Origin: Dehalogenimonas etheniformans
GTDB taxonomy: Bacteria > Chloroflexota > Dehalococcoidia > Dehalococcoidales > Dehalococcoidaceae
Assembly (NCBI RefSeq): GCF_014672715.2
Contig: NZ_CP058566.2
Coordinates: 868,001 to 932,000 of the forward strand
DNA length: 64,000 nt
Direction of reading: 5' to 3'
Shown: piece after piece, positions 1 through 64,000 of the stretch
Layout of the letters: every line of letters starts with the position of its first letter
Numbering within the stretch: the first letter of the stretch is position 1
Notes under the pieces: generated by a model
Seen by the model: only the letters and a program-made list of their open reading frames with translations
Told to the model about the DNA's origin: nothing
Databases searched by the model: none
Position numbers and translations under genes: made by a program

Positions 1-918
1 GCGCTAGCAACTGAAGTTATACAAAACCTGGCTCAAGCCGGCTATCGCGCCTGCATAGCCCCGATAGAGCGGCTGGCTGAGCTGGAAGCCGAATACAATG
101 CGATCACCAGCCGTGACGTGTGGCGCCGGTCGCCGCACCTCTCGCAACATCGCTTCGACTTCACTCGGCCGACAGATTTCTCAGTAAAATCGATAATCGT
201 AGTTGCCGCTCCGGTGACGCCGGTACGACTGGGATTTAAGTATCGTGGAACTCACCATTCGTTTGAAGCTCCTCCGCTCTCAGGAGATTACGATCAGGAT
301 GTCGCCCGAATGAAAAAGGTGATCACTGACACCATAGGCCCCTTGGGCCTTCACGTTGCTGATTCGAACCTGCCAACCAAGGTTCTTGCCAGCCATACGG
401 GGCTGCTTCAAAACGGGATCAACAACATGGGGTATATTCCTGGTATGGGCAGCTTTTTCAGGCTGACATCCTTTTTCTCTGATCTTCAACCTTCCGACAA
501 TACCTGGAATGAACAACACCTGGTCGCCCCTGTTTGCCGGGAATGTGGCCTGTGCATGGACGCCTGTCCTACAGGTTGCATTAGCCAGGAAGTGTATGAC
601 GTCGGCCGTTGCCTATCGCTCTTATCCAAAGAACCCTCGGATTTTCCGGACTGGGTAAAGAAGAGATGGCATAATTCTCTGATCGGATGCCGGGTATGTC
701 AGCAAATTTGTCCCATGAACCGTTCCGTACTCGATGAGGCAGCCAACGGTATTGAATTTTCAGAGGCAGAAACAGAGGCCATATTATCGGGTGTTCCTTT
801 CGATACACTCGATCAAGCGACCAGGGATAAGCTGCGTTATTTTCACCTGGCTGCGTTCTATTCCATACTGCCTCGGAACTTACGGCTGCTGCTTGAAAAA
901 TCCGGAGAACCCGTCTGA
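1..918 (+). CDS. QueG-like 4Fe-4S double-cluster protein (5' partial)
   Basis: The reading frame is open from base 1 without a stop, so the true start lies before the window; 305 codons are visible. Two cysteine clusters typical of the double 4Fe-4S domain are seen in the second half: CRECGLCMDACPTGC and CRVCQQICP. This arrangement is shared with epoxyqueuosine reductase QueG and with many uncharacterised ferredoxin-like proteins. The corrinoid-binding N-terminal part of QueG cannot be judged from the fragment. The stop codon overlaps the start of the Crp/Fnr gene (TGATG), so the two are probably co-translated. A genuine QueG role is only one possibility; a redox partner of unknown substrate is equally likely. 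Confidence 0.75.
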   Translation, partial: ALATEVIQNLAQAGYRACIAPIERLAELEAEYNAITSRDVWRRSPHLSQHRFDFTRPTDFSVKSIIVVAAPVTPVRLGFKYRGTHHSFEAPPLSGDYDQDVARMKKVITDTIGPLGLHVADSNLPTKVLASHTGLLQNGINNMGYIPGMGSFFRLTSFFSDLQPSDNTWNEQHLVAPVCRECGLCMDACPTGCISQEVYDVGRCLSLLSKEPSDFPDWVKKRWHNSLIGCRVCQQICPMNRSVLDEAANGIEFSEAETEAILSGVPFDTLDQATRDKLRYFHLAAFYSILPRNLRLLLEKSGEPV

Positions 919-1598
919 TGGACTATCAAGCCGCCTCCCTGGCTCTCAAACGCAGTTTTCTATTTTCATCTATTTCTGATGAAGATATGTCAGACTTATT
1001 GGCGAACGCCGAAGAAAAGAGTTACACAACAGGAGAATATTTTTTCTGGGAGGGCGGTGCGCCGGACAGCTTCTTTCTACTGATATCCGGCAGGGTGAAA
1101 GTGATCAAACATGGATCACAGGGCAGGGAAACCGTGGTGGCCTTTTTCCGCCCTGGAGAAATCTTCGGCGAAGTGGCCGTCCTCGAGGACAAGCCATACC
1201 CAGCCTCAGCGATCGCCCTGGAAGATTCTATGGCCTTATCCATCGACCGCCAGGTTTTTCATGAATTTATCCGACGGCACCCAGGAGTCGCCCTGGCGAT
1301 GGTCGGCCTCCTTTCAGCACGTCTGCGGGAAGCTCAGAGCCGTCTTCACGACCTCGCGGGGGAACGGGTCGAACAGCGACTGTCCAGGACGCTCGATCGA
1401 CTGGCCTCGAAACTCGGTCCCGAACTTCCGTTCACCAGACAGGACCTGGCCGATATGTCCGGGACGACACTTGAGACTGCGGTCCGTTTTCTAAGCCGTC
1501 TGAAGCAAGACGGAATAATCTCCTCCGGACGCGGGCTTGTAGTGATCCAAGACAGGCTTCGACTCAAAAGATTGACTGAAGATCCATCTTCGGGTTGA
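918..1598 (+). CDS. Crp/Fnr family transcriptional regulator
   Basis: A 226-residue two-domain regulator. Residues about 15-125 form the cyclic-nucleotide-binding-type beta roll (the stretch SGRVKVIK through GEIFGEVAVLE is typical) and the C-terminal 75 residues a Crp-type winged helix. The recognition helix carries LETAVRFLSR, keeping the Glu and Arg (E-T-x-x-R) that in FNR and CRP contact TGA half sites. There is no cysteine anywhere in the protein, so it cannot be an FNR-type 4Fe-4S oxygen sensor; a haem or small-molecule effector (as in DNR or HcpR relatives) is possible. GGAG lies 10 bases before the ATG, which overlaps the previous stop. The FNR-type palindrome just downstream at 1620-1633 is its likely target. 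Confidence 0.9.
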   Translation: MDYQAASLALKRSFLFSSISDEDMSDLLANAEEKSYTTGEYFFWEGGAPDSFFLLISGRVKVIKHGSQGRETVVAFFRPGEIFGEVAVLEDKPYPASAIALEDSMALSIDRQVFHEFIRRHPGVALAMVGLLSARLREAQSRLHDLAGERVEQRLSRTLDRLASKLGPELPFTRQDLADMSGTTLETAVRFLSRLKQDGIISSGRGLVVIQDRLRLKRLTEDPSSG

Positions 1599-1619
1599 TC
1601 TATGTATCTTGTGCCAACA

Positions 1620-1661
1620 TTGATTTAAATCATATTCCTCTAATAAAGATACTCGTATAAT
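1620..1661 (+). promoter_or_regulatory. FNR-type box and -10 of a class II activated promoter
   Basis: TTGATttaaATCAT at 1620-1633 matches the FNR/CRP-family palindrome TTGAT-N4-ATCAA at 9 of 10 positions. A perfect -10 box TATAAT lies at 1656-1661 and no good -35 is present. With a start site about 7 bases after the -10, the box is centred near -41.5, the classical position for class II activation. The regulator encoded immediately upstream is the obvious candidate to bind; this pairing is inferred. Confidence 0.65.
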
Positions 1662-1687
1662 AATCTTATGAACTTGGAGATATCGCC

Positions 1688-1954
1688 TTGAACGCCGGTT
1701 GTCCGGGTCAAAGGTCCCGAAAACTTACGTCGGAGATTCTGTTCTGCTCACATTGCGGATCCGAATTGGAGATATTCTCCGACGAGGCTCGGGTCAGATG
1801 CCACAAATGCAGTCAGATGACCAGCCGGGCAAAATTACCGTCGTGCGCCGATTGGTGCGCCTCGGCAAGACAATGCCTTGGCGAAGGGGCGTGGCGAACG
1901 GTTCAGGATCAAAATGGGAAGGAGCCTGAATATGCCGGTCCGAAAGATCGTTAA
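1688..1954 (+). CDS. small zinc-ribbon protein paired with a ferredoxin
   Basis: An 88-residue protein with two treble CxxC pairs near the N-terminus (LFCSHCGSELEIF, then RCHKC) and a second cysteine group (PSCADWCASARQCLGE). Similar short proteins are often found beside ferredoxins in anaerobes and are sometimes annotated, without good reason, as phosphohydrolase. The TTG start has GGAG at 1676-1679, eight bases upstream, and lies just after a promoter with an FNR-type box. Its 3' end overlaps the ferredoxin gene by 23 bases in another frame, indicating translational coupling. Function unknown; metal binding is likely from the cysteines. Confidence 0.7.
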   Translation: MNAGCPGQRSRKLTSEILFCSHCGSELEIFSDEARVRCHKCSQMTSRAKLPSCADWCASARQCLGEGAWRTVQDQNGKEPEYAGPKDR

Positions 1955-2645
1955 AATCGATGAAGATAAATGCAACGGCTGCGGGGATTGCGTCCCGTCT
2001 TGCGTGGAAGGAGCCATCCAGGTGATCGACGGCAAAGCCAGACTGGTGTCCGAAACTTATTGTGATGGGTTAGGCGCCTGCCTGGGCGAATGCCCAATGG
2101 ATGCCATTTCGATTGAAGAAAGAGATGCGCCTGAATTCGATGAATCGGCGGCTGTGGAACACGCGGCAAGGAAAGAGACGAACCAGCCCGTGCATGCCTG
2201 CCCTTCGACCAGGATGATGTCGTTCGAACGGCAGGCTAACTCCTCGGACAGATCGGCGGCAGTATCCGACCATTCGATGCTGTCCAGTTGGCCGGTTCAG
2301 TTGACCCTGGTGCCGCCTCATGCCCCGTTTCTGAAAGGTGCTGATATTTTACTAGCCGCGGACTGTGTCCCGTTTGCCTATCCTGCATTTCACCGAGATT
2401 TTCTCCAGGGTAAGAGCCTATTGATCGCTTGTCCAAAGTTAGATGACTATGAAGCTCATCTCGAAAAGCTGACCCAGATTTTCAGGAGCGCCCGGCCCCG
2501 AAGCGTTACGGTCCTGCGTATGGAGGTGCCGTGCTGCGGCGGTCTCACCCACATGGTCCGGCAGGCGTCCCTTGAATCCGGGGTTAGTTTTCCGATCCAG
2601 GAAACAACTATCGGCGTCCGCGGCCAGATCCTGGCTTCGGTTTAA
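1932..2645 (+). CDS. 2[4Fe-4S] ferredoxin with C-terminal extension
   Basis: A 237-residue protein. Residues about 10-65 hold two 4Fe-4S motifs (CNGCGDCVPSC and CDGLGACLGECP). The remaining 170 residues, with CPKLDDYEAHLEKL and PCCGG, are the extension seen in ferredoxin-like proteins that sit next to Crp/Fnr regulators or hybrid cluster proteins in anaerobes. The frame is open further upstream to 1878, but ATG 1932 is preferred: it directly precedes the ferredoxin domain and has GGAAGGAG just upstream. It is the second gene of the FNR-box unit. An electron-transfer role under nitrosative or redox stress is inferred from this neighbourhood only. Confidence 0.85.
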   Translation: MPVRKIVKIDEDKCNGCGDCVPSCVEGAIQVIDGKARLVSETYCDGLGACLGECPMDAISIEERDAPEFDESAAVEHAARKETNQPVHACPSTRMMSFERQANSSDRSAAVSDHSMLSSWPVQLTLVPPHAPFLKGADILLAADCVPFAYPAFHRDFLQGKSLLIACPKLDDYEAHLEKLTQIFRSARPRSVTVLRMEVPCCGGLTHMVRQASLESGVSFPIQETTIGVRGQILASV

Positions 2646-2667
2646 AACTCTTCGATCTCAGGGGGTA

Positions 2668-2703
2668 ATACCGATGGTAGTCCAGTTGGACTACCATCGG
2701 TAT
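2668..2703 (+). repeat. 36-base perfect palindromic stem-loop
   Basis: Seventeen bases pair perfectly around a two-base centre (arms 2668-2684 and 2687-2703). It lies 22 bases after the ferredoxin stop and just before the infC -35 box. It could be the transcription terminator of the ferredoxin unit, but it is not followed by a T run. An unusually perfect stem such as this could also be a factor-independent pause, an mRNA end stabiliser or an inserted palindrome. Confidence 0.6.
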
Positions 2704-2709
2704 ATGTAT

Positions 2710-2739
2710 TTGAACATTTCAACGTAATTATGCTATAGT
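2710..2739 (+). promoter_or_regulatory. sigma-70 promoter of infC-rpmI-rplT
   Basis: TTGAAC at 2710-2715 and TATAGT at 2734-2739 with an 18 bp spacer. Transcription would start near 2746, leaving a leader of only about 34 bases before the infC start, too short for an elaborate L20-binding leader. Confidence 0.7.
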
Positions 2740-2779
2740 TTTCGATGGTCTTTATTTTTGCTCTGGAGGTAGCAGGCAC

Positions 2780-3346
2780 ATAGTTAAAGAACTCCGAGTC
2801 AACGAGAAAATCCTGGGCCGTGAGGTTCGTGTGCTCGGTGAAAACGCTGAGCAATTGGGTGTTATGACCGTGGCGGCTGCCAAGGAATTAGCCCGTCGAA
2901 GCAGCCTCGATCTGGTGGAAGTAGCCCCGACAGCAATACCGCCTGTTTGCCGTCTTATGGATTACGGCAAATACCGCTACGAACAAACCAAGAAAGAGCG
3001 AGAAGCCAAAAAAGGTCAAAAAATGTCGCTCCTCAAGGAAGTTCGTCTCCGGCCGAAGATTGGCGAGCATGATTACGAGGCTAAGGTCCGCAGCATTCAA
3101 AAACAGTTGGAAGCCGGGGACAAGGTAAAAGTGACCATCATGTTCCGTGGCCGGGAAATAACTCACTCGGATCTGGGTATCAAGATATTGAGGCGAATCG
3201 CAGAAGAATTGGCCGACGTTTCTATTGTTGAAGGGCAGCCGACGCTTCTGGGTTCAAGAATCCATTTAATGCTGGTGCCTAAACCCGGCGCCAAAGTGAA
3301 AACAAAGGAAGGTCAACCTGAAAATGCCCAAGCTAAAAACCCATAA
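2780..3346 (+). CDS. infC: translation initiation factor IF-3 (ATA start)
   Basis: IF-3 of 188 residues with the N-terminal domain (KELRVNEKILGREVR) and C-terminal domain complete. The first ordinary start in frame is GTG 2831, which would remove conserved N-terminal residues. Codon ATA at 2780 lies nine bases after a perfect GGAGGT (2765-2770) and starts the protein exactly where the family begins. Non-canonical AUU/AUC/AUA starts are characteristic of infC, since IF-3 rejects them and so represses its own synthesis. First gene of the infC-rpmI-rplT operon; its 3' end overlaps rpmI by 23 bases. Confidence 0.92.
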   Translation: MVKELRVNEKILGREVRVLGENAEQLGVMTVAAAKELARRSSLDLVEVAPTAIPPVCRLMDYGKYRYEQTKKEREAKKGQKMSLLKEVRLRPKIGEHDYEAKVRSIQKQLEAGDKVKVTIMFRGREITHSDLGIKILRRIAEELADVSIVEGQPTLLGSRIHLMLVPKPGAKVKTKEGQPENAQAKNP

Positions 3347-3527
3347 GGGAGCGCAGAATCGCTTTAAGCTTACCGGTAACGGTAAGATGATGCGTATGAA
3401 GGGTCTGAAGAGCCATCTGCGCCGCAACAAGTCGAAGAGAGCGCGCCGCCAGTTCGATGAAATGATCCCGATGGCCAAGGCTGACGTCCAGCGCCTCAGC
3501 CGCCTTATCCCCTACGGCACACCGTAG
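3324..3527 (+). CDS. rpmI: 50S ribosomal protein L35
   Basis: A 67-residue, highly basic protein beginning MPKLKTHKGAQNRFKLTG, the standard L35 N-terminus, with a run of Arg and Lys through the middle. The ATG lies inside the end of infC, with AAGGAAGG about a dozen bases upstream, so its translation is likely coupled to infC. Part of the conserved infC-rpmI-rplT operon. Confidence 0.95.
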   Translation: MPKLKTHKGAQNRFKLTGNGKMMRMKGLKSHLRRNKSKRARRQFDEMIPMAKADVQRLSRLIPYGTP

Positions 3528-3573
3528 CTTCCGTCACATCCGATCAACTTAGACAAATTTTAGGAGAGAATAC

Positions 3574-3921
3574 ATGGCACGCATCAAGGGTGGTGTCGCG
3601 ACCCATAAGAGACACAAGAATATTCTGGCCTTAACCAAAGGTCATCGCGGGCAGCGCAATCATATCTGGCGCCGGGCGCACGAAAGCATGACACATGCTT
3701 TGGCATATGCCTTTGCCCACCGGAGAGACCGAAAAGGCGATTTCCGCAAACTGTGGATCGCCAGGATCAATGCCGCGGCTCGTCTCAATGGTACGACTTA
3801 CGGCAGATTGATCGACGGCCTGTCAAAGTCGGGCATTGAGCTTGACCGTAAAGTACTGGCTGATATGGCGGTATCTCAGCCGCAAACCTTTGCCGATCTC
3901 GTTAAATCGACCGTCAGTTAG
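3574..3921 (+). CDS. rplT: 50S ribosomal protein L20
   Basis: A 115-residue L20, normal length, with the typical start [16 protein letters not shown] and the conserved central [14 protein letters not shown]. An AGGAG Shine-Dalgarno precedes the ATG. In other bacteria L20 represses this operon through the mRNA; the short leader here suggests that if control exists the site may lie between infC and rplT. The operon ends in the terminator at 3948. Confidence 0.96.
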
Positions 3922-3947
3922 TAATATACCTATTCAGGATTCGATAG

Positions 3948-3975
3948 CCCCCTGGATTACTACCCAGGGGGTTTA
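3948..3975 (+). terminator. intrinsic terminator after rplT
   Basis: CCCCCTGG (3948-3955) pairs with CCAGGGGG (3964-3971) over an eight-base loop and is followed by TTT. It closes the infC-rpmI-rplT operon; the short T run makes it moderately strong. Confidence 0.75.
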
Positions 3976-4016
3976 TGCTATACAATAAAAAGGATAAAGA
4001 AGCGAGGTAGAATCAA

Positions 4017-4103
4017 GTGAGTATAGGCCCTTTCGAAATCGTTTTGATCCTAATCATTATCGTTTTGGCATTTTTGGTTTTCAAGGGCCGAAAAAAGAAT
4101 TAG
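4017..4103 (+). CDS. 28-residue TatA-like single-span membrane microprotein
   Basis: GTG start with GAGG nine bases upstream (4004-4007). The product begins MSIGPFEIVLILIIIVLAF and ends FKGRKKN: a Gly-Pro-Phe-Glu entry followed by one hydrophobic helix and a basic tail. This resembles the first 20 residues of TatA/TatE (which start with a similar GPxE and membrane helix), but the amphipathic helix and acidic tail of TatA are absent. It lies alone between the rplT terminator and tRNA-Arg. It could be a true microprotein, a degraded tatA, or chance; the good Shine-Dalgarno and coherent helix argue for a real gene. Confidence 0.5.
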   Translation: MSIGPFEIVLILIIIVLAFLVFKGRKKN

Positions 4104-4405
4104 AGTCCGCCCTTATATCCGCCACCCTTCAAGTATTAGCACCTTTATTCTCCTCGTTTCTCCGGCCACAGGCTTAAATCTGGTTGGTTGAAGCTGCCGC
4201 ACTTTTTTGCCGACGACTACGTTTAGCCAACGTATAAGTTATCACTTGTAACAACTCGGTTCCGAGCGAACCATTGCCTCGCCTGCACAAGGGGATTTCA
4301 CTTGGGGCTCCCAATACTTAAAGAAAACCGGAAAAGACGCGCTTGGGTCACAGGTACTGAGCGATAATGGCAATCAGGATTTTTTTGGCGATGGGAGTTG
4401 AAGAG
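4104..4405. other. non-coding gap before tRNA-Arg
   Basis: About 300 bases without a convincing reading frame, terminator or recognisable RNA. I compared it by eye with the SRP RNA core and common small RNA signatures and found no match. Confidence 0.5.
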
Positions 4406-4479
4406 CGTCCCAGGCGGGATTCGAACCCACGGCCCGCTGCTTAGAAGGCAGCCGCTCTATCCAGCTGAGCTACTGGGAC
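4406..4479 (-). tRNA. tRNA-Arg (TCT)
   Basis: On the minus strand the acceptor arm GTCCCAG pairs with CTGGGAC, the D arm AGCTCAGCTGGATAGAGC and T arm GTGGGTTCGAATCCC are canonical, and the anticodon loop reads CTTCTAA, giving TCT (arginine). No CCA is encoded after the discriminator base, unlike the two other tRNA genes in the window. Confidence 0.96.
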
Positions 4480-4577
4480 ACGGGCTAATAGTAGCATCGT
4501 GATTCCGGAGGGGTCAAGACCTTGACTCTTCACGAGAAGGACGCTCGGAATCAATCGTAATTTACGAACATTTTATC

Positions 4578-4606
4578 TTGACACGGTACTTAACCGCTGT
4601 TAGTAT
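4578..4606 (+). promoter_or_regulatory. sigma-70 promoter of dxs
   Basis: A consensus TTGACA at 4578-4583 and TAGTAT at 4601-4606, 17 bp apart. The predicted start near 4613 gives a leader of about 29 bases to the dxs ATG. Confidence 0.75.
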
Positions 4607-4641
4607 AAAGAACATGCCCAAGGACCCTGGAAAGATGCCAC

Positions 4642-6546
4642 ATGTCTAAAATCCTTGATGGGATAAACTCACCCGCTGATCTCAAGCCACTGTCCCTCGT
4701 CGACCTGAACAAACTGGCGATTGAACTCAGAGAAGAGATGGTCACCAGGGTTACGGCTAACGGCGGGCATTTAGCTTCCAGCCTGGGAGTAGTTGAACTT
4801 ACCATCGCCTTGCACAAAGTCTTCAACTGCCCCGATGACAAAATCGTGTGGGATGTGGGGCACCAGTGTTACGCCCACAAGCTTCTAACCGGGCGCCGTG
4901 AACAATTTGCCACCCTGAGGCAGTATGGTGGGATTTCAGGGTTCACTTGCCGTGACGAGAGTCCCTATGACGCTTTTACGACAGGTCATGCCAGCACTTC
5001 AATCTCAGCCGCGGTGGGGATGGCTGCGGCACGGGACCTTTCCGGCGACAATTATAACGTGATCGCGGTCATAGGCGACGGTGCCATCACCGGGGGAATG
5101 GCATTGGAGGCATTGAATAACGCCGGGCATTTGGGTAAGCGACTGATAGTCATTCTTAACGATAACGGCATGTCGATCTCTCCCACGGTGGGGGCGATGT
5201 CCCGCCTTCTCGGGAAGGTGAGGTTCGACCGGCGCTATTACAAAGCATCCGAAAAGAGCAAGAGATTGCTCTCCCGTTTTGACATGGGGAGCCGCATCTG
5301 GGAGATCGGCCAGCGGATCAAGGGCGGCATGAAGAAAATGGTCATGCCGACCACGTTGTGGGAAGAGTTCGGGTTCGCTTACACAGGGCCGATCGATGGT
5401 CACAACATCAATGACCTAGTATCTGCGTTAGAACAGGCCAAAAGTTATTCCCATAAGCCGGCCTTAATCCACATCGTGACAACCAAAGGAAAAGGCTACG
5501 GGCCTGCGGAAAGCGATGCGATCAATTTCCACGGAATCTCGCCTAAAGGCAGTCCTAAAAAGACCGGCAGTAGCCACAAACTGCTACCCTACAGCGAAAT
5601 TTTTGCCAGAACGGTTGAGAAGATGGCGTGGGAGAACCCCAAAATCGCCGTCATCACCGCTGCTATGCCGGATGGTTATTGCCTTGGCCATATGCAATCA
5701 ACGATGCCCAACCGCATTTTCGATGTCGGTATCTGTGAACAACATGCCGTGACGTTTGCCGCCGGGATGGCGGCACAAGGGATGACGCCTATTGTCGCCA
5801 TTTATTCCACATTTTTGCAAAGAGCTTTTGACCAAATAATTCATGATGTCGCCTTGCCAAAATTGCCGGTTGTGTTCGCTCTCGACCGCGGCGGAATCGT
5901 GGGTGAGGACGGCAAGACACACCAGGGAATTTTTGATCTTTCCTACCTTTCCCTAATACCCGATATGATCCTCGCGTCACCCAAAGACGAGAATGAGCTG
6001 CAACACCTGCTCTATACCGCGACTAAATGCGGCAAACCCATGGCGATCAGATATCCCAGGGGAGTTGGCACCGGAGTTGAATTGGAACCGGAACTCAGGG
6101 AAATTCCCGTCGGCAGTGCCGAGATCTTGCGTAAGGGTCCGGATGCAGCGCTTCTTGCCACTGGCGCCAGCGTGAAGGCCGCTATGGCCGCCGCTGACCT
6201 GCTGGAGATGCAGGGAACCAGAGTCACCGTGGTAAATATGCGATACATCAGACCACTTGATGAAGATGTGATCCTTGGATTGGCCAGCGATATCAAGAGC
6301 ATAATTACGATTGAAGAGAACGTTTTGAACGGCGGCTTGGGAAGTCTGGTGGCGGCTTTATTGAAACGTGCTTCGATGGACGATGTCGGATTGAAGTCTC
6401 TGGGGATACCGGATGAATTCGTAACCCACGGCACCCAAGCACAGCTTCGTTCTAATTACCACCTGGACGCAGAAGGCATTTCTTCAGAGACCCTGGCATT
6501 CATAGATGAATTTGAAATTTCGAAAAAAATTTTAGCATCCAGGTAA
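4642..6546 (+). CDS. dxs: 1-deoxy-D-xylulose-5-phosphate synthase
   Basis: A 634-residue thiamine-diphosphate enzyme that condenses pyruvate and glyceraldehyde 3-phosphate, the first step of the MEP isoprenoid pathway. The N-terminal half carries the DXS signature VWDVGHQCYAHKLLTGR and the ThDP/Mg motif GDGAITGGMALEALNNAG; the transketolase-like middle domain shows DVGICEQHAVTFAAGMA with the catalytic glutamate, and the C-terminal domain is complete. Full family length. It has its own consensus promoter and a GGAAAG seven bases before the ATG. Followed after 65 bases by pgk, which may be partly co-transcribed; the substrate glyceraldehyde 3-phosphate is also handled by tpiA downstream. Confidence 0.96.
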   Translation: MSKILDGINSPADLKPLSLVDLNKLAIELREEMVTRVTANGGHLASSLGVVELTIALHKVFNCPDDKIVWDVGHQCYAHKLLTGRREQFATLRQYGGISGFTCRDESPYDAFTTGHASTSISAAVGMAAARDLSGDNYNVIAVIGDGAITGGMALEALNNAGHLGKRLIVILNDNGMSISPTVGAMSRLLGKVRFDRRYYKASEKSKRLLSRFDMGSRIWEIGQRIKGGMKKMVMPTTLWEEFGFAYTGPIDGHNINDLVSALEQAKSYSHKPALIHIVTTKGKGYGPAESDAINFHGISPKGSPKKTGSSHKLLPYSEIFARTVEKMAWENPKIAVITAAMPDGYCLGHMQSTMPNRIFDVGICEQHAVTFAAGMAAQGMTPIVAIYSTFLQRAFDQIIHDVALPKLPVVFALDRGGIVGEDGKTHQGIFDLSYLSLIPDMILASPKDENELQHLLYTATKCGKPMAIRYPRGVGTGVELEPELREIPVGSAEILRKGPDAALLATGASVKAAMAAADLLEMQGTRVTVVNMRYIRPLDEDVILGLASDIKSIITIEENVLNGGLGSLVAALLKRASMDDVGLKSLGIPDEFVTHGTQAQLRSNYHLDAEGISSETLAFIDEFEISKKILASR

Positions 6547-6611
6547 CCTGAAAACCTGCCGTTATTTCGGACTGACCCCTCGCTCTATACTCGATTTTAA
6601 CAGGAGTTAGC

Positions 6612-7811
6612 ATGGATAGGCTGACGGTACGCGACATCGACGTCAAGAATAAAAGAGTACTTGTGCGAGTCGATTTCAATGTCCCTCTTGGTACTGATGG
6701 CCGAATTACCGATGATGGCCGAATCCGGGCGGCTATTCCGACCATTGACTACCTGGTCGAAAACGGAGCCAAGGTAATAATAATGTCACATATGGGAAGG
6801 CCAGACGGGAAGGTGGTGCCTTCTCTTTCGTTGAGAGTCACTGCAGACAGACTATCGGAACTCATGAGGCACCCTGTCCAATTCGTGAACGAGTGTGTCG
6901 GTCAAAAGGTTGAAGAGGTTGTGTCGGGGCTTAACGATGGAGACATCCTGGTCCTGGAAAACCTTCGTTTTCATGCCGAAGAAGAAGAAAATGCCCCGGT
7001 CTTTGCTGAAAAACTGGCCAGACTGGGTGAGGTGTTTGTGGATGATGCTTTTGGCACAGCCCACAGAGCTCATGCCTCGATTGTCGGTGTAACTAAATTC
7101 TTGCCCGCCGTGGCTGGGTTGTTATTAGAGAAAGAATTAGTTTCTCTAGGACATATTCTTGAAAAGCCTGCGAGGCCATTCTGTGTCCTCTTCGGCGGAG
7201 CCAAGATAGCAGATAAAGTGAAATTACTTGAAAACGTCATGGACAAAGTCGATACGATCCTGGTCGGTGGAGGAATGGCCGCCACCTTTCTTAAAGCCGA
7301 CAATTATGAAGTCGGTAAATCGATTGTAGACGAAAAGATCGATTTAGCCGCCAAATTAATGGCCAAAGCGAAAAAATACAATATCAAATTTGTATTGCCG
7401 AAAGACGTGGTAGTCACCGGCGACTTGACTCCGGATGCCAGGGGAATCTGCGTCCCGGTCGATAAGATACCTCCGTTGGGACGGGTTGTGGATATCGGGT
7501 TGCTCACCATAAATCTTTTTACCAAAGAATTGGAGCGAGCGAAGACGGTGTTCTGGAACGGGCCGATGGGTATATATGAAATGCCCCAGTTTGCCGAGGG
7601 CACAAAAACAATGGCTGATGTGATTAGCAGGCTGCACGCCACTACGATCATCGGCGGCGGTTCAACCGCCGAAATTGTTGACGAACTCAAGCTGGCTGAT
7701 AAAATGAGCTTTGTGTCTACCGGTGGCGGGTCATCGATGTTATTCCTTTCAGGTGAAAAACTCCCGGGTGTGGAAGCGCTGCTAAAGAAAAATGAGAAAG
7801 CGGCGGTTTAA
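6612..7811 (+). CDS. pgk: phosphoglycerate kinase
   Basis: A 399-residue monomeric kinase interconverting 1,3-bisphosphoglycerate and 3-phosphoglycerate with ADP/ATP. The N-terminal substrate-binding stretch RVDFNVPLG, the basic patch SHMGRP, and the C-terminal nucleotide loop GGGSTAEIV and STGGGSSMLFLSG are all present. CAGGAG lies just before the ATG. First of a tight glycolytic run: two bases separate its stop from apgM, and tpiA follows. Confidence 0.97.
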   Translation: MDRLTVRDIDVKNKRVLVRVDFNVPLGTDGRITDDGRIRAAIPTIDYLVENGAKVIIMSHMGRPDGKVVPSLSLRVTADRLSELMRHPVQFVNECVGQKVEEVVSGLNDGDILVLENLRFHAEEEENAPVFAEKLARLGEVFVDDAFGTAHRAHASIVGVTKFLPAVAGLLLEKELVSLGHILEKPARPFCVLFGGAKIADKVKLLENVMDKVDTILVGGGMAATFLKADNYEVGKSIVDEKIDLAAKLMAKAKKYNIKFVLPKDVVVTGDLTPDARGICVPVDKIPPLGRVVDIGLLTINLFTKELERAKTVFWNGPMGIYEMPQFAEGTKTMADVISRLHATTIIGGGSTAEIVDELKLADKMSFVSTGGGSSMLFLSGEKLPGVEALLKKNEKAAV

Positions 7812-7813
7812 CG

Positions 7814-9019
7814 ATGGACCAAATCGGTCTGATGCGCCAACTCAGTCTAAAAACCGAAACCAAGATCGTCATGGTCGTCCTTGACGGCCTTGGCGGCCTA
7901 CCGGATCCGATTACTAATAAAACCGAACTTGAAACAGCCAACATTCCAAACTTAAACGCCCTGGCCGCAAAAAGCATCTGCGGCCTTTCAAATCCGGTGC
8001 TACCCGGAATCACGCCCGGGAGCGGCCCGGGACACCTGGCTCTCTTCGGTTACGATCCGCTGCAATATGTTATCGGCAGGGGCGTACTGGAAGCACTGGG
8101 AATAGACTTCGATCTTAGACCCGGGGACGTGGCTTCAAGGGGCAATCTATGCACCCTCGATACGCAGGGTATTATCACCGATAGGCGCGCAGGGCGGATC
8201 AGCACGGACAAAAGTCGCGTTATCGCCTCCCAGCTTAATGGCCTTGAGATCGATGGCGTTCAGGTTATCGTCGAGGCCGTCAAAGACCACAGGATTGTGG
8301 TGGTGTTTCGGGGCGAGGGGCTATCGGATGCAGTGTCCGATTCCGATCCGCAACGGGTAGGGCTTGCTCCTCAACCAGTGACGGCAATCAACGGAAGTTC
8401 AAATCGAATGGCTCAGATCGCCAACCGTTTTATTGCGCATGCGTCGAAGGTTCTTACCAATCACCATCCGGCGAACGGGTTATTGTTACGGGGTTTCTCA
8501 CGAAAGCCAGACTTTCCAAGTTTCAAGGAAGTCTATAATCTCGATGCCTGCGCCATTGCCGGATATCCAATGTATCGAGGGTTGGCCAAAGTTGTCGGTA
8601 TGTCGGTGGTCAAAACCGGCACGACGCTAACCGAAGAGATCCAGAGCCTGCGAGACAACTTCAACAGCTACGATTTCTTCTTTTTCCATGTAAAAGGTAC
8701 GGACGCCGCTGGGGAAGACGGGGATTTTTCCCGGAAGGTGTCAGTGCTGGAGAATTTTGACCAATTCTTGCCCGCCATTATTGAACTCAAACCGGATGTC
8801 TTAATCGTAACTGGGGATCATTCTACCCCCGCTATACTCGGCGGTCATGGATGGCAATCTGTCCCAGTTCTGGTCCAAGGGAAATATTGCCGGCCAGACA
8901 GCGTTTCAGTTTTCAGCGAGAATGCCTGTGTTGGCGGCGGACTGGGAAATATACCCGCCTGTCATTTGATGCCGGTGGCGATGGCTAACGCCTTGAAATT
9001 GGAGAAATTTGGTGCGTGA
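7814..9019 (+). CDS. apgM: archaeal-type cofactor-independent phosphoglycerate mutase
   Basis: A 401-residue member of the alkaline phosphatase superfamily, ApgM branch (about 400 residues, shorter than the 510-residue GpmI). It interconverts 3- and 2-phosphoglycerate using a phosphoserine and two metals. The N-terminal metal motif VVLDGLGGLPDP and the serine region PGITPGSGPGHLALFGYDP are clear, as is the C-terminal DHSTPAILGGHGW metal site. It starts two bases after the pgk stop and its end overlaps the tpiA start. This form is common in archaea and in some deep-branching bacteria including Dehalococcoidia. Confidence 0.93.
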   Translation: MDQIGLMRQLSLKTETKIVMVVLDGLGGLPDPITNKTELETANIPNLNALAAKSICGLSNPVLPGITPGSGPGHLALFGYDPLQYVIGRGVLEALGIDFDLRPGDVASRGNLCTLDTQGIITDRRAGRISTDKSRVIASQLNGLEIDGVQVIVEAVKDHRIVVVFRGEGLSDAVSDSDPQRVGLAPQPVTAINGSSNRMAQIANRFIAHASKVLTNHHPANGLLLRGFSRKPDFPSFKEVYNLDACAIAGYPMYRGLAKVVGMSVVKTGTTLTEEIQSLRDNFNSYDFFFFHVKGTDAAGEDGDFSRKVSVLENFDQFLPAIIELKPDVLIVTGDHSTPAILGGHGWQSVPVLVQGKYCRPDSVSVFSENACVGGGLGNIPACHLMPVAMANALKLEKFGA

Positions 9020-9788
9020 GATGGCGGAAAAACGTAATTTTACCATAGCCGGCAACTGGAAAATGAATACAACTCTGAACGAGGCTGTCGATCTTGTTAA
9101 CAAAATTCGAAGTGGGGCTGCCGACTTCGGGCGTGTTGAAACAATCGTCTGCCCTCCTTTCATATCACTCTCAAAGGTGAAAGAGCTTCTCGAGGGCACC
9201 TCGATACAGTTAGGCGCCCAGGATGTTTTTTACGAGGAAAAGGGTGCTTTTACCGGCGAAATTTCACCCGGCATGCTTTCCAGTCTTTGCCGGTACGTGA
9301 TAATCGGGCATTCGGAACGGCGAACATATTTTCATGAAACGGATGACGTCGTTAACCGAAAGGTGAAAGCGGCTATCCGTCACGGCCTCAAGCCTATTAT
9401 GTGTGTCGGTGAAAATCTGGATGAAAAGGATGCCGGCGCCACCGAATCTATAATAAACCGCCAGATCAGCCTTGGTCTGAGCGGAATCGAATCCGCCGAT
9501 TTATTGATAGCCTACGAACCTATTTGGGCCATCGGCACCGGCAGGGCAGCAACATCGGCGTACGCTAATCAGGTCATGAACTATATCCGTGAACTGCTCT
9601 GTAAGATCTTGCACACTGGAAAAGCCTTAAGAATACCACTACTTTATGGCGGCAGCGTGAACGCGGAAAATATTACCGATCTCCTGTCCCAAAATGATAT
9701 CGATGGAGCCCTTGTCGGAGGAGCCAGCCTTAAACCGGACCAGTTTTTAAGCATTATCAGGCAGGCTAACGAACTGGGCAGCCGGTAA
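9012..9788 (+). CDS. tpiA: triosephosphate isomerase
   Basis: A TIM barrel of about 258 residues converting dihydroxyacetone phosphate and glyceraldehyde 3-phosphate. Catalytic residues are visible: the lysine in AGNWKMN, histidine in IIGHSERR, glutamate in AYEPIWAIGTG and the phosphate loop YGGSVN. Start choice is uncertain: GTG 9012 has GGAG seven bases upstream (9001-9004); ATG 9021 is four codons later and just after the apgM stop; TTG 9009 is also in frame. I prefer 9012. Overlap with apgM by a few bases indicates coupling. Confidence 0.94.
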   Translation: MREMAEKRNFTIAGNWKMNTTLNEAVDLVNKIRSGAADFGRVETIVCPPFISLSKVKELLEGTSIQLGAQDVFYEEKGAFTGEISPGMLSSLCRYVIIGHSERRTYFHETDDVVNRKVKAAIRHGLKPIMCVGENLDEKDAGATESIINRQISLGLSGIESADLLIAYEPIWAIGTGRAATSAYANQVMNYIRELLCKILHTGKALRIPLLYGGSVNAENITDLLSQNDIDGALVGGASLKPDQFLSIIRQANELGSR

Positions 9789-9808
9789 CGTGTTTTGGTG
9801 ACAAATTC

Positions 9809-10750
9809 TTGAACAAATTGGTCGCCATCGTGGGTCCTACCGGGGTGGGTAAAAGCGATCTTTCCATCAAATTGGCAAGGTTATTCAACGGGGAAATCGT
9901 CAACGCCGATAGCCGGCAGCTTTTGAAATATCTGGACATAGGGACGGCCAAGCTGAGTCTGGAAGAGCAGCAAGGGATCCCCGTTCACTTAGTTGACATA
10001 ACCTCACCCGATAAGGACTTCAATCTTGCTGAGTTTCAACAATTAACATATTCAACAATTAACGAAGTCCAAACACGGGATCGGTTACCTTTCCTGGTAG
10101 GCGGCAGCGGATTGTACGTTTGGACAGTATTGGAAGGTTGGCAAATACCCAAAGTTGAGCCAAATAAAGTACTGCGAGAAATGTTGGAGAATGAAGCGCA
10201 GACTCGTGGAGCCGAGGTGTTGTACGGTAAATTAAAAGAATTGGATCCAGCAGCAGCCGCTAAAATCAACACAAACAATGTCCGTCGAGTAATCAGGGCG
10301 CTTGAAATACGGATGGGGAATGCCACTGATGATTCGGCTCGGGCAATAAAACAGCCTCTCCCATATCGAATCCTGGTAATCGGTCTGACCACAGACCGCA
10401 AAGAGCTTTACCGTCGCATTGACGCTCGAGTCGATAAAATGTTAGAAAAAGGCTTGGTCGAAGAAGTCAGATCTGTCCTCCAAATGGGTTACGGAGCCGA
10501 TTCGGCGGGGCTGAAAAGCGTAGGTTATAAAGAGGTACTCGGATACTTAAGAGGCGAAATGGACCTGCGGGAAACAAGCGAACGTATCAAGGCTGAAACC
10601 CATCGCCTGGTAAGACATCAATACAACTGGTTCAATCTGAAAGACAACCGAATTCACTGGTTCGATATCGGGACCGAGTATTTCGAAAATGTAAAACAAC
10701 TTATCACTGACTTTGGGAAAGAGGCAGATTCAGAATATGGATTTTACTAA
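9809..10750 (+). CDS. miaA: tRNA dimethylallyltransferase
   Basis: A 313-residue enzyme adding a dimethylallyl group to A37 of tRNAs that read codons starting with U (for example the tRNA-Ser TGA encoded at 17378). The N-terminal P-loop VGPTGVGKSDLS, the DSRQ motif NADSRQLLKYLDIGTAK and the substrate loop VGGSGLYVW are all present. The start is TTG 9809; another TTG at 9818 is possible. Its dimethylallyl diphosphate substrate depends on the MEP pathway, whose first gene dxs lies upstream. The 3' end overlaps dapF by 14 bases. Confidence 0.94.
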   Translation: MNKLVAIVGPTGVGKSDLSIKLARLFNGEIVNADSRQLLKYLDIGTAKLSLEEQQGIPVHLVDITSPDKDFNLAEFQQLTYSTINEVQTRDRLPFLVGGSGLYVWTVLEGWQIPKVEPNKVLREMLENEAQTRGAEVLYGKLKELDPAAAAKINTNNVRRVIRALEIRMGNATDDSARAIKQPLPYRILVIGLTTDRKELYRRIDARVDKMLEKGLVEEVRSVLQMGYGADSAGLKSVGYKEVLGYLRGEMDLRETSERIKAETHRLVRHQYNWFNLKDNRIHWFDIGTEYFENVKQLITDFGKEADSEYGFY

Positions 10751-11585
10751 GGTACAGAGCGTCGGCAACGATTTTGTGTTGATCGAAACATCTGACAACA
10801 AACGCAACTGGTCAGACGTCGCCCAGGCGATCTGCAACCGGCATTTCGGCGTCGGCGCCGACGGACTTCTTCTACTTATGCCGTCTGATAAAGCAGATTT
10901 CCGGATGCGGATTTTCAACACGGACGGCTCTGAAGCGGAGGCCTGCGGGAATGGGCTCCGTTGCCTCGTGCATTACATAAGCTCCAAAGGCCTTTCGAGC
11001 GCTAAAAACTTGGCTATCGAGACATTCGGCGGAACCCGGAAAGCCGAAATCTTGCGCGATTCGAATCACACGAGGATACGCATCGGCATGGGCGCCCCGA
11101 TATTTGAACCATCGTTGATTCCGGTCCAAACCGAACTCGGAAAGGGCGGCCTGGTATGCGGGATGACGGTCAATTACCCGCTACTGATCAACGGCGATTC
11201 ACTCAAGCTAGGTTTTATCTCCATGGGGAATCCGCATGCGCTTTATTTTACAGACAAAGCTGTCGCTGATTTCCCACTGGCTGAAATTGGACCCAGAGTC
11301 GAAACCTCGGCGATGTTCCCTAAGAAAACCAATTTCGAAGTTGCTCGGGTTATCAACAGCCGGTCGATTGAAATGAGGGTTTGGGAACGCGGGGTCGGGG
11401 AGACATTGGCGTGCGGATCGGGCGCTTGCGCAGTAGCTGTAGCAGCTTGGATTCTGGGTTTTACAGGCGATAAGGTTGACATAAAGTTACCGGGGGGGAA
11501 ACTCTCAGCCGAATGGTCCGGGCAGGGTGATGTCTACCTTACGGGAGAGGCCGAAATCGTATTTACGGGCTGCTGGTCCAAATAG
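10737..11585 (+). CDS. dapF: diaminopimelate epimerase
   Basis: A 282-residue PLP-independent epimerase turning LL- into meso-diaminopimelate for lysine and peptidoglycan-type precursors. The first catalytic cysteine is in EACGNGLRC, the second in ETLACGSGACA, and the N-terminus KVQSVGNDFVLIE is typical. ATG 10737 is chosen over an earlier in-frame TTG because the family begins here; GAGG lies at 10721. The gene starts within the last codons of miaA and is followed 24 bases later by dapL, the preceding step in the pathway. Confidence 0.95.
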   Translation: MDFTKVQSVGNDFVLIETSDNKRNWSDVAQAICNRHFGVGADGLLLLMPSDKADFRMRIFNTDGSEAEACGNGLRCLVHYISSKGLSSAKNLAIETFGGTRKAEILRDSNHTRIRIGMGAPIFEPSLIPVQTELGKGGLVCGMTVNYPLLINGDSLKLGFISMGNPHALYFTDKAVADFPLAEIGPRVETSAMFPKKTNFEVARVINSRSIEMRVWERGVGETLACGSGACAVAVAAWILGFTGDKVDIKLPGGKLSAEWSGQGDVYLTGEAEIVFTGCWSK

Positions 11586-11609
11586 AATAATTTCTGAAAG
11601 GTCCCATTG

Positions 11610-12794
11610 ATGAAAATTGCCCGGAGAATTGAAAATTTACCGCCTTATCTGTTTGTAACCATAAGCAAGAAAATCGTTGAAAAAAGAGCACGTGGTGAGG
11701 AAGTTATCAGCTTTGGTATCGGCGATCCGGACCTTCCAACGCCCAAAAATATAATCGATCGGTTGTGCCTGGCCGCGCATGATCCGGCCAACCACCGTTA
11801 CCCTGAATCCGAAGGGCTTCCGGAACTCCGCAGAGCGATTGCCACCTGGTACCAGCAACGGTTCGATGTCGTCTTGGACCCGGATTCTGAAGTCTTGCCT
11901 TTAATCGGCTCTAAGGAGGGCATCGGGCACGTCGCCTGGTGCATGTTGAATCCTGGCGATGTGGCGCTAATACCCGATCCAGCTTATCCAGTCTATGGCA
12001 TCAGTACCGCTCTGGCTGATGCGGTCCCGTACCATATGCCTCTGACCGCGGACAATAATTTCCTGCCGGACTTAGACTCAATTCCTCATGAAGTTCTCGA
12101 AAAAGCCAAACTGATGTGGATCTGTTATCCGAATAATCCGACCGGGGCGATTGCGGACGTCAGTTTCTTCGATAAAGTTGTCGCTTTTGCCAAGGCACAC
12201 GATATCGCCGTATGTCATGATGGACCGTATACTGAAGTCGCTTATGACGGATATCGACCTCCGAGTTTCCTTCAGGCTGCCGGATCGAAAGAGGTCGGCG
12301 TCGAGTTCCATTCTTTGTCGAAGAGCTACAACATGACCGGGTGGCGCGTGGGCATGGCCGTCGGCAATGCCAAGATGATCGATGCCCTGAAACGATTCAA
12401 GTCAAATATCGATTCAGGAGTTCCTCAAGCCATCCAGTTGGCGGCGATTGAAGCACTGACAGGACCTCAAGACGATATTACGCGACATAACGCAATCTAT
12501 CAGAGGCGGCGCGATTTAATTGTCGAAACGCTCCAAGACATGGGCCTTGAAGTACAAACTCCCCAAGCCAGCCTTTATGTGTGGGCCAAGGTGCCCAAGG
12601 GTTTCACCTCAGCCAGTTTTGCCACAGAACTTCTAGACCAGGTTGGCGTTGTGGTGACCCCAGGGACCGGTTACGGCGCCGAGGGCGAAGGTTACGTCAG
12701 GTTGTCGCTGACCTTGTCCGATGCAAGTCTGGTAAAGGGATTGTCAAAGCTCTCAGCCTGGAGAGGTACCGTAGGCCGCAGCAAATCCCGTTAA
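11610..12794 (+). CDS. dapL: LL-diaminopimelate aminotransferase
   Basis: A 394-residue fold-type I PLP aminotransferase. The PLP lysine lies in SLSKSYNMTGWRVG, the arginine binding the distal carboxylate near YVRLSLTLS, and YPNNPTG is the conserved Asn-Pro motif. The adjacency to dapF favours the DapL role: direct conversion of tetrahydrodipicolinate to LL-diaminopimelate, bypassing the succinylase or acetylase routes. A broader-specificity aminotransferase cannot be excluded from sequence. ATG 11610 has AAGG nine bases upstream; a TTG one codon earlier is less likely. Last gene of the pgk-to-dapL run. Confidence 0.88.
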   Translation: MKIARRIENLPPYLFVTISKKIVEKRARGEEVISFGIGDPDLPTPKNIIDRLCLAAHDPANHRYPESEGLPELRRAIATWYQQRFDVVLDPDSEVLPLIGSKEGIGHVAWCMLNPGDVALIPDPAYPVYGISTALADAVPYHMPLTADNNFLPDLDSIPHEVLEKAKLMWICYPNNPTGAIADVSFFDKVVAFAKAHDIAVCHDGPYTEVAYDGYRPPSFLQAAGSKEVGVEFHSLSKSYNMTGWRVGMAVGNAKMIDALKRFKSNIDSGVPQAIQLAAIEALTGPQDDITRHNAIYQRRRDLIVETLQDMGLEVQTPQASLYVWAKVPKGFTSASFATELLDQVGVVVTPGTGYGAEGEGYVRLSLTLSDASLVKGLSKLSAWRGTVGRSKSR

Positions 12795-12886
12795 AGCTGA
12801 TTGCCATTTTGACACTATAGTTATGTCAACTGCTTACTGATACGTCGATATTACCATAATATATATAGTGCGAACCAATTAAACGT

Positions 12887-12906
12887 AAAAAACTCGTCCC
12901 TACGAG
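12887..12906 (-). terminator. probable intrinsic terminator of hflX
   Basis: On the minus strand CTCGT-AGGG-ACGAG forms a five-pair stem followed directly by six T residues. It lies about 100 bases past the hflX stop in the convergent gap with dapL. The stem is short, so strength is uncertain. No matching terminator for dapL was seen on the plus strand. Confidence 0.5.
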
Positions 12907-13005
12907 GCTATTCTCGTTCTGCCAAAGGTAACCAATCAAAATCCGGATGACACCGTCGGGTGAAATATCGATAGATCATGGAGCGATCCTATCAACACGC
13001 TGTCG

Positions 13006-14193
13006 CTAAGCGGTAGAAGTCTGATTGGTCAATAAGCGTCCGATGGTTTCCGTAAGATCTTTCAATCCCCATCGCTTTGTCGCCGAGGTAAACACCGCAC
13101 AAGATGGCTGAATCCCGTCATTTTCCTTCAGTCTATTCAGAACGCTGGCCTCGTCCCTACAAGAAGTAACATCCGGCAATAAATCAATCTTGTTAAATAC
13201 GGTGATCCGTGGTTTTTCGTTAAGTTCCAGTTCTCTGAGGATTTTCTCAACCGTTTGACACTGCCCTACCGCGTTGGGAGACGTTATGTCAATTACATGA
13301 ATTAAAAGGGAAGCATCTGAGAGTTCTTCCAGGGTCGCCCGGAAAGCTTTCACAATCGTTGGAGGAAGTTTCTTGATAAATCCAACGGTGTCGGTTACTA
13401 AAACCTGACGATTATCCGGCAATGCCATGCGCCTGGTGGTCGGATCCAATGTTGCAAACAATTTATCCTCTACTAGGACTTCAGCTTTGGTCATAGCACG
13501 CAACAGGCTGCTTTTGCCGCTGTTGGTATAACCCACCAGGGCGGCAACAGGAATCCCTTCTCTTTTTCTCTTTTGCCGATAAAGATCTCTTTGTCGGCTT
13601 ACATCGTCGAGTTTGGACTCCAAAAGGCTGATTTTCCGTTGGAGAATCCGTTTGTCCGTCTCGAGTTGCGATTCGCCGGGGCCGCGTGTTCCAATACCGC
13701 CGCCAAGCCTCTCCAAATGACTCCATTGACCAGCCAGACGCGGCAGCAGATATTGCATCTGTGCAAGTTCTACCTGGAGCTTGCCTTCACGGGTTCTGGC
13801 GTGGCGAGCGAAGATGTCGAGGATCAACGCTACGCGATCGATGACCTTGACTTTCAGGGCTTCTTCGAGCGTTCTTTGCTGTAACGGTGTGAGTTCATCA
13901 TCAAAAACGGCAGTGTCATACTGGCAGGTATGTCTAGTTTCAATCAACTCCTCGAGCTTCCCTTTTCCCAGATAAGACATCTTTTGGGGCTGCGGTAAAC
14001 GTTGCAGGAGACGCCCTACCACGACACCTCCTGCTGTTTTTACCAGTTGCGCCAGTTCAGAAAGGGATTCTTCAGCCGTCCAATCCGAAACGCCGCCGGT
14101 GTCAACCGCAATTAGGATCACCCGTTCGGGTCCAGTAGAAGTATTGATAATTGATTTTGGGATCTTTTCGAATCTCCTGATAAAGATGTTCAA
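13006..14193 (-). CDS. hflX: ribosome-associated GTPase HflX
   Basis: A GTPase of about 395 residues that binds and can split ribosomes under stress. The N-terminal HflX domain ends in a glycine-rich stretch (GGGIGTRGPGE), then a G domain with P-loop GYTNSGKSSL, switch DPTTRR, G3 DTVGF and G4 NKID. The start is unclear: the TTG at 14193 has no Shine-Dalgarno and overlaps the T run of a tRNA terminator, while AGGAG near 14170 precedes only ATC and ATT codons. The protein begins somewhere in this 40-base stretch. No close same-strand partner gene; tRNA-Ile2 lies upstream. Confidence 0.9.
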   Translation of the reverse strand: MNIFIRRFEKIPKSIINTSTGPERVILIAVDTGGVSDWTAEESLSELAQLVKTAGGVVVGRLLQRLPQPQKMSYLGKGKLEELIETRHTCQYDTAVFDDELTPLQQRTLEEALKVKVIDRVALILDIFARHARTREGKLQVELAQMQYLLPRLAGQWSHLERLGGGIGTRGPGESQLETDKRILQRKISLLESKLDDVSRQRDLYRQKRKREGIPVAALVGYTNSGKSSLLRAMTKAEVLVEDKLFATLDPTTRRMALPDNRQVLVTDTVGFIKKLPPTIVKAFRATLEELSDASLLIHVIDITSPNAVGQCQTVEKILRELELNEKPRITVFNKIDLLPDVTSCRDEASVLNRLKENDGIQPSCAVFTSATKRWGLKDLTETIGRLLTNQTSTA

Positions 14194-14227
14194 AAAGAAG
14201 CCGGGGAACTCAGCAGTCCCCCGGCTT
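14192..14227 (-). terminator. intrinsic terminator after tRNA-Ile2
   Basis: On the minus strand AAGCCGGGG pairs with CCCCGGCTT over a 12-base loop and is followed by CTTTTTG. It ends the tRNA transcript 14 bases after the CCA end. It directly abuts the possible hflX start codon, so hflX needs its own promoter within the tRNA region or depends on read-through. Confidence 0.85.
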
Positions 14228-14240
14228 TAGGTACAGAATA

Positions 14241-14316
14241 TGGTGGGCTCGGCAGGTTTCGAACCTGCGACCAAGCGGTTATGAGCCGCCCGCTCTAACC
14301 ACTGAGCTACGAGCCC
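14241..14316 (-). tRNA. tRNA-Ile2 (CAT, lysidine type)
   Basis: The anticodon is CAT, but the acceptor stem GGGCTCG/CGAGCCC has a normal first pair (ruling out initiator tRNA), and the D arm AGCTCAGTGGTTAGAGC, the anticodon arm GGCTCATAACCGCTTGGTCGC and the variable region match bacterial tRNA-Ile2 very closely. The anticodon C would be converted to lysidine by TilS to read AUA. The CCA end is encoded (14241-14243). Confidence 0.9.
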
Positions 14317-14324
14317 GGTGGCGT

Positions 14325-14999
14325 TTAGAGGTATTGTTCGCCCTCGGGTATCTCGTCTTCGGATTCTTCGCTGCGTTCCACCTTCTTACGGTCGAAACGG
14401 CTCTCCTTTTTTTGTCCTGTCGGTTTTATCACCGGTGGATAATCAAACCCAGGTTTTTCCTCTTCCCAGGATTCGGTGTCTGGGTTCCATTTCATCTTTT
14501 CCTGGCGTGCCTGCTCTTCAGCTTCCATTTTCTGGAGTTCGCCAAGAGCCCAGTAGCGTTCTTTTTCTTTAGGATCAACCGTGGTGGATTTACGAGCCCA
14601 ATTGGCGTAATCCTTTTCAGCGGTCTCCTTCATTGTCTTTTCATCTTTTTCTTTTTCCTGCTTGACGAGTTCTTCCTTAGCCCATTCAACCCAGGCTTCA
14701 GGACCGCGACCGCAGGCCTGCTGCCGCTCCTCGCGCCACCGTTTCAAAGGATCGGGATCTTTGATCTTATCGTCTTCAGCTCGCCGTTGCGACTGCCACA
14801 TCTTTTCTTTGGCCTTATCCTGAGTCAGCAAGTAGCTGTCCCGCGGCGTGGCCATAACCTGGGAGAACGCAGCAGAGAGAATACGATCGCATTCGGCATT
14901 ACATGAAGGACAATTCGTGATAGCGTCGCACTCGCTGAACGGTCTCCTCAACTCGAACGTATTTCGGCACTTAGGGCAGATATATTCATAAATTGGCAT
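14325..14999 (-). CDS. FmdB-type zinc ribbon protein with charged tail
   Basis: A 224-residue protein. Residues 1-45 are an FmdB/CxxC zinc ribbon (MPIYEYICPKC, then CPSCNAEC). The rest is highly charged, rich in Glu, Lys, Arg and Trp and probably largely helical, far longer than the usual 60-110 residue FmdB proteins. The name FmdB comes from a proposed formamidase regulator; the role of these proteins is not settled. A GGGGGG tract precedes the ATG and a promoter with TTGCTG/TACAAT overlaps the end of thrS upstream. Single gene between thrS and tRNA-Ile2. Confidence 0.75.
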   Translation of the reverse strand: MPIYEYICPKCRNTFELRRPFSECDAITNCPSCNAECDRILSAAFSQVMATPRDSYLLTQDKAKEKMWQSQRRAEDDKIKDPDPLKRWREERQQACGRGPEAWVEWAKEELVKQEKEKDEKTMKETAEKDYANWARKSTTVDPKEKERYWALGELQKMEAEEQARQEKMKWNPDTESWEEEKPGFDYPPVIKPTGQKKESRFDRKKVERSEESEDEIPEGEQYL

Positions 15000-15037
15000 G
15001 AAAACCCCCCAAAAAGAATTTGATTACTTTACGTTAA

Positions 15038-15067
15038 ATTGTATCACTCCCGAACCTTTTTCAGCAA
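15038..15067 (-). promoter_or_regulatory. promoter of the FmdB-type gene
   Basis: On the minus strand TTGCTG (15067-15062) and TACAAT (15043-15038) are 18 bp apart. The -35 ends two bases past the thrS stop codon, so the gene can be expressed separately from thrS. Confidence 0.5.
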
Positions 15068-15068
15068 G

Positions 15069-16817
15069 TTACAAAGCCAAATTTACCAAGCGATCTCTGA
15101 CGGCGGTATTTAACGCTTCCACCAACTGTGGGAATGTGATGCCGAATTTTTGTTCCCCGGTCCTTAACCTCACAGCCACGGTGTTGGCCTGTAGTTCCTT
15201 ATCCCCTATTACCAGCATGCATGGTACTTTATCGAGTTGGGATTGCCGGATTTTCTGGTTAATGGTCTCCGACCGATCGTCGAACGACATCCTGAATCCC
15301 GCCGCTTTAAGGTCTGAGTAAATTTTAAGGGCATATTCAAGATGCCTATCAGAGATTGGCAAAACGGCAACCTGCACGGGGTGCAGCCACAACGGGAAGG
15401 CGCCGGCATAGTGCTCAATCAAAAGGCCGAAGAACCGTTCCCAGGACCCTAGCAACGCACGGTGTACCATATACGGCCGGTGTTCCTGGCCATCGGCGCC
15501 GACGTATACCATCTTGAAACGTTCCGGAAGATTGAAATCGAATTGTATGGTGGTCATCTGCCATTCGCGGCCGAGCGCATCACGCACCTTGAGATCGATC
15601 TTAGGTCCATAGAAAGCCCCTCCGCCCTCATCCACCTTATAGGTCAGACCCTGAGCGTCCATGACGCGTCTCAGGACATCAGCAGCTTTTTGCCACTGCT
15701 CTTCAGTCCCGATAGCTTTCTCGGGCCGCGTCGCCAGATAGAGTTGATAGTCCTTGAAACCAAACGTCTGCCACATATGGAAAGAGAAACGGATGACTTC
15801 CGCGATCTCATTTTCGATCTGTTCGGGAGTGCAGAAGATATGGGCATCATCTTGAGTAAACCCGCGGACTCGAAGCAATCCGGTCAGAACGCCGCTGCGC
15901 TCATAGCGATAAACCGTCCCCAGTTCACACCATCGAAGGGGAAGATCCCGGTATGAGCGCATCTGAGATTTGTAATACAGGATGTGAAACGGGCAGTTCA
16001 TCGGCTTGACGTAGTAATCCTGCCCGTCAATGTCCATGGGTGAATACATGATATCTTTATAGTTTGCCAGGTGGCCTGAAATCTCCCAAAGAGTGCTGCG
16101 GCCGATGTGGGGACTATAGAGAATTTCGTAGCCTGCGTTGTAGTGTTCTTTGCGCCAGAATTCTTCAATGGTGGTACGAATTCTCCCCGCCTTCGGTCCA
16201 TAAATGATCAGCCCTCCGCCGATTTCATCAGGTGTGGCAAACAAATTAAGTTGTTTATTTATCCGGCGATGATCCCTGGCTTCAAGCTCTTCCAACTTTT
16301 TCAGATATTCTTCAAGTTCCACCTTGGTCGGGAAGGCTGTCCCATATATACGCTGGAGCATCGGACGTTTCTCGTCACCCCGCCAGTAAGCCCCGGCAAT
16401 AGACAACAGCTTAAAAGCTTTTATCCGAGCTGTATGAGATACGTGAGGTCCACGACAAAGGTCGACAAAATCGCCGTCGCGATAAAGCGTGATATCCTCC
16501 CCTTCGGGTAGATCAGCGAGGATTTCCAGCTTATACGGCTGTTGGGCGAAGGTGCTCTCTGCCTCAGCTCTAGAGGCCGTTTCTTTGACGAAAGGCAAAT
16601 TCTGCTTTATGATCTCGCCCATTTTCGCCTCTATCAAGGGCAGGTCTTCAGGCACCAGCGCCCGAGGAAGTTCGAAATCATAATAGAAACCGGTCTCTAT
16701 CGAAGGACCTATCCCCAGTTTCGCCCCTGGGAAAAGCGCAATTACCGCCTGCGCTAACACATGAGCGGCGGAATGACGCATCATCGCGAGCTGGGGATTT
16801 ATTTGTTCGTTTGCCAA
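15069..16817 (-). CDS. thrS: threonyl-tRNA synthetase lacking the TGS domain
   Basis: Class II synthetase of 582 residues attaching threonine to tRNA-Thr. The protein begins directly with the editing domain (MRHSAAHVLAQAV, the HxxxH zinc motif region, and CRGPHV), followed by the catalytic core (motif 2 near RYERSGVLTGLLRVRGFTQD, zinc ligands in MNCPFHIL) and the anticodon domain. The usual N-terminal TGS domain of about 60 residues is missing; the TTG start with GAGGTGAT just upstream and the promoter at 16853-16881 leave no room for it. Editing should be retained. No T-box leader was recognised. Confidence 0.95.
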   Translation of the reverse strand: MANEQINPQLAMMRHSAAHVLAQAVIALFPGAKLGIGPSIETGFYYDFELPRALVPEDLPLIEAKMGEIIKQNLPFVKETASRAEAESTFAQQPYKLEILADLPEGEDITLYRDGDFVDLCRGPHVSHTARIKAFKLLSIAGAYWRGDEKRPMLQRIYGTAFPTKVELEEYLKKLEELEARDHRRINKQLNLFATPDEIGGGLIIYGPKAGRIRTTIEEFWRKEHYNAGYEILYSPHIGRSTLWEISGHLANYKDIMYSPMDIDGQDYYVKPMNCPFHILYYKSQMRSYRDLPLRWCELGTVYRYERSGVLTGLLRVRGFTQDDAHIFCTPEQIENEIAEVIRFSFHMWQTFGFKDYQLYLATRPEKAIGTEEQWQKAADVLRRVMDAQGLTYKVDEGGGAFYGPKIDLKVRDALGREWQMTTIQFDFNLPERFKMVYVGADGQEHRPYMVHRALLGSWERFFGLLIEHYAGAFPLWLHPVQVAVLPISDRHLEYALKIYSDLKAAGFRMSFDDRSETINQKIRQSQLDKVPCMLVIGDKELQANTVAVRLRTGEQKFGITFPQLVEALNTAVRDRLVNLAL

Positions 16818-16852
16818 GGTATCACCTCATAATGTTCTTGTAGAATTCGGCA

Positions 16853-16881
16853 ATTATAACGCCCTTGGGAAATCAAGGCAA
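16853..16881 (-). promoter_or_regulatory. sigma-70 promoter of thrS
   Basis: On the minus strand TTGCCT and a perfect TATAAT are separated by 17 bp. The predicted start lies about 30 bases before the TTG start, confirming the short, TGS-less protein. Confidence 0.75.
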
Positions 16882-16897
16882 AATCACACCGGTTTCC

Positions 16898-16927
16898 TTG
16901 ACACGAGTGTCGGGCTCAACCTAAAAT
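16898..16927 (+). promoter_or_regulatory. sigma-70 promoter of the 109-residue protein gene
   Basis: TTGACA (16898-16903) and TAAAAT (16922-16927) with an 18 bp spacer, divergent from the thrS promoter. Confidence 0.7.
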
Positions 16928-16960
16928 GGCTTTACGGCAACCAATTTTAGGAGCCCGAAG

Positions 16961-17290
16961 ATGAAATTTATGGTTCACGGTCAACAGACTTCGACCACCG
17001 CTGAACACAGGTCTCAGCTTAATTATCTCGAATCATGCAAAGAGTGGGTTCAACAACTGTCGGAATCCAAGAAGCTTGACGGAGCGTACAGCTTCACCGA
17101 CGGCGGCGGTCTATTCATCATCGACGCGGCTTCACATGAAGAATTAACTAAAATACTCTTGAGTTTCCCCCTGAGCCATATCAGCAAATTTACCATCCAG
17201 CCTCTGGCCGATTTCGCAGCCACTGCCGACTCCATAATTGAAGCCATGAGCGGTGTGACTGACATGCGGCATCACATATTCTGCCCTTAA
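16961..17290 (+). CDS. conserved small protein, possibly YCII/dimeric barrel fold
   Basis: A 109-residue protein with its own consensus promoter and AGGAG seven bases before the ATG, so certainly a gene. It opens MKFMVHGQ (a short strand), has a helical stretch LESCKEWVQQLSESKKLDGAY, then GGGLFIIDAASHEELTKILLSFP and a final strand. The strand-helix-strand pattern with a conserved aspartate and a HEEL/SFPL helix is like small dimeric alpha-beta barrel proteins (YCII or muconolactone isomerase-like). No enzyme activity can be named. It stands alone between thrS and tRNA-Ser. Confidence 0.75.
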   Translation: MKFMVHGQQTSTTAEHRSQLNYLESCKEWVQQLSESKKLDGAYSFTDGGGLFIIDAASHEELTKILLSFPLSHISKFTIQPLADFAATADSIIEAMSGVTDMRHHIFCP

Positions 17291-17377
17291 AGCCTGTTTC
17301 AACGGCCGGCTGTCCCAACGATCTGCAGTTGATGCAATCGATGCCATCGTAATGCTAAAATAACCGTCGGTTCTCGC

Positions 17378-17467
17378 GGAGGGTTGTCCGAGCGGCCTAT
17401 GGTGACGGTCTTGAAAACCGTTGTCCTCGCAAGAGGACCGTGGGTTCGAATCCCACACCCTCCGCCA
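17378..17467 (+). tRNA. tRNA-Ser (TGA)
   Basis: Acceptor GGAGGGT/ACCCTCC, a long variable arm (GTCCTCGCAAGAGGAC) typical of class II tRNAs, T arm GTGGGTTCGAATCCCAC and anticodon loop CTTGAAA give anticodon TGA. CCA is encoded at the 3' end. Confidence 0.96.
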
Positions 17468-17481
17468 TTTCTACTAAAAAT

Positions 17482-18577
17482 TCACCCCACCATCTGGGAC
17501 TTCAAGTAGGCATCGATGAACGGATCGAGGTCACCCTGTTCGAGGACCGCAGTGGTGTTACCAGTTTCATAGTCCGTCCGATGGTCTTTCACCATTTTGT
17601 ACGGATGCAACACGTAACTGCGGATCTGGCTGCCCCACTCGGCGGAGATTCGCTCACCTTTAAGGCGTGAGCGTTCTGCTTCCTGCTCGGCTATTTTGAG
17701 CTTGAGCAGACGGGCTTTAAGCAGGCTCATGGCTATCTCGCGATTCTGATACTGCGATCTTTCGGTTTGAGCGGTTACTACGGTCCCGGTGGGGAGGTGA
17801 GTAAGCCGCACGGCGCTAGAAACCTTTTGGACGTTCTGGCCGCCTGCGCCGCTGGATCGGTAGGCCTCGAGTTTTATATCCTCAGGATTGATCTGAATGT
17901 CGGCGTCGGCCTCCGCTTCAGGCATCACCTCAACCAGCGCGAACGAAGTATGCCGGGCATGGTCAGAATCGAACGGCGAAAGCCTGATTAATCTGTGTAC
18001 ACCATGTTCGCTTCGTAGATTGCCATAAGCGTATGTCCCGCGAAGAATTACGGTGACACTTTTGATGCCTGCCTCATCCCCTGCCGACATTTCGAGTATC
18101 TCTGTCTCGTAATCGTGACGTTCAGCCCAACGAAGGTACATATTCAGTAGCATCTCGGCCCAGTCCTGGCTTTCGACCCCACCGGCGCCGGCATGTATCG
18201 AAAGGATGGCGTTACGTTCGTCGTAGTCCCCGCTGTAGGCCAGTTCGAATTCAAGTTTGTCGAGTTCAGCGGAAAGCCCATCCAGATCTTTTTGAATATC
18301 GGTAAACAGTGATGGGTCATCTTCCGCCAACTTGCCCAATTCCCTTAGCTCAGATAACCTGTACTCCAGGTCACGCCATCGATGGGCGGATTTTTTTAAT
18401 TCGTTGAGACGCCGCATCGCGGCTTGAGCTTTCTGGGAATCCTGCCAGAATTCGGCTTGTCCGGTGGTGTATTCTAGTTCGGAAATTTCTTTTTCTTTTG
18501 CTGGGATGTCAAAGACGCTCCAAGTCGTTTTTGATTCGCTCTGACAATTTTTCGATGTTCGATATTAGTTCCGTCAT
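17482..18577 (-). CDS. prfB: peptide chain release factor 2 (programmed +1 frameshift)
   Basis: RF2 of 364 residues, made by joining two frames. Frame one starts at ATG 18577 (GGAG four bases upstream) and runs 22 codons to an in-frame TGA at 18511-18509; after a +1 shift the second frame continues from GAC (18510-18508) to the stop at 17482. The second part contains the peptidyl-hydrolysis motif SGAGGQNVQ and the stop-codon recognition motif LSPFDS, typical of RF2 and not RF1. The shift is the well-known autoregulation: low RF2 slows reading of UGA and favours the shift. nfi lies upstream on the same strand. Confidence 0.96.
18508..18521 (-). promoter_or_regulatory. prfB +1 recoding site
   Basis: Reads GGAG-CGT-CTT-TGA-C on the minus strand: an internal Shine-Dalgarno-like GGAG three bases before the slippery CTT and the in-frame TGA followed by C, the same spacing as in E. 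coli prfB. Confidence 0.95.
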
Positions 18578-18609
18578 TGTTCTCCACTCATTAATAATGA
18601 ATTGATTGT

Positions 18610-19281
18610 CTACTGGGTACCATAGCGCCCGGCTGCCATGTGTGCTTGGCGCACAGGCTCGGGGAGCCTATGAGTTTTGCATAATTTAAGCACCCAGTTC
18701 AGCGCAGTTTCAAGGCTGATCCTATGACCAATCGAGATGTATATTAGTTTACACCCCTTTTTTGTACGGACCACCTTTCCGATGACGTCGTCACCATGGA
18801 CCAGGAACTCGGAATCACCAACGTGCATCCCGACTTCCGCGTGTTCACCGCATAAGCGTGATTTTGCACAACCTATAGTGGGTTTACCGGTAAAAAGTCC
18901 CAGATGCGAAGCTATTCCCAGCCGTCTGGGGTGGGCGATCCCCTGTCCATCGACGATGAACAGGTCCGGCACGACGTTTAATCGTTCGATAGTCGGAATT
19001 ATAAGGGGCAATTCCCGGAAGGACAATAATCCGGGAATATAAGGGATGTTTACTTCACCCTCGTAAACGGAACTGGCGGCGATCTCGAACGAAGGGTAGT
19101 GCATTACCACGACGGCCGCTCTACCGGTACTCCCCTGCCGTCCGATCGATACGTCCACACCGGCGATCAATTTGACATCAAGGGGTTGATCTTCTCGTAT
19201 GATCTTTGAAGCTAAATTGTTTTGCAGCTTTATGGCTTCTGAAAATGAGAAGTTAAAATCGTGTAATTGATCGATAATCAC
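18610..19281 (-). CDS. nfi: deoxyinosine endonuclease (endonuclease V)
   Basis: A 223-residue nuclease that cuts DNA near deaminated adenine (inosine). The first acidic residue is in AGVDVSI, the wedge region PYIPGLLSFRE carries the catalytic glutamate, and VDGQGIAHPRRLGIASH the second aspartate; all are intact. The GTG start lies only about two bases after the start site predicted from the promoter at 19290-19319, so the mRNA may be leaderless. prfB follows on the same strand after about 30 bases and may be co-transcribed. Confidence 0.93.
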   Translation of the reverse strand: MIIDQLHDFNFSFSEAIKLQNNLASKIIREDQPLDVKLIAGVDVSIGRQGSTGRAAVVVMHYPSFEIAASSVYEGEVNIPYIPGLLSFRELPLIIPTIERLNVVPDLFIVDGQGIAHPRRLGIASHLGLFTGKPTIGCAKSRLCGEHAEVGMHVGDSEFLVHGDDVIGKVVRTKKGCKLIYISIGHRISLETALNWVLKLCKTHRLPEPVRQAHMAAGRYGTQ

Positions 19282-19289
19282 TTTATGTA

Positions 19290-19319
19290 ATTATATCCGG
19301 TATTCCATTACCGTGCCAA
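19290..19319 (-). promoter_or_regulatory. promoter of nfi, near-leaderless
   Basis: On the minus strand TTGGCA (19319-19314) and TATAAT (19295-19290), 18 bp apart. The start codon GTG begins eight bases after the -10 box. Confidence 0.65.
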
Positions 19320-19374
19320 GATTGAGGGCATATCTGCCCATTTAAGTCCATTGGTTTTTCAATCTATTTTGTAT

Positions 19375-19403
19375 TTGACACTATTAACGTCATATTGGAT
19401 AAT
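19375..19403 (+). promoter_or_regulatory. sigma-70 promoter of rpsP-khpA
   Basis: TTGACA at 19375-19380 and GATAAT at 19398-19403, 17 bp apart; the rpsP ATG follows 34 bases after the -10. Confidence 0.75.
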
Positions 19404-19437
19404 AGCCTAAAAAAGAAGAGAGTATTCCGAAACCAGC

Positions 19438-19677
19438 ATGCTGAAAATTAAACTGCGCAGAATGGGTGCCCCAAAAAGACCGAGTTACAGAATGGTTGTC
19501 GCCGATTCAAAAACGTCCCGCGGCGGCGCCTTTCTTGAGATTGTTGGGCAATATGACCCGATGACTAATCCCGAAACAATTAAAGTTGAAGCCGATAAGG
19601 CAAAAAGTTGGATTGCAAAGGGAGCCCAGCCAACCGAAACAGTAAGCCGATTGCTAAAAAAAGCTGGAGTGCTTTAG
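19438..19677 (+). CDS. rpsP: 30S ribosomal protein S16
   Basis: A 79-residue S16 with the typical beginning MLKIKLRRMGAPKRPSYRMVVAD and the GQYDPM turn. Slightly short at the C-terminus compared with the 80-90 residue average. Followed 26 bases later by khpA. The rimM, trmD and rplS genes that usually follow this pair are absent; a terminator comes instead. Confidence 0.96.
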   Translation: MLKIKLRRMGAPKRPSYRMVVADSKTSRGGAFLEIVGQYDPMTNPETIKVEADKAKSWIAKGAQPTETVSRLLKKAGVL

Positions 19678-19703
19678 TTACGATCGCTTTGCAAGGAGCC
19701 ACC

Positions 19704-19931
19704 ATGAAAGAGCTAGTGGAATACATCGCCAAATCCCTGGCAGACAAACCAGAAGCGGTGGTGGTCACCGAAGAACCGGATGAGGAAGGGCTTAAATTGA
19801 CTCTCAAAGTCGATGACGCCGACAAAGGCCGAATTATTGGCAAACAAGGGCGTATCGCGCAAGCGATGCGCACGCTCATCAGGGTGAAAGCTGCTAAAGC
19901 CGGCACAAAAGCCCGCCTAGAAATTTTATAA
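19704..19931 (+). CDS. khpA: KH-domain RNA-binding protein KhpA
   Basis: A 75-residue single KH domain protein with the GxxG loop in RIIGKQGRIAQAMRTLIR. KhpA, with KhpB, binds RNA and affects cell-envelope gene expression in Gram-positive bacteria; here only the RNA-binding role is safe. AAGGAG lies five bases before ATG 19704; an upstream open frame into rpsP is not coding. Second and last gene of the rpsP unit, followed by a strong terminator. Confidence 0.93.
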   Translation: MKELVEYIAKSLADKPEAVVVTEEPDEEGLKLTLKVDDADKGRIIGKQGRIAQAMRTLIRVKAAKAGTKARLEIL

Positions 19932-19953
19932 TTTAGCCAATGACTGTTAATTG

Positions 19954-19986
19954 AAAAGGGTGCGCATGGGTGCACCCTTTTACTTT
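19954..19986 (+). terminator. intrinsic terminator of rpsP-khpA
   Basis: AAAAGGGTGC (19954-19963) pairs with GCACCCTTTT (19972-19981), eight-base loop, followed by a T-rich tract. The A run on the other side could let it act in both directions. Confidence 0.88.
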
Positions 19987-20015
19987 TATCTGCTTAAACC
20001 TAAGATTTCGGCCAT

Positions 20016-20049
20016 AAAAAAGAGCCTTAATTATAATTGAGGCTCTTTT
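20016..20049 (-). terminator. intrinsic terminator of the ATP synthase operon
   Basis: On the minus strand AAAAGAGCCTCAATT pairs with AATTAAGGCTCTTTT (one wobble) and ends in a run of T, 15 bases after the atpC stop. Confidence 0.9.
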
Positions 20050-20063
20050 GCTGACATCAATCT

Positions 20064-20507
20064 TTATGAAGCCGGGGGTGGTCGAAGAGAACCCTTCCTG
20101 TGCTTGGCTTTCTCCGCAATGGCAAGGCGGGCCATTGCTCGGTGCAAGGCCGCTTCACTTTCAGCGGCATCGAATCCTGGTTCATATTTCTCAGCCATAC
20201 GCTGCTCAGCGCGTTTCCGGGCTTCCTCCGCACGGGCAAGGTCAATATCCTCAGCCCGTTCGCAGGTATCAGCCAAGACGATCACTCGATCTGGCCTGAC
20301 CTCCAAAAAGCCGCCGGCAACACACAAGGAGTATTCTTCTGATCCCTTACGAGCGCGGAGTTCTCCGGTTTTTAGGGCTGTCATCAGGGGCGCGTGCTTC
20401 GGCAGGATACCGAGTTCGCCTTCAATTCCCGGAGCAACCACAATGTCAACATCGTCGGAAAAGACGCTCCGTTCCGGGGTTACCACTTCCAGTCTTATCG
20501 TTGCCAA
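20064..20507 (-). CDS. atpC: ATP synthase epsilon subunit
   Basis: A 147-residue central-stalk subunit. The N-terminal beta sandwich ([33 protein letters not shown]) is typical; a C-terminal helical hairpin rich in Arg, Glu and Ala follows, with a basic tail ([15 protein letters not shown]) that is a little longer than usual. It couples rotation to catalysis and can inhibit ATP hydrolysis. Last gene of the minus-strand atpZBEFHAGDC operon. Confidence 0.95.
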
Positions 20508-20552
20508 ATTCCGACTCCGAAACCTTTAATCATTATTCTAGTTCAATTGTCG

Positions 20553-21953
<1,401 letters not shown>

Positions 21954-21959
21954 CTAGAG

Positions 21960-22817
21960 TTATGCCAGCGCTGCCACACCGCCGACGATATCGAGCAATT
22001 CTGAAGTAATAGACTCCTGGCGCGCCTTGTTGTATTCGAGTGTAAGTTCGCCGACGAGTTCGTTGGCGTTCTGGGTGGCGTTTCTCATGGCTACCATCCG
22101 GGCTGACTGTTCGGACGCTATTGACTCAAGTATCAAATGGTAAACCTTCATCTCGATGTAACGAGGTAACAAAGCGCCTAGGACTCCTGCAGCATCAGGT
22201 TCAAAGATATATTCCACATTCTGCTGGGGTGGAATCTGGGCGGGTTCAACCGGTAGTAGTTTGACGATTTCCGGTTTTTGCACCAAAGTCGAGACGAACT
22301 GGCTGTAAGCGACATAGACTTCATCGACAGCACCGGATTTAAAATCATCCATGATAATCCGGGAGATCGGTATCGTATCAATGAGGTTTGGTTTATCGCC
22401 CAAACCGGTAAACTCGGCCACGATATTCCGTTGTGAGCGCCGCATGAAGTCCAAACCTTTTTTTCCGACGACGACCATTTTCATCGGAGTACTCTTACGT
22501 TCGATGGAAAAGGCGAGCGTCGCCCGATTGATATTGCCTACCAGACCGCCTGATAACCCGCGGTCCGGAGAAATATGCAGAATGGCAATCTTTTTCACAG
22601 GTCTTTGCTCCAGGAGCGGGTGCCCTGCTTTGCCGCCTGAGCGCGCTGAAAGCGCAGCGATAACAGCAGTGATCTTCTGGCTATAAGGACGACCTGCCAA
22701 ACCACGATCCTGCGCCTTGCGCATCTTGGAGGCTGCGATCATCTCCATGGCGCGGGTGATCTTGGCGATATTCTTAACGCCGCGGATCCGCAGCCGTATG
22801 GCTCTTAGATTAGCCAT
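21960..22817 (-). CDS. atpG: ATP synthase gamma subunit
   Basis: A 285-residue rotor shaft protein. Both coiled-coil ends are recognisable: the N-terminus RIRGVKNIAKITRAMEMIAA and the C-terminus MRNATQNANELVGELTLEYNKARQESIT. Normal length, no regulatory insert. It connects the F1 head to the c ring. Confidence 0.96.
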   Translation of the reverse strand: MANLRAIRLRIRGVKNIAKITRAMEMIAASKMRKAQDRGLAGRPYSQKITAVIAALSARSGGKAGHPLLEQRPVKKIAILHISPDRGLSGGLVGNINRATLAFSIERKSTPMKMVVVGKKGLDFMRRSQRNIVAEFTGLGDKPNLIDTIPISRIIMDDFKSGAVDEVYVAYSQFVSTLVQKPEIVKLLPVEPAQIPPQQNVEYIFEPDAAGVLGALLPRYIEMKVYHLILESIASEQSARMVAMRNATQNANELVGELTLEYNKARQESITSELLDIVGGVAALA

Positions 22818-22835
22818 TTATCGTCTGATCCTTCC

Positions 22836-24347
22836 TTAGGCCACGAAACTTTTCTTAAATTCAGCCAGAGCGCCCTTGAGAACGGCCTCGATCTCTGGAG
22901 TGAAGTTCTTGGTCTCGGCGATAGTCTTGGCAATGTTGGGGTAATTGGCTGATAGGAACTGATAGAGGCTGGTCTCAAATCGAGAGACAGAGGCCACTGC
23001 GACGTCATCGAGGAATCCGTTCAAGAGGGCGAAGAAAATGATAACCTGGTTTTCCATAGGTACTGGTCGGTACTGGAGCTGTTTCAGTACTTCAGTGATA
23101 CGCTGGCCGCGTTCGATCTGAGCACGCGTAGCTTTGTCGAGTTCGGATGTACCGAACTGCGCAAAAGCAGCCAAGGCCTGGTACTGGCTCATTTCCAATT
23201 TCAGGCGACCGGCAACCTTTTTCATAGCTTTGGTTTGAGCCGCCGAACCTACACGGGAAACAGAGATACCCACGTTCAGAGCCGGACGGATGCCAGCGTT
23301 GAAGAGGTCAGGTTCCAGGTATATCTGCCCGTCAGTAATTGAGATGACGTTGGTGGGGATATAGGCCGAGACGTCCTGCGCCTGAGTTTCGATGATTGGT
23401 AAAGCGGTCAGCGAGCCGCCGCCGTTTTCCTTGTTCAACTTGGCGGCACGTTCCAGCAAGCGAGAATGCAGGTAAAATACGTCGCCAGGATAGGCTTCAC
23501 GGCCTGGCGGGCGGCGTAACAGAAGCGATAGCTGACGGTAAGCCCACGCATGTTTAGTCAGATCGTCATAGACGATTAAGGCTTCCTTGCCGGTGTCCAT
23601 GAATTCCTCACCCATGGCACAACCGGAGAAAGGTGCTAGATACTGGAAAGCAGCCGGATCGGAAGCAGAGGCGGCTACAACGATGGTATGGGCCATTGCG
23701 CCATATTTTTCCAAAGTACCAACGACCTGCGCGATCTTGGAGGTCTTCAAGCCGATGGCTACATAGATGCAGATGAGATCGCCGCCCTTCTGATTGATGA
23801 TAGTGTCGAGGGCTACTGCCGTTTTGCCGGTTGAGCGGTCGCCGATGATCAGTTCGCGCTGACCTCGTCCGACAGGGATCATCGAATCGATGGCCTTGAT
23901 GCCTGTCTGCACCGGGGTATCAACGCCCTTACGGGTAACGACATTGGGTGCGACACGTTCGACGGCACGCCTTCGGGAGGTCTTGATCGGTCCTTTGCCA
24001 TCTACGGGTTGACCAAGGGGATTGACGACGCGGCCAATCATCTCCGGTCCAACCGGGACTTCGACTACCCTGTTGGTGCGCCTGACCTCGTCCCCTTCTT
24101 TGATAAGGGTATCTTCGCCTAACAGCACAGCTGCCACTGAGTCCTCTTCCAGGTTTAGGACAATGCCCATAACCCCGTTGGGGAACTCAAGAAGCTCATT
24201 GTATTCAGCCGAGGCTAGGCCGTGAATGCGGGCGATGCCGTCGCCAACCTCTATTACTGTTCCGACATCGGTAACCGCTACTTCTGCGCCGAAGCTTTCA
24301 ATTTGCTCTTTGATGACAGCAACGATATCAAGTCCCTTTTGAGCCAT
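22836..24347 (-). CDS. atpA: ATP synthase alpha subunit
   Basis: A 503-residue non-catalytic nucleotide-binding F1 subunit. P-loop [16 protein letters not shown], the arginine finger region [20 protein letters not shown] and C-terminal helical domain are all present. Standard length and order within the operon, 18 bases before atpG. Confidence 0.97.
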
Positions 24348-24376
24348 GTTAAAAACTCCTTCTGGAGCCGGCCAGT

Positions 24377-24922
24377 TTATAGCCTGACCTGGTTAATTTC
24401 TCGTTTCAGATTTTCGAGACGGCGAGAAACGCTGCCGTCAATTACTTTATCACCCACCCTAGCTACGATACCGCCAAGGATCGATGGATCTACTTTTGTT
24501 GTTATGTCGACATGTTTGCCGAACATGGTACCGAGTTTTTGCCTAACCTCGGCAGTCTCAGTATCGGATAATGGGATTGCGGCTGTTACCTTGGCGTGGG
24601 CTATTCCATACAAGTCATCCAGCCGCCGCTGATAGTCGGCAAAAATATCAGGCATCATCGACAAACCACCGCGCTCAACGAGCAAGTACAATAAATTGAC
24701 CGCCATTGGGTTAACGCCCTTCAGTTTGGGCTCCAGTATCTCGCGTTTGTTGGCGATTGGAACTCTTGGGTTCTCAAGAAAAAAGAGCACGTCCCGATCT
24801 TGCACCATGCGGACCAGGGTTTCCATATTGTCACGCCAGGTGTTGAAGTTCTGGTGTTGTGCGGCGGTCTCAAAAACTGCTTGGCCGTACCGCATGGCCT
24901 GAGCGTAGGCGCTTTTACCCAA
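24377..24922 (-). CDS. atpH: ATP synthase delta subunit
   Basis: A 181-residue OSCP/delta subunit joining the peripheral stalk to the top of F1. The N-terminal helical bundle ([15 protein letters not shown]) and the C-terminal region [20 protein letters not shown] through [20 protein letters not shown] are typical. Only seven bases separate it from atpF upstream. Confidence 0.95.
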
Positions 24923-24929
24923 AGTAGCC

Positions 24930-25442
24930 CTAGTTCTTTCTCAACCCGGCACTCTCTTCGAGGACCTGGTTAATCATTTCGCGATGTGCCGTTTTATCAA
25001 GGGATTTTCCGATCACTTTACCGGCAGCGAGAATCGTAAGATCGGCGAACTCCTTGCGTAGTTCGTCAATAACTTCATCTCTTTCACGCCGGATTTCTGC
25101 TTTAGCCCGGGCTATGAGGGCCTCAGCTTCAGCCTGAGCTTCTGCTTTAGCTTTTTCCCGAATTTCATCACCGGTTTTGGAGGCGCGCTCGATCACCATT
25201 TGGCCTTGTTTCGAGGCTTCAGCGATCTGGACCTTGAAATCCTCTTGGGCCTTCTCCGCCTGGGCTTTAATGATCTCTGCCTGTTCGAGACTGGATTTGA
25301 CCTTGTTGGACCGCTCATCCAGCATCTTCAGGACAGGCTTATAAGCCACCAGGTACAACAACCCGAATAGGATCAGAAAGTTGACCAGTTGAGCTATGAA
25401 AGAGGGCAGATTAATCCCTAGTTCTGAGAGTAGTTCTCCCAT
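24930..25442 (-). CDS. atpF: ATP synthase b subunit
   Basis: A 170-residue peripheral-stalk subunit: one N-terminal membrane helix (FIAQLVNFLILFGLLYLVAY) followed by a long charged coiled coil (about residues 35-150). A single b gene is present, so a homodimer is expected. Confidence 0.95.
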   Translation of the reverse strand: MGELLSELGINLPSFIAQLVNFLILFGLLYLVAYKPVLKMLDERSNKVKSSLEQAEIIKAQAEKAQEDFKVQIAEASKQGQMVIERASKTGDEIREKAKAEAQAEAEALIARAKAEIRRERDEVIDELRKEFADLTILAAGKVIGKSLDKTAHREMINQVLEESAGLRKN

Positions 25443-25458
25443 TGGTATACCCCCTAAC

Positions 25459-25689
25459 TTAAGCCACGAAGATCAAGACGATAGAAATGACCAGGGCATA
25501 AATGGCGACGGCTTCGGTCAGAGCCAGGGCGAACAGGAAGTTGGTGAAAACCAAACCGCGGGCTTCGGGATTGCGGCTAACCGCTTGAACCGCGCCCATG
25601 CCCACCAGACCAAGACCTACGCCGGGGCCGATAGCACCCAAACCAATTGCTAAACCTGCTGCCAAGAGTTTCGCTGCTTCCGCGTCCAA
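25459..25689 (-). CDS. atpE: ATP synthase c subunit (proton type)
   Basis: A 76-residue hairpin of two membrane helices. The polar loop is RNPEA and the ion-carrying glutamate lies in ALTEAVAIYALV of helix two. Sodium-type c subunits carry Gln in GPGVGQG and Ser/Thr after the glutamate; here these are Leu (GPGVGLG) and Ala, so a proton-driven ring is expected. The glycine-rich first helix is intact. Confidence 0.95.
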   Translation of the reverse strand: MDAEAAKLLAAGLAIGLGAIGPGVGLGLVGMGAVQAVSRNPEARGLVFTNFLFALALTEAVAIYALVISIVLIFVA

Positions 25690-25722
25690 GATAATGTCTC
25701 CTTTCCTTGAATAGTGATTATT

Positions 25723-26715
25723 TTAGCTGTGAGAGCTCTCTGTGTGAGGTTCTTCTTCTCCCCCATGGGAAGAAACCGCCATATGAGCAAAGACGAGGGT
25801 TAAACCGCCGAATATTAGAGCCTGGATGTAGCCGAAGAACAACTCCAGGCCATAAAATACTGTGGCGAAAACAAACGGTACCAGGAAAGCGATAGATAGG
25901 AGGAGGATTTCTCCACCGGTCATGTTGCCAAAAAGACGGAAGGTAAACGAGACCATCCGTATCAGGTAAGATAGGAGTTCGATGAAGCCGATAAAAATGT
26001 CCATCAAGCCCATCAGAATGTTGCCAAGACCATCTTTCAAGTGTCCGGTGAACAACTGCTTCACACCGCGTCCGAATTTCTTGAAATTGAAGAAGGTGCT
26101 CATGAAGTGCACGAATCCAACGCTCTTGAGCCCCCAATAGGTGACCATGACAAAGGAAATGACCGCTAGCACCAGGGGGAAGTTGATGTCGGTGTTGGCG
26201 CCCCGTAGCAGTGGCACGTTGCCGTGTTCTCCCGCAATGAGAATTGAACCATAGCCAGGAATGAGGTTCATCCAGGCATTAGTTATGACGAAAAGGAAGA
26301 TGGTGGCAACCAGGGGAAAGAATCGCCGGCCGTTTTTCTCGCCGGCAATATCGGTACAAAAATCAAACAGATAGGTAATCACAGATTCAGCGAAGGATTG
26401 CAAGCGCCCGGGCACCAGTTTCATCTTCCTGGTGGCAGCCCAGAAGAGCAGCACAACCGTTATCATGGATATCCAAGCGGTTAGCATAGTGTTGGTTATG
26501 GCAATACCGCCGATGTGTCCGATGGCCTCAGCCGGGAGTTCCGGCGCCGGTTTATCGACGATCATCCAACTGGGCATATCGGCGCCGATTATTTCTTGTC
26601 CTACAGCGCCCGCCAGGAAGCTAACGATACTTAGACCCAGGATGACCAGGAGGATGAGGATGAATGTCCCTTTGGACAATCCGATGATCTTTTTCTTCTG
26701 TGCTGTCTCAGGCAC
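25723..26715 (-). CDS. atpB: ATP synthase a subunit
   Basis: A 330-residue membrane subunit forming the proton half-channels. The essential arginine is in SFTFRLFGNMTGGEIL. It is about 60 residues longer than E. coli AtpB, mainly an N-terminal segment with one extra hydrophobic helix (FILILLVILGLSIVSFLAG) before the conserved core. The C-terminus ends in a histidine- and glutamate-rich tail. Confidence 0.95.
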   Translation of the reverse strand: MPETAQKKKIIGLSKGTFILILLVILGLSIVSFLAGAVGQEIIGADMPSWMIVDKPAPELPAEAIGHIGGIAITNTMLTAWISMITVVLLFWAATRKMKLVPGRLQSFAESVITYLFDFCTDIAGEKNGRRFFPLVATIFLFVITNAWMNLIPGYGSILIAGEHGNVPLLRGANTDINFPLVLAVISFVMVTYWGLKSVGFVHFMSTFFNFKKFGRGVKQLFTGHLKDGLGNILMGLMDIFIGFIELLSYLIRMVSFTFRLFGNMTGGEILLLSIAFLVPFVFATVFYGLELFFGYIQALIFGGLTLVFAHMAVSSHGGEEEPHTESSHS

Positions 26716-26733
26716 TACCGGTCTTCCCTCGTG

Positions 26734-26943
26734 CTATTTCTTGTTGTCGTACTGGCGCGGCATCAGGCGATAGGCGCCATAAAACGCCACGAACAAACCC
26801 AGGAAAAGGCCAATTATCAAGAGCAGAGGCTCGGTGTTCAGCTTACCATCAAGCCAGCGACCCAGGAGAATTCCTCCCAAGATCGTCAGACTGATGTACC
26901 AGCCGATTCCGATGAACTGCAGGCCGGTTCGCCATCGGTTCAT
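26734..26943 (-). CDS. AtpZ/AtpI-type ATP synthase accessory membrane protein
   Basis: A 69-residue protein with two membrane helices (IGWYISLTILGGILLGRWLD and LLLIIGLFLGLFVAFYGAYR), the AtpZ/AtpI pattern found at the head of many atp operons, linked to c-ring assembly or Mg/Ca transport. The frame is open to 26994, but the operon promoter covers that stretch; ATG 26943 has GAGG five bases upstream and lies about 16 bases after the predicted start site, so it is the true start. First gene of the atp operon. Confidence 0.88.
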   Translation of the reverse strand: MNRWRTGLQFIGIGWYISLTILGGILLGRWLDGKLNTEPLLLIIGLFLGLFVAFYGAYRLMPRQYDNKK

Positions 26944-26965
26944 CCCTGCCTCAAAAACCCGCCAA

Positions 26966-26994
26966 AGCATAGCAGATGTTCCCACAGGGGTCAA
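26966..26994 (-). promoter_or_regulatory. sigma-70 promoter of the atp operon
   Basis: On the minus strand TTGACC (26994-26989) and TATGCT (26971-26966), spacer 17 bp. Its position decides the start of the first gene. Confidence 0.75.
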
Positions 26995-27068
26995 GTCCTA
27001 ATACTACAAAGTAATTGTCTCAAATCGGGCACAATTGACCGTTATGATTAATCCTGATACTGTGAACC

Positions 27069-27097
27069 TTGACGAGGCGGCAGGGCCAAATTATACT
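27069..27097 (+). promoter_or_regulatory. sigma-70 promoter of the fhs-acs gene run
   Basis: TTGACG (27069-27074) and TATACT (27092-27097), 17 bp apart. Transcription would begin near 27104, 52 bases before the fhs ATG, and could extend through the whole C1 gene run, which has only short gaps until about 39.6 kb. Confidence 0.7.
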
Positions 27098-27155
27098 GGA
27101 CTATTACTCTTATAAACCCGGCATGTTAATCTGGTGCATTGGAAGGCGCCGAAAG

Positions 27156-28916
27156 ATGCTCGATCCTACCAAACTTCAAGACTGGCAGATTGCCGAAGAA
27201 GCCGAAAAGTCGATGAAATCGGTGCACCGATTGGCTTCGGAATGGGGGATCCTTGACAATGAACTGTTGCCTTATGGCCACCATCTCGGCAAGGTCGACT
27301 ATGCCGCGGTCTTAGACCGCCTAAAAGAACGTCCCGATGGAAAATACATCGATGTCACCGCCATCACGCCCACTCCTCTCGGCGAGGGCAAGAGCACCAC
27401 GACCATCGGATTGGTCCAGGGTCTGGCAAAAAGGAATGATAAGGTTTCCGGTGCCATCCGCCAGCCTTCGGGCGGGCCGACGTTCAATATCAAGGGATCG
27501 GCGGCGGGAGGGGGACTCTCGCAGTGCATACCGCTGACACCTTTTTCACTGGGACTAACCGGCGATATAGACTCGGTAACCAACGCGCACAATCTCGCGA
27601 TGGTCTCCTTGACGGCCCGTTTACAGCACGAAGCAACCAACAACGACGAGTTTTTGGCCAAACGAAACCTCCGAAGATTGAACATAGATCCGACCAACGT
27701 GCCGATGCGTTGGGTGATTGATTTCTGCGCCCAGTCTCTCAGGGATATCATCATAGGCCTTGGCGGCAAGAACGATGGCTACATGATGAGATCCGGATTT
27801 GCCATCTCGGTAAGTTCCGAGGTAATGGCTATCCTGGCGATCTTCACCAGTCTTCGTGACCTCCGGGAACGTATCGGCCGCATCGTTGTGGCTTATGACC
27901 GGCAGGGCAACCCTATCACCACCCACGATCTTGAAGTAGATGGTGCCATGACTGCGTGGCTCGTCCGGGCGTCAAACCCCAATTTGTTGCAGACTACTGA
28001 AGGGCAGCCGGTGATGGTCCATGCCGGGCCGTTTGCCAATATCGCTGTTGGACAGTCTTCCATCGTCGCCGACAGAGTGGCATTGAAATTGTCCGATTAT
28101 CACGTCACCGAAAGCGGTTTCGGAGCCGATATCGGGTTCGAAAAATTTTGGAATATCAAATGCCGCGTAAGTGGCTTGAGACCCAATTGCGCTGTAATAG
28201 TGGCTACGGTCCGTGCATTGAAGATGCACGGCGGCGGGCCCAAGGTAGTCCCGGGGAAGCCGTTGGACGTGACTTACACCCAGTCCGACCCTGCTCTGGT
28301 TGAGAGAGGATTAGCGAACCTCCTGGCCCATATCGAGACAGTCAAAGTATCCGGAATCAATCCAGTGGTTTGCATCAATAATTTCCACACCGATTCAGAT
28401 GAAGAAATCGCAGTAATAAAAGATGCTGTTGAGAATGCCGGAGCCCGCGCTGCTGTATCCAGGCATTGGCTGCTTGGTGGCGAAGGTGCCCTCGAATTGG
28501 CCGACGCGGTGATCGATGCCTGCGAAGAGAAAAACGATTTCAGACTGCTGTATGAAGATGCTTTGTCCTTGAGAGCCCGCATTGAAAAGATTGCGACTGA
28601 AGTCTATGGGGCCGCCGGAGTCAGCTACACACCTGAGGCCAGGACAAAAGCGGAAGCTATCGAGGCAGACATTTCTAAATCGAACTTTGCCACTTGCATG
28701 GTTAAAACTCACCTGAGTCTATCCCACGATCCTACGCTGAAAGGCCGGCCTTCAGGGTGGACTCTTCCGATACGAGATATTCTTGTTTATAATGGGGCCG
28801 GATTCATCGTGCCCGTGGCCGGAGACATAAAGCTAATGCCCGGCACCTCTTCAGACCCCGCTTTCCGACGCATTGATGTTGATGTCGAAACAGGGAAGGT
28901 CAAGGGTCTCTTTTAA
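27156..28916 (+). CDS. fhs: formate-tetrahydrofolate ligase
   Basis: A 586-residue enzyme forming 10-formyl-tetrahydrofolate from formate, THF and ATP, the entry step of the methyl branch of the Wood-Ljungdahl pathway. The N-terminal P-loop [16 protein letters not shown] and the [19 protein letters not shown] loop are clear. A conserved HGGPFANIAHG region is altered to [11 protein letters not shown]. The frame opens at 27069 but the promoter covers that part; ATG 27156 has GGAAGG upstream and starts the conserved N-terminus. About 30 residues longer than clostridial enzymes. Head of the C1 gene run. Confidence 0.94.
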
Positions 28917-28925
28917 CCTTATCAC

Positions 28926-30842
28926 ATGAACAAACCGATTAACGTTCGTTTCAACCCCGCAGGCATCTCTATTGGCGCCTTAGAGGGTGACAACCTGCTC
29001 GACATCGCCCGGAACGCCGGTGTGGGCATAGCCGCTTCTTGCGGCGGTGACGGTGTTTGCGGCACCTGCAAGGTGCTGATAGAGCGAGGCGCGGTCGACG
29101 GTCCGAAGGGATTTGTGCTATGCGAGGAGGACCTGGCGCAAGGAATACGGCTGGCCTGCCAGACCTGGGTTCTTACCGACCTCGTGGTTACAGTGTTACC
29201 CGGGGCTCAGGCGCCCGCCTCAATCGGGCATCTCCGGGCCCTTGTCACCCGTGAAGAGATCATGGCAGCTACCGATTGGCGTTTCGCTCCTCCGGTTTTC
29301 AAGCTGTATATTGAATTACCTGTCCCAAATCTGCAGGACAATTCAAGCGATCTTACCCGCCTGGAACGGGCTCTCGAATCAAATGGGATTGCCAACCCTT
29401 TAATGGGGATTTCCTTTTTAAAAAAGCTACCTGTCGCAGTCAGAGAAAACAATTGGAAGATCACACTGACGGTTTTGAAGGAGCGGCGCGGGCTCAGGTT
29501 GACCGATGTGGAGTCAGGGGATACCAGGAATAGTAATTTTGGACTTGCGTTCGATATCGGGACTACCGGGGTCAGGGGCGAGTTATTGGATCTCGTCGAG
29601 GGTAAAGTCCTGGCACAAGGAGTGGAATACAACGGTCAGCGAGTTTATGGCGATGACGTTATCAGCCGTGTAAATTATTCCGGAAAAACCGGCGGTTTGG
29701 ACCAGTTGCAACGGGCCGTCGTAGCAACACTGAACCAACTTATATCCGGCATGATCGGGCACGCAGGAGTCAAACGAAGATCTATTACACACGTGATGAT
29801 CGGGGCGAATACTACCATGACCCAGTTGCTGCTGGGGCTGGAATCAAAATATCTGAGGCTCGAACCCTATGTGCCTGTCGCTTCCATATTACCAGTCCTT
29901 TCCGCCGGCAATATCGGACTTGATCTGGATTGCGATGTACCGGTTTCGACGATTCCTGCGGTTGCCAGCTATGTCGGAGGCGATATAGTGTCCGGCCTTG
30001 TAGGTACGGGGATTTTCCAACGTCCCGAAACAGTTCTTTACATCGATATCGGCACCAATGGGGAAATCGTTGTCGGGAACAGAGAGTGGATGGTCTCCGC
30101 CTCGTGCTCTGCCGGCCCGGCTTTTGAGGGCGGAGGCATCCGCCATGGGATGCTGGCGACCGCCGGCGCGATTGAATCCTTCAATATCGATGCTAACGGC
30201 GCCCCGGTGGTCACCACCATCGGGGGAGATAGACCACGCGGTATTTGCGGCGCCGGTCTTATCAGCGCGGTGGCGAGGCTGTTCCTGAATGGCGTGATAA
30301 ATCAAAAGGGTAAGTTCAATATTGAAAACGCCAAGTATGTACGAGCCGGTGAAGACGGCGCCGAGTACCTACTGATCTCTGCATTGTCTTCTGCGATCGG
30401 CAAAGACATCGTGTTGACGGAAATCGATATCGAGAACCTGATGCGAGCAAAAGGTGCAATGTACGCCGGCTATCAAACATTATTGGATAGCGTAGATCTG
30501 ACATTCGATGGTTTAGATCGCGTGATTGTCGCCGGTACCTTCGGCACTCACCTCGACATCGAAGATGCGATTACGATTGGCCTGTTACCGGACATCAATC
30601 GGAGCAAGTTTGTATTTATCGGCAACGGATCTCTGCTAGGCGCCAGGCTTTCCAGTTTTTCAACCGAACTTATTGAAGCAGGACGCAGTGTAGCCAGCCT
30701 GGTGACTAACATTGAACTTTCGGAAAACTCGTCTTTCATGGAGAACTATACGGCTTCAATGTTTTTACCTCACACCGACGTGCGCCTGTTTCCGTCAATC
30801 AATCGACAATCAGGTGAGCCAGTTGATGGGGACGCACAATGA
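28926..30842 (+). CDS. reductive activator of corrinoid protein (2Fe-2S plus ASKHA)
   Basis: A 638-residue protein of the RACE type. Residues about 35-80 form a 2Fe-2S ferredoxin domain (CGGDGVCGTCKV with a later Cys in RLACQT); a linker follows; from about residue 205 an ASKHA ATPase domain (FDIGTTGVRGELLD, DIGTNGEIVVGN, GGGIRHGM) continues to the end. Such proteins use ATP to push an electron uphill onto inactive Co(II) corrinoid, restoring Co(I). The neighbours acsC and acsD encode the corrinoid iron-sulfur protein, its expected client (AcsV-like role). Overlaps cooC by four bases. Confidence 0.9.
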   Translation: MNKPINVRFNPAGISIGALEGDNLLDIARNAGVGIAASCGGDGVCGTCKVLIERGAVDGPKGFVLCEEDLAQGIRLACQTWVLTDLVVTVLPGAQAPASIGHLRALVTREEIMAATDWRFAPPVFKLYIELPVPNLQDNSSDLTRLERALESNGIANPLMGISFLKKLPVAVRENNWKITLTVLKERRGLRLTDVESGDTRNSNFGLAFDIGTTGVRGELLDLVEGKVLAQGVEYNGQRVYGDDVISRVNYSGKTGGLDQLQRAVVATLNQLISGMIGHAGVKRRSITHVMIGANTTMTQLLLGLESKYLRLEPYVPVASILPVLSAGNIGLDLDCDVPVSTIPAVASYVGGDIVSGLVGTGIFQRPETVLYIDIGTNGEIVVGNREWMVSASCSAGPAFEGGGIRHGMLATAGAIESFNIDANGAPVVTTIGGDRPRGICGAGLISAVARLFLNGVINQKGKFNIENAKYVRAGEDGAEYLLISALSSAIGKDIVLTEIDIENLMRAKGAMYAGYQTLLDSVDLTFDGLDRVIVAGTFGTHLDIEDAITIGLLPDINRSKFVFIGNGSLLGARLSSFSTELIEAGRSVASLVTNIELSENSSFMENYTASMFLPHTDVRLFPSINRQSGEPVDGDAQ

Positions 30843-31618
30843 CTGTCTCTATCGCTATGGCGGGCAAAGGAGGGACGGGCAAAACCTCCATCGCTTGTCT
30901 GATTATTCGCTATCTTCTAAGGCATGAAGGCTCGCCAGTGCTGGCGGTTGACGCCGATCCGGCAGCTAACCTCGGGCTAGGACTTGGCCTAAACTTCGGA
31001 AATACTATCGGATCTATCCTTGCCGAATATAACGAGAATAAACTCGCAATTCCGGCTGGTTTGTCTAAAGATGCGTTTCTCAATTCAAAATTGAACGAAT
31101 CCATAATAGAAAGCCAGGGTATCGACTTAATTACGATGGGCCGTGGCGAGGGATCGGGCTGCTATTGTTTTCCCAACAATGTGCTGAAGTCCTTCATAGA
31201 CAGGCTTTTGCCTAACTACAAGTTCATGGTTATGGACAATGAAGCAGGTCTGGAACATCTGAGCCGGGGTACGACCGAATCGATCGATCATCTCGTTATC
31301 GTTTCCAATCATTCGGTTAAGGGTGCGCGTACCGTAGGCACGATAATTCAGTTGATAAGCGAACTGAAACTCGATATCAAACGGAGATGGGTCGTGTTGA
31401 ACCAGTCGCCTGATAAGGTCGATCCTCTCGTCGAAGCCGAGTTCGCCCGCCTTGGCGTATCGTTAGACGCCAGAATACCAGAAGATCGACTTATCCTGGA
31501 ATATGACTGGAACCAGAGGTCATTGCTGGATATACCCGAGGGAGCCCTATCGGTAACAGCCGTTGATAAAATGATGAAACTTATTCTTTCGAAAAGATCA
31601 AGCGAGGTCCGTGCATGA
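30839..31618 (+). CDS. cooC: CooC/AcsF-type nickel insertion ATPase
   Basis: A 259-residue MinD/ParA-family ATPase. Deviant Walker A MAGKGGTGKTSIA is at the N-terminus, DADPAANLG is switch-like, and GEGSGCYCFPNN holds the CxC pair that binds metal and bridges the dimer in CooC. It matures the nickel sites of CO dehydrogenase or acetyl-CoA synthase. Since acsB is present and no CO dehydrogenase gene is seen, its client here is probably the A-cluster of AcsB. ATGA overlaps with both neighbours indicate tight coupling. Confidence 0.92.
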   Translation: MTVSIAMAGKGGTGKTSIACLIIRYLLRHEGSPVLAVDADPAANLGLGLGLNFGNTIGSILAEYNENKLAIPAGLSKDAFLNSKLNESIIESQGIDLITMGRGEGSGCYCFPNNVLKSFIDRLLPNYKFMVMDNEAGLEHLSRGTTESIDHLVIVSNHSVKGARTVGTIIQLISELKLDIKRRWVVLNQSPDKVDPLVEAEFARLGVSLDARIPEDRLILEYDWNQRSLLDIPEGALSVTAVDKMMKLILSKRSSEVRA

Positions 31619-32502
31619 CAGCCAGGATAATCAGCGGTACCGAGATTGCCCAGAAAATTCGCGAAGAGCTCAAAGAAGAGATAGATCTGCTTAAATCCAG
31701 GCACGGAATCACACCCGGCCTTGCTACAGTGATAGTCGGCGATGACCCGGCGTCCCAAACTTACGTCAGTTCAAAGATCAAGTCCTGTCAGGCGCTGGGC
31801 ATTTTTTCGACCAATTATCCATTGCATGAATCCACTTCCGAAAAGGAACTGCTCTACCTCGTGAAGACCCTCAACGACGACCCCACGATTAACGGCATAT
31901 TGGTGCAGGTGCCTTTGCCCAAACATATTAATGAGAACAAGGTGCTCACAGCCATTCATCCTGATAAAGATGTCGACGGATTTCATCCGGTTAATATCGG
32001 ACGAATGGTCATCGGCGAGCAAGGGCTGTTGCCCTGTACTCCAGCCGGTATCCAACAAATGTTGATGAGAAGCCATGTCGAAACAAACGGAGCTGAGGTG
32101 GTAATCGTCGGAAGATCAAACATCGTAGGCAAGCCGATAGCCAATATGCTCATGCAGAAGGCTGGCGGAGCCAACGCTACGGTGACCGTGTGCCACTCCG
32201 CCACCCGTGATATTGCCAGTCATACGCGCCGCGCCGATATCCTTATATCAGCCATCGGGAAACCACGTTTCATCACCGCCGATATGGTCAAACCGGGCGC
32301 AACGGTGATCGACGTAGGTACCAACGAGATCGGCAAGACTCCCGCAGGCAAGCGAATCTTGTGTGGCGACGTCGATTTTGATAATGTAAAGACTGTTGCC
32401 GGAGCCATCACACCGGTTCCCGGTGGCGTCGGTCCGATGACAATCGTCATTCTGATGGCCAACACGGTCAAAGCCGCCAAGCTTGCCCACGGCTTACAAT
32501 AG
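31615..32502 (+). CDS. folD: methylene-THF dehydrogenase/cyclohydrolase
   Basis: A 295-residue bifunctional enzyme turning 10-formyl-THF into methylene-THF with NAD(P)H. The catalytic lysine and tyrosine lie in YVSSKIKSCQALGI and the dinucleotide loop in GRSNIVGKPIANML; the C-terminal PVPGGVGPMT signature is complete. It follows Fhs in the pathway and overlaps cooC by four bases. Confidence 0.96.
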   Translation: MTARIISGTEIAQKIREELKEEIDLLKSRHGITPGLATVIVGDDPASQTYVSSKIKSCQALGIFSTNYPLHESTSEKELLYLVKTLNDDPTINGILVQVPLPKHINENKVLTAIHPDKDVDGFHPVNIGRMVIGEQGLLPCTPAGIQQMLMRSHVETNGAEVVIVGRSNIVGKPIANMLMQKAGGANATVTVCHSATRDIASHTRRADILISAIGKPRFITADMVKPGATVIDVGTNEIGKTPAGKRILCGDVDFDNVKTVAGAITPVPGGVGPMTIVILMANTVKAAKLAHGLQ

Positions 32503-32540
32503 CTCTGGAGCCGATTACCGCCCCCGAACGAGAGGAATTT

Positions 32541-33482
32541 ATGGCCGTCGAAATGCCTAGAATAAACTATTCCGGAACGATCCGTTCAATTCACCTGGGT
32601 GATGGGGAAAAAGGCATCACCGTTGGTGGCGAGGTTAGTTACCCGTTTTACTCGTTCGAAGGCGCTTCGCCCAATTTGCCTCGCATAGCCATGGAAGTCT
32701 ACGATGAGGCCCCATCAGATTGGCCTGAGGCAGCAAAGGCGCCTTTTGTAGATGTGATGGGCAACCCCGTCGCCTGGGCTAAAAAATGCGTTCAAGTCTA
32801 CGGAGCCGAAATGATCTGTCTGCAGCTGCAGAGCACAGACCCCAACGGCAGCGATAGAGATCCCCGAACGGCAGCCAAGGTCGTCGCTGAAGTCGCTTAT
32901 GCCATCGACGTTCCCCTTATCGTCTGGGGTACCGCAAATCACGAAAAGGACATCGAGGTGCTGAGAGCGGTCGCCGAACTCGTCCAGGACCGCTGCCTGG
33001 CACTGGGACCGGTAGAGGAAGGTGATTACAAAAAGATCGCGGCGGCTGCGATGGCTTACGGTCACACTGTCATTGCATCCAGCCCTATCGACATCAATCT
33101 AGCCAAACAGTTGAACATACTGATGGCCAACCTGGGGGTCAAATCCGATAACATGATAATGGACCCGACGGTGAGCGCCATCGGTTACGGGATTGAATAT
33201 GCCTACTCGGTGATGGAGCGCATCAGGATGGCCGCGCTGACCCAACAAGATGAGAAACTCCAGTTCCCTCTAATCTGCAACATCGCTCGTGAAACCTGGA
33301 AATCCAAGGAAGCAAAGATTTCCGAATCCGAAGACCCAAGGCTTGGAGATGCCGAAAAGCGAGGCATAACGCTTGAAGCCATGAGTGCTACCCTGCTTCT
33401 GTTGGCTGGCGCGGATATTTTAATTATGAGGCATCCCGAAGCCATTAAACTGGTTAGCGAAATGATCGGTGATCTCAGCTGA
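32541..33482 (+). CDS. acsD: corrinoid iron-sulfur protein small subunit
   Basis: A 313-residue TIM-barrel subunit (AcsD/CdhD) of the corrinoid iron-sulfur protein that carries the methyl group from methyl-THF to acetyl-CoA synthase. Diagnostic stretches are GGEVSYPFYSFEGASPN and DPTVSAIGYGIEYAYSVMERIR. GAGAGGAA lies just before the ATG. Followed by acsB and acsC; the large subunit that holds the 4Fe-4S cluster and part of the cobamide is acsC. Confidence 0.94.
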   Translation: MAVEMPRINYSGTIRSIHLGDGEKGITVGGEVSYPFYSFEGASPNLPRIAMEVYDEAPSDWPEAAKAPFVDVMGNPVAWAKKCVQVYGAEMICLQLQSTDPNGSDRDPRTAAKVVAEVAYAIDVPLIVWGTANHEKDIEVLRAVAELVQDRCLALGPVEEGDYKKIAAAAMAYGHTVIASSPIDINLAKQLNILMANLGVKSDNMIMDPTVSAIGYGIEYAYSVMERIRMAALTQQDEKLQFPLICNIARETWKSKEAKISESEDPRLGDAEKRGITLEAMSATLLLLAGADILIMRHPEAIKLVSEMIGDLS

Positions 33483-33513
33483 GTCGAGACTACGTCTTAT
33501 CGAGGGAACTCAA

Positions 33514-35697
33514 ATGTCAAACTTGATAGCTTCCGCCACCATTAAAGGCGCCCATAGTCTGGTTGACCGTGCTGAAACAGCCTGGCAAAACACTCTGGCA
33601 CGTTATGGGACCGGGAAACTAATCGGTTTCCCGAATACTGCTTATTTTCTTCCTGTGATTTATGGAGTCACCGCTCAAAAAGTACAGACGCTGGGCGATG
33701 CGGCACAGGTGATCCAACGTTGCCGGGACATTTTACCGGGGTGGATGAATCCTGACGATACCCTATCTTCTCTCGAACCGGTGCTCAATGCCGGGTTGGC
33801 AGCCTTGTTTGCCGAAGAAATTATTGAGGCGATCCGATACCTTGAGATGCCTGACTTTTATACTCAGTCGGAAGACCCCCGAGCAGATAACGTCTGGTTG
33901 GGAGCCGCCGACGATATTATTTTAAGAAAAAGGGGAGTTGAATTTGTCGACGGCAGTGCTCCGGGTTTTGCCGCAATCCTCGGTGCTGCCCCATCAAATA
34001 CGGTTGCCGCAAAGATCGCCACCGACCTTCAGCAGAAAAACCTTTATACGTTCATGAGTGCTTCAAGCGGCGGGCGTCGCATGTCTGAACAATTGCTCGA
34101 ATCCGGCGTCCAGGTCGGTTGGCCGACGAGACTGGTTTCCTTCGGCCCCGACGTATCATCAACCGTATTTGCCATCGGGTTTGCCGTTCGAGTCGCGTTA
34201 TCTTTCGGAAATATTGTACCGGGTCGCTCAAAGGAATTATTCGAATATTGCAAAAATCGAGTTTATGCTTTTGTAATGGCACTTGGCGACGTCAATGAAG
34301 AATGGGTGGCGACTGCAGCCGGGGCTCTCAATTTCGGATTTCCAGTGATCGCCGATACCCCGATACCGGAAATTCCGTTGGCGGTAGTCGCCGATGTCCC
34401 CCATGATAAGATCGTCAACCGGGCTATCGACGTTCGCGGGCTGAAGATCGTTGTTAACGAAGTGCCTGTTCCCGTCGCCTACGGCCCTGCCTACGAGGGG
34501 GAAAGAGTCAGGGGCGAAGACATTTATCTGGAATGCGGCGGCGGCCGGACCCCGATGGTTGAATGGGTGACTTCAAAGCCGATTGACGATGTCGTTGACG
34601 GGCTGGTAACAGTCAACGGGCCCGACGTGAACGAAGTCTCCGCGGGCGCTAAATTACCTCTGGCAATACTGGTCGAGGTCGCCGGAAGACAGATGCAGGA
34701 CGACTATGAACCTATTCTAGAACGGCAGATACATCATCTGATCAACTACGCTCAGGGCGTCATGCACATCGGCCAAAGGGATATCGCCTGGTTGCGTATC
34801 AGCAAAGGTGCGGTAGAAAAAGGGTTCAGGTTGGAGCATATCGGAAAGCTGCTCCATGCCAAATTGCACCAGGATTTCGGCAGGATCTTCGATAAGCTGC
34901 AGATCAAAATATATACCAGTGCTGAAGATGTCCTGGCGATCACAGCCAAGGCTAAAGAAGCTTATGCCGCCCGGGATTCCCGTGTGGCGGGCATGACCGA
35001 TGAGTCAGTCGATACATTTTATTCATGTCTGTTATGTCAATCGTTCGCTCCATCCCACGTCTGTGTCATCAGTCCCGAGCGGACAGGGCTTTGCGGGTCG
35101 TACAATTGGATGGATTGCAAGGCTTCTTTTGAGATTAACCCGCTCGGTCCAAACCAGCCGGTACCCAAAGGCCAAACGCTGGAGCCCAGACTGGGGCAGT
35201 GGAAGGGGGTCAACGAATTCGTCTTCAAAGCTTCCAGGGGCGCCGTAGACCACTACAACTTTTATAGCATCATTTCGGACCCGATGACCGCCTGCGGCTG
35301 CATGGAATGCATTTCCGCAATCCTGCCGCTGTGTAACGGAGTGATGACGGTTAACCGGGAATTTACGGAAATGACGCCGTGCGGGATGAAATTTACCACA
35401 CTGGCAGGGACAATCGGCGGCGGAGTAACGACGCCGGGTTTCGTGGGGCATTCCAAATATAATATTACCCAGCGGAAATTTCTCGCGGCTGAAGATGGAA
35501 TCAAACGGCTGGTGTGGATGCCGCGATCTCTGAAAGAGGAGGTCAGCGACCTCTTTAACGAACGGGCAAATGAAATTGGCATTCCTGATTTGCTGAGCAG
35601 AATAGCCGATGAGACCATTGGCACGACCGAAGAAGAGATTCTTCCCTTCCTGACCGAGAAAAATCACCCTGCGCTGTCTTTAGACCCCCTGTTGTAA
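33514..35697 (+). CDS. acsB: acetyl-CoA synthase (A-cluster subunit)
   Basis: A 727-residue acetyl-CoA synthase/CdhC-like subunit that joins a methyl group, CO and CoA. The A-cluster ligands are visible: CLLCQSFAPSHVC and GLCGSYNWMDC for the 4Fe-4S cluster, and the Cys-Gly-Cys of MTACGCMECI for the distal nickel. The N-terminal CODH-binding region of bacterial AcsB is present in outline. ATG 33514 with GAGGGAAC upstream is chosen; an earlier in-frame ATG in the acsD end lacks a Shine-Dalgarno. No acsA/cooS is in the window, so the CO source is not visible. Confidence 0.95.
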   Translation: MSNLIASATIKGAHSLVDRAETAWQNTLARYGTGKLIGFPNTAYFLPVIYGVTAQKVQTLGDAAQVIQRCRDILPGWMNPDDTLSSLEPVLNAGLAALFAEEIIEAIRYLEMPDFYTQSEDPRADNVWLGAADDIILRKRGVEFVDGSAPGFAAILGAAPSNTVAAKIATDLQQKNLYTFMSASSGGRRMSEQLLESGVQVGWPTRLVSFGPDVSSTVFAIGFAVRVALSFGNIVPGRSKELFEYCKNRVYAFVMALGDVNEEWVATAAGALNFGFPVIADTPIPEIPLAVVADVPHDKIVNRAIDVRGLKIVVNEVPVPVAYGPAYEGERVRGEDIYLECGGGRTPMVEWVTSKPIDDVVDGLVTVNGPDVNEVSAGAKLPLAILVEVAGRQMQDDYEPILERQIHHLINYAQGVMHIGQRDIAWLRISKGAVEKGFRLEHIGKLLHAKLHQDFGRIFDKLQIKIYTSAEDVLAITAKAKEAYAARDSRVAGMTDESVDTFYSCLLCQSFAPSHVCVISPERTGLCGSYNWMDCKASFEINPLGPNQPVPKGQTLEPRLGQWKGVNEFVFKASRGAVDHYNFYSIISDPMTACGCMECISAILPLCNGVMTVNREFTEMTPCGMKFTTLAGTIGGGVTTPGFVGHSKYNITQRKFLAAEDGIKRLVWMPRSLKEEVSDLFNERANEIGIPDLLSRIADETIGTTEEEILPFLTEKNHPALSLDPLL

Positions 35698-35713
35698 CCT
35701 AAAGGAGACAATA

Positions 35714-37060
35714 ATGGCCCTTTCCGGGATAGAAATCTTCAAATACCTGCCGAGGACGAACTGCGGAAAATGCGGGGTGCCCACCTGTCTGGCTTTTGCC
35801 ATGAGTCTCGCTGCCGGTAAGGCGGAATTGAGTGCCTGCGCGTTCATGACCGAGGAATCAAAGATAAAGCTTGAAGCGGCTTCGGCACCGCCGCTTCGTC
35901 CGATAACCATTGTCACGGAAAGCAAACCTCTCAAAGTTGGTGGCGAAACCGTCTTGTTCCGGCATGAAAAAAGGTTTGAAAATCCCCCGGGGCTGGCGAT
36001 TATGATCAGTGATGTCATGCCTGAAGCTGAAATCGATCGCAGGCTAAAAGCGATCAAGTATTATACCTACACCCGCGTCGGCGCCACGCTTCGGCCGGAA
36101 CTGGTTGCCCTAAAATATGAGTCCGGCAACCCTGAGATTTATGCATCGTTAGCAAAACGAGCGAAAACTGAAACTGACGCTGGCATCCTTCTTATGTGCG
36201 AAGAGGTCGATGGTTTCCTGGCGGCCGCGGAGGCATGTTCGGAGAGAAAACCGGTCCTCTGTGCGATTACCGAATCGAAACTCGACCTCCTGGCTCCGGT
36301 CGCTATAGATTATGGCTTGCCGGTCGTGGCAAGAAGTAACAGTCTGGACGGATTAGCAGAACTCACCGACCGCCTTGTTAAACTTAACATCAAGGATATC
36401 ATTCTTGACACCGGCGCGAGAAGCACCAAGCAGGCTTTATTTGATCAGGTGGCTCTGCGGAGATTGGCGCTGTTGAAAAAATTTCGTGCCTTGGGCTATC
36501 CGACCATCGTTTTTCCGGGTGAGATGACCGATAACCCGCTGAAAGAGGCTCTTATAGCCTCCGTGATGATGGCGAAGTATGCCGGGATAATCGTGTTATC
36601 CGATTTCAAAGGAGAGACGTTATTCCCGTTATTGGTCGCCCGCATGAACCTGTTCAATGACCCTCAGAGGCCTCAGGCGACTGCCGAAGGGATCTATGAA
36701 ATAAACGGGCCGAATGAAAACTCACCCGTTGCCATCACGTGCAACTTCTCACTGACCTATTTCATCGTCTCCGGCGAAATAGAGAATACCCGGATGCCTG
36801 CCCACCTGCTTATCAAGGACACCGAAGGGCTCTCAGTAATGACCGCCTGGGCAGCCGGGAAGTTTGGCGCCGATAATATAGGCGGATTTGTCAAAAAGAG
36901 CGGGATTGCCGATCGGATTAAGCACCGCAAGATAATCATCCCCGGGTATATTGCCCAGGAGAGCGGCGGCCTTGAGGAGCAGCTTCCGGGATGGGAGATC
37001 ATGGTCGGACCTCGAGAAGCAGCCCATCTCCTTTCGTATCTCAAAACGAACTGGAAATAG
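35714..37060 (+). CDS. acsC: corrinoid iron-sulfur protein large subunit
   Basis: A 448-residue subunit. The N-terminus LPRTNCGKCGVPTCLAFA with a fourth Cys in ELSACAFM is the 4Fe-4S domain that reduces cobalt; the middle is a TIM barrel and the C-terminus a cobamide-binding Rossmann domain (near IIPGYIAQESGGLEEQLPG). It pairs with AcsD. AAAGGAGAC precedes the ATG. Its corrinoid would come from the salvage pathway encoded at 44.7-56 kb. Confidence 0.95.
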   Translation: MALSGIEIFKYLPRTNCGKCGVPTCLAFAMSLAAGKAELSACAFMTEESKIKLEAASAPPLRPITIVTESKPLKVGGETVLFRHEKRFENPPGLAIMISDVMPEAEIDRRLKAIKYYTYTRVGATLRPELVALKYESGNPEIYASLAKRAKTETDAGILLMCEEVDGFLAAAEACSERKPVLCAITESKLDLLAPVAIDYGLPVVARSNSLDGLAELTDRLVKLNIKDIILDTGARSTKQALFDQVALRRLALLKKFRALGYPTIVFPGEMTDNPLKEALIASVMMAKYAGIIVLSDFKGETLFPLLVARMNLFNDPQRPQATAEGIYEINGPNENSPVAITCNFSLTYFIVSGEIENTRMPAHLLIKDTEGLSVMTAWAAGKFGADNIGGFVKKSGIADRIKHRKIIIPGYIAQESGGLEEQLPGWEIMVGPREAAHLLSYLKTNWK

Positions 37061-37100
37061 ATATCGCCGTATTAACGCAGCCGAAATGAACCGAGGGCAT

Positions 37101-37742
37101 ATGAATCGAATGCCAAATTTACCTTCGCCTCCGGGATACGAAACGGCTTATGCCCAGTCCTATCAGTTGGCTTTTGACAGGCTTGCCGAATCCGACCCGG
37201 TGATCCTGTGCCAACGGACCGGCGCCTCGCTGACTCCCGATTCAAAGTTGGAATTGGCCTTTTTGAATACCCAAGTTATTGTTGAAATCAAGCAACGCAC
37301 ACTGGATGCGCCCGGGCACCCCCTTTCGATCACCGATAAATTGCCTATTTTGCATTATCTGGTAACTGCGAGCGGTCGACCAAAAACAGGAAAATCGATC
37401 TCGTTTAAAGACCTACCTGAAGGCGCAGGTTATTTCCCCACTTTCTATAAAAGAGCGATCGGACCGGTAGTTCACAAATTCGGCAATGCCCATGGCGATC
37501 TTGCTGCCGCTGCCCTGAAATTAGGTGGCAACCCTATTGACCTCGGCGATGTCGGTGTATCGATTCCTGTTTTCCCCAAGATAAGTATCGACTGGATCCT
37601 CTGGCGAGGTGATGGCGTTCTACCGCCGGAGGGTTCGATTTTGTTTGACTCCAGTGTTACCGGCTATCTGCCGGTTGAGGACATTGCCGTTTTGTGCCAT
37701 TCAATTGCCAACAGGTTATGTGAAAACAAAGCTGAATTATAG
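37101..37742 (+). CDS. DUF3786 protein linked to the acs genes
   Basis: About 213 residues. The sequence SLTPDSKLELAFLNTQVIVEI, PILHYLVTASGRPKTGKSISFKDLPEGAGYFPTF and FPKISIDWILWRGD is that of the DUF3786 family, found beside corrinoid and acetyl-CoA synthase genes in anaerobes. Its role is unknown; an activity in CoFeSP assembly or methyl transfer is only suggested by location. Three candidate ATGs exist (37086, 37101, 37110); GAGGG at 37093 lies just before 37101. No cysteine cluster or membrane segment. Confidence 0.75.
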   Translation: MNRMPNLPSPPGYETAYAQSYQLAFDRLAESDPVILCQRTGASLTPDSKLELAFLNTQVIVEIKQRTLDAPGHPLSITDKLPILHYLVTASGRPKTGKSISFKDLPEGAGYFPTFYKRAIGPVVHKFGNAHGDLAAAALKLGGNPIDLGDVGVSIPVFPKISIDWILWRGDGVLPPEGSILFDSSVTGYLPVEDIAVLCHSIANRLCENKAEL

Positions 37743-37766
37743 ACAGCGTGGCTTCACCGGAATATA

Positions 37767-37780
37767 ATGATTTAGATCAT
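37767..37780 (+). promoter_or_regulatory. possible FNR-type half-matching palindrome
   Basis: ATGAT-TTAG-ATCAT keeps the TGA-N6-TCA core of Crp/Fnr sites (8 of 10 consensus positions), seven bases before the response-regulator ATG. So close to a start codon it could only repress. May be chance. Confidence 0.3.
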
Positions 37781-37786
37781 AACGTT

Positions 37787-38461
37787 ATGGAAAGTACATA
37801 TAAGATCAAAGTCCTCCTGGCGGATGACCATGTCATCGTCAGGGAAGGCACTAAGGAACTGGTGCAGCGACAGCCCGATATGCAGGTAGTGGCTGAGGCT
37901 AGTGACGGTGTCGAAGCGGTAGAATTGGCACGCGTTTACAGACCCGACGTTATCGTGATGGATATTGCTATGCCCAACATGAACGGCATAGAAGCGACCA
38001 AACAGATCAAAAAGATCCTGCCCACGACTGCGGTCTTGATACTGACCGCCTACGACAGCGACCAGTATATCATGGCCCTTCTTGAGGCAGGCGCCGCCGG
38101 TTATTTATTGAAGAACGTGCGCGGCAATCAGCTGATCGATGCCATAAGGGCGGTGTATTCCGGCGAATCTATCCTCCAACCCTCGACGACAAGGCGTGTC
38201 ATCGATCACCTAAAAGTAAAAGCGGTGAAATCGGAGGAAGATTCGGCGGCAAACACGCTCACCGAGCGCGAAATGGAAGTATTGAAACTGGCCGCCAAAG
38301 GTGTCAGCAATCGCGACATCGCCGAACAACTTTTCGTCAGCAACAGGACCATCCAAACTCATCTTTCGAACATATTCAAGAAGTTGTCAGTTGGCTCGCG
38401 GACTGAAGCTATTTTGTACGGCCTGAAAAGGGGCTGGTTTTACATGGAGGAATTGCCGTAA
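37787..38461 (+). CDS. NarL/LuxR-type response regulator
   Basis: About 224 residues. The receiver domain has the acidic pair LLADDHV, phosphoacceptor Asp in VIVMDIAMPNMNG and conserved Lys in YLLKNVRG; the C-terminal LuxR-type HTH reads LTEREMEVLKLAAKGVSNRDIAEQLF. A GTG at 37748 is an alternative start; both lack a clear Shine-Dalgarno. It is followed 20 bases later by its likely partner kinase. Placed between the acs genes and the Hdr genes, it may control one or both; the signal is unknown. Confidence 0.93.
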   Translation: MESTYKIKVLLADDHVIVREGTKELVQRQPDMQVVAEASDGVEAVELARVYRPDVIVMDIAMPNMNGIEATKQIKKILPTTAVLILTAYDSDQYIMALLEAGAAGYLLKNVRGNQLIDAIRAVYSGESILQPSTTRRVIDHLKVKAVKSEEDSAANTLTEREMEVLKLAAKGVSNRDIAEQLFVSNRTIQTHLSNIFKKLSVGSRTEAILYGLKRGWFYMEELP

Positions 38462-38481
38462 ATGCGGTCACTGCCAATACG

Positions 38482-39624
38482 ATGAAATCAATTATTAAAC
38501 CAGCGAAATCGAGACGTCTTCCTCGTTTTTTGCTTAATTTTCATTTTTGGCTGCTGGTCCTCCTGTTTGTGGGGGGATTTTTTCTTCAATACCCTCATCT
38601 CATTCCGTTTATCAACGCAATCGATCCCGATTCCTTTTTGTCACTCACCCGGCATTCTTTCGGAAGGCTCATCATGCTACTGCCGGTGACCTATGCCGCT
38701 CTTGTATTCGGTATGCGTTTCGGCTTGTTGGCTTTGTTGATCGCGGTCGGCATCATAATGCCCAACCTATTTCTCTCACAATCCGGACCCACGCAAGACG
38801 ATATCATCGAGATTATCGGTATCGTAATCATCGGGCTGGTGGTGAATCTCTGGCTCGAGAGTTACGAGACCGATAAAAAACACCGCCAGGTGGCATATTT
38901 AAGATTGGAGAACGCGCAGCGCGAATTGCAGCGCATGCAGCAGAATCTGAGGTTCTATCTAAAGCAGATCACTATCGCCCAGGAGGAGGAGCGCCGCCGT
39001 ATCGCTCAAGAACTTCATGACGAGACCGCCCAGGACCTTATCGCCTTGTCACGTAAAGTAGATGGCTTCATGACAATCCATCCGGCCTTACCTTCTACAG
39101 ATGAGGCTTATCTTGAGGATATGCACCAGCATATCAACCGTACCTTGAGTGGAGTCCGCCGTTTCAGTCAGGACTTGCGGCCGTCTGTGCTTGATGATCT
39201 GGGATTAATCCCGGCGATAGACTGGCTAATTCCGGAATTGGCGAAACATTATAAACTCAAAATCGAACTAAAAATTAACGGGGAACCCAGGCGATTTCCT
39301 CCCGAAGCCGAATTGGTCCTCTTCCGGGTCGTTCAGGAATCATTGCGGAATGTAGGAAAGCATGCGATGGCCACGCATGTCTGGGTCACCGTTGATTTTA
39401 CTCCCGAGACCACGATCTTTACCATCAAGGATAACGGCCGCGGCTTCCACCCTCCCGACAGGATCGGCGATCTGGCAGTAAGCGGCAAATTGGGTCTAAC
39501 CGGTATGCAGGAACGCGCTCAACTCATTGGTGCCAGACTCTCCATTAAATCGATCCCCGGCCAGGGAACGACAGTTTCTGTGGAACTACCGACGCCGACC
39601 GAACACCCGGAGCATACGTACTAA
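38482..39624 (+). CDS. membrane sensor histidine kinase (HisKA_3)
   Basis: A 380-residue kinase. Four hydrophobic segments lie in the first 130 residues (for example FWLLVLLFVGGFFLQYP and LLALLIAVGIIMPNLFL) with little periplasmic sequence, then a coiled coil, the HisKA_3 phosphorylation site RRRIAQELHDETAQDLIAL, and an ATPase domain with N box (VVQESLRNVGKHA) and G boxes (IKDNGRGF, GLTGMQERA). The lack of a large extracellular domain suggests sensing within the membrane, for instance redox or quinone state. Partner of the upstream regulator. Confidence 0.92.
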   Translation: MKSIIKPAKSRRLPRFLLNFHFWLLVLLFVGGFFLQYPHLIPFINAIDPDSFLSLTRHSFGRLIMLLPVTYAALVFGMRFGLLALLIAVGIIMPNLFLSQSGPTQDDIIEIIGIVIIGLVVNLWLESYETDKKHRQVAYLRLENAQRELQRMQQNLRFYLKQITIAQEEERRRIAQELHDETAQDLIALSRKVDGFMTIHPALPSTDEAYLEDMHQHINRTLSGVRRFSQDLRPSVLDDLGLIPAIDWLIPELAKHYKLKIELKINGEPRRFPPEAELVLFRVVQESLRNVGKHAMATHVWVTVDFTPETTIFTIKDNGRGFHPPDRIGDLAVSGKLGLTGMQERAQLIGARLSIKSIPGQGTTVSVELPTPTEHPEHTY

Positions 39625-39648
39625 CTGGTACCCGTTGCCCCTGTATGT

Positions 39649-39687
39649 TATAATCCCCCTGAATATGTTGAACGACCGTTCAACATA
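39649..39687 (+). promoter_or_regulatory. promoter -10 and palindromic operator of the Hdr genes
   Basis: TATAAT at 39649-39654 is followed by a perfect inverted repeat TATGTTGAAC-GACC-GTTCAACATA at 39664-39687, which would cover the transcription start and the next 25 bases. The -35 is poor (CTGGTA region). The TTGAACG..CGTTCAA core looks like a TetR-family operator rather than the FNR box (TTGAT-N4-ATCAA). Repression of the hdr pair is inferred; no TetR gene is in the window. Confidence 0.6.
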
Positions 39688-39701
39688 AGCGGAGGTGACT
39701 G

Positions 39702-40844
39702 TTGGGAACCAAATCACCGTTCCGGGAAGTCGCCGACCTGATCAAGGAAGCCGGCGGCGAGGCTCTCGGACAATGTTATCAATGCGGTACGTGCTCCGCC
39801 ACGTGCCCCTGGCGAGACTACATCTCATTCTTACCGAGGCGCATGTTCCAGGAAGCACGGCTGGGCCTTACCGATTTTGAATCGGACTCAGTCTGGAGAT
39901 GCGTCACCTGCAATAAGTGCGTCCAACGTTGTCCCCGGAGCGTCCCGATTCTTGACCTAATGACAGCACTCCGGCGTTCCGTAATCGGCATGGGGATTGC
40001 TGAAACGCCCACGGCGCTAGCGGCCACATTACGCAACCTGTCAGCGGTCGGCAACCCGTCTGGAGAACCCGCTGAAGCCCGTAACGCTTGGTCCGAGGGA
40101 ATGCGTATTAGTCGGTTTACTAGCGCGACCGAATACCTTTTCTTTCCCTGCTGCGTCACATCGTATGATCCAGCAATGAAGAATGTTGCCAGGGCTACGG
40201 CGAAGGTTCTATCAGCGGCTGGTGTTGACTTCGGTATACTCGAAGGTGCGGTCTGTTGCGGCGAAAGCGCCCGCAAAGCAGGCGACGAGGCTTTGTTCCA
40301 ACAACTCGCCGGCAAAAACACGAGCCTCTTTAACGAAAAGGGCGTTCGAAAAATTATAGTAAATTCCCCCCATTGTTTTAATACATTGACGCGTGACTAT
40401 CCTGAAATTGATGCCCATTTCGAGATTGTGCATACATCGCAACTATTTGCTGAGCTCATTCGCGAAGGACGGATCAAATTAAGCAAGAACGCCGAGAGAA
40501 CCGTAACTTATCACGACCCTTGCTATCTCGGGCGCCACTCCGGTATTTATGATTTGCCCCGTAACACCATAGCCGATATTGGTGCAAATCTTGTCGAAAT
40601 TGAACCGGCTAAAGCCGATGCGTTATGTTGCGGCGGCGGGGGTGGGCGCATCTGGATGGATACCCCAAGAGATGAACGCTTCTGCGAAGAAAGATTGAAA
40701 CAAGCCCTGTTAACTGGTGCTGATACCCTAATCACCGCCTGTCCGTATTGCTTATCGAACTTTAAGGATACCGCCTTAAACCAATCGGTGACCGATCAAA
40801 TTGCGATAATGGATTTAAGCGAGTTAATCGCCGAGGCTCTCTAA
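39702..40844 (+). CDS. HdrC-HdrB fusion (HdrD-like heterodisulfide reductase subunit)
   Basis: A 380-residue fusion. Residues 25-75 carry two 4Fe-4S motifs (CYQCGTCSATCP, CVTCNKCVQRCP) as in HdrC; the rest has two CCG domains as in HdrB (CCVTSYDP and VCCGES; DPCYLGRHSGIYD and LCCGGGGG, then CPYC), which bind the noncubane clusters that cleave disulfides. The TTG start follows GGAGGTGAC. With the HdrA next door it forms a cytoplasmic Hdr-like complex; the true disulfide or other acceptor is unknown, since bacteria of this type lack CoM/CoB. Expressed from a promoter with a palindromic operator. Confidence 0.9.
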   Translation: MGTKSPFREVADLIKEAGGEALGQCYQCGTCSATCPWRDYISFLPRRMFQEARLGLTDFESDSVWRCVTCNKCVQRCPRSVPILDLMTALRRSVIGMGIAETPTALAATLRNLSAVGNPSGEPAEARNAWSEGMRISRFTSATEYLFFPCCVTSYDPAMKNVARATAKVLSAAGVDFGILEGAVCCGESARKAGDEALFQQLAGKNTSLFNEKGVRKIIVNSPHCFNTLTRDYPEIDAHFEIVHTSQLFAELIREGRIKLSKNAERTVTYHDPCYLGRHSGIYDLPRNTIADIGANLVEIEPAKADALCCGGGGGRIWMDTPRDERFCEERLKQALLTGADTLITACPYCLSNFKDTALNQSVTDQIAIMDLSELIAEAL

Positions 40845-40861
40845 AATTCCAGGAGGCTTTT

Positions 40862-43800
40862 GTGGCCGATAACATAAGAATAGGTGTTTATGTCTGTCAT
40901 TGTGGCATCAACATCGCCAGTGTTGTTGACGTCGCATCCGTTGCTGAATATGCTGGTACCCTATCTAATGTGGTCGTCGCCAGGGCCAACAAATACACGT
41001 GTTCAGACCCAGGACAGGATGTTATCAAGACAGATATTATCGAACTTGGCCTGAACCGGGTGGTAGTTGCGGCTTGCTCCCCGACGATGCACGAAAAAAC
41101 TTATCGCCGTGTTCTCCAGGTAGCCGGTTTAAACCCTTATCTATTCGAGATGGCCAACATCCGAGAGCACTGTGCCTGGGTTAACCGCGAAGACCCCGCC
41201 GCCGCTACCCAAAAAGCCAAGGATGCCGTTCGAGCTGCTGTTCGACGGGTTTCGTTACAAGAACCTCTTGAACCCAGAAGCATTGAAGTAAACAAAAATA
41301 CACTTATCGTCGGCGGTGGCATTGCCGGTATAACCGCAGCTTTGGAAATCGCCGAATCCGGCAATAAAGTGTTCCTTATCGAGAAATCACCGACGATCGG
41401 CGGGCACATGGCCCAACTGGATAAGACCTTTCCCACTCTCGACTGCGCCGCCTGCATTTCTACTCCAAAGATGAGCCAGGCCGGCCAACATCCAAATATA
41501 GAGCTCTTGTCATACAGCGAGGTCAGCTCTGTCTCGGGTCATGCCGGTGATTTCAAAATATCCGTCAATCGTAAACCGCGATATGTCCGGGAAAAAGATT
41601 GCAAAGGCTGCGGTGATTGTGCCACTGTCTGTCCCGTTTCCGTTCACTCCGAGTTTGATCAGGGCTTATCAATTCGCAAAGCTGCATATAGGTCGTTTCC
41701 CCAATCCGTCCCTAATACTTACACGATCGACCGCCGCGGCACCGCTCCCTGCCGAGCCGCCTGCCCTGCTGGAGTGAATGCACAGGGTTATATCGCGCTC
41801 GTTGCCCAGGGTAAATTCGCTGAAGCCCTCGAGGTGGTGTGTAGGACGATGCCTTTTACCTCTGTTTGTGGGCGGGTGTGCACTCACCCATGCGAAACCG
41901 AGTGCAGCCGGAAAGACCTCGATGAAAGTGTCTCCATTCGTTCTTTAAAGAGATTTCTGGCTGATTACGAGATCACTCACCCTAGACAACCTGTAAGACC
42001 CAATATCACCCGTTCAGAAAAAGTCGCTATTGTCGGCTCCGGCCCGGCCGGCCTCGCCTGCGCTTATGACCTTCTAAAACTTGGCTATCCAGTCACAGTA
42101 TTTGAAGCTGACGAAAAGCCGGGCGGCATCCTGCGTTACGGCATTCCGTCCTACCGCCTGCCTGACACCGCGCTTGATAATGACATCTCTCAAATAACCG
42201 GACTTGGAGCTGAAATCAGGACGGGTACTCGCGTTGATTCCCTTCAAAAGCTAAAGGAAGAGGGCTATGCCTCCACCTTTTTAGCTGTCGGCGCCTGGCA
42301 GAGCCAGAAGCTGGGAATTCCCGGAGAATCTTCTGAAGGCATCTACGATGCCCTTACATTCTTGAAATCGGTCAGGAAAGGCAATTCCCCAACCCTTGGA
42401 CAAAAGGTCGCCGTAATTGGTGGTGGTAACGCTGCCATTGACGCCGCCCGCACCGCTATTCGGCTTGGCGCGACTGAGGTAGCTCTCATTTACCGCCGCT
42501 CCCGTGCTGAAATGCCTGCTATATCTGAGGAAGTCGAAGCCGCTGAGTCTGAAGGTGTTCATCTCACCTTCCTCACAGCCCCAATCGAGTTTTTCGAGAA
42601 GGATAGCAAAGTCATTGGGTTGCGTTGTATCCGGATGGAACTCGTTGAACCGGATTCCTCAGGTCGCCGTCGGCCGGTGCCTGTCGCCGGTTCTGAATAC
42701 GATCTTGAGGTTGATAACGTCATTGTTTCCGTCGGCCAATCCGTCGGTGCCAGTTCTTTCATTGGACTCGAGAGACTGCCCAATGGCACAATCAAGACTG
42801 TTTCTTTAACTCTGGAGACAAATCTTCAAGGTGTTTTTGCCGGCGGTGATGCCACAACCGGCCCTTCCACCGTCATTGAAGCCCTCGCCGCAGGCAAGGA
42901 AGCGGCCACCTCGATAGATCGTTACTTACAAAGGCAAGATCTCAGCCAAAATAGAAAACGCCAACCCAGCATCGTTCGCCCATCGCTTAATGGGCTAAAG
43001 AAATCTGAGCGCGTAAAGAACGGGCACGCCATATTCAATAAAACGTTCGATGAAACCGAATTGGGTTTAACCGAAGCTCAGGCTATCGCTGAAGCTGCCC
43101 GCTGTCTCAATTGCGCTGGTTGTTCGGATTGCCGCCAATGCGTAGCTGCCTGTGAAGCAAAGTGCATTGATTTCGATCAAAAGCCGGAGACCGTTGAATT
43201 AGAAGTCGGCAATATTATTGTGACCACCGGCTTCGATACTTTCGATCCTTCGGCAATATCCCGCTATGGCTACGGCAGATACGAAAATGTCATAACCAGC
43301 CTAGAATTCGAGCGCCTGGCTAACGCCTCCGGCCCGACCAGCGGTGAGATCAAGTTGAAAGATGGTCGCAAACCAGAATCCGTTGCTATAGTTCACTGCG
43401 TGGGCAGCCGGGACAAAAATTATCATGAGTACTGCTCCCAAATCTGCTGCATGTATTCACTTAAACAGGCACATCTTATCCAGGAGCGCACCGGTGCGGA
43501 CGTCTATCAAATGTACATAGATTTGAGATGCGCTGGCAAAGGATATGAAGAATTTTCGAATCGTGTTGCCGAAGAAGGTGTTAGTTTCATCCGCGGCAAA
43601 GTGGCCGAAGTTACAGACAAGACGGTAGGCGATGAAGCCCCCGGCAAACTAATCGTAATCGTAGAAGACACGCTCCAGGGCGTCGTTCTACGAGTTCCGG
43701 TTGACATGGTCGTTCTCGCCGTCGCTGTTGAGCCGCAAAAAGACACTGAAGCTGTTGGACGTCTCTTCGGATTGTCGCGAAGTGCCGACGGCTTTTTCTT

Positions 43801-44215
43801 GGAGAGGCATCCAAAACTTGATCCGGTTGCCACCATGAACGACGGAGTCTTCATCGCCGGCTGTGCTCAGGGACCCAAGGATATCCCCCAGACCGTCGCC
43901 CAGGCCCAGGCGGCGGCTGCCCGGGTGTTGGCTACTATCGCAAAAGGCAGGATCGATCTTGAACCGCGTGTATCGGAAGTCATCGAGGCTAATTGTGATG
44001 GCTGCGCTTATTGCGTCGAACCCTGCCCATACAATGCAATCACATTGATTGAATATGAGAGCGGCAACGGCATCAAGAAAATTGTCGAAACAGATCCAGT
44101 GAAATGCCGTGGCTGCGGCGTTTGCATGGCTACCTGTCCCAAGGCTGGTATTGTAGTTAAAGGATTCACCTCAGACCAGTTGAGGGCTATGGTAGAGGCA
44201 CTCCTCTGCCCATAG
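40862..44215 (+). CDS. HdrA with inserted GltD-like NAD(P)H flavoprotein
   Basis: A 1117-residue chimera in one uninterrupted frame. Order: HdrA N-terminal domain (VCHCGINIAS), FAD domain (LIVGGGIAGITAALEIAE), LDCAACISTPKM about residue 193, 4Fe-4S CKGCGDCATVCP about 246; then a GltD/NfnB module with CRAACPAGVNAQGY about 298, FAD GSGPAGLACAY about 391 and NAD(P) GGGNAAIDAARTA about 519; then HdrA resumes with CSDCRQCVAACEAKC about 755, CVGSRDKNYHEYC about 846 and two C-terminal ferredoxin motifs (CDGCAYCVEPCP, CRGCGVCMATCP). The inserted module should let the complex exchange electrons with NAD(P)H. GTG start with AGGAGG five bases upstream, coupled to the HdrB/C fusion. Confidence 0.92.
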   Translation: MADNIRIGVYVCHCGINIASVVDVASVAEYAGTLSNVVVARANKYTCSDPGQDVIKTDIIELGLNRVVVAACSPTMHEKTYRRVLQVAGLNPYLFEMANIREHCAWVNREDPAAATQKAKDAVRAAVRRVSLQEPLEPRSIEVNKNTLIVGGGIAGITAALEIAESGNKVFLIEKSPTIGGHMAQLDKTFPTLDCAACISTPKMSQAGQHPNIELLSYSEVSSVSGHAGDFKISVNRKPRYVREKDCKGCGDCATVCPVSVHSEFDQGLSIRKAAYRSFPQSVPNTYTIDRRGTAPCRAACPAGVNAQGYIALVAQGKFAEALEVVCRTMPFTSVCGRVCTHPCETECSRKDLDESVSIRSLKRFLADYEITHPRQPVRPNITRSEKVAIVGSGPAGLACAYDLLKLGYPVTVFEADEKPGGILRYGIPSYRLPDTALDNDISQITGLGAEIRTGTRVDSLQKLKEEGYASTFLAVGAWQSQKLGIPGESSEGIYDALTFLKSVRKGNSPTLGQKVAVIGGGNAAIDAARTAIRLGATEVALIYRRSRAEMPAISEEVEAAESEGVHLTFLTAPIEFFEKDSKVIGLRCIRMELVEPDSSGRRRPVPVAGSEYDLEVDNVIVSVGQSVGASSFIGLERLPNGTIKTVSLTLETNLQGVFAGGDATTGPSTVIEALAAGKEAATSIDRYLQRQDLSQNRKRQPSIVRPSLNGLKKSERVKNGHAIFNKTFDETELGLTEAQAIAEAARCLNCAGCSDCRQCVAACEAKCIDFDQKPETVELEVGNIIVTTGFDTFDPSAISRYGYGRYENVITSLEFERLANASGPTSGEIKLKDGRKPESVAIVHCVGSRDKNYHEYCSQICCMYSLKQAHLIQERTGADVYQMYIDLRCAGKGYEEFSNRVAEEGVSFIRGKVAEVTDKTVGDEAPGKLIVIVEDTLQGVVLRVPVDMVVLAVAVEPQKDTEAVGRLFGLSRSADGFFLERHPKLDPVATMNDGVFIAGCAQGPKDIPQTVAQAQAAAARVLATIAKGRIDLEPRVSEVIEANCDGCAYCVEPCPYNAITLIEYESGNGIKKIVETDPVKCRGCGVCMATCPKAGIVVKGFTSDQLRAMVEALLCP

Positions 44216-44284
44216 CACCACTCAACTAGCGTCTGTGGTCATCTGCTCTTCTATCGGCCTGTTTGATCCAATGCCTTTGCCGTG

Positions 44285-44314
44285 TTGACCTACCTGAGCC
44301 TGACACGTTACTAT
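44285..44314 (+). promoter_or_regulatory. sigma-70 promoter of trxA
   Basis: TTGACC (44285-44290) and TACTAT (44309-44314), 18 bp apart, 30 bases before the trxA ATG. Confidence 0.6.
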
Positions 44315-44343
44315 TGTAGATAGTCTGCAGAAAGAGGTGAACT

Positions 44344-44661
44344 ATGCCGCTGGAAGTTACCGATGATACCTTCGACGCTGAGGTAATGAAATCTAAAGTT
44401 CCCGTTTTGGTTGATTTTTGGGCACCATGGTGCGGTCCCTGCCGGATGGTCGCCCCGATTGTTGATAAACTGGAAGAGAAGCACAAAGAAAAATTCAAGT
44501 TCTGCAAGATAAATGTTGATAATAACCAGAAAACCGCAGGTCAGTACCGGGTCATGTCCATCCCAACCTTGATGTTTTTCAAGGACGGCAAGGTGGCTGA
44601 GACGGTTGTAGGAGCCGTGCCGGAGAGTTCCCTGCAGTCCAAGATAGACAAACTACTTTAG
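44344..44661 (+). CDS. trxA: thioredoxin
   Basis: A 105-residue thioredoxin with the active site FWAPWCGPCRMVAPI and the cis-proline in MSIPTLMFFKDG. It keeps cytoplasmic protein thiols reduced. AAGAGGTG precedes the ATG. It has its own promoter and terminator; no thioredoxin reductase gene is adjacent. Confidence 0.97.
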   Translation: MPLEVTDDTFDAEVMKSKVPVLVDFWAPWCGPCRMVAPIVDKLEEKHKEKFKFCKINVDNNQKTAGQYRVMSIPTLMFFKDGKVAETVVGAVPESSLQSKIDKLL

Positions 44662-44680
44662 CCTGTAATAGACATTATGT

Positions 44681-44711
44681 AAAGAGGCGGCTCAATTCGA
44701 GCCGCCTCTTT
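44681..44711. terminator. bidirectional terminator between trxA and cobU
   Basis: AAAGAGGCGGCTC (44681-44693) pairs with GAGCCGCCTCTTT (44699-44711) over a five-base loop, 13 perfect pairs. A T-rich tract follows on the plus side. It separates convergent transcripts of trxA (+) and the corrinoid operon (-). Confidence 0.88.
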
Positions 44712-44743
44712 CTGTTTTTACAAAATCGAGGAGTGCGTAGTCT

Positions 44744-45307
44744 CTAGTTTTGTGGCTTTACCTTCAGTGGAATGCCGGCCACCATTAGATACACTTCGCC
44801 AACTGCCCGGGCCAACATCTGGTTTGCTCTTCCAAGTACGTCACGATAAATCCGCGTTGAAGCGCCGAGAGGAATGATTCCCTCTCCCACCTCATTGGTC
44901 ACCATTATGTAGGTAGCCGTGCTTTTTTTCATGCATTCGATTATCGAATTGATCTCAGTTTTAACGTCATCCTCAACCGTTTTCTCGTCGACATCCTCAC
45001 CTTGAACCGCCATATGCTGACATAGCACATTATTGACAAGGAGAGTGATGCAGTCCAGGACGACGACATTTAGGTTCCTATTCTCTTGAGAGATACAACT
45101 GCCAACCTTATATGGCGCCTCAAGGGTGTGCCAGTGCACCGGACGGGATTTTTGGTGCACCTCGATCCGCCGTTTCATCTCATCGTCACGTGCTTCGGCG
45201 GTGGCTACGAACAATACCTCGCCGCCGATTTGCCTGGCAAGTTCCTCAGCATAACTACTCTTGCCGCTACGTGCCCCACCGATGAGGAGAATTGTCCTTT
45301 TTGTCAT
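44744..45307 (-). CDS. cobU: adenosylcobinamide kinase / guanylyltransferase
   Basis: A 187-residue enzyme phosphorylating adenosylcobinamide and transferring GMP to it. P-loop GGARSGKSSYAEELA starts the protein; VLDCITLLVNNV and VTNEVGEGIIP are conserved CobU motifs. ATG 45307 with AAGGAAAC upstream is the start; the open frame beyond it overlaps cobC. Last gene of the riboswitch-controlled operon, overlapping cobC by four bases. Confidence 0.94.
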   Translation of the reverse strand: MTKRTILLIGGARSGKSSYAEELARQIGGEVLFVATAEARDDEMKRRIEVHQKSRPVHWHTLEAPYKVGSCISQENRNLNVVVLDCITLLVNNVLCQHMAVQGEDVDEKTVEDDVKTEINSIIECMKKSTATYIMVTNEVGEGIIPLGASTRIYRDVLGRANQMLARAVGEVYLMVAGIPLKVKPQN

Positions 45308-45918
45308 TTTGTTTCCTTTATTAGGTGTGAGGTATCGCTTAATTTCCCCAATATGGCACCTGTGGAATAGATATCGATTATGCTCACTGAGGCCATATCG
45401 AATTTGAATTGCCAGTAATGATCGACGGGCAGACCGAGTAGCGTACACACCAGTACTTTGTAAGGCCCTCCATGCCCAACTAACATTATCGTTTCGTTGT
45501 CCTTATGGGTTTTCAGTATTTTGATGAAGGAATTAACTCTTTCGACAAAATCGAGAAATCTTTCGCCGAGGGGGAAACACACTTTCGTACTGCCGCATTG
45601 CCACAAGTCGGTTACTTCAGGGAACAACCCACAGGCCTCCTCAAACGTTATCCCTTCAATCTGTCCGAAATTCACCTCATTAAGTTCCGGCGCAGAATTG
45701 ATTTTAATCCCCTGGATTGAGGCAATTCTTTCCGCTGTTTCAATTCCCCTGCGCAGAGTGCTGGCGTAGATTGCATCAATTTTCTGCCCTTTAAAACGCT
45801 CCGCTAGTTGATCAGCCTGTCGGTAGCCTTCATCTGAAAGGTCTATATCCGTAAAACCATGGCATTTTTCAGGATTATCGGTAGCTGTTTTGCCATGTCT
45901 GACCAGGATAAGTCTCAA
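45304..45918 (-). CDS. cobC: alpha-ribazole phosphatase (histidine phosphatase family)
   Basis: A 204-residue histidine phosphatase. LILVRHGKTATDNPEK holds the catalytic RHG; a second histidine is in MLVGHGGPYKVL. The family also includes phosphoglycerate mutases, but its place between cobS and cobU supports the CobC role, removing phosphate from alpha-ribazole phosphate or adenosylcobalamin phosphate. TTG start. Confidence 0.85.
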   Translation of the reverse strand: MRLILVRHGKTATDNPEKCHGFTDIDLSDEGYRQADQLAERFKGQKIDAIYASTLRRGIETAERIASIQGIKINSAPELNEVNFGQIEGITFEEACGLFPEVTDLWQCGSTKVCFPLGERFLDFVERVNSFIKILKTHKDNETIMLVGHGGPYKVLVCTLLGLPVDHYWQFKFDMASVSIIDIYSTGAILGKLSDTSHLIKETK

Positions 45919-45927
45919 TTTTGTCCC

Positions 45928-46692
45928 CTATAGCCAGTTATTGAACGAGAAGAGTATCACTATTAGCAGAATGGTGAACTCGCTGATCTCGTTGAGAGCG
46001 CCATAAGTGTCACCCGTAAGACCGCCGAATTTACCTTTAAAAAACCCAGAGAGGGCAATGGTCAAAACCCAGGTTCCCGCCATTGTGACTATTCCTAGCC
46101 AACCGGCGATCACGACGACTATTATTGCCGCCAGTACGGTGGCGACCGGCAGGACCCATTTGTTTGATCCGCTTTTTAGTTCTTTTCCCATGCCGATTTC
46201 TCGGGCGTAAGGGTAGTTGAAAACGGCATATGACATCGCCCACCGTGAAAGCACCGTCATCAGGACAATGGCAACGTAGATATGGCTCTGAGGTACGCTA
46301 GCGAGCGCGGCGAATTCCAGTAATAGTAGTACGATGCCGGCTGTCACGCCCACGGCTCCGACATCAGGGGTCTTCATTATCTGGAGCCTGCGTTCCGGCG
46401 ATTTGTGCCCACCTGCCAGGCCGTCAAAGGTATCGATCAGTCCGTCCAGGTGCAAGCCGCCGGTAAGATATGCCAATATGCCGATGATCATCGCGTTGGC
46501 CAGGAGTAGCGGCAGCAGATTGGAGAACACCCAATAAAGGCCGCAGAGTATGCCCCCCAGGATTAATCCGACCAGCGGGTAATAGACCAATGACCTCGCA
46601 AATTGTTGCTGGGTCAATGGTCTATCCCATTCCTCCCGCCTGAACGGGATGGGTATGCTGGTTAAAAAGCGGAGAGCTGCCAGAAAGGACAT
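45928..46692 (-). CDS. cobS: cobalamin synthase
   Basis: A 254-residue membrane enzyme joining GDP-cobinamide with alpha-ribazole (phosphate). Several membrane helices and the phosphotransferase motif GGLHLDGLIDTFDGLAGG with conserved aspartates are visible; GLTGDTYGALNEISE is another CobS signature. Nine bases from cobC. Confidence 0.95.
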   Translation of the reverse strand: MSFLAALRFLTSIPIPFRREEWDRPLTQQQFARSLVYYPLVGLILGGILCGLYWVFSNLLPLLLANAMIIGILAYLTGGLHLDGLIDTFDGLAGGHKSPERRLQIMKTPDVGAVGVTAGIVLLLLEFAALASVPQSHIYVAIVLMTVLSRWAMSYAVFNYPYAREIGMGKELKSGSNKWVLPVATVLAAIIVVVIAGWLGIVTMAGTWVLTIALSGFFKGKFGGLTGDTYGALNEISEFTILLIVILFSFNNWL

Positions 46693-46764
46693 TGTGTTAC
46701 TGCCTTTCAGCGATCCCTTAAATCTGGCTTTCGAGGTGTTTGGTCTCGATTTCCGATTTGCGTT

Positions 46765-47826
46765 TTATTCTTTACTTTCGGAAACACCAGCCTCGCCAAA
46801 GGTCGCCATTTCGGCCAGTATTTTAGCAGAGGTCTCGGCAATAAAGATACCTATTGCCGCGCCCGTCCCTTCGCCGAGCCGAAGGTCCAGAGTGACTATG
46901 GGTTTCAGACCAAGCTTATCGGCCATGATTTTGTGCCCGGGCTCTACGGAGAGATGTCCCAGGAACATATATTCCCTCGACTGAGGGGCGATAGCTTCGG
47001 CGATCAGGGCGGCTGCCCCCGAAATAAAACCATCAACTACGACCGGGACCCCGCGAGCGGCAGCGCCTATAATAACACCGGCAATACCGCCGATCTCGAA
47101 GCCTCCGAGTTTGGCCAGCACGTCGATGCCGTTCTTCGGATCCGGCTTGTTGACTGCAATGGCCCTTTCTATTACTTCGATCTTGTGCTGGAGTTGCTCA
47201 TCGGACACTCCTGTGCCTCGTCCGGTTACTTTAGCGACTGATTGTCCGGTCATGACCGCGCAGATGGCTGCGGAAGGTGTGGTGTTGCCGATGCCCATAT
47301 CGCCGGTGCCAACAATATCCAAACCTTTATCAATCTCAGAGTTAACCACCTCAATACCGGCTTCAATTGATTGAATTGCTTGCGCCTCGGTCATTGCAGG
47401 GCCCCTGGCGAGGTTCTTGGTGCCCCTTGCCACCAGCTTGTTAACAACCGGTATATTGGCCGGCAGGTCACCCGCCACACCCATGTTCACCACTACGACA
47501 CGGGCTCCTATCTGCCGGGAGATCACATTAATTGCGGCGCCGCCGTGCACGAAGTTCAAAACCATTTGTGGGGTGACTTCCTGAGGGAAATTACCGACTT
47601 TCTCTGCAACGACACCATGATCTCCAGCCATCGTGATGATCGCCTTGTTCTTGATTACCGGAATGGCTTTTCGCTGAATTCCGGCTAACCTGATCGATAT
47701 CTCTTCCAATCTGCCCAGCGCGCCCTGTGGCTTTATTAAGATGTCCTGTCTGGCCGCGGCTTTTTCCATAGCGTTTTTGTCCAGCGGTTTGATGGCTGCG
47801 AGGGTTTTGTTTAAAAGAGTTGTCAT
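46765..47826 (-). CDS. cobT: nicotinate-nucleotide:dimethylbenzimidazole phosphoribosyltransferase
   Basis: A 353-residue enzyme activating the lower-ligand base to its ribotide. The glutamate catalytic base is in RLGEGTGAAIG, and MAGDHGVVAEKVGNFPQEVT and GDMGIGNTTPSAA are CobT hallmarks. Which base is used cannot be read from sequence. AGGAGA precedes ATG 47826. Preceded by a TrpD-like gene in the same operon. Confidence 0.96.
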   Translation of the reverse strand: MTTLLNKTLAAIKPLDKNAMEKAAARQDILIKPQGALGRLEEISIRLAGIQRKAIPVIKNKAIITMAGDHGVVAEKVGNFPQEVTPQMVLNFVHGGAAINVISRQIGARVVVVNMGVAGDLPANIPVVNKLVARGTKNLARGPAMTEAQAIQSIEAGIEVVNSEIDKGLDIVGTGDMGIGNTTPSAAICAVMTGQSVAKVTGRGTGVSDEQLQHKIEVIERAIAVNKPDPKNGIDVLAKLGGFEIGGIAGVIIGAAARGVPVVVDGFISGAAALIAEAIAPQSREYMFLGHLSVEPGHKIMADKLGLKPIVTLDLRLGEGTGAAIGIFIAETSAKILAEMATFGEAGVSESKE

Positions 47827-47843
47827 TTTTTTCTCCTATGCGT

Positions 47844-48965
47844 TTATTTTTTTTTGGCTGCATTGCGATGCTGCAATAGATTCTCAAGTTTTCGTAGACT
47901 TTCGGCTGAGTCTGTTGTCTGGGTTGACACCCATTCGCGCAGTTTGGCGGCTGCCTTACCCGTTTGCACTATTCTTTCTGCCATCCGATATCCTTCGGCT
48001 AAGTCCCCGGCTTGCCCTGCAATATAGAAAATGGGCGCGGCGTTGGCACAGACAATCTGGTAATCTGCCCCGTTCCTTTTTCCTGATAAGATCGCTACCA
48101 GGCGTCGTGCTTCAGCTTCTCGGTCAGCGAGTGGGTGGATGTCCGACTCAATAGCTGCATGAATGCCGAAGAGTTCCGGAGTAACGGTGAAAGTTCGGAT
48201 TCCCGAAGAGTCGTTCACCTCGGCCACGAGTGTTTCACCGAAGATTGAGATTTCGTCCATCCCTTTGCCTCGGTCATTGGAGCCATGAAACACTAACGCT
48301 CTTTTGTAGCCGATTTCCCTCATTACTTTCGCCACGGGCTCGACCAGGTCTCGCGCATAAACGCCCCGAACCCCGTATTTGGGCATGGCCGGGTTGGCCA
48401 GAGACGCCGATATGTTAAGGGTTGTTCCGAAACGTATCTGGGACAGGATGCGGAAAAGAGCTTGCGGGTGAACTTTGCCGCTCATGCCGTTAAATATGCC
48501 TATACTCGCCGTCTCTATCGAGTGTTTTACCAATTCGACGTCGCACTCTACGTCTACACCAAGAGCCTCTACTATATCAATTGTGCCGCACGCGGAGGTC
48601 AGCGCCCGGGCGCCGTGTCGAGCCATATAATTGCCTCCGGCCGCCGCGATTATTGCCGCCGCAGTACTGACATTGAAAGTTTTTAAGCTGTCCATGCCGG
48701 TACCGCTGTTTTCTATCAGGGGTGTGGTTGTTTTGGGATTCACTCTGACAGTGTCCCCCAGATAAATAGATTCCCAGGCCCCGGCGATCTCCTCCGCGGT
48801 TTCCCCTTTGGAAGTAAGCGCCGCCAGGAATGCGCCTTGCTGCAAATCGGGTTGAGTGTTTGCCATTAATTCATCGAACATGGCCTTGGTCTCTTGGCGG
48901 CTGAGACTACCTTTGTTTATCAGGCGAGCGATCCCGGCCCCGAACTCTTTCAGATTGTCTACCAT
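47844..48965 (-). CDS. TrpD-like phosphoribosyltransferase in the corrinoid operon
   Basis: A 373-residue protein of the anthranilate phosphoribosyltransferase (TrpD)/pyrimidine phosphorylase fold. The PRPP loop is GTGMDSLKTFNVSTAA (GTGGDG in TrpD), the KHGNR-like loop is ARHGARALTSACGTID, and the metal pair is kept in GMDEISIFGE. Anthranilate-binding residues seem not conserved. No trp genes are nearby; it lies between a zinc dehydrogenase and cobT behind a cobalamin riboswitch, 17 bases from each. A role in making the lower-ligand nucleotide or its precursor is inferred, not shown. The tail is basic and possibly disordered. Confidence 0.75.
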   Translation of the reverse strand: MVDNLKEFGAGIARLINKGSLSRQETKAMFDELMANTQPDLQQGAFLAALTSKGETAEEIAGAWESIYLGDTVRVNPKTTTPLIENSGTGMDSLKTFNVSTAAAIIAAAGGNYMARHGARALTSACGTIDIVEALGVDVECDVELVKHSIETASIGIFNGMSGKVHPQALFRILSQIRFGTTLNISASLANPAMPKYGVRGVYARDLVEPVAKVMREIGYKRALVFHGSNDRGKGMDEISIFGETLVAEVNDSSGIRTFTVTPELFGIHAAIESDIHPLADREAEARRLVAILSGKRNGADYQIVCANAAPIFYIAGQAGDLAEGYRMAERIVQTGKAAAKLREWVSTQTTDSAESLRKLENLLQHRNAAKKK

Positions 48966-48981
48966 TCTTTCTCCTCCTTAA

Positions 48982-50016
48982 TCACTGATTATAATTGATT
49001 ACTGCTCGCAAACCCTTGCGTTCAAGGGTGTAATTTATTGCTTCGGCAATGTCTTCAAGGCTGATACGCATGGTTATCAGGTCAGCAACGGTCATTCCCT
49101 GGGAGATCAGCTTCAATGCTGCGGTATTCTGGACTGCGGTTGAGCCGAACGATCCTGTTACTTCCAGTTCTCGGTAGTGTACATGGTTAATATCGAACCA
49201 AACCGAGGACGTTTCTTTACTCAGGCTGGCAAAAAGGGATAAGCGGCCTGCGTCTGCCAGAAGCGGCAGCAAGTTAGCGGTTGATGTTGAATTAGATGAC
49301 AAGATAACTACGTCGACACCACGGCCGCCGGTTTCGTCTCTGATGATTTGTGGCAGCCTCTCTATGCTGGTATCGATGACCCTGTCCGCTCTTCCGTGTT
49401 CACTAGCCAGTTTGAGGCGGTTTTCATCCTTCTCGGCGATGAAAACCCTTTGTGCTCCTCTGAGACGGGAAAGGCGGCTGTGCAACAAGCCCAACGGCCC
49501 GCCGCCTATGATAAGGACGGAATCATCTTGGCCTACTTTTGCCCTTTCCTGGGCATTTAGGCAGCTAGCCAGCGGTTCGGCCATTGCGGCCTCTTCATCA
49601 GTGACATTTTCCGGGACCAGATTAACTCCGCCGGTAGTAACCGCTGTCGCTGGTAACGCGAGGTATTCTGCAAACCCACCATCCTCGGAAAACCCAAGTG
49701 TTTTTAGTGCAATGCATCGCCGGGTTTCTCCTCTGCGGCAAGCTGAACAACGCCCACAGCTGATACCCGGATAGATTTGGACTCTATCTCCAGGTTTATA
49801 TAATTCGCTTTGGCTCTCATCAATTACACCGGACAGTTCGTGCCCGAGGATCCTTGGATAGACCAATCCGGAGTGGCCATTAATTACCATTCTGGCGTCC
49901 GAAGAACATATTGAGCAGCTCGATACCTTAACCAAAACCCCGCCGGAAGGGCATGCTGGCATTTCGACTTGGCCCAAAACAAGTTGTTTCGGTGTTTCGA
50001 GTATTGCTGCTCTCAT
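48982..50016 (-). CDS. zinc-dependent medium-chain dehydrogenase
   Basis: A 344-residue MDR-family dehydrogenase of the threonine/sorbitol type. Catalytic zinc residues lie in CSICSSDARM and ILGHELSG; the structural zinc site is CGRCSACRRGETRRC; the dinucleotide loop is IIGGGPLGLLHSR. Substrate unknown. As first gene behind the cobalamin riboswitch it may act on an aminopropanol or threonine-related compound of the nucleotide loop, but this is a guess from context. ATG 50016 is chosen over a TTG seven codons earlier that lies within the terminator tract. Confidence 0.82.
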   Translation of the reverse strand: MRAAILETPKQLVLGQVEMPACPSGGVLVKVSSCSICSSDARMVINGHSGLVYPRILGHELSGVIDESQSELYKPGDRVQIYPGISCGRCSACRRGETRRCIALKTLGFSEDGGFAEYLALPATAVTTGGVNLVPENVTDEEAAMAEPLASCLNAQERAKVGQDDSVLIIGGGPLGLLHSRLSRLRGAQRVFIAEKDENRLKLASEHGRADRVIDTSIERLPQIIRDETGGRGVDVVILSSNSTSTANLLPLLADAGRLSLFASLSKETSSVWFDINHVHYRELEVTGSFGSTAVQNTAALKLISQGMTVADLITMRISLEDIAEAINYTLERKGLRAVINYNQ

Positions 50017-50037
50017 GAGAACACTCGCATAAAACAA

Positions 50038-50069
50038 AAATCCCCGAACTGCACTCAGCCCGGGGATTT
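50038..50069 (-). terminator. second terminator of the cobalamin leader
   Basis: On the minus strand AAATCCCCG pairs with CGGGGATTT around a 14-base loop and is followed by TTGTTTTA. It lies only about 20 bases before the dehydrogenase start. Confidence 0.8.
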
Positions 50070-50076
50070 AAATAAA

Positions 50077-50107
50077 AAATCCCCGAACCTTATCGGTTCA
50101 GGGATTT
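50077..50107 (-). terminator. first terminator of the cobalamin leader
   Basis: On the minus strand AAATCCC-T-GAACC pairs with GGTTC-G-GGGATTT (one mismatch), five-base loop, followed by TTTATTT. With the next hairpin it makes a tandem attenuator after the riboswitch. Confidence 0.85.
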
Positions 50108-50132
50108 ACCATTTCCCGAACCCTTCCTCGAG

Positions 50133-50305
50133 GGCTTATAACTACGGCAGGTCTTCTGGCTTCTGGCTCCAACCTACTCACGGCGCCTTCCCATCTTCTA
50201 TTTAAAGATAGTGGCTATGTTGCCGTTTTCGTCACCAGTTACAGCGGCGGGACCGCATCCGACTTGCGCGGAACTTCCCAATTAAGCTCTTGCGAGCGCC
50301 GTAAC
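50133..50305 (-). promoter_or_regulatory. cobalamin riboswitch of the dehydrogenase-cobTSCU operon
   Basis: Conserved elements of the adenosylcobalamin riboswitch occur in order on the minus strand: TTACGGCGCTC stem, GGGAAGTTCC, GCGGTCCCGCCGCTGTAAC, AGCCACTA, GATGGGAAGGCGCC, AGCCAGAAGACCTGCC. It is followed by two intrinsic terminators, so bound cobamide should stop transcription before the operon. Confidence 0.93.
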
Positions 50306-50324
50306 CCTTATTCAATTGTTTCTA

Positions 50325-50353
50325 ATATTAATGTAGGCAGAAAGCCTTGTCAA
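50325..50353 (-). promoter_or_regulatory. promoter of the riboswitch-controlled operon, inside cobD
   Basis: On the minus strand TTGACA (50353-50348) and TAATAT (50330-50325), 17 bp apart. It lies over the last codons and stop of cobD, so the downstream operon has its own start in addition to any read-through. Confidence 0.8.
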
Positions 50354-51431
50354 GCCGCCATGTCAGGGACCTCACCGCTTCAACCAGCTTCTTGCATTCT
50401 GGCAACGTCCGCGGGGCAATGCGAACATACTCTGGCAGACCAAATGAGCTGCAATCCCTGACAACAATTCCTTGTCTCATGAGGGCTGACCGGAACTCCC
50501 TGGCTTTGCCGACCTTCATCAAAAAGAAATTCGTTTGTGTCGGCACCAGCTTGAATCTCAAGACGCCTAACTCGCCTAGCAAATAGTCACGGCTGGTCCT
50601 TATGAGTCCTTCACTCCTTGAGATGTACTCGACATCGTGTGTGGCTTGCAGACCAGCTTTTTGTGCAATGGCATTAACATTCCAGGGCGGCTTTACCTTA
50701 TTCAGGTTTTCAATAATGCCCTGACAGGCTAGTCCGTAACCAAGTCGCAAGCCGGCCAGAGCGAAATCCTTGGTCATGCTTCTGACTACAATCAAGTTGC
50801 CGTGGGATATTAGGCTGACCGATTTCCAAGGATCCTGAGTGAATGCGATATAAGCTTCATCAAGCACCACGAGTCCGTGACCCGCCGCACCCAGCATTTG
50901 TTCTACATTTTTTATTGAAAGATATCGGCCGGTGGGGTTGTTCGGATTACAGATGAAAATTGCTCTGGGTTTCAGATGTTCGATCACCTTAATTGCGCGG
51001 TCAAGGTCAAGATTGAAACCTTTCATTTCTTCGGTCCAGAACTCCACAACCTCTGCTCCGGCTATCCTGCAGGCCGTGTCATATTCGCCGAATGTTGGTT
51101 TAAATATCAATACTTTGTCACCATGGTTGAAATAGGATTGTGCCGTTAGCCTGATAATTTCCATGCTGCCGGCACCAACGATGACATTTTCAGGCATCAA
51201 ACCGTTCTGAGCAGCAAGTGCACGCCGAAGTTCGGCAGAATCCGAATCTGGATAGTGATCTATCACTACATCTTCAAGTTTGAAATCAAGTTTGAACGGA
51301 TAAGGATTCGAGTTTGAACTGAAGTCTAGAACGTCAGCAGGGTCAATCCCCAGATGTTCAAATTCAGCATAATTCGGACCGCCATGGTAGCAACTTGAGA
51401 GAGCCACAACCTCAGGCCTTGGCGAGGGCAT
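50328..51431 (-). CDS. cobD: L-threonine-O-3-phosphate decarboxylase
   Basis: A 367-residue fold-type I PLP enzyme related to histidinol-phosphate aminotransferase. The PLP lysine is in RSMTKDFALAGLRLGYG and FICNPNNPTGR is the Asn-Pro motif. Position next to cbiB and cbiZ supports CobD, making aminopropanol phosphate for the nucleotide loop; HisC is the alternative but no his genes are near. The start overlaps the end of cbiB by 20 bases. Confidence 0.86.
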   Translation of the reverse strand: MPSPRPEVVALSSCYHGGPNYAEFEHLGIDPADVLDFSSNSNPYPFKLDFKLEDVVIDHYPDSDSAELRRALAAQNGLMPENVIVGAGSMEIIRLTAQSYFNHGDKVLIFKPTFGEYDTACRIAGAEVVEFWTEEMKGFNLDLDRAIKVIEHLKPRAIFICNPNNPTGRYLSIKNVEQMLGAAGHGLVVLDEAYIAFTQDPWKSVSLISHGNLIVVRSMTKDFALAGLRLGYGLACQGIIENLNKVKPPWNVNAIAQKAGLQATHDVEYISRSEGLIRTSRDYLLGELGVLRFKLVPTQTNFFLMKVGKAREFRSALMRQGIVVRDCSSFGLPEYVRIAPRTLPECKKLVEAVRSLTWRLDKAFCLH

Positions 51432-52368
51432 AAATCAGTCCTCCCGCGGCAAAGCAGATAATGACCCATATCCAGGTGGCGCTGTTGATGAGTCGTAAGG
51501 AATCGTCTATGACTTCCGGTGTCATTGGTCTTTCAGCTCTTCCCAGCCGATAATGGTCGATCTTCTCAAATTGTACCCGAAGCGCCGCTGCTGCGGCCGC
51601 CATAGGCCACCCTGCATTCGGGCTTTCGGTCTTTGAATGGTCGACCTTGGCGATGTTCCAGGTGCGTCTGGCGCCCATTTTGGTGATCCAGGCGGCCGCT
51701 ATAACCATCAAGGCGGAGATTCTGGCGGGGATGTAATTGAGAACATCGTCCAGCCGTGCTGGAAACTTACCTAGATATTCGTATTTCCCATGGTAGCCGA
51801 TCATGCTGTCATAAGTTGATACGACTCGAAAACCGAAGGCGGCAGCCAAACCGTACGGCCCAAACAGACTGAAAACTACGAAGAAAAACAGAGGCGAAAC
51901 CAGGCTATCGCACAGGCTTTCGGATACCGATTCAACAGTGGCCGATACCAGGTATGGCCTAGAGAGCTTGGATGTGTTGCGGCTGACAAGTGCTCTTAGT
52001 TCAAATCGGGCCTGGTCAATTGTTTCATCTTTTTCTATAAGACCTTTTATGTGCAGAGCGGTTTTTCGAAGGTATACAAAGCTGAAAGTCATTTTTAGTA
52101 GAATGCCGGCCACTACCACGTACAAAACATAGTTGATATCCTTAAGCAAGGCTACGAGGAATAAGACGGCGGAGGTCACAACCGCAGTAAGTCCGATGGT
52201 CACGACCGCTCCGTAGACGAATTGATAAGTCTTGCCGCCAATAAATCCCAAACGTTCGAAAAAAGAGATTGCCCTACCTATCCAGGCTACAGGATGTATA
52301 GCATTCGGTGGATCGCCGAGGGTGAACTCTACCAATAGGGCGATGAGAAGTATCAGGATTATGTCCAA
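51412..52368 (-). CDS. cbiB: adenosylcobinamide-phosphate synthase
   Basis: A 318-residue membrane protein attaching aminopropanol (phosphate) to adenosylcobyric acid. The N-terminal segment LLVEFTLGDPPNAIHPVAWIGR is the CbiB signature; PNAGWPMAAAAAALRVQFEK is the C-terminal one. Four or five hydrophobic helices. It rebuilds the side chain removed by CbiZ, the next gene upstream in the operon. Confidence 0.95.
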   Translation of the reverse strand: MDIILILLIALLVEFTLGDPPNAIHPVAWIGRAISFFERLGFIGGKTYQFVYGAVVTIGLTAVVTSAVLFLVALLKDINYVLYVVVAGILLKMTFSFVYLRKTALHIKGLIEKDETIDQARFELRALVSRNTSKLSRPYLVSATVESVSESLCDSLVSPLFFFVVFSLFGPYGLAAAFGFRVVSTYDSMIGYHGKYEYLGKFPARLDDVLNYIPARISALMVIAAAWITKMGARRTWNIAKVDHSKTESPNAGWPMAAAAAALRVQFEKIDHYRLGRAERPMTPEVIDDSLRLINSATWIWVIICFAAGGLIYALAKA

Positions 52369-52376
52369 GGGAACTC

Positions 52377-53123
52377 CTAACTATTTAGGGCTTTGCGTCG
52401 TTTTGCAATGGCTTCTTTTGTGGCGGCAGTAACCGCCCGAGCCATTAGCCCGCCTATTTTAGTATGTCCGCTGACGTAAGTACACTTTGCAGTCTTGCCG
52501 GAGACAACAACGATTTGATCGGTGCCGGTACCCGTGGCCTGCAATGCAGGATTGTAAGTGCTTTTTATGCCAAGATCTTCCAGAGCGACTACTTTGGCTT
52601 CGGTTATCGTAATGAACGATGCCGCCATGGCTGCCTGGGTTAATTCACACGAACTGAATACGATCGTGTTTATTGTGCCTATCGGACGGTGATGACGTCC
52701 CGTGTCTACTCCTACTCTGAGTGCATTGCCCTCGACTCCGGCGGTAACAAAAGCCATTGCCCATAAATCGCCATCGGTCTCCTCGCGAAAAGCCAGTTCC
52801 GGCATCGGTACCCCAGTCGAAAGCATGGTGGCATTGTCTAGCGAAAGGATTCGGCCGCAAGAATTCGCTTTTAATATTTTGCGGTAATAATCGCGCCAGT
52901 CTACGCTCGCATCATGGAGTTTCATCCAGAGGGGTGGAGGGATGTGGCAATTGGCCACTACCCTTACGCGCCTGTATCCTTGCAAACCGGAAAGCGTTCT
53001 TTGTGGTTCCGGCAAATGCAGTAGCAGAGCGTTCGAAGGAACGTTCCAGATATGATGATAGACAACTTCGGCTGTAATATCATGGAAGCAACCGAGTATT
53101 TCCGAGTGAACGTTGGATGTCAT
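52377..53123 (-). CDS. cbiZ: adenosylcobinamide amidohydrolase
   Basis: A 248-residue CbiZ: hydrolyses the aminopropanol amide of salvaged cobinamide or pseudo-cobalamin so that a new lower loop can be attached. Typical stretches are GVDTGRHHRPIGTINTIVF and ATGTGTDQIVVVSG. ATG 53123 begins one base after the btuD stop; the open frame beyond overlaps btuD. Its presence with cbiB, cobD and cobTSCU points to corrinoid remodelling rather than de novo synthesis. Confidence 0.9.
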   Translation of the reverse strand: MTSNVHSEILGCFHDITAEVVYHHIWNVPSNALLLHLPEPQRTLSGLQGYRRVRVVANCHIPPPLWMKLHDASVDWRDYYRKILKANSCGRILSLDNATMLSTGVPMPELAFREETDGDLWAMAFVTAGVEGNALRVGVDTGRHHRPIGTINTIVFSSCELTQAAMAASFITITEAKVVALEDLGIKSTYNPALQATGTGTDQIVVVSGKTAKCTYVSGHTKIGGLMARAVTAATKEAIAKRRKALNS

Positions 53124-53124
53124 C

Positions 53125-53943
53125 TTATGATCCCTGGATGGCACACGGTTCGCCTCCATTGATATTGCTGACCTTAGGCAGCACCGCAGGTAGTCCACTC
53201 AGTGGGTGAGTGTGAACATAACTGCCCGGACCGTATACGTTGCAGATGTTTTCGGTCGTAATGACGTCACGAGGAGTCCCGAAAGCATATAATTCGCCGT
53301 TCTTGATGAGAACCAGTTTTTCGCAATAATGGGCCGCTAGATTGAGGTCATGGATCGCTGCGATAATTGTCAAATGCCGGTTGGTGCACTCTTCTTTCAA
53401 CAGATCAAGTACTTCTATCTGTCGTCCGATGTCCAGGTTAGCCGTTGGTTCGTCGAGCAATATGCCTTCGGTTTCTTGCGCCAGAGCTCGAGCGATAACC
53501 ACGCTCTGGATTTCACCGCCTGATAACTCTGAGATGTGTCTATCCGCAAATTGCTGTACCCCGCATCGCTCCATAGCCTCCCATGCGATATCGATATCCT
53601 TTTTGCTTTCGTATTTGAACATTCCCAGGTGCGGATTACGCCCCATCAGAACAATTTCAAAAGCCGTGAAGGCACTTGGCAAAACTGGAGTCTGGGGCAC
53701 GACGCTGATGGTTTTGGCCAATTCCTTGAACGACAAGTGCGCAATGTCATGACCATTGGTGAGTACTCGCCCCCTTTTAGGAGTCAACACATGGCACAGG
53801 GCTTTGATGATGGTCGACTTTCCCGATCCATTGGGACCGACTAAACCGACCATTTCGCCCGGGATAGCGGTAAAAGTCATGTTACGCACGACGTCTTTGC
53901 TTCCGTACGCAAGGGTTATGTTCTCCATCTCGAGGGTTAACAT
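53125..53943 (-). CDS. btuD: corrinoid ABC transporter ATPase
   Basis: A 272-residue FecE/BtuD-type ATPase. Walker A VGPNGSGKSTIIKAL, Q loop VPQTPVLPS, signature LSGGEIQSVVIARAL and Walker B GILLDEPTANLDIG are intact. ATG 53943 overlaps the btuC stop (TAATG), so the two are translationally coupled. The upstream open frame over btuC is not coding. Confidence 0.94.
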   Translation of the reverse strand: MLTLEMENITLAYGSKDVVRNMTFTAIPGEMVGLVGPNGSGKSTIIKALCHVLTPKRGRVLTNGHDIAHLSFKELAKTISVVPQTPVLPSAFTAFEIVLMGRNPHLGMFKYESKKDIDIAWEAMERCGVQQFADRHISELSGGEIQSVVIARALAQETEGILLDEPTANLDIGRQIEVLDLLKEECTNRHLTIIAAIHDLNLAAHYCEKLVLIKNGELYAFGTPRDVITTENICNVYGPGSYVHTHPLSGLPAVLPKVSNINGGEPCAIQGS

Positions 53944-55028
53944 TAAAATAGCACCTTGGTCTTCTTTCGCAGAAGATACATGAAAAATGGAGCTCCGCAC
54001 AAAGCAGTGATAATACCGATAGGGATTTCGGATGAACCAATGCTCCGGGACAAGATGTCTGCTCCTATCAGGAAAATCGCCCCGACCAGAGCTGATAAAG
54101 GCAACAGGAACCGGTAATCGGCGCCCCAAATCAACCTTACTGCATGAGGGATAATGATACCCACAAAACCTATGATACCCACGAACGACACGGCGGCGGC
54201 GGTTATGATCGTCGAAACGGTCAGAAGCATTAATTTCAATTTTTCAATATTGACGCCGAGTTGTTTCGCCTGGTCTTCGCCAAGTTGGATTATGTTCAGA
54301 GAACGGGCAAAAAGGAAGATGAAACCGCTACCCAGTAAGATCACCGGCAGGGCAATTTCAACATCTGTCCACTGCGCCGATGAAAAGCTGCCCATCATCC
54401 AGAAGACAATACCTCGGATCTTATCGCCGCTGATTGTGATGACGAAGTTCACTAACGCCATAAGTAACGACCCTACCGCCACACCGCCCAGAATAAGCGT
54501 GGTAACAGGAATCGAAGATCCTACTTTGGCGATGCTGTAAACCACCAATACCGTGAGGATAGCTCCCAGGGCTGCGAATACCGGGATAATGCTAAATGCT
54601 TCGTTATGGAATGTGATTGGTAGGATAAAACCGATTGCAGCTCCCAATGCCGCCCCTTGCGCCACACCAATAAGGTAAGGATCTGCCAATGGATTTCGGA
54701 ACAGTCCTTGGTAAGTTGCGCCCGCGACTGATAAAGCTATACCCACCGCGCCAGCTAATACTACCCTCGGTAACCTGATCTGCGTGATGATCGTTTCCAT
54801 CGGATCAGACCACGTATGATCAATGTTGACCAACGGCAACTTATCGAGGATTATGCCTAGAGTGGAACTGAAAGGGACGCTGACACTGCCGATGGTGGTA
54901 GCAAATGCTGCCAGGAGTAGTAAACCTAAAAATAACAAACCCATCGTCATAAAACGAGTATGCCACTTGACTGCCAGCAAAGGTGCAGCTTTTTTTGTTT
55001 TAAATTCGGTCAGCGTATCAGTTACCAT
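53943..55028 (-). CDS. btuC: corrinoid ABC transporter permease
   Basis: A 361-residue FecCD/BtuC permease with about ten membrane helices. Conserved RLPRVVLAGAVGIALSVAGATYQGLFRNPLADPYLIG is visible in part (RLPRVVLAG, NPLADPYLIGVAQGA) as is GFVGIIIPHAVRLIWGADYR near the C-terminus, the coupling-helix region. Corrinoid rather than iron-siderophore specificity is inferred from the cobalamin riboswitches and neighbours. Confidence 0.93.
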   Translation of the reverse strand: MVTDTLTEFKTKKAAPLLAVKWHTRFMTMGLLFLGLLLLAAFATTIGSVSVPFSSTLGIILDKLPLVNIDHTWSDPMETIITQIRLPRVVLAGAVGIALSVAGATYQGLFRNPLADPYLIGVAQGAALGAAIGFILPITFHNEAFSIIPVFAALGAILTVLVVYSIAKVGSSIPVTTLILGGVAVGSLLMALVNFVITISGDKIRGIVFWMMGSFSSAQWTDVEIALPVILLGSGFIFLFARSLNIIQLGEDQAKQLGVNIEKLKLMLLTVSTIITAAAVSFVGIIGFVGIIIPHAVRLIWGADYRFLLPLSALVGAIFLIGADILSRSIGSSEIPIGIITALCGAPFFMYLLRKKTKVLF

Positions 55029-55040
55029 TGTGTGTTTTCA

Positions 55041-55068
55041 GAGCAGGATGGCTTTTTCCATCCTGCTC
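55041..55068 (-). other. intercistronic stem-loop between btuF and btuC
   Basis: An 11 bp perfect stem (GAGCAGGATGG with CCATCCTGCTC) and six-base loop in the 49-base gap. No T run follows on the minus strand, so it is not a standard terminator. It probably stabilises or processes the btuF mRNA 3' end, allowing more binding protein than permease. Confidence 0.7.
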
Positions 55069-55077
55069 CCATAACGT

Positions 55078-56076
55078 TTATTTCAACCCGAATTCAGGAT
55101 GAATTACCTGAGCCATGGCGACTAGGCCGTCTGCCAGGCGGGGTCCCATTCTCTGTAAGATATTCCCGTCGATATCGAACACCTTGGTATTTTTTATTGC
55201 ATTGATACTTTTTAGTTGGGGATTATTCAGCATTTGATCCCTGGCTGAACCGGAAGTTCCCATACTGCTGGTAATTATTATGTCAGGATTGGCAGCGACT
55301 AGATCTTCAATAGACATAGTTGGGTATCCAGTTGAATTCGGAGAAATGCTGACTCCGCCTGCCAGAACAATCAGTTGGTATTGTGGCGTGTCGGTCCCGA
55401 CTGTCATCGATGGTGGATAAAGTACATATAGAACCTTCGGTCTCTGAGCGGTTGTGAGAGTTTGTGTTTTTGAGGTCACCGAATTGATCTTAGCCTGTAA
55501 CGCGGCGACTTCTTCGGTTGCTTGTTTGAGGTGATCGGTGATCTTTCCGACAAGGATAATGGCATCCATTATGTCCTGCAAGTTACGGGGATCAAGCGTA
55601 AATATCGCCGTATTAGGAAGCAAGGTTTTCAGTTGGGGCACGACTTTAGCTACGTGAATATTTGAAGTCAGGATTAAATCAGGTTGAGCATTGATAACCA
55701 ATTCAGTATTGACGTCGGAAAAGCCGCCCATCTTGGATTTGGTAGTTGCTGCCGCGGGATAATCACAATAAGTTGTGTCACCTATAATATTCGCATCTAA
55801 GCCAATCGAAAAAGCAATTTCAGTATTGCCAGGCGACAAGGAGACTATTTTTGTAGCTGGTTTGGTAAATATGAAAGATTGGCCTGTTTGATCCTTGACA
55901 GTCAGCGGGAATGTTACCGTGTAGTTGGTAGTTACGGGGGGCGTTGTTGTAGGAGTAGTTGTATTATCGACAGAATTTCCGCAGCCTGGCAACAATCCCA
56001 GGACCATTATTGAAGCTAACAGCAACGATACGGTTACCAGTTTCGGAATAGAACTTTTCCTTATTAAACTATTCAT
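55078..56076 (-). CDS. btuF: corrinoid-binding lipoprotein
   Basis: A 332-residue substrate-binding protein. A signal peptide (SLLLASIMVLGLLPGC) ends in a lipobox with the lipidated cysteine, followed by a Thr/Pro-rich linker (TTTPTTTPPVTT) and a BtuF/FepB-type fold (KIVSLSPGNTEIAFSIGLD, GDTTYCDYP, VNTELVINAQPDLIL). ATG 56076 has AGGA nine bases upstream; a TTG three codons earlier is less likely. Membrane-anchored on the outer face, it delivers corrinoid to BtuCD. First gene behind the tandem riboswitches. Confidence 0.92.
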   Translation of the reverse strand: MNSLIRKSSIPKLVTVSLLLASIMVLGLLPGCGNSVDNTTTPTTTPPVTTNYTVTFPLTVKDQTGQSFIFTKPATKIVSLSPGNTEIAFSIGLDANIIGDTTYCDYPAAATTKSKMGGFSDVNTELVINAQPDLILTSNIHVAKVVPQLKTLLPNTAIFTLDPRNLQDIMDAIILVGKITDHLKQATEEVAALQAKINSVTSKTQTLTTAQRPKVLYVLYPPSMTVGTDTPQYQLIVLAGGVSISPNSTGYPTMSIEDLVAANPDIIITSSMGTSGSARDQMLNNPQLKSINAIKNTKVFDIDGNILQRMGPRLADGLVAMAQVIHPEFGLK

Positions 56077-56130
56077 TAAAATCAATCCTTGATTTGTTAG
56101 TATGACTGGATTGCCGCTTCAAGATTGTTA

Positions 56131-56148
56131 TCAACTTGTATTACACAT
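56131..56148 (-). CDS. possible five-codon leader ORF after riboswitch copy 2
   Basis: ATG TGT AAT ACA AGT TGA directly follows a strong GGAGGTG (56154-56160) that can pair with CTCC nine bases upstream of it in a CTCCGCGGATAAGGAG hairpin. The peptide itself is probably unimportant; translation of the leader could serve as the sensor step. Could be an accidental ORF. Confidence 0.35.
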   Translation of the reverse strand: MCNTS

Positions 56149-56179
56149 GCGCCCACCTCCTTATCCGCGGAGAAGATAC

Positions 56180-56285
56180 TTGACCGGAGCCGGGGTTCTG
56201 ACTCTCCCAAGGAGATTGGGATTACAGCAGGCGGAACTGTACCGGACTTTCACCGGACTTGCACCCGTTCACCTGTTAAACCGGT
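56180..56285 (-). promoter_or_regulatory. cobalamin riboswitch, btuF-proximal copy
   Basis: On the minus strand: ACGGGTGCAAGTCCGGTG, AAAGTCCGGTACAG, CCGCCTGCTGTAATCCC and GGGAGAGTCAGAACCCC. These are the conserved core of the compact cobalamin riboswitch form. It shares 43 and 27 base identical blocks with the distal copy 216 bases away. Followed by an SD-sequestering hairpin rather than a terminator. Confidence 0.88.
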
Positions 56286-56315
56286 TACTCTGGTTCGGAA
56301 AGAGTCAATTTATTC

Positions 56316-56366
56316 CTAAAAAAGAAACCTCCAGTCCCTTGCGGTTAGGAGGTTAGTGCTTACCAA
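56316..56366 (-). CDS. possible 16-codon leader ORF across the riboswitch terminator
   Basis: TTG start (56366) five bases after AAGGAG (56372-56377), encoding MVSTNLLTARDWRFLF, with the stop TAG just at the end of the terminator T run. The start sits at the same place relative to the riboswitch as the five-codon ORF of the other copy. Ribosomes on it would melt the terminator. Not verified; could be chance. Confidence 0.35.
   Translation of the reverse strand: MVSTNLLTARDWRFLF
56317..56354 (-). terminator. intrinsic terminator between the two riboswitches
   Basis: On the minus strand AACCTCC (56354-56348) pairs with GGAGGTT (56332-56326), 15-base loop, followed by TCTTTTTT. It forms the expression platform of the distal riboswitch copy. 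Confidence 0.85.
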
Positions 56367-56399
56367 CGGCGCTCCTTATACCGCGGAGACCTAGTTACC

Positions 56400-56510
56400 T
56401 TAAGGCTGGGGTTCTGACTCTCCCAAGGAGATTGGGATTACAGCAGGCGGTACTGTGCCGGACTTTCACCGGACTTGCACCCGTAGCTTGTAAAACAAGC
56501 TGACTTAAGT
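56400..56510 (-). promoter_or_regulatory. cobalamin riboswitch, promoter-proximal copy
   Basis: The same core as the other copy (ACGGGTGCAAGTCCGGTG through GAGTCAGAACCCC), preceded by a small AGCTTGT-TTT-ACAAGCT hairpin. First element transcribed from the promoter at 56533-56561, followed by CTCCGCGGTATAAGGAG and the terminator. Confidence 0.9.
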
Positions 56511-56532
56511 TGGCTAATATCTAATTGATTAT

Positions 56533-56561
56533 ATAATACGGCAGTCGTTGGAACGTGTCAA
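56533..56561 (-). promoter_or_regulatory. sigma-70 promoter of the btuFCD-cbiZ-cbiB-cobD operon
   Basis: On the minus strand a consensus TTGACA (56561-56556) and TATTAT (56538-56533), 17 bp apart. The leader to btuF is about 450 bases and contains both riboswitches. Confidence 0.82.
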
Positions 56562-56588
56562 GAACCTTGACTCTCGGAATATCGATCA

Positions 56589-57332
56589 TTAGAAAATGCG
56601 AACTGCTTTATCCCCCACCCGCTTCATATCCAATGTAAGAATAGTCACCTTATTCATGTATTTCTTTGCCAGTTCGGCAGCATGTTCAACTTCCTGGTTG
56701 CTGGCAGGTCGCCAAGGGCATTCCGGCACAGGGAAATAAGCATCGATACGGAACGGAATATTTGGATCGATCGAACCAACGAACTTGGCCACCTTTTCGA
56801 TCTCTTCGGCTTCGATGAGTTCGGGGATTAACACCACCTCGGCGTGGAGGTTCTTGCCCATTTTGGCAATCTCGGCGAAATGTTTGAGGGCTGGTTTGTT
56901 CGATCTCCCGGTGTACTTGCGGTAAATATCCTCGGATACAGCCTTGATGCTGAATATTACCTGGTCAACATCAGTCAAATCAGGCATGACGATTCCATTT
57001 GTTAGGAGAATGTTATAAGCATGCCATTTCTCATGCAGCTCTTTCGTCAGACGCGGAAATTCAGGATCTAACGCCGCCTCTGTTCCCATAAAGACGGCAT
57101 ATTTGATCTCCAAAGGCTTGAGGAGTTCTATTACCTTATTGTAGGATAAAAACTTATCTGGGGGAGTTGTGCGCTCTCTGGTCATGATTTCAGTTGTAGC
57201 ATCGTCGTACAGGCTGAAATCGTATAGCTCCCAATTGGTATAGCAAGCCTGGCAATCGAGTGTGCACTTGGTCCAGATATGGATGTCGACCGATCCGTAT
57301 GACGGTTCGTAAGCGATGTGATAGACCTTCAA
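56589..57332 (-). CDS. small radical SAM protein
   Basis: A 247-residue radical SAM protein. The cluster motif is CTLDCQAC (CxxxCxxC) about residue 25, in the context SVDIHIWTKCTLDCQACY; YAVFMGTEAALDPEFPRL is the glycine-rich SAM region and LLTNG a later strand. The length fits a bare partial barrel without auxiliary cluster domain, like activating enzymes. TTG 57332 is the start: GGAGGG lies seven bases upstream and the promoter at 57362-57391 excludes the longer frame. Substrate unknown; it sits between corrinoid uptake and the hydrogenase genes. Confidence 0.85.
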   Translation of the reverse strand: MKVYHIAYEPSYGSVDIHIWTKCTLDCQACYTNWELYDFSLYDDATTEIMTRERTTPPDKFLSYNKVIELLKPLEIKYAVFMGTEAALDPEFPRLTKELHEKWHAYNILLTNGIVMPDLTDVDQVIFSIKAVSEDIYRKYTGRSNKPALKHFAEIAKMGKNLHAEVVLIPELIEAEEIEKVAKFVGSIDPNIPFRIDAYFPVPECPWRPASNQEVEHAAELAKKYMNKVTILTLDMKRVGDKAVRIF

Positions 57333-57361
57333 ATTTGTCCCTCCGGATTTTGTAACGGTCA

Positions 57362-57391
57362 AGTATACACTCGTTTACGGGTTAACGGCAA
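57362..57391 (-). promoter_or_regulatory. promoter of the radical SAM gene
   Basis: On the minus strand TTGCCG (57391-57386) and TATACT (57367-57362), 18 bp apart, placing the start about 20 bases before the TTG codon. Confidence 0.6.
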
Positions 57392-57656
57392 AAAATATTC
57401 GACCAAAAACGACATGAATCGCTTGACAGACAATAGTACACTAGTGCTATTATATGATAATCTATAAAGAGAAATAGGCTGGTATTTTATGCAACTAGGG
57501 CGTATTTGTTTACTGAAAACGGACTTCTAAAACTTCATCACAACCTAGTCGTTTCAGTCGTTTTTCATGCATTAGAGCTTGAAAGGAAGAGCTTCAGCGG
57601 ATAATGTATAATAAATACAACTTTCGGTGAAAGAAACTACATTTAGGGAAACTACG
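57392..57656 (+). other. leader region before the 103-residue protein
   Basis: About 265 bases without a gene. A TTGACA at 57423-57428 with TATTAT at 57448-57453 (19 bp spacer) and a second TATAAT at 57607-57612 suggest one or two plus-strand promoters. No riboswitch recognised. Confidence 0.4.
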
Positions 57657-57968
57657 ATGACAGACGATATTTTGAGAGAAGCCAGCAACATTGCCCAGTG
57701 CCGTGAGTGCGCTTGGTATAAATCTTGCACTATCCCGATGCGTTTCACCGCCGAGGACATTAAAAGGCAAATGGAAGCTCAACAAGGAGTGACCTTCACC
57801 GCCCAGGATGATGCCAACATGCAAAACATGATCGGGAGTATGGCGCAGGCAGTCCAGAATTCAATGGTAGAGGCTTGTCCTGTATTTATTCAACGGCTGC
57901 GCGAAAGCCCGAAACTCGCCGAGCGCATCAAGCGCATCATGCAAAACTGGTCGGACGAGACAGCGTAG
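57657..57968 (+). CDS. small cysteine-containing protein beside the hydrogenase genes
   Basis: A 103-residue protein with AGGG upstream of ATG 57657. Near the N-terminus is CRECAWYKSC, a possible metal site; another Cys lies in VEACPVFIQRL. The rest is mainly helical and charged. Not recognised. It converges on the hydrogenase protease gene, ending four bases before that gene's stop, so an overlap of transcripts is likely. Possibly a redox or metal-handling helper, but nothing beyond location supports that. Confidence 0.65.
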   Translation: MTDDILREASNIAQCRECAWYKSCTIPMRFTAEDIKRQMEAQQGVTFTAQDDANMQNMIGSMAQAVQNSMVEACPVFIQRLRESPKLAERIKRIMQNWSDETA

Positions 57969-57971
57969 GGG

Positions 57972-58481
57972 TTAATCCGTCGCGTCTTTGTCTTCGAAAT
58001 ACGTTTTCTCGATGTAATCGGCGGCGTCTTTTACCGCTTGTTGGATTGGCTTCGATAATCCGGCAGTCACTATTTCTGGTATAGACTCAGGCTGGGTCGC
58101 GAGTATCGTGACGTTAACATGGGCGTTGTCCCGCAATTCCTGCAACAGGTTCAAGCTAGGTGCAAGGTGTAAAGAAAAGTCGTGGCTCTTGAGTTTCGGA
58201 ACCTCATCGACCTTGACCAAGAAAATCTCACCTGGTTGTCGCCCGCAATCTAGTGCATCGACAATTACGATTTCCTTCGGGCGATCGGGTGAAATAATGA
58301 GGTCGAAAAGAATCTCTCTAACACCAGTACCAACATCCATGACCTCTGAAAAAGACGGAATCCGGCCGCGGCGGGAGAGTTCCTCCGCCACAGCCGGGCC
58401 GAATCCATCATCTCCGAAGAGCGGATTACCTACCCCAAGAATCAGGAGATCTTTTTTGTAGTAATCCGGAACGTATTCCAT
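57972..58481 (-). CDS. hydrogenase maturation protease
   Basis: A 169-residue endopeptidase of the HyaD/HybD/FrhD family. ILGVGNPLFGDDGFGPAV holds the conserved glycine-rich start with the metal-binding Asp/Glu, and VDALDCGRQPGEI the second acidic residue. It removes the C-terminal extension of the NiFe large subunit after nickel insertion. It starts directly after the mvhA stop, and mvhA indeed has a 26-residue tail after the last ligand motif. Confidence 0.92.
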   Translation of the reverse strand: MEYVPDYYKKDLLILGVGNPLFGDDGFGPAVAEELSRRGRIPSFSEVMDVGTGVREILFDLIISPDRPKEIVIVDALDCGRQPGEIFLVKVDEVPKLKSHDFSLHLAPSLNLLQELRDNAHVNVTILATQPESIPEIVTAGLSKPIQQAVKDAADYIEKTYFEDKDATD

Positions 58482-59924
58482 TTACTGGTTGGTCAATGTC
58501 TCGATGAGTTGCCCGTCCGCACTGACGATATCCACTTTGCAGGCCAATTGACCGTTCAGGTCATGACTGGCGCAGGACAAGCATGGATCGTACGCTCGGA
58601 TGGTCATCTCCACTGTGTTAAGGATGCCCTGGTCGTATTTGCCATCCTTAATAAGAAGCTTGGCGGCCTGCTTGACCGACATGTTTATCGGCGCGTTGTT
58701 CTGGCAGGTGGCCACGATCAGGTTGGCGGCAGTCACCAAGCCTTTTTCATCGGTCGTGTAGTCGTGGATGAGGGTACCGCGCGGAGCCTCGGTGCAACCG
58801 ACACCGCGTGCTGCCCTGGGTGTTGCTGCAACGCGGGTGTTAGGGGATGTGATATCCGGATCATTTAGCAGTTCGAGTGTTTTCTCGGCGTTATACTGGA
58901 TCTCGATAAGGCGCGCCCAATGGAAAAGTAAGGTGGCCTGAACCGGCCGACCGAAAGTCGCCCGGAATTCCTCAAGTTCAGCCTGAGCCAGCGGAGTTGA
59001 TATCTTGTCGGCAACGTTCATCCGAGCAAGGGTGTTGACCCTGTAAATGCCCTTGGGATTCTCCGGGTCCATGGAGAATCCGCCCCACTTCTTGTTGTAT
59101 GGGAACTTGACGAACGACCAAGGCTCGACGTGCTCGGAAATGTAGTCGAGGTAATCTTTGGCTTCGAAGTCCTCGTACTTGCCGTCAGGATCCATCATGC
59201 GTAGTTTGCCGTCGTAGAGGTCCATGGCGCCATCGCTTCGTACGGTACCCAAGAAGCCGGTTTTGATTACCCCGATAGTCTTAACCGCTTCGATATAAGC
59301 GGGAAAAATGTTTTTCTTCGCGTATTCCATGGAGAATTTGGCCAGTTCAAGAGCTTCTTTTGCCATTGGTATAAGCTTCTGGCGTTCTGCTTCGGTCATT
59401 GGTTTGGAAAAACCCCCGGGAACTGCCGCCGCTGGGTGGATGGACTTACCGGCGATGATCTCAAGCATGTGGGCGCACATGTGACGGACCTTGACCACGT
59501 TGCGAGCTACGTCAGGAAGTTTCTGAGCGATACCGAAGACATTTCTGACGGCGTAGTCGGCGGCGGGCCCCATGACGAAGTCTCCCCCGCCCAGGAAATA
59601 GAAATGAAGGATGTGTTCTTCCATATAAGCGATGCTATTGCACAGTTCGCGCAGTTTGCGCCCTGCCGGAGGAGGCGTAACCCCGAAGACTGCATCGCAA
59701 GCCTTGGCGGAAGCCAGATGATGTGACCACGGGCAAACACCGCAGATACGGGTGGTAATTCGGGGCATTTCCTCGACCGGTCGCCCGATACAAAATCTTT
59801 CGAAGCCCCGGAGTTCCAGGACATTTACCTGGGTGTCGGCAACGTTACCGGCATCATCGAGTTGAATGGTTATTTTTGCCCCGCCTTCGATACGGGAGAC
59901 AGGTTGAATTACGATTTCTTTCAT
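58482..59924 (-). CDS. mvhA: NiFe hydrogenase large subunit, F420-nonreducing (Mvh) type
   Basis: A 480-residue group 3 large subunit carrying the NiFe(CN)2CO site. N-terminal ligands lie in RICGVCPWSHH and C-terminal ones in DPCLSCASHD, all cysteines (no selenocysteine). A tail of 26 residues follows the last motif and should be cleaved by the adjacent protease. RIEGGAKITIQLDDAG is the typical opening. Cytoplasmic: no signal or membrane anchor. With MvhG, MvhD and HdrA it should oxidise H2 and pass electrons to the HdrA flavin. Confidence 0.95.
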   Translation of the reverse strand: MKEIVIQPVSRIEGGAKITIQLDDAGNVADTQVNVLELRGFERFCIGRPVEEMPRITTRICGVCPWSHHLASAKACDAVFGVTPPPAGRKLRELCNSIAYMEEHILHFYFLGGGDFVMGPAADYAVRNVFGIAQKLPDVARNVVKVRHMCAHMLEIIAGKSIHPAAAVPGGFSKPMTEAERQKLIPMAKEALELAKFSMEYAKKNIFPAYIEAVKTIGVIKTGFLGTVRSDGAMDLYDGKLRMMDPDGKYEDFEAKDYLDYISEHVEPWSFVKFPYNKKWGGFSMDPENPKGIYRVNTLARMNVADKISTPLAQAELEEFRATFGRPVQATLLFHWARLIEIQYNAEKTLELLNDPDITSPNTRVAATPRAARGVGCTEAPRGTLIHDYTTDEKGLVTAANLIVATCQNNAPINMSVKQAAKLLIKDGKYDQGILNTVEMTIRAYDPCLSCASHDLNGQLACKVDIVSADGQLIETLTNQ

Positions 59925-59946
59925 TTTCTTTTCTCCTTAACCCAAT

Positions 59947-60864
59947 TTAGCGGGTCGGCATCGGGCGTAGCCGCCCGGCGCCAATGAAGCGGTTAAAAGT
60001 CGCCATGCGGTCTTCGATCTGCTTCGGATCCAGTCCGACCGAGGATAGAGCGCCCATCATATCAACCATGGGATTCGCTCCAGCGCGTATCGGACCGAAA
60101 CACCCCCGGCACGGCATGTAGGCCTTTATGCAACGGGGTGTCTTTTCGGAACCACCGCAGCCGGTGCGAGTGGCGGGACCGAGGCAAAGGATACCCTGTT
60201 CGTTCATGCAGCGCATGTTGTCATAACGTCCGGGAGTAAACTCTGGAGCCTGCAACGGCCGGCGGATTGCAACCTTTGCTTTCTTTTCCCTGACGGTAGG
60301 ACAGTCATCACACACGCTGCGTTCCGGCAGGCTGAAACTCTTTCCCTGCAGCAATGCGGTCAAGGCACTGGCGATCCACTCTGGCGTAGGTGGACAGCCG
60401 GGAATGGAGACGTCTACTTTTATAACTTCGTTGACGGAATAGACCCGGTCGGTTAACGCCGGCAAGCCTTGACTCGGATTCGCTCCTGCTTCCGTACTAG
60501 CCGTCTTGCGATAGGCCATATCGAAAATGTCGGCGTTGTTGTACATGTTCCCTAAGGCCGGGACGCCGCCAAAATTCGCGCATGAACCCAAAGAAATGAT
60601 GATCTTGCACTTTCGGCGCATTTCTTCAGCTAGTTCCTTGTTTTCCTGATTACGGATACTGCCGGTGACAATACCGACGTCGGCTTCGGGAATCTCCATG
60701 TGCTGTTTTTCGCCGGTTTGACCAAAAAGCTTGTGGTCCATAAGTACCGGCATGTGGACAAATTCGAGGCTAGGGAGCAAATCAAGTAGCGGCTCACCTA
60801 TGTCCAGAATGGACACCTCGCAACCACCGCATACAGCGAACCATTCCTCCGCTACACGAACCAT
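59947..60864 (-). CDS. mvhG: NiFe hydrogenase small subunit, Mvh type
   Basis: A 305-residue small subunit with iron-sulfur clusters linking the NiFe site to MvhD. The proximal-cluster motif FAVCGGCEVS is at the N-terminus, with SLGSCANFGG and SIPGCPPTPEWI further on; the C-terminal part has CLGPATRTGCGG and PCRGCFGP for other clusters. No twin-arginine signal, so cytoplasmic. AGGAGGAAAT precedes the ATG. Confidence 0.94.
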   Translation of the reverse strand: MVRVAEEWFAVCGGCEVSILDIGEPLLDLLPSLEFVHMPVLMDHKLFGQTGEKQHMEIPEADVGIVTGSIRNQENKELAEEMRRKCKIIISLGSCANFGGVPALGNMYNNADIFDMAYRKTASTEAGANPSQGLPALTDRVYSVNEVIKVDVSIPGCPPTPEWIASALTALLQGKSFSLPERSVCDDCPTVREKKAKVAIRRPLQAPEFTPGRYDNMRCMNEQGILCLGPATRTGCGGSEKTPRCIKAYMPCRGCFGPIRAGANPMVDMMGALSSVGLDPKQIEDRMATFNRFIGAGRLRPMPTR

Positions 60865-60912
60865 ACCATTTCCTCCTTGCTTTTTTGATGATTTGTTAGT
60901 TATCAGAAGCCA

Positions 60913-61098
60913 CTATGTTGAGGTATTCAGGACCAGCCGTCTGGTGAATAAGAAACACTTACCCTCTTCAGCCAGTGATCTCACCTCAAAACCAAGAGAC
61001 CGATAATGTTCTTCCTGAGTTTGACATTCGGTTGAGTTTTCGTATTCTCTACCGTCCCACATGAATTTCTTGCCGTCGAAGAGGCGAGAGAGTTCCAT
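60913..61098 (-). CDS. 61-residue protein of the hydrogenase operon
   Basis: Between mvhD and mvhG, with a near-perfect AAGGAGGAC before ATG 61098 and only eight bases from the mvhD stop, so a real gene. It begins MELSRLFDGKKFMWDGREYEN and contains YRSLGFEVRSLAEEGKCFLFTRR, a compact alpha/beta pattern with one or two cysteines (TECQ, GKCF). No family recognised. A small subunit or assembly factor of the Mvh-Hdr complex is possible. Confidence 0.75.
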   Translation of the reverse strand: MELSRLFDGKKFMWDGREYENSTECQTQEEHYRSLGFEVRSLAEEGKCFLFTRRLVLNTST

Positions 61099-61106
61099 CG
61101 TCCTCC

Positions 61107-61559
61107 TTACATTTTGTATGGGCTAGGACCCAGTTTCTTTAAATCGGCTACCATATCGGTCACTACCTGAGCAAAACGTGCTCCTTCGGAGGCCGATACC
61201 CATTCCAGGCGGTAACGTTCTTGTTCTAACCCGAAATCCTGCAACATTAACTTGATGGCTTCCGCCCTTGATTCGGCCCGCAGGTTGCCCTCTCGGTAAT
61301 GACAATCCCCGGGATGGCACCCACACATTAATACCCCGTCAGCACCCTTTGTCAGCGCATCGATTACAAGGTTAGGATGCACCATTCCAGAGCACATAAC
61401 CCGGATGATACGGACATTCGGCGGATACTGTATGCGTGATACGCCGGCTAAGTCGGCCGCAGCGTAGGAGCACCAATTGCAGGCAAAGCAGATGATAAGC
61501 GGTTGATAGCCGGCGTCACTCTGAATCTCGTTTTTGTCCATAGTCGTCATAGCGTTCAT
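61107..61559 (-). CDS. mvhD: hydrogenase iron-sulfur subunit linking Mvh to HdrA
   Basis: A 150-residue MvhD with a 2Fe-2S site. CFACNWCSYAAADLAG, RVMCSGMVHP and LMCGCHPGDCHYREGN are the family signatures. It carries electrons from the hydrogenase to the flavin of HdrA. ATG 61559 has AAGGAA upstream; the longer open frame overlaps hdrA and is not used. Ten bases after the hdrA stop. Confidence 0.95.
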   Translation of the reverse strand: MNAMTTMDKNEIQSDAGYQPLIICFACNWCSYAAADLAGVSRIQYPPNVRIIRVMCSGMVHPNLVIDALTKGADGVLMCGCHPGDCHYREGNLRAESRAEAIKLMLQDFGLEQERYRLEWVSASEGARFAQVVTDMVADLKKLGPSPYKM

Positions 61560-61569
61560 AGATTTTTCC

Positions 61570-64000
61570 TTATACCGGGGCAAGGACAGCCGATACAATA
61601 TCGGATAATTCGTCAAGGTTGAAATTCCTGACCATAATCCCTTTCTTGGGGCATGTAGCCATGCAGACCCCGCAACCCTGACATTTGGCGGGATCGGATT
61701 CAACTGTCTTTTTAATGGTTCCATTCGCCATATACTCGATGAGGTTTATGGCTTTGAAAGGACAAGGCTCCACACAATAGGCGCATCCGTCACAGTTTTC
61801 ATCCAGCACCTCAGAAACACAGGCTTCGAGTTGCCTCTGACCTTTGGAAAGAATTGCTGCCGCCTTTGCGGCTGCAGCGCCGGCTTGAGCGATTGATTCA
61901 TCTGCCAACTTCGGACCATGAGCCAATCCGGCGAGGAAAACACCCTCGACAGGGGAATCGACCGGGCGCAACTTGATGTGGGCTTCCATCAAGAATCCAT
62001 CCTCGGATTCAGGTAGTGTCAAGAGTCTGGTCAATTCCTGATCCTCGGAAGGCGCGACCCCAGTCGAAAGCACAAGCATATCGGCAGGGATATTCAATTT
62101 TGCATCAAGTATTGGGTCGAAAACCGTTACCCTCAGTTCATCGTTTGAGTTGGTGACCACCGGATTCTGACCCTGTTCGTAGCGCAAGAAGCGAACCCCA
62201 AGCTTACGGGCTCGGGTGTACTCAGCTTCATGCAAGCCGTAGGTGCGGATATCGCGATAAAGGACGAAGACCTCGGTCTCGGGTTGCCGTGCCTTCAATT
62301 TAATGGCGTTTTTAACAGCCTGTACGCAACATAGACGGCTACAATACGGATGATTTTCATCACGTGAACCGACGCATTGGATCATAACTACCGTTTTGGC
62401 ATCGACCTTCTCGACTGACAGGCGCTCTTCCAACTCCAACTGGGTGATGACACGCCGGTCCTCCCCGTACAGGAACTGAGATGGCAGGTATTCTTTGGCG
62501 CCAGTGGCCACGATAACCGCCCCGGCTTTTATTTGATACTTCCGGTTTTCGGAAATGAAATCGATGACGAAATTGCCCGCTGCACCCTCGAATCCGATTA
62601 CGTTTGATTCGAGATAAAGTTCGATGTTAGGGTGTATTTTGATCCGTTCGATCAGTTCATGAAGTTTGGCCTGCGGTTCCTGACCGGGCTCTCCGAATTT
62701 GACCCGTCTAAGATTGCCGCCAAGTTCACGCGATTTTTCCAATAAATACGTATTATATCCGGCATCGGCTAATGCTAGAGCTGCAGTCATCCCGGCTAAG
62801 CCGCCGCCGATAACAAGTCCGTTGTGGCTAACAGGCACTTGCCCGGGATGCAGCGGTTTGAGATGTGTTGCCTTGACAGCCGCCAAGCGGATAATATCTT
62901 TAGCTTTGGATGTTGCCTCTGCCGGTTGGTACATATGCACCCAGGAGCATTGGTTCCTAATGTTAGCCATCTCCAAGAGATACGGGTTGAGACCAGCTTC
63001 CCGTAGCGTGTCCTGAAATAGTGCCTCGTGGGTCCGCGGGGTACAAGCGGCAACGATAACACGGTTCAAGCCGTGTTCCAAAATGGCTTCTTTGATCTTC
63101 TCCCCGGCATCAGCCGCGCAAGCGAAGAGAGTGTCTGTAACAAAAACAACGTTGGGCAGAGTGCTGCAGTATTCAATTACTTCTGGAATATTGACTACGG
63201 AAGCAATGTTTTTACCGCAATGACACACGAAGACTCCGGTGCGCGGTTCACCGCCATACACCGACCTTTCGGAAGGGTAAGTGCGTTCCTTCAAGAGTTC
63301 GCCCTTTTTCTCGACAAGCAGAGCCAACACTCTTGACGCCGCTGCCCCGGCCTGGATGACCGTCTCAGGAATGTCCTTTGGCCCGCTGAAAGCGCCAACG
63401 GCGAAAATGCCTTCCTGGCTAGTGGCGACCGGGTCAAGGCCATCCGTCAGGCAGAACCCGTTGCCATCCAATCTAACGCCGAATTTATCTGCAACCGACT
63501 GTCCCGCCTTTGACGGCCGAAGTCCGCAGGACAGCATCGCCAGATCAAAGTTTTCTTCTGTTAAATTGCCCTGTTCGTCCTGGTAACGAATTATGATTTC
63601 TTTATTTGCCAGCAATTGTTTCAAAGATGAAGGTTGACATCTTATAAACCGGACCCCCGCCTTTTTTGCCCGTTCGTAATACGCTTCGAATCCTTTGCCG
63701 TAAGCCCGGATATCGATGTAAAAAATGGCGACATCTATCTCGGGATGGTGCTCTTTCAAGATCAATGCTTCTTTGGTGGCGTACATACAACAAACCGCTG
63801 AGCAGAAATCGGCTGAGGTCTCACGCGAACCAACGCATTGGATAAAGGCTACCTTGCGTGGCAATTCGCCATTGGAAGGCCGCATCACCTTGCCGGCAAA
63901 AGGTCCGGAAGCTGATAGGATTCGCTCGAACTGAAGGCTGGTCAGCACGTCCGGGTATCGGCCGAAACCGAGTTGGGGTTTTTCGGCAGCGTCGAATAGG
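61570..64000 (-). CDS. hdrA: double HdrA protein (5' partial)
   Basis: The frame is open to the end of the window (LFDAAEKPQLGFGRYPDV precedes the first visible Met), so the N-terminus is missing; about 809 residues are seen. The first 220 residues are the C-terminal half of one HdrA unit (CVGSRETSADFCSAVCCM) without its ferredoxin pair. A second HdrA then starts (GVFVCHCGKNIASVV), with FAD loop VIGGGLAGMTAALALAD, CVGSRDENHPYCSRLCC and two C-terminal ferredoxin motifs (CDGCAYCVEPCP, CQGCGVCMATCP). The LDCAACI-type cysteine loop is absent from the second unit. Together with MvhDGA this is the electron-bifurcating module. Confidence 0.92.
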   Translation of the reverse strand, partial: LFDAAEKPQLGFGRYPDVLTSLQFERILSASGPFAGKVMRPSNGELPRKVAFIQCVGSRETSADFCSAVCCMYATKEALILKEHHPEIDVAIFYIDIRAYGKGFEAYYERAKKAGVRFIRCQPSSLKQLLANKEIIIRYQDEQGNLTEENFDLAMLSCGLRPSKAGQSVADKFGVRLDGNGFCLTDGLDPVATSQEGIFAVGAFSGPKDIPETVIQAGAAASRVLALLVEKKGELLKERTYPSERSVYGGEPRTGVFVCHCGKNIASVVNIPEVIEYCSTLPNVVFVTDTLFACAADAGEKIKEAILEHGLNRVIVAACTPRTHEALFQDTLREAGLNPYLLEMANIRNQCSWVHMYQPAEATSKAKDIIRLAAVKATHLKPLHPGQVPVSHNGLVIGGGLAGMTAALALADAGYNTYLLEKSRELGGNLRRVKFGEPGQEPQAKLHELIERIKIHPNIELYLESNVIGFEGAAGNFVIDFISENRKYQIKAGAVIVATGAKEYLPSQFLYGEDRRVITQLELEERLSVEKVDAKTVVMIQCVGSRDENHPYCSRLCCVQAVKNAIKLKARQPETEVFVLYRDIRTYGLHEAEYTRARKLGVRFLRYEQGQNPVVTNSNDELRVTVFDPILDAKLNIPADMLVLSTGVAPSEDQELTRLLTLPESEDGFLMEAHIKLRPVDSPVEGVFLAGLAHGPKLADESIAQAGAAAAKAAAILSKGQRQLEACVSEVLDENCDGCAYCVEPCPFKAINLIEYMANGTIKKTVESDPAKCQGCGVCMATCPKKGIMVRNFNLDELSDIVSAVLAPV

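Follow-up and report, generated by a model that had tools for sequence, protein, structure and literature searches.

In the window, by which we mean the whole 64,000-nucleotide stretch of DNA analyzed here, two cobalamin riboswitch copies stand in tandem on the minus strand ahead of a set of corrinoid genes, assigned by profile searches, that follow in the order btuF, btuC, btuD, cbiZ, cbiB, and a cobD-like gene. Both copies lie behind a single consensus promoter, as the original prediction had stated, and the promoter spacing in the congener G002 is similar to that of the window. The coordinates of the individual features are collected in Table 1. Upstream of the tandem lies a gene for a radical SAM protein (56589–57362). 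The window holds one further cobalamin riboswitch (50129–50318, 93.9 bits), which is of class-I length, unlike both tandem copies, and precedes a zinc-dependent alcohol-dehydrogenase-like gene (48982–50037), an odd-looking first gene for a B12 riboswitch.

Table 1. Features of the tandem riboswitch leader and the btu genes behind it (positions in the window)
Feature	Position	Strand	Basis or remark
Promoter TTGACA-17-TATTAT, sigma-70-type	56533..56561	(-)	11/12 consensus matches
Cobalamin aptamer copy 1, class-II type, without P8–P12 extension	56387..56522	(-)	RF00174 27.2 bits, E 8e-5 (cut-off 31.5 bits; 901-base search)
L5 of copy 1, ACCGC	56447..56451	(-)	Complementary to L13 GCGGU; CCGC/GCGG core invariant in aligned sequences
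P13/L13 of copy 1, CTCC-GCGGTATAA-GGAG	56372..56388	(-)	Sequence; position conserved across the order
16-codon TTG frame across the terminator, TTG at 56366, TAG ending at 56316, probably not functional	56316..56366	(-)	Stop not conserved in G002; no sister-genus equivalent
Intrinsic terminator AACCTCC...GGAGGTT plus T run	56318..56354	(-)	Fold with P13 held
Antiterminator partner CTCCT-AACCGC	56341..56351	(-)	Pairs with P13 3′ strand and L13; its ACCGC copies L5
Cobalamin aptamer copy 2, class-II type	56171..56307	(-)	RF00174 31.1 bits, E 6e-6 (cut-off 31.5 bits; 901-base search)
L5 of copy 2, TCCGC	56231..56235	(-)	Complementary to copy 2 L13 GCGGA
P13/L13 of copy 2	56156..56172	(-)	3′ strand GGAGG is the uORF Shine-Dalgarno sequence
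Five-codon uORF ATG TGT AAT ACA AGT TGA (MCNTS*), ATG at 56148, TGA ending at 56131	56131..56148	(-)	Five codons in 7/7 family btuF leaders
btuF, corrinoid ABC substrate-binding lipoprotein	55078..56076	(-)	Pfam PF01497 6e-31; BtuF NF002894 6e-22, under its cut-off
btuC, permease	53943..55028	(-)	PF01032 1e-90; BtuC NF007081 2e-96, under its cut-off
btuD, ATPase	53125..54129	(-)	PF00005 3e-32; corrinoid ATPase NF007082 4e-76, under its cut-off; coordinates count from an upstream TTG, true start further inside

Two class-II cobalamin aptamers in tandem

The two copies share an 80-nt direct repeat, 96% identical and displaced by 216 nt, which contains the 27- and 43-base identical blocks noted in the original prediction. 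Its assignment of both copies to the cobalamin riboswitches was borne out by a covariance-model search, although both scores fall just below the Rfam RF00174 gathering cut-off. Several copies of close relatives pass this cut-off with 35–46 bits, and by homology we treat both copies of the window as divergent RF00174 members. A model built from relatives scored both copies above 155 bits, by construction, since both were among its training sequences. The B12 box, the P4–P6 core, and the L5–L13 kissing-loop complementarity are present in the copies; the core columns are invariant in 43 aligned sequences, and L5 CCGC and L13 GCGG occur in every one of them. A candidate compensatory change between the copies in the outer L5–L13 pair was rejected, as the outer pair of copy 2 in G002 is A/A and only CCGC/GCGG is invariant.

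Both copies belong to class II and not class I, with 62 model positions spanned by 10 bases between the P6 arms. They resemble class-II cobalamin riboswitches (RF00174) in their aptamer core, B12 box, P13/L13 kissing loop, and location upstream of btuF/btuC/cbiB, while differing from them in their score just under the Rfam cut-off, their cobalamin–cobalamin tandem, and the presence of an upstream open reading frame (uORF) in the expression platform. Behind each aptamer stands CTCCGCGG(T)ATAAGGAG, which the original prediction had read as a dedicated Shine-Dalgarno hairpin; the sequence is indeed present in both copies, but it is the standard P13/L13 hairpin of cobalamin riboswitches.

The tandem is kept in the congener G002, in all three sister-genus genomes that were searched, and in another family as well (G071/G072), where it arose independently or ancestrally. 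This distribution agrees with the proposal that the two copies form successive gates before btuF. G001 and G006 retain only the second switch. Gene content and neighbors point to a Dehalogenimonas-like member of the Dehalococcoidia for the window and to a Dehalococcoides-like sister genus. The whole tandem region is present twice in G002 (G002:C1:838666-839039 and 867990-868363) and twice in G008 (G008:C1:599142-599521 and 630153-630532). In these two genomes, which belong to different genera, the duplicates lie approximately 29–31 kb apart, a case of repeated duplication of the btu region.

Terminator and antiterminator of the first copy

Folded without constraint, copy 1 is predicted to form an antiterminator (apo minimum free energy of −24.1 kcal/mol), whereas with P13/L13 held the predicted structure consists of P13 and a terminator (−18.8), with AACCUCC/GGAGGUU forming instead. 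In the antiterminator helix, the complete P13 sequence pairs with the 5′ arm and loop of the terminator through GUCUCC/GGGAC, GCGGU/ACCGC, and AAGGAG/CUCCU. Since the L5 sequence ACCGC recurs in the terminator loop, L13 can pick either L5 (ligand bound) or the terminator loop (ligand free). G002 retains the GCGGU/ACCGC and AAGGAG/CUCCU pairings, and its fold displays the same switch, such that terminator and antiterminator are predicted to be mutually exclusive in both genomes. A simple terminator scan returned no hit in the window region, because the 15-nt loop of the copy 1 terminator is too long for it. The two alternative folds explain switching without translation, and given the strength of the base-paired antiterminator, copy 1 most likely works as a conventional transcriptional OFF switch, as judged from the modeled structures.

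Folding of the sister-genus first copies found no antiterminator. In these copies (L035/L037/L032), the terminator is predicted to be stable in both folds, and a conserved additional hairpin, AGTCATTT...AAATGGCT, lies between P13 and the terminator.

A five-codon reading frame behind the second copy and its relatives

The five-codon uORF of copy 2 uses as its Shine-Dalgarno sequence the GGAGG of the P13 3′ strand, which is contained within the L13 hairpin. Each of the seven btuF leaders of the family carries this uORF, always with five codons, encoding MCNTS* in the window and G002, MFNTE* in G001, MFDAK* in G006, and MQKNL* in G008–G010. Differences within the MCNTS and MQKNL uORFs are synonymous (AGT/AGC, AAG/AAA, AAT/AAC), and all seven leaders have 52–58 nt between the uORF stop and the start of btuF. 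No terminator was found behind the copy 2 uORF of the window, which therefore lacks the stop-beside-terminator layout that the majority of btuF/cbiB leaders in the order display. A decayed terminator was sought behind the second copies of the sister genus; in G010, copy 2 can be aligned to the terminator of its first copy (CTTTGCCCGATG vs CTTTGTCCGATG), while no convincing alignment was obtained for G008 and G009. The possibility that a ribosome on the copy 2 uORF unmasks the btuF ribosome site was also considered and rejected, as no consistent change was observed when the seven leaders were folded.

With a model trained on the family copies, relatives were found in 84 of the 156 genomes of the order (Dehalococcoidales), and 89 distinct P13 sites were read. 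ATG/GTG frames behind the P13 Shine-Dalgarno sequence comprise exactly five codons in 38 of 52 leaders, compared with 2.1 ± 1.4 such frames in dinucleotide shuffles of the same 52 (maximum of 6 in 300) and 0–6 when the reading point was shifted by −7 to +7 nt; as the sequences are related, these counts are not independent events, and the weight lies on the family spread, the frame controls, and the btuC controls. The five-codon length was observed in 35 of 54 btuF leaders (with three or four codons in 7) and in both cbiB leaders that have a start codon. The btuC leaders, which carry the same aptamer kind, are a natural control for uORF length, and none of 24 has an ORF shorter than 16 codons. 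Spacing between the Shine-Dalgarno sequence and the ATG/GTG is 6–9 nt across the order, mostly 6–7 nt; start codons interchange between ATG and GTG, and stop codons vary among TGA, TAA, and TAG. By our own tally, 16 families have the five-codon form, in which about 30 different pentapeptides are encoded; it is thus the length and not the sequence that is conserved within the order. The sequence comparison indicates that copy 2 has a genuine five-codon ATG frame and that this frame is widespread. Of the two mini-ORFs originally proposed, both located correctly, the ATG frame exceeds chance and the TTG frame of copy 1 does not.

An ATG frame behind P13 crosses the terminator in L069 and L131 and stays open for ~125 codons; it is possibly fused in frame to btuF, which would amount to translation through the terminator into the gene. 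A further short cobalamin-riboswitch subtype was also noted (L003, L004, L041, located at 361, 247, and 365 kb of the window's own genome, as well as L018, L020, L043, L044, and L050). It often carries a strong CCCCCTCC terminator and precedes CbiZ homologs or radical SAM genes related to that at 56589–57362, and L004 adjoins a reductive-dehalogenase-like gene.

In 35 leaders of the order with a short uORF, the gap between the stop and the first base of an intrinsic terminator stem was mostly −4 to 6 nt; a weak stem in the window was regarded as spurious and left out of this count. Three-codon ORFs have a shorter distance between the Shine-Dalgarno sequence and the stem, so that most of them still end ≤10 nt from the stem. 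In E. coli, a ribosome almost fully represses a terminator located a few base pairs past the stop codon, and the terminator recovers full activity once the distance exceeds 30 bp (PMC4824070).

In the rest of the class, five-codon ORFs encoding MTRAP*, VTRAP*, and MTRAL* were found in family f82, three-codon ORFs in f57, and none in f51. The five-codon length recurs across the wider phylum, in 20 of 36 frames behind P13, and here the consensus reads M-x-[R/N/C]-A-P-stop. Codons 4 and 5 hardly vary at their first two positions but vary freely at the third, which points to selection on the peptide and hence to translation. The DNA pattern of a Shine-Dalgarno sequence followed by M-x-x-A-P-stop gave 12 matches over 350 genomes, 11 of them directly behind an RF00174 riboswitch above the cut-off, compared with a single match for the reversed control pattern. 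M-x-[R/N]-A-P-stop leaders are L272, L274, L286, L287, L303, L305, L306, L308, L315, L323, L331, L332–L340, L342, and L343. When these distant leaders were folded, almost all placed the terminator T run 54–62 nt beyond the stop, and the steric model suggested by the order therefore does not carry over directly. In L332–L334 and L342, the P13 5′ strand CCTTCTCG is complementary to a stretch in the downstream terminator (CGAGAAGG or TGAGAAGG), a possible antiterminator. In other phyla, no five-codon ORF was found behind P13 in 12 readable cobalamin riboswitches from 7 genomes.

The uORFs MPRAP* and MTRAP* of several distant relatives share their R-A-P end with the RAP(P/G) arrest peptides ApdA, ApdP, and ApcA and with SecM (PMC10951233, PMC12992588). 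Unlike ApdA/ApdP/ApcA, they consist of five codons only and present a stop codon in place of the A-site Pro/Gly, and in the N-A-P variants the Arg essential to ApdA/ApdP is missing (PMC10951233, PMC12992588). By this analogy, it is possible that the M-x-[R/N]-A-P-stop ORF encodes an ultra-short arrest or slow-termination peptide. The RAP motif is absent from the window uORF MCNTS* and occurs only in relatives outside the order.

Proposed mechanism, alternatives and precedents

We consider it probable that the leader of btuFCD comprises two serial cobalamin OFF switches, with copy 1 acting on transcription and copy 2 on translation initiation of the uORF. In copy 1, the P13 hairpin sequence would, without corrinoid, pair with the 5′ arm and loop of the terminator as an antiterminator; with corrinoid, the L13–L5 kissing interaction would form together with P13, and the terminator would fold. 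In copy 2, P13 would conceal the GGAGG of the five-codon uORF when corrinoid is present, while without corrinoid the uORF would be translated by ribosomes. In most relatives with a single switch, where the uORF stop adjoins an intrinsic terminator, the terminating ribosome most likely covers the 5′ arm of the terminator and RNA polymerase passes, such that transcription would be controlled by the riboswitch via the ribosome. Since copy 2 has no terminator and copy 1 no uORF, the two functions seem to be divided between the copies in the family of the window, with the terminator in copy 1 and the uORF in copy 2. The effect of the copy 2 uORF on btuF might then be exerted through Rho, which is encoded in the genome, or through mRNA stability.

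It is unlikely, in our estimate, that both mini-ORFs are accidental and that P13 acts by RNA pairing alone, with the GGAGG strand alternating between the P13 5′ strand and the terminator 5′ arm and btuF being simply termination-controlled. Direct pairing between the P13 strand and the terminator may suffice in btuF leaders as in btuC leaders, which share the P13–terminator layout without an ORF; the strong antiterminator of copy 1 and the btuF leaders of family f51, which keep GGGGGTGGGA without a start codon, likewise fit such a scheme. Set against it are the register specificity of the five-codon length, the exchanges of start and stop codons together with the synonymous third positions in the A-P codons, and the persistence of the ORF in the family's copy 2 although the terminator is gone. 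Very improbable is the notion that what has been conserved is not the ORF but a small hairpin (CATG...CATGA or CTCAG...CTGAG) located between P13 and the terminator, whose fixed size would produce the ORF as a by-product. About half of the distinct five-codon frames do form a start–stop stem of 5–7 bp, reaching −6.6 kcal/mol, and this stem, which counts against the reading of two serial switches, is possibly itself selected. Many frames nonetheless keep five codons without a stable stem (MIKVR, MTKVE, MSNSL, MCNTS of G002, MTRAP of L240), and those that bear the hairpin vary in loop size by multiples of three (three codons in L129, four in L089, typically five).

The original prediction, that copy 1 may govern a TTG leader ORF and that a ribosome translating it would open the terminator, now appears highly doubtful. 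The TTG does lie 5–6 nt behind GGAG in the window and in G002, and long frames cross the terminator in some other first copies (G071, G072, G008, G010). When the starts and frames of related btuF leaders are compared, the five-codon ATG frame is kept but the stop of the TTG frame is not: G002 retains the TTG, 1 nt further from the Shine-Dalgarno sequence, and reads through 28 codons, in place of 16, into the second aptamer. The sister-genus first copies have no counterpart of this frame, with ATG GCT TAA in G009, a GTG frame in G008, and a 29-codon frame in G010. Furthermore, the start codon is weak and its spacing short, the TTGGTAAGC stretch belongs to the antiterminator helix, which suffices by base pairing, and seventeen stop-free codons are not unusual by chance. 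The copy 1 TTG frame is thus probably incidental. The underlying idea, that a riboswitch decides whether ribosomes can reach a leader ORF next to a terminator, is well supported by sequence conservation for the relatives of copy 2 with their five-codon ORF, and not for copy 1.

A riboswitch acting through a leader peptide had been put forward as new, but translated uORFs under B12 riboswitch control have already been described for ppe2 and metE of M. tuberculosis (Kipkorir 2024, PMC11260477). Like copy 2, ppe2 has a compact class-II-like B12 riboswitch in which the L13/Shine-Dalgarno hairpin gates the uORF, and its downstream gene requires uORF translation (PMC11260477). In ppe2, uPPE2 is long and is coupled by an AUGA overlap and re-initiation, whereas here the uORF has five codons, ends 52–58 nt before btuF, and adjoins an intrinsic terminator in relatives. 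The pe20 Mbox of M. tuberculosis controls a small uORF with Rho-dependent termination (PMC12810186) and is similar in that a riboswitch regulates a conserved uORF translationally and thereby influences transcription termination; it differs in sensing Mg2+, in its Rho dependence, and in its longer uORF, compared with intrinsic terminators and a fixed length of five codons here. Ribosome-mediated attenuation, as in the pyrBI and trp leaders and in terminator repression near a stop codon (PMC4824070), likewise employs a ribosome at a leader ORF to suppress an adjoining intrinsic terminator, but the signal proposed here would be ligand-gated initiation via a riboswitch and not codon-specific stalling or nucleotide-dependent pausing of RNA polymerase. 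In the open-access literature searched, we found nothing on tandem cobalamin–cobalamin riboswitches and no five-codon uORFs in cobalamin riboswitches, the uORF work being confined to Mycobacterium. The principle is therefore known. The same open-access literature yielded no example of the fixed five-codon length, of a stop abutting the terminator, of the Ala-Pro-stop variant, or of a tandem with divided functions.

More tentatively, and with somewhat less than even confidence, we extend the scheme to the phylum (Chloroflexota): the ligand would gate ribosome loading, and a ribosome at the fifth codon or stop, possibly held by Ala-Pro-stop or Arg-Ala-Pro-stop in many lineages, would decide whether the terminator or P13 folds. 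If true, the antiterminator would be gated by the ligand and operated by the ribosome, and its regulatory, possibly arresting, peptide would perhaps be the shortest known. The conserved Ala-Pro-stop ending, if it slows termination, would represent a five-residue regulatory peptide. "Transcriptional" and "translational" riboswitch platforms would then be two ends of one mechanism, with the ribosome as relay. The strict five-codon rule in many leaders would also be explained, in ORFs that annotation ignores because they are far too short to call. With one ligand, one 18-nt ORF, and one terminator, such leaders would offer a clean test system for transcription–translation coupling. The arrangement would also bear on the tuning of btuFCD in organohalide respirers that rely on scavenged corrinoids.
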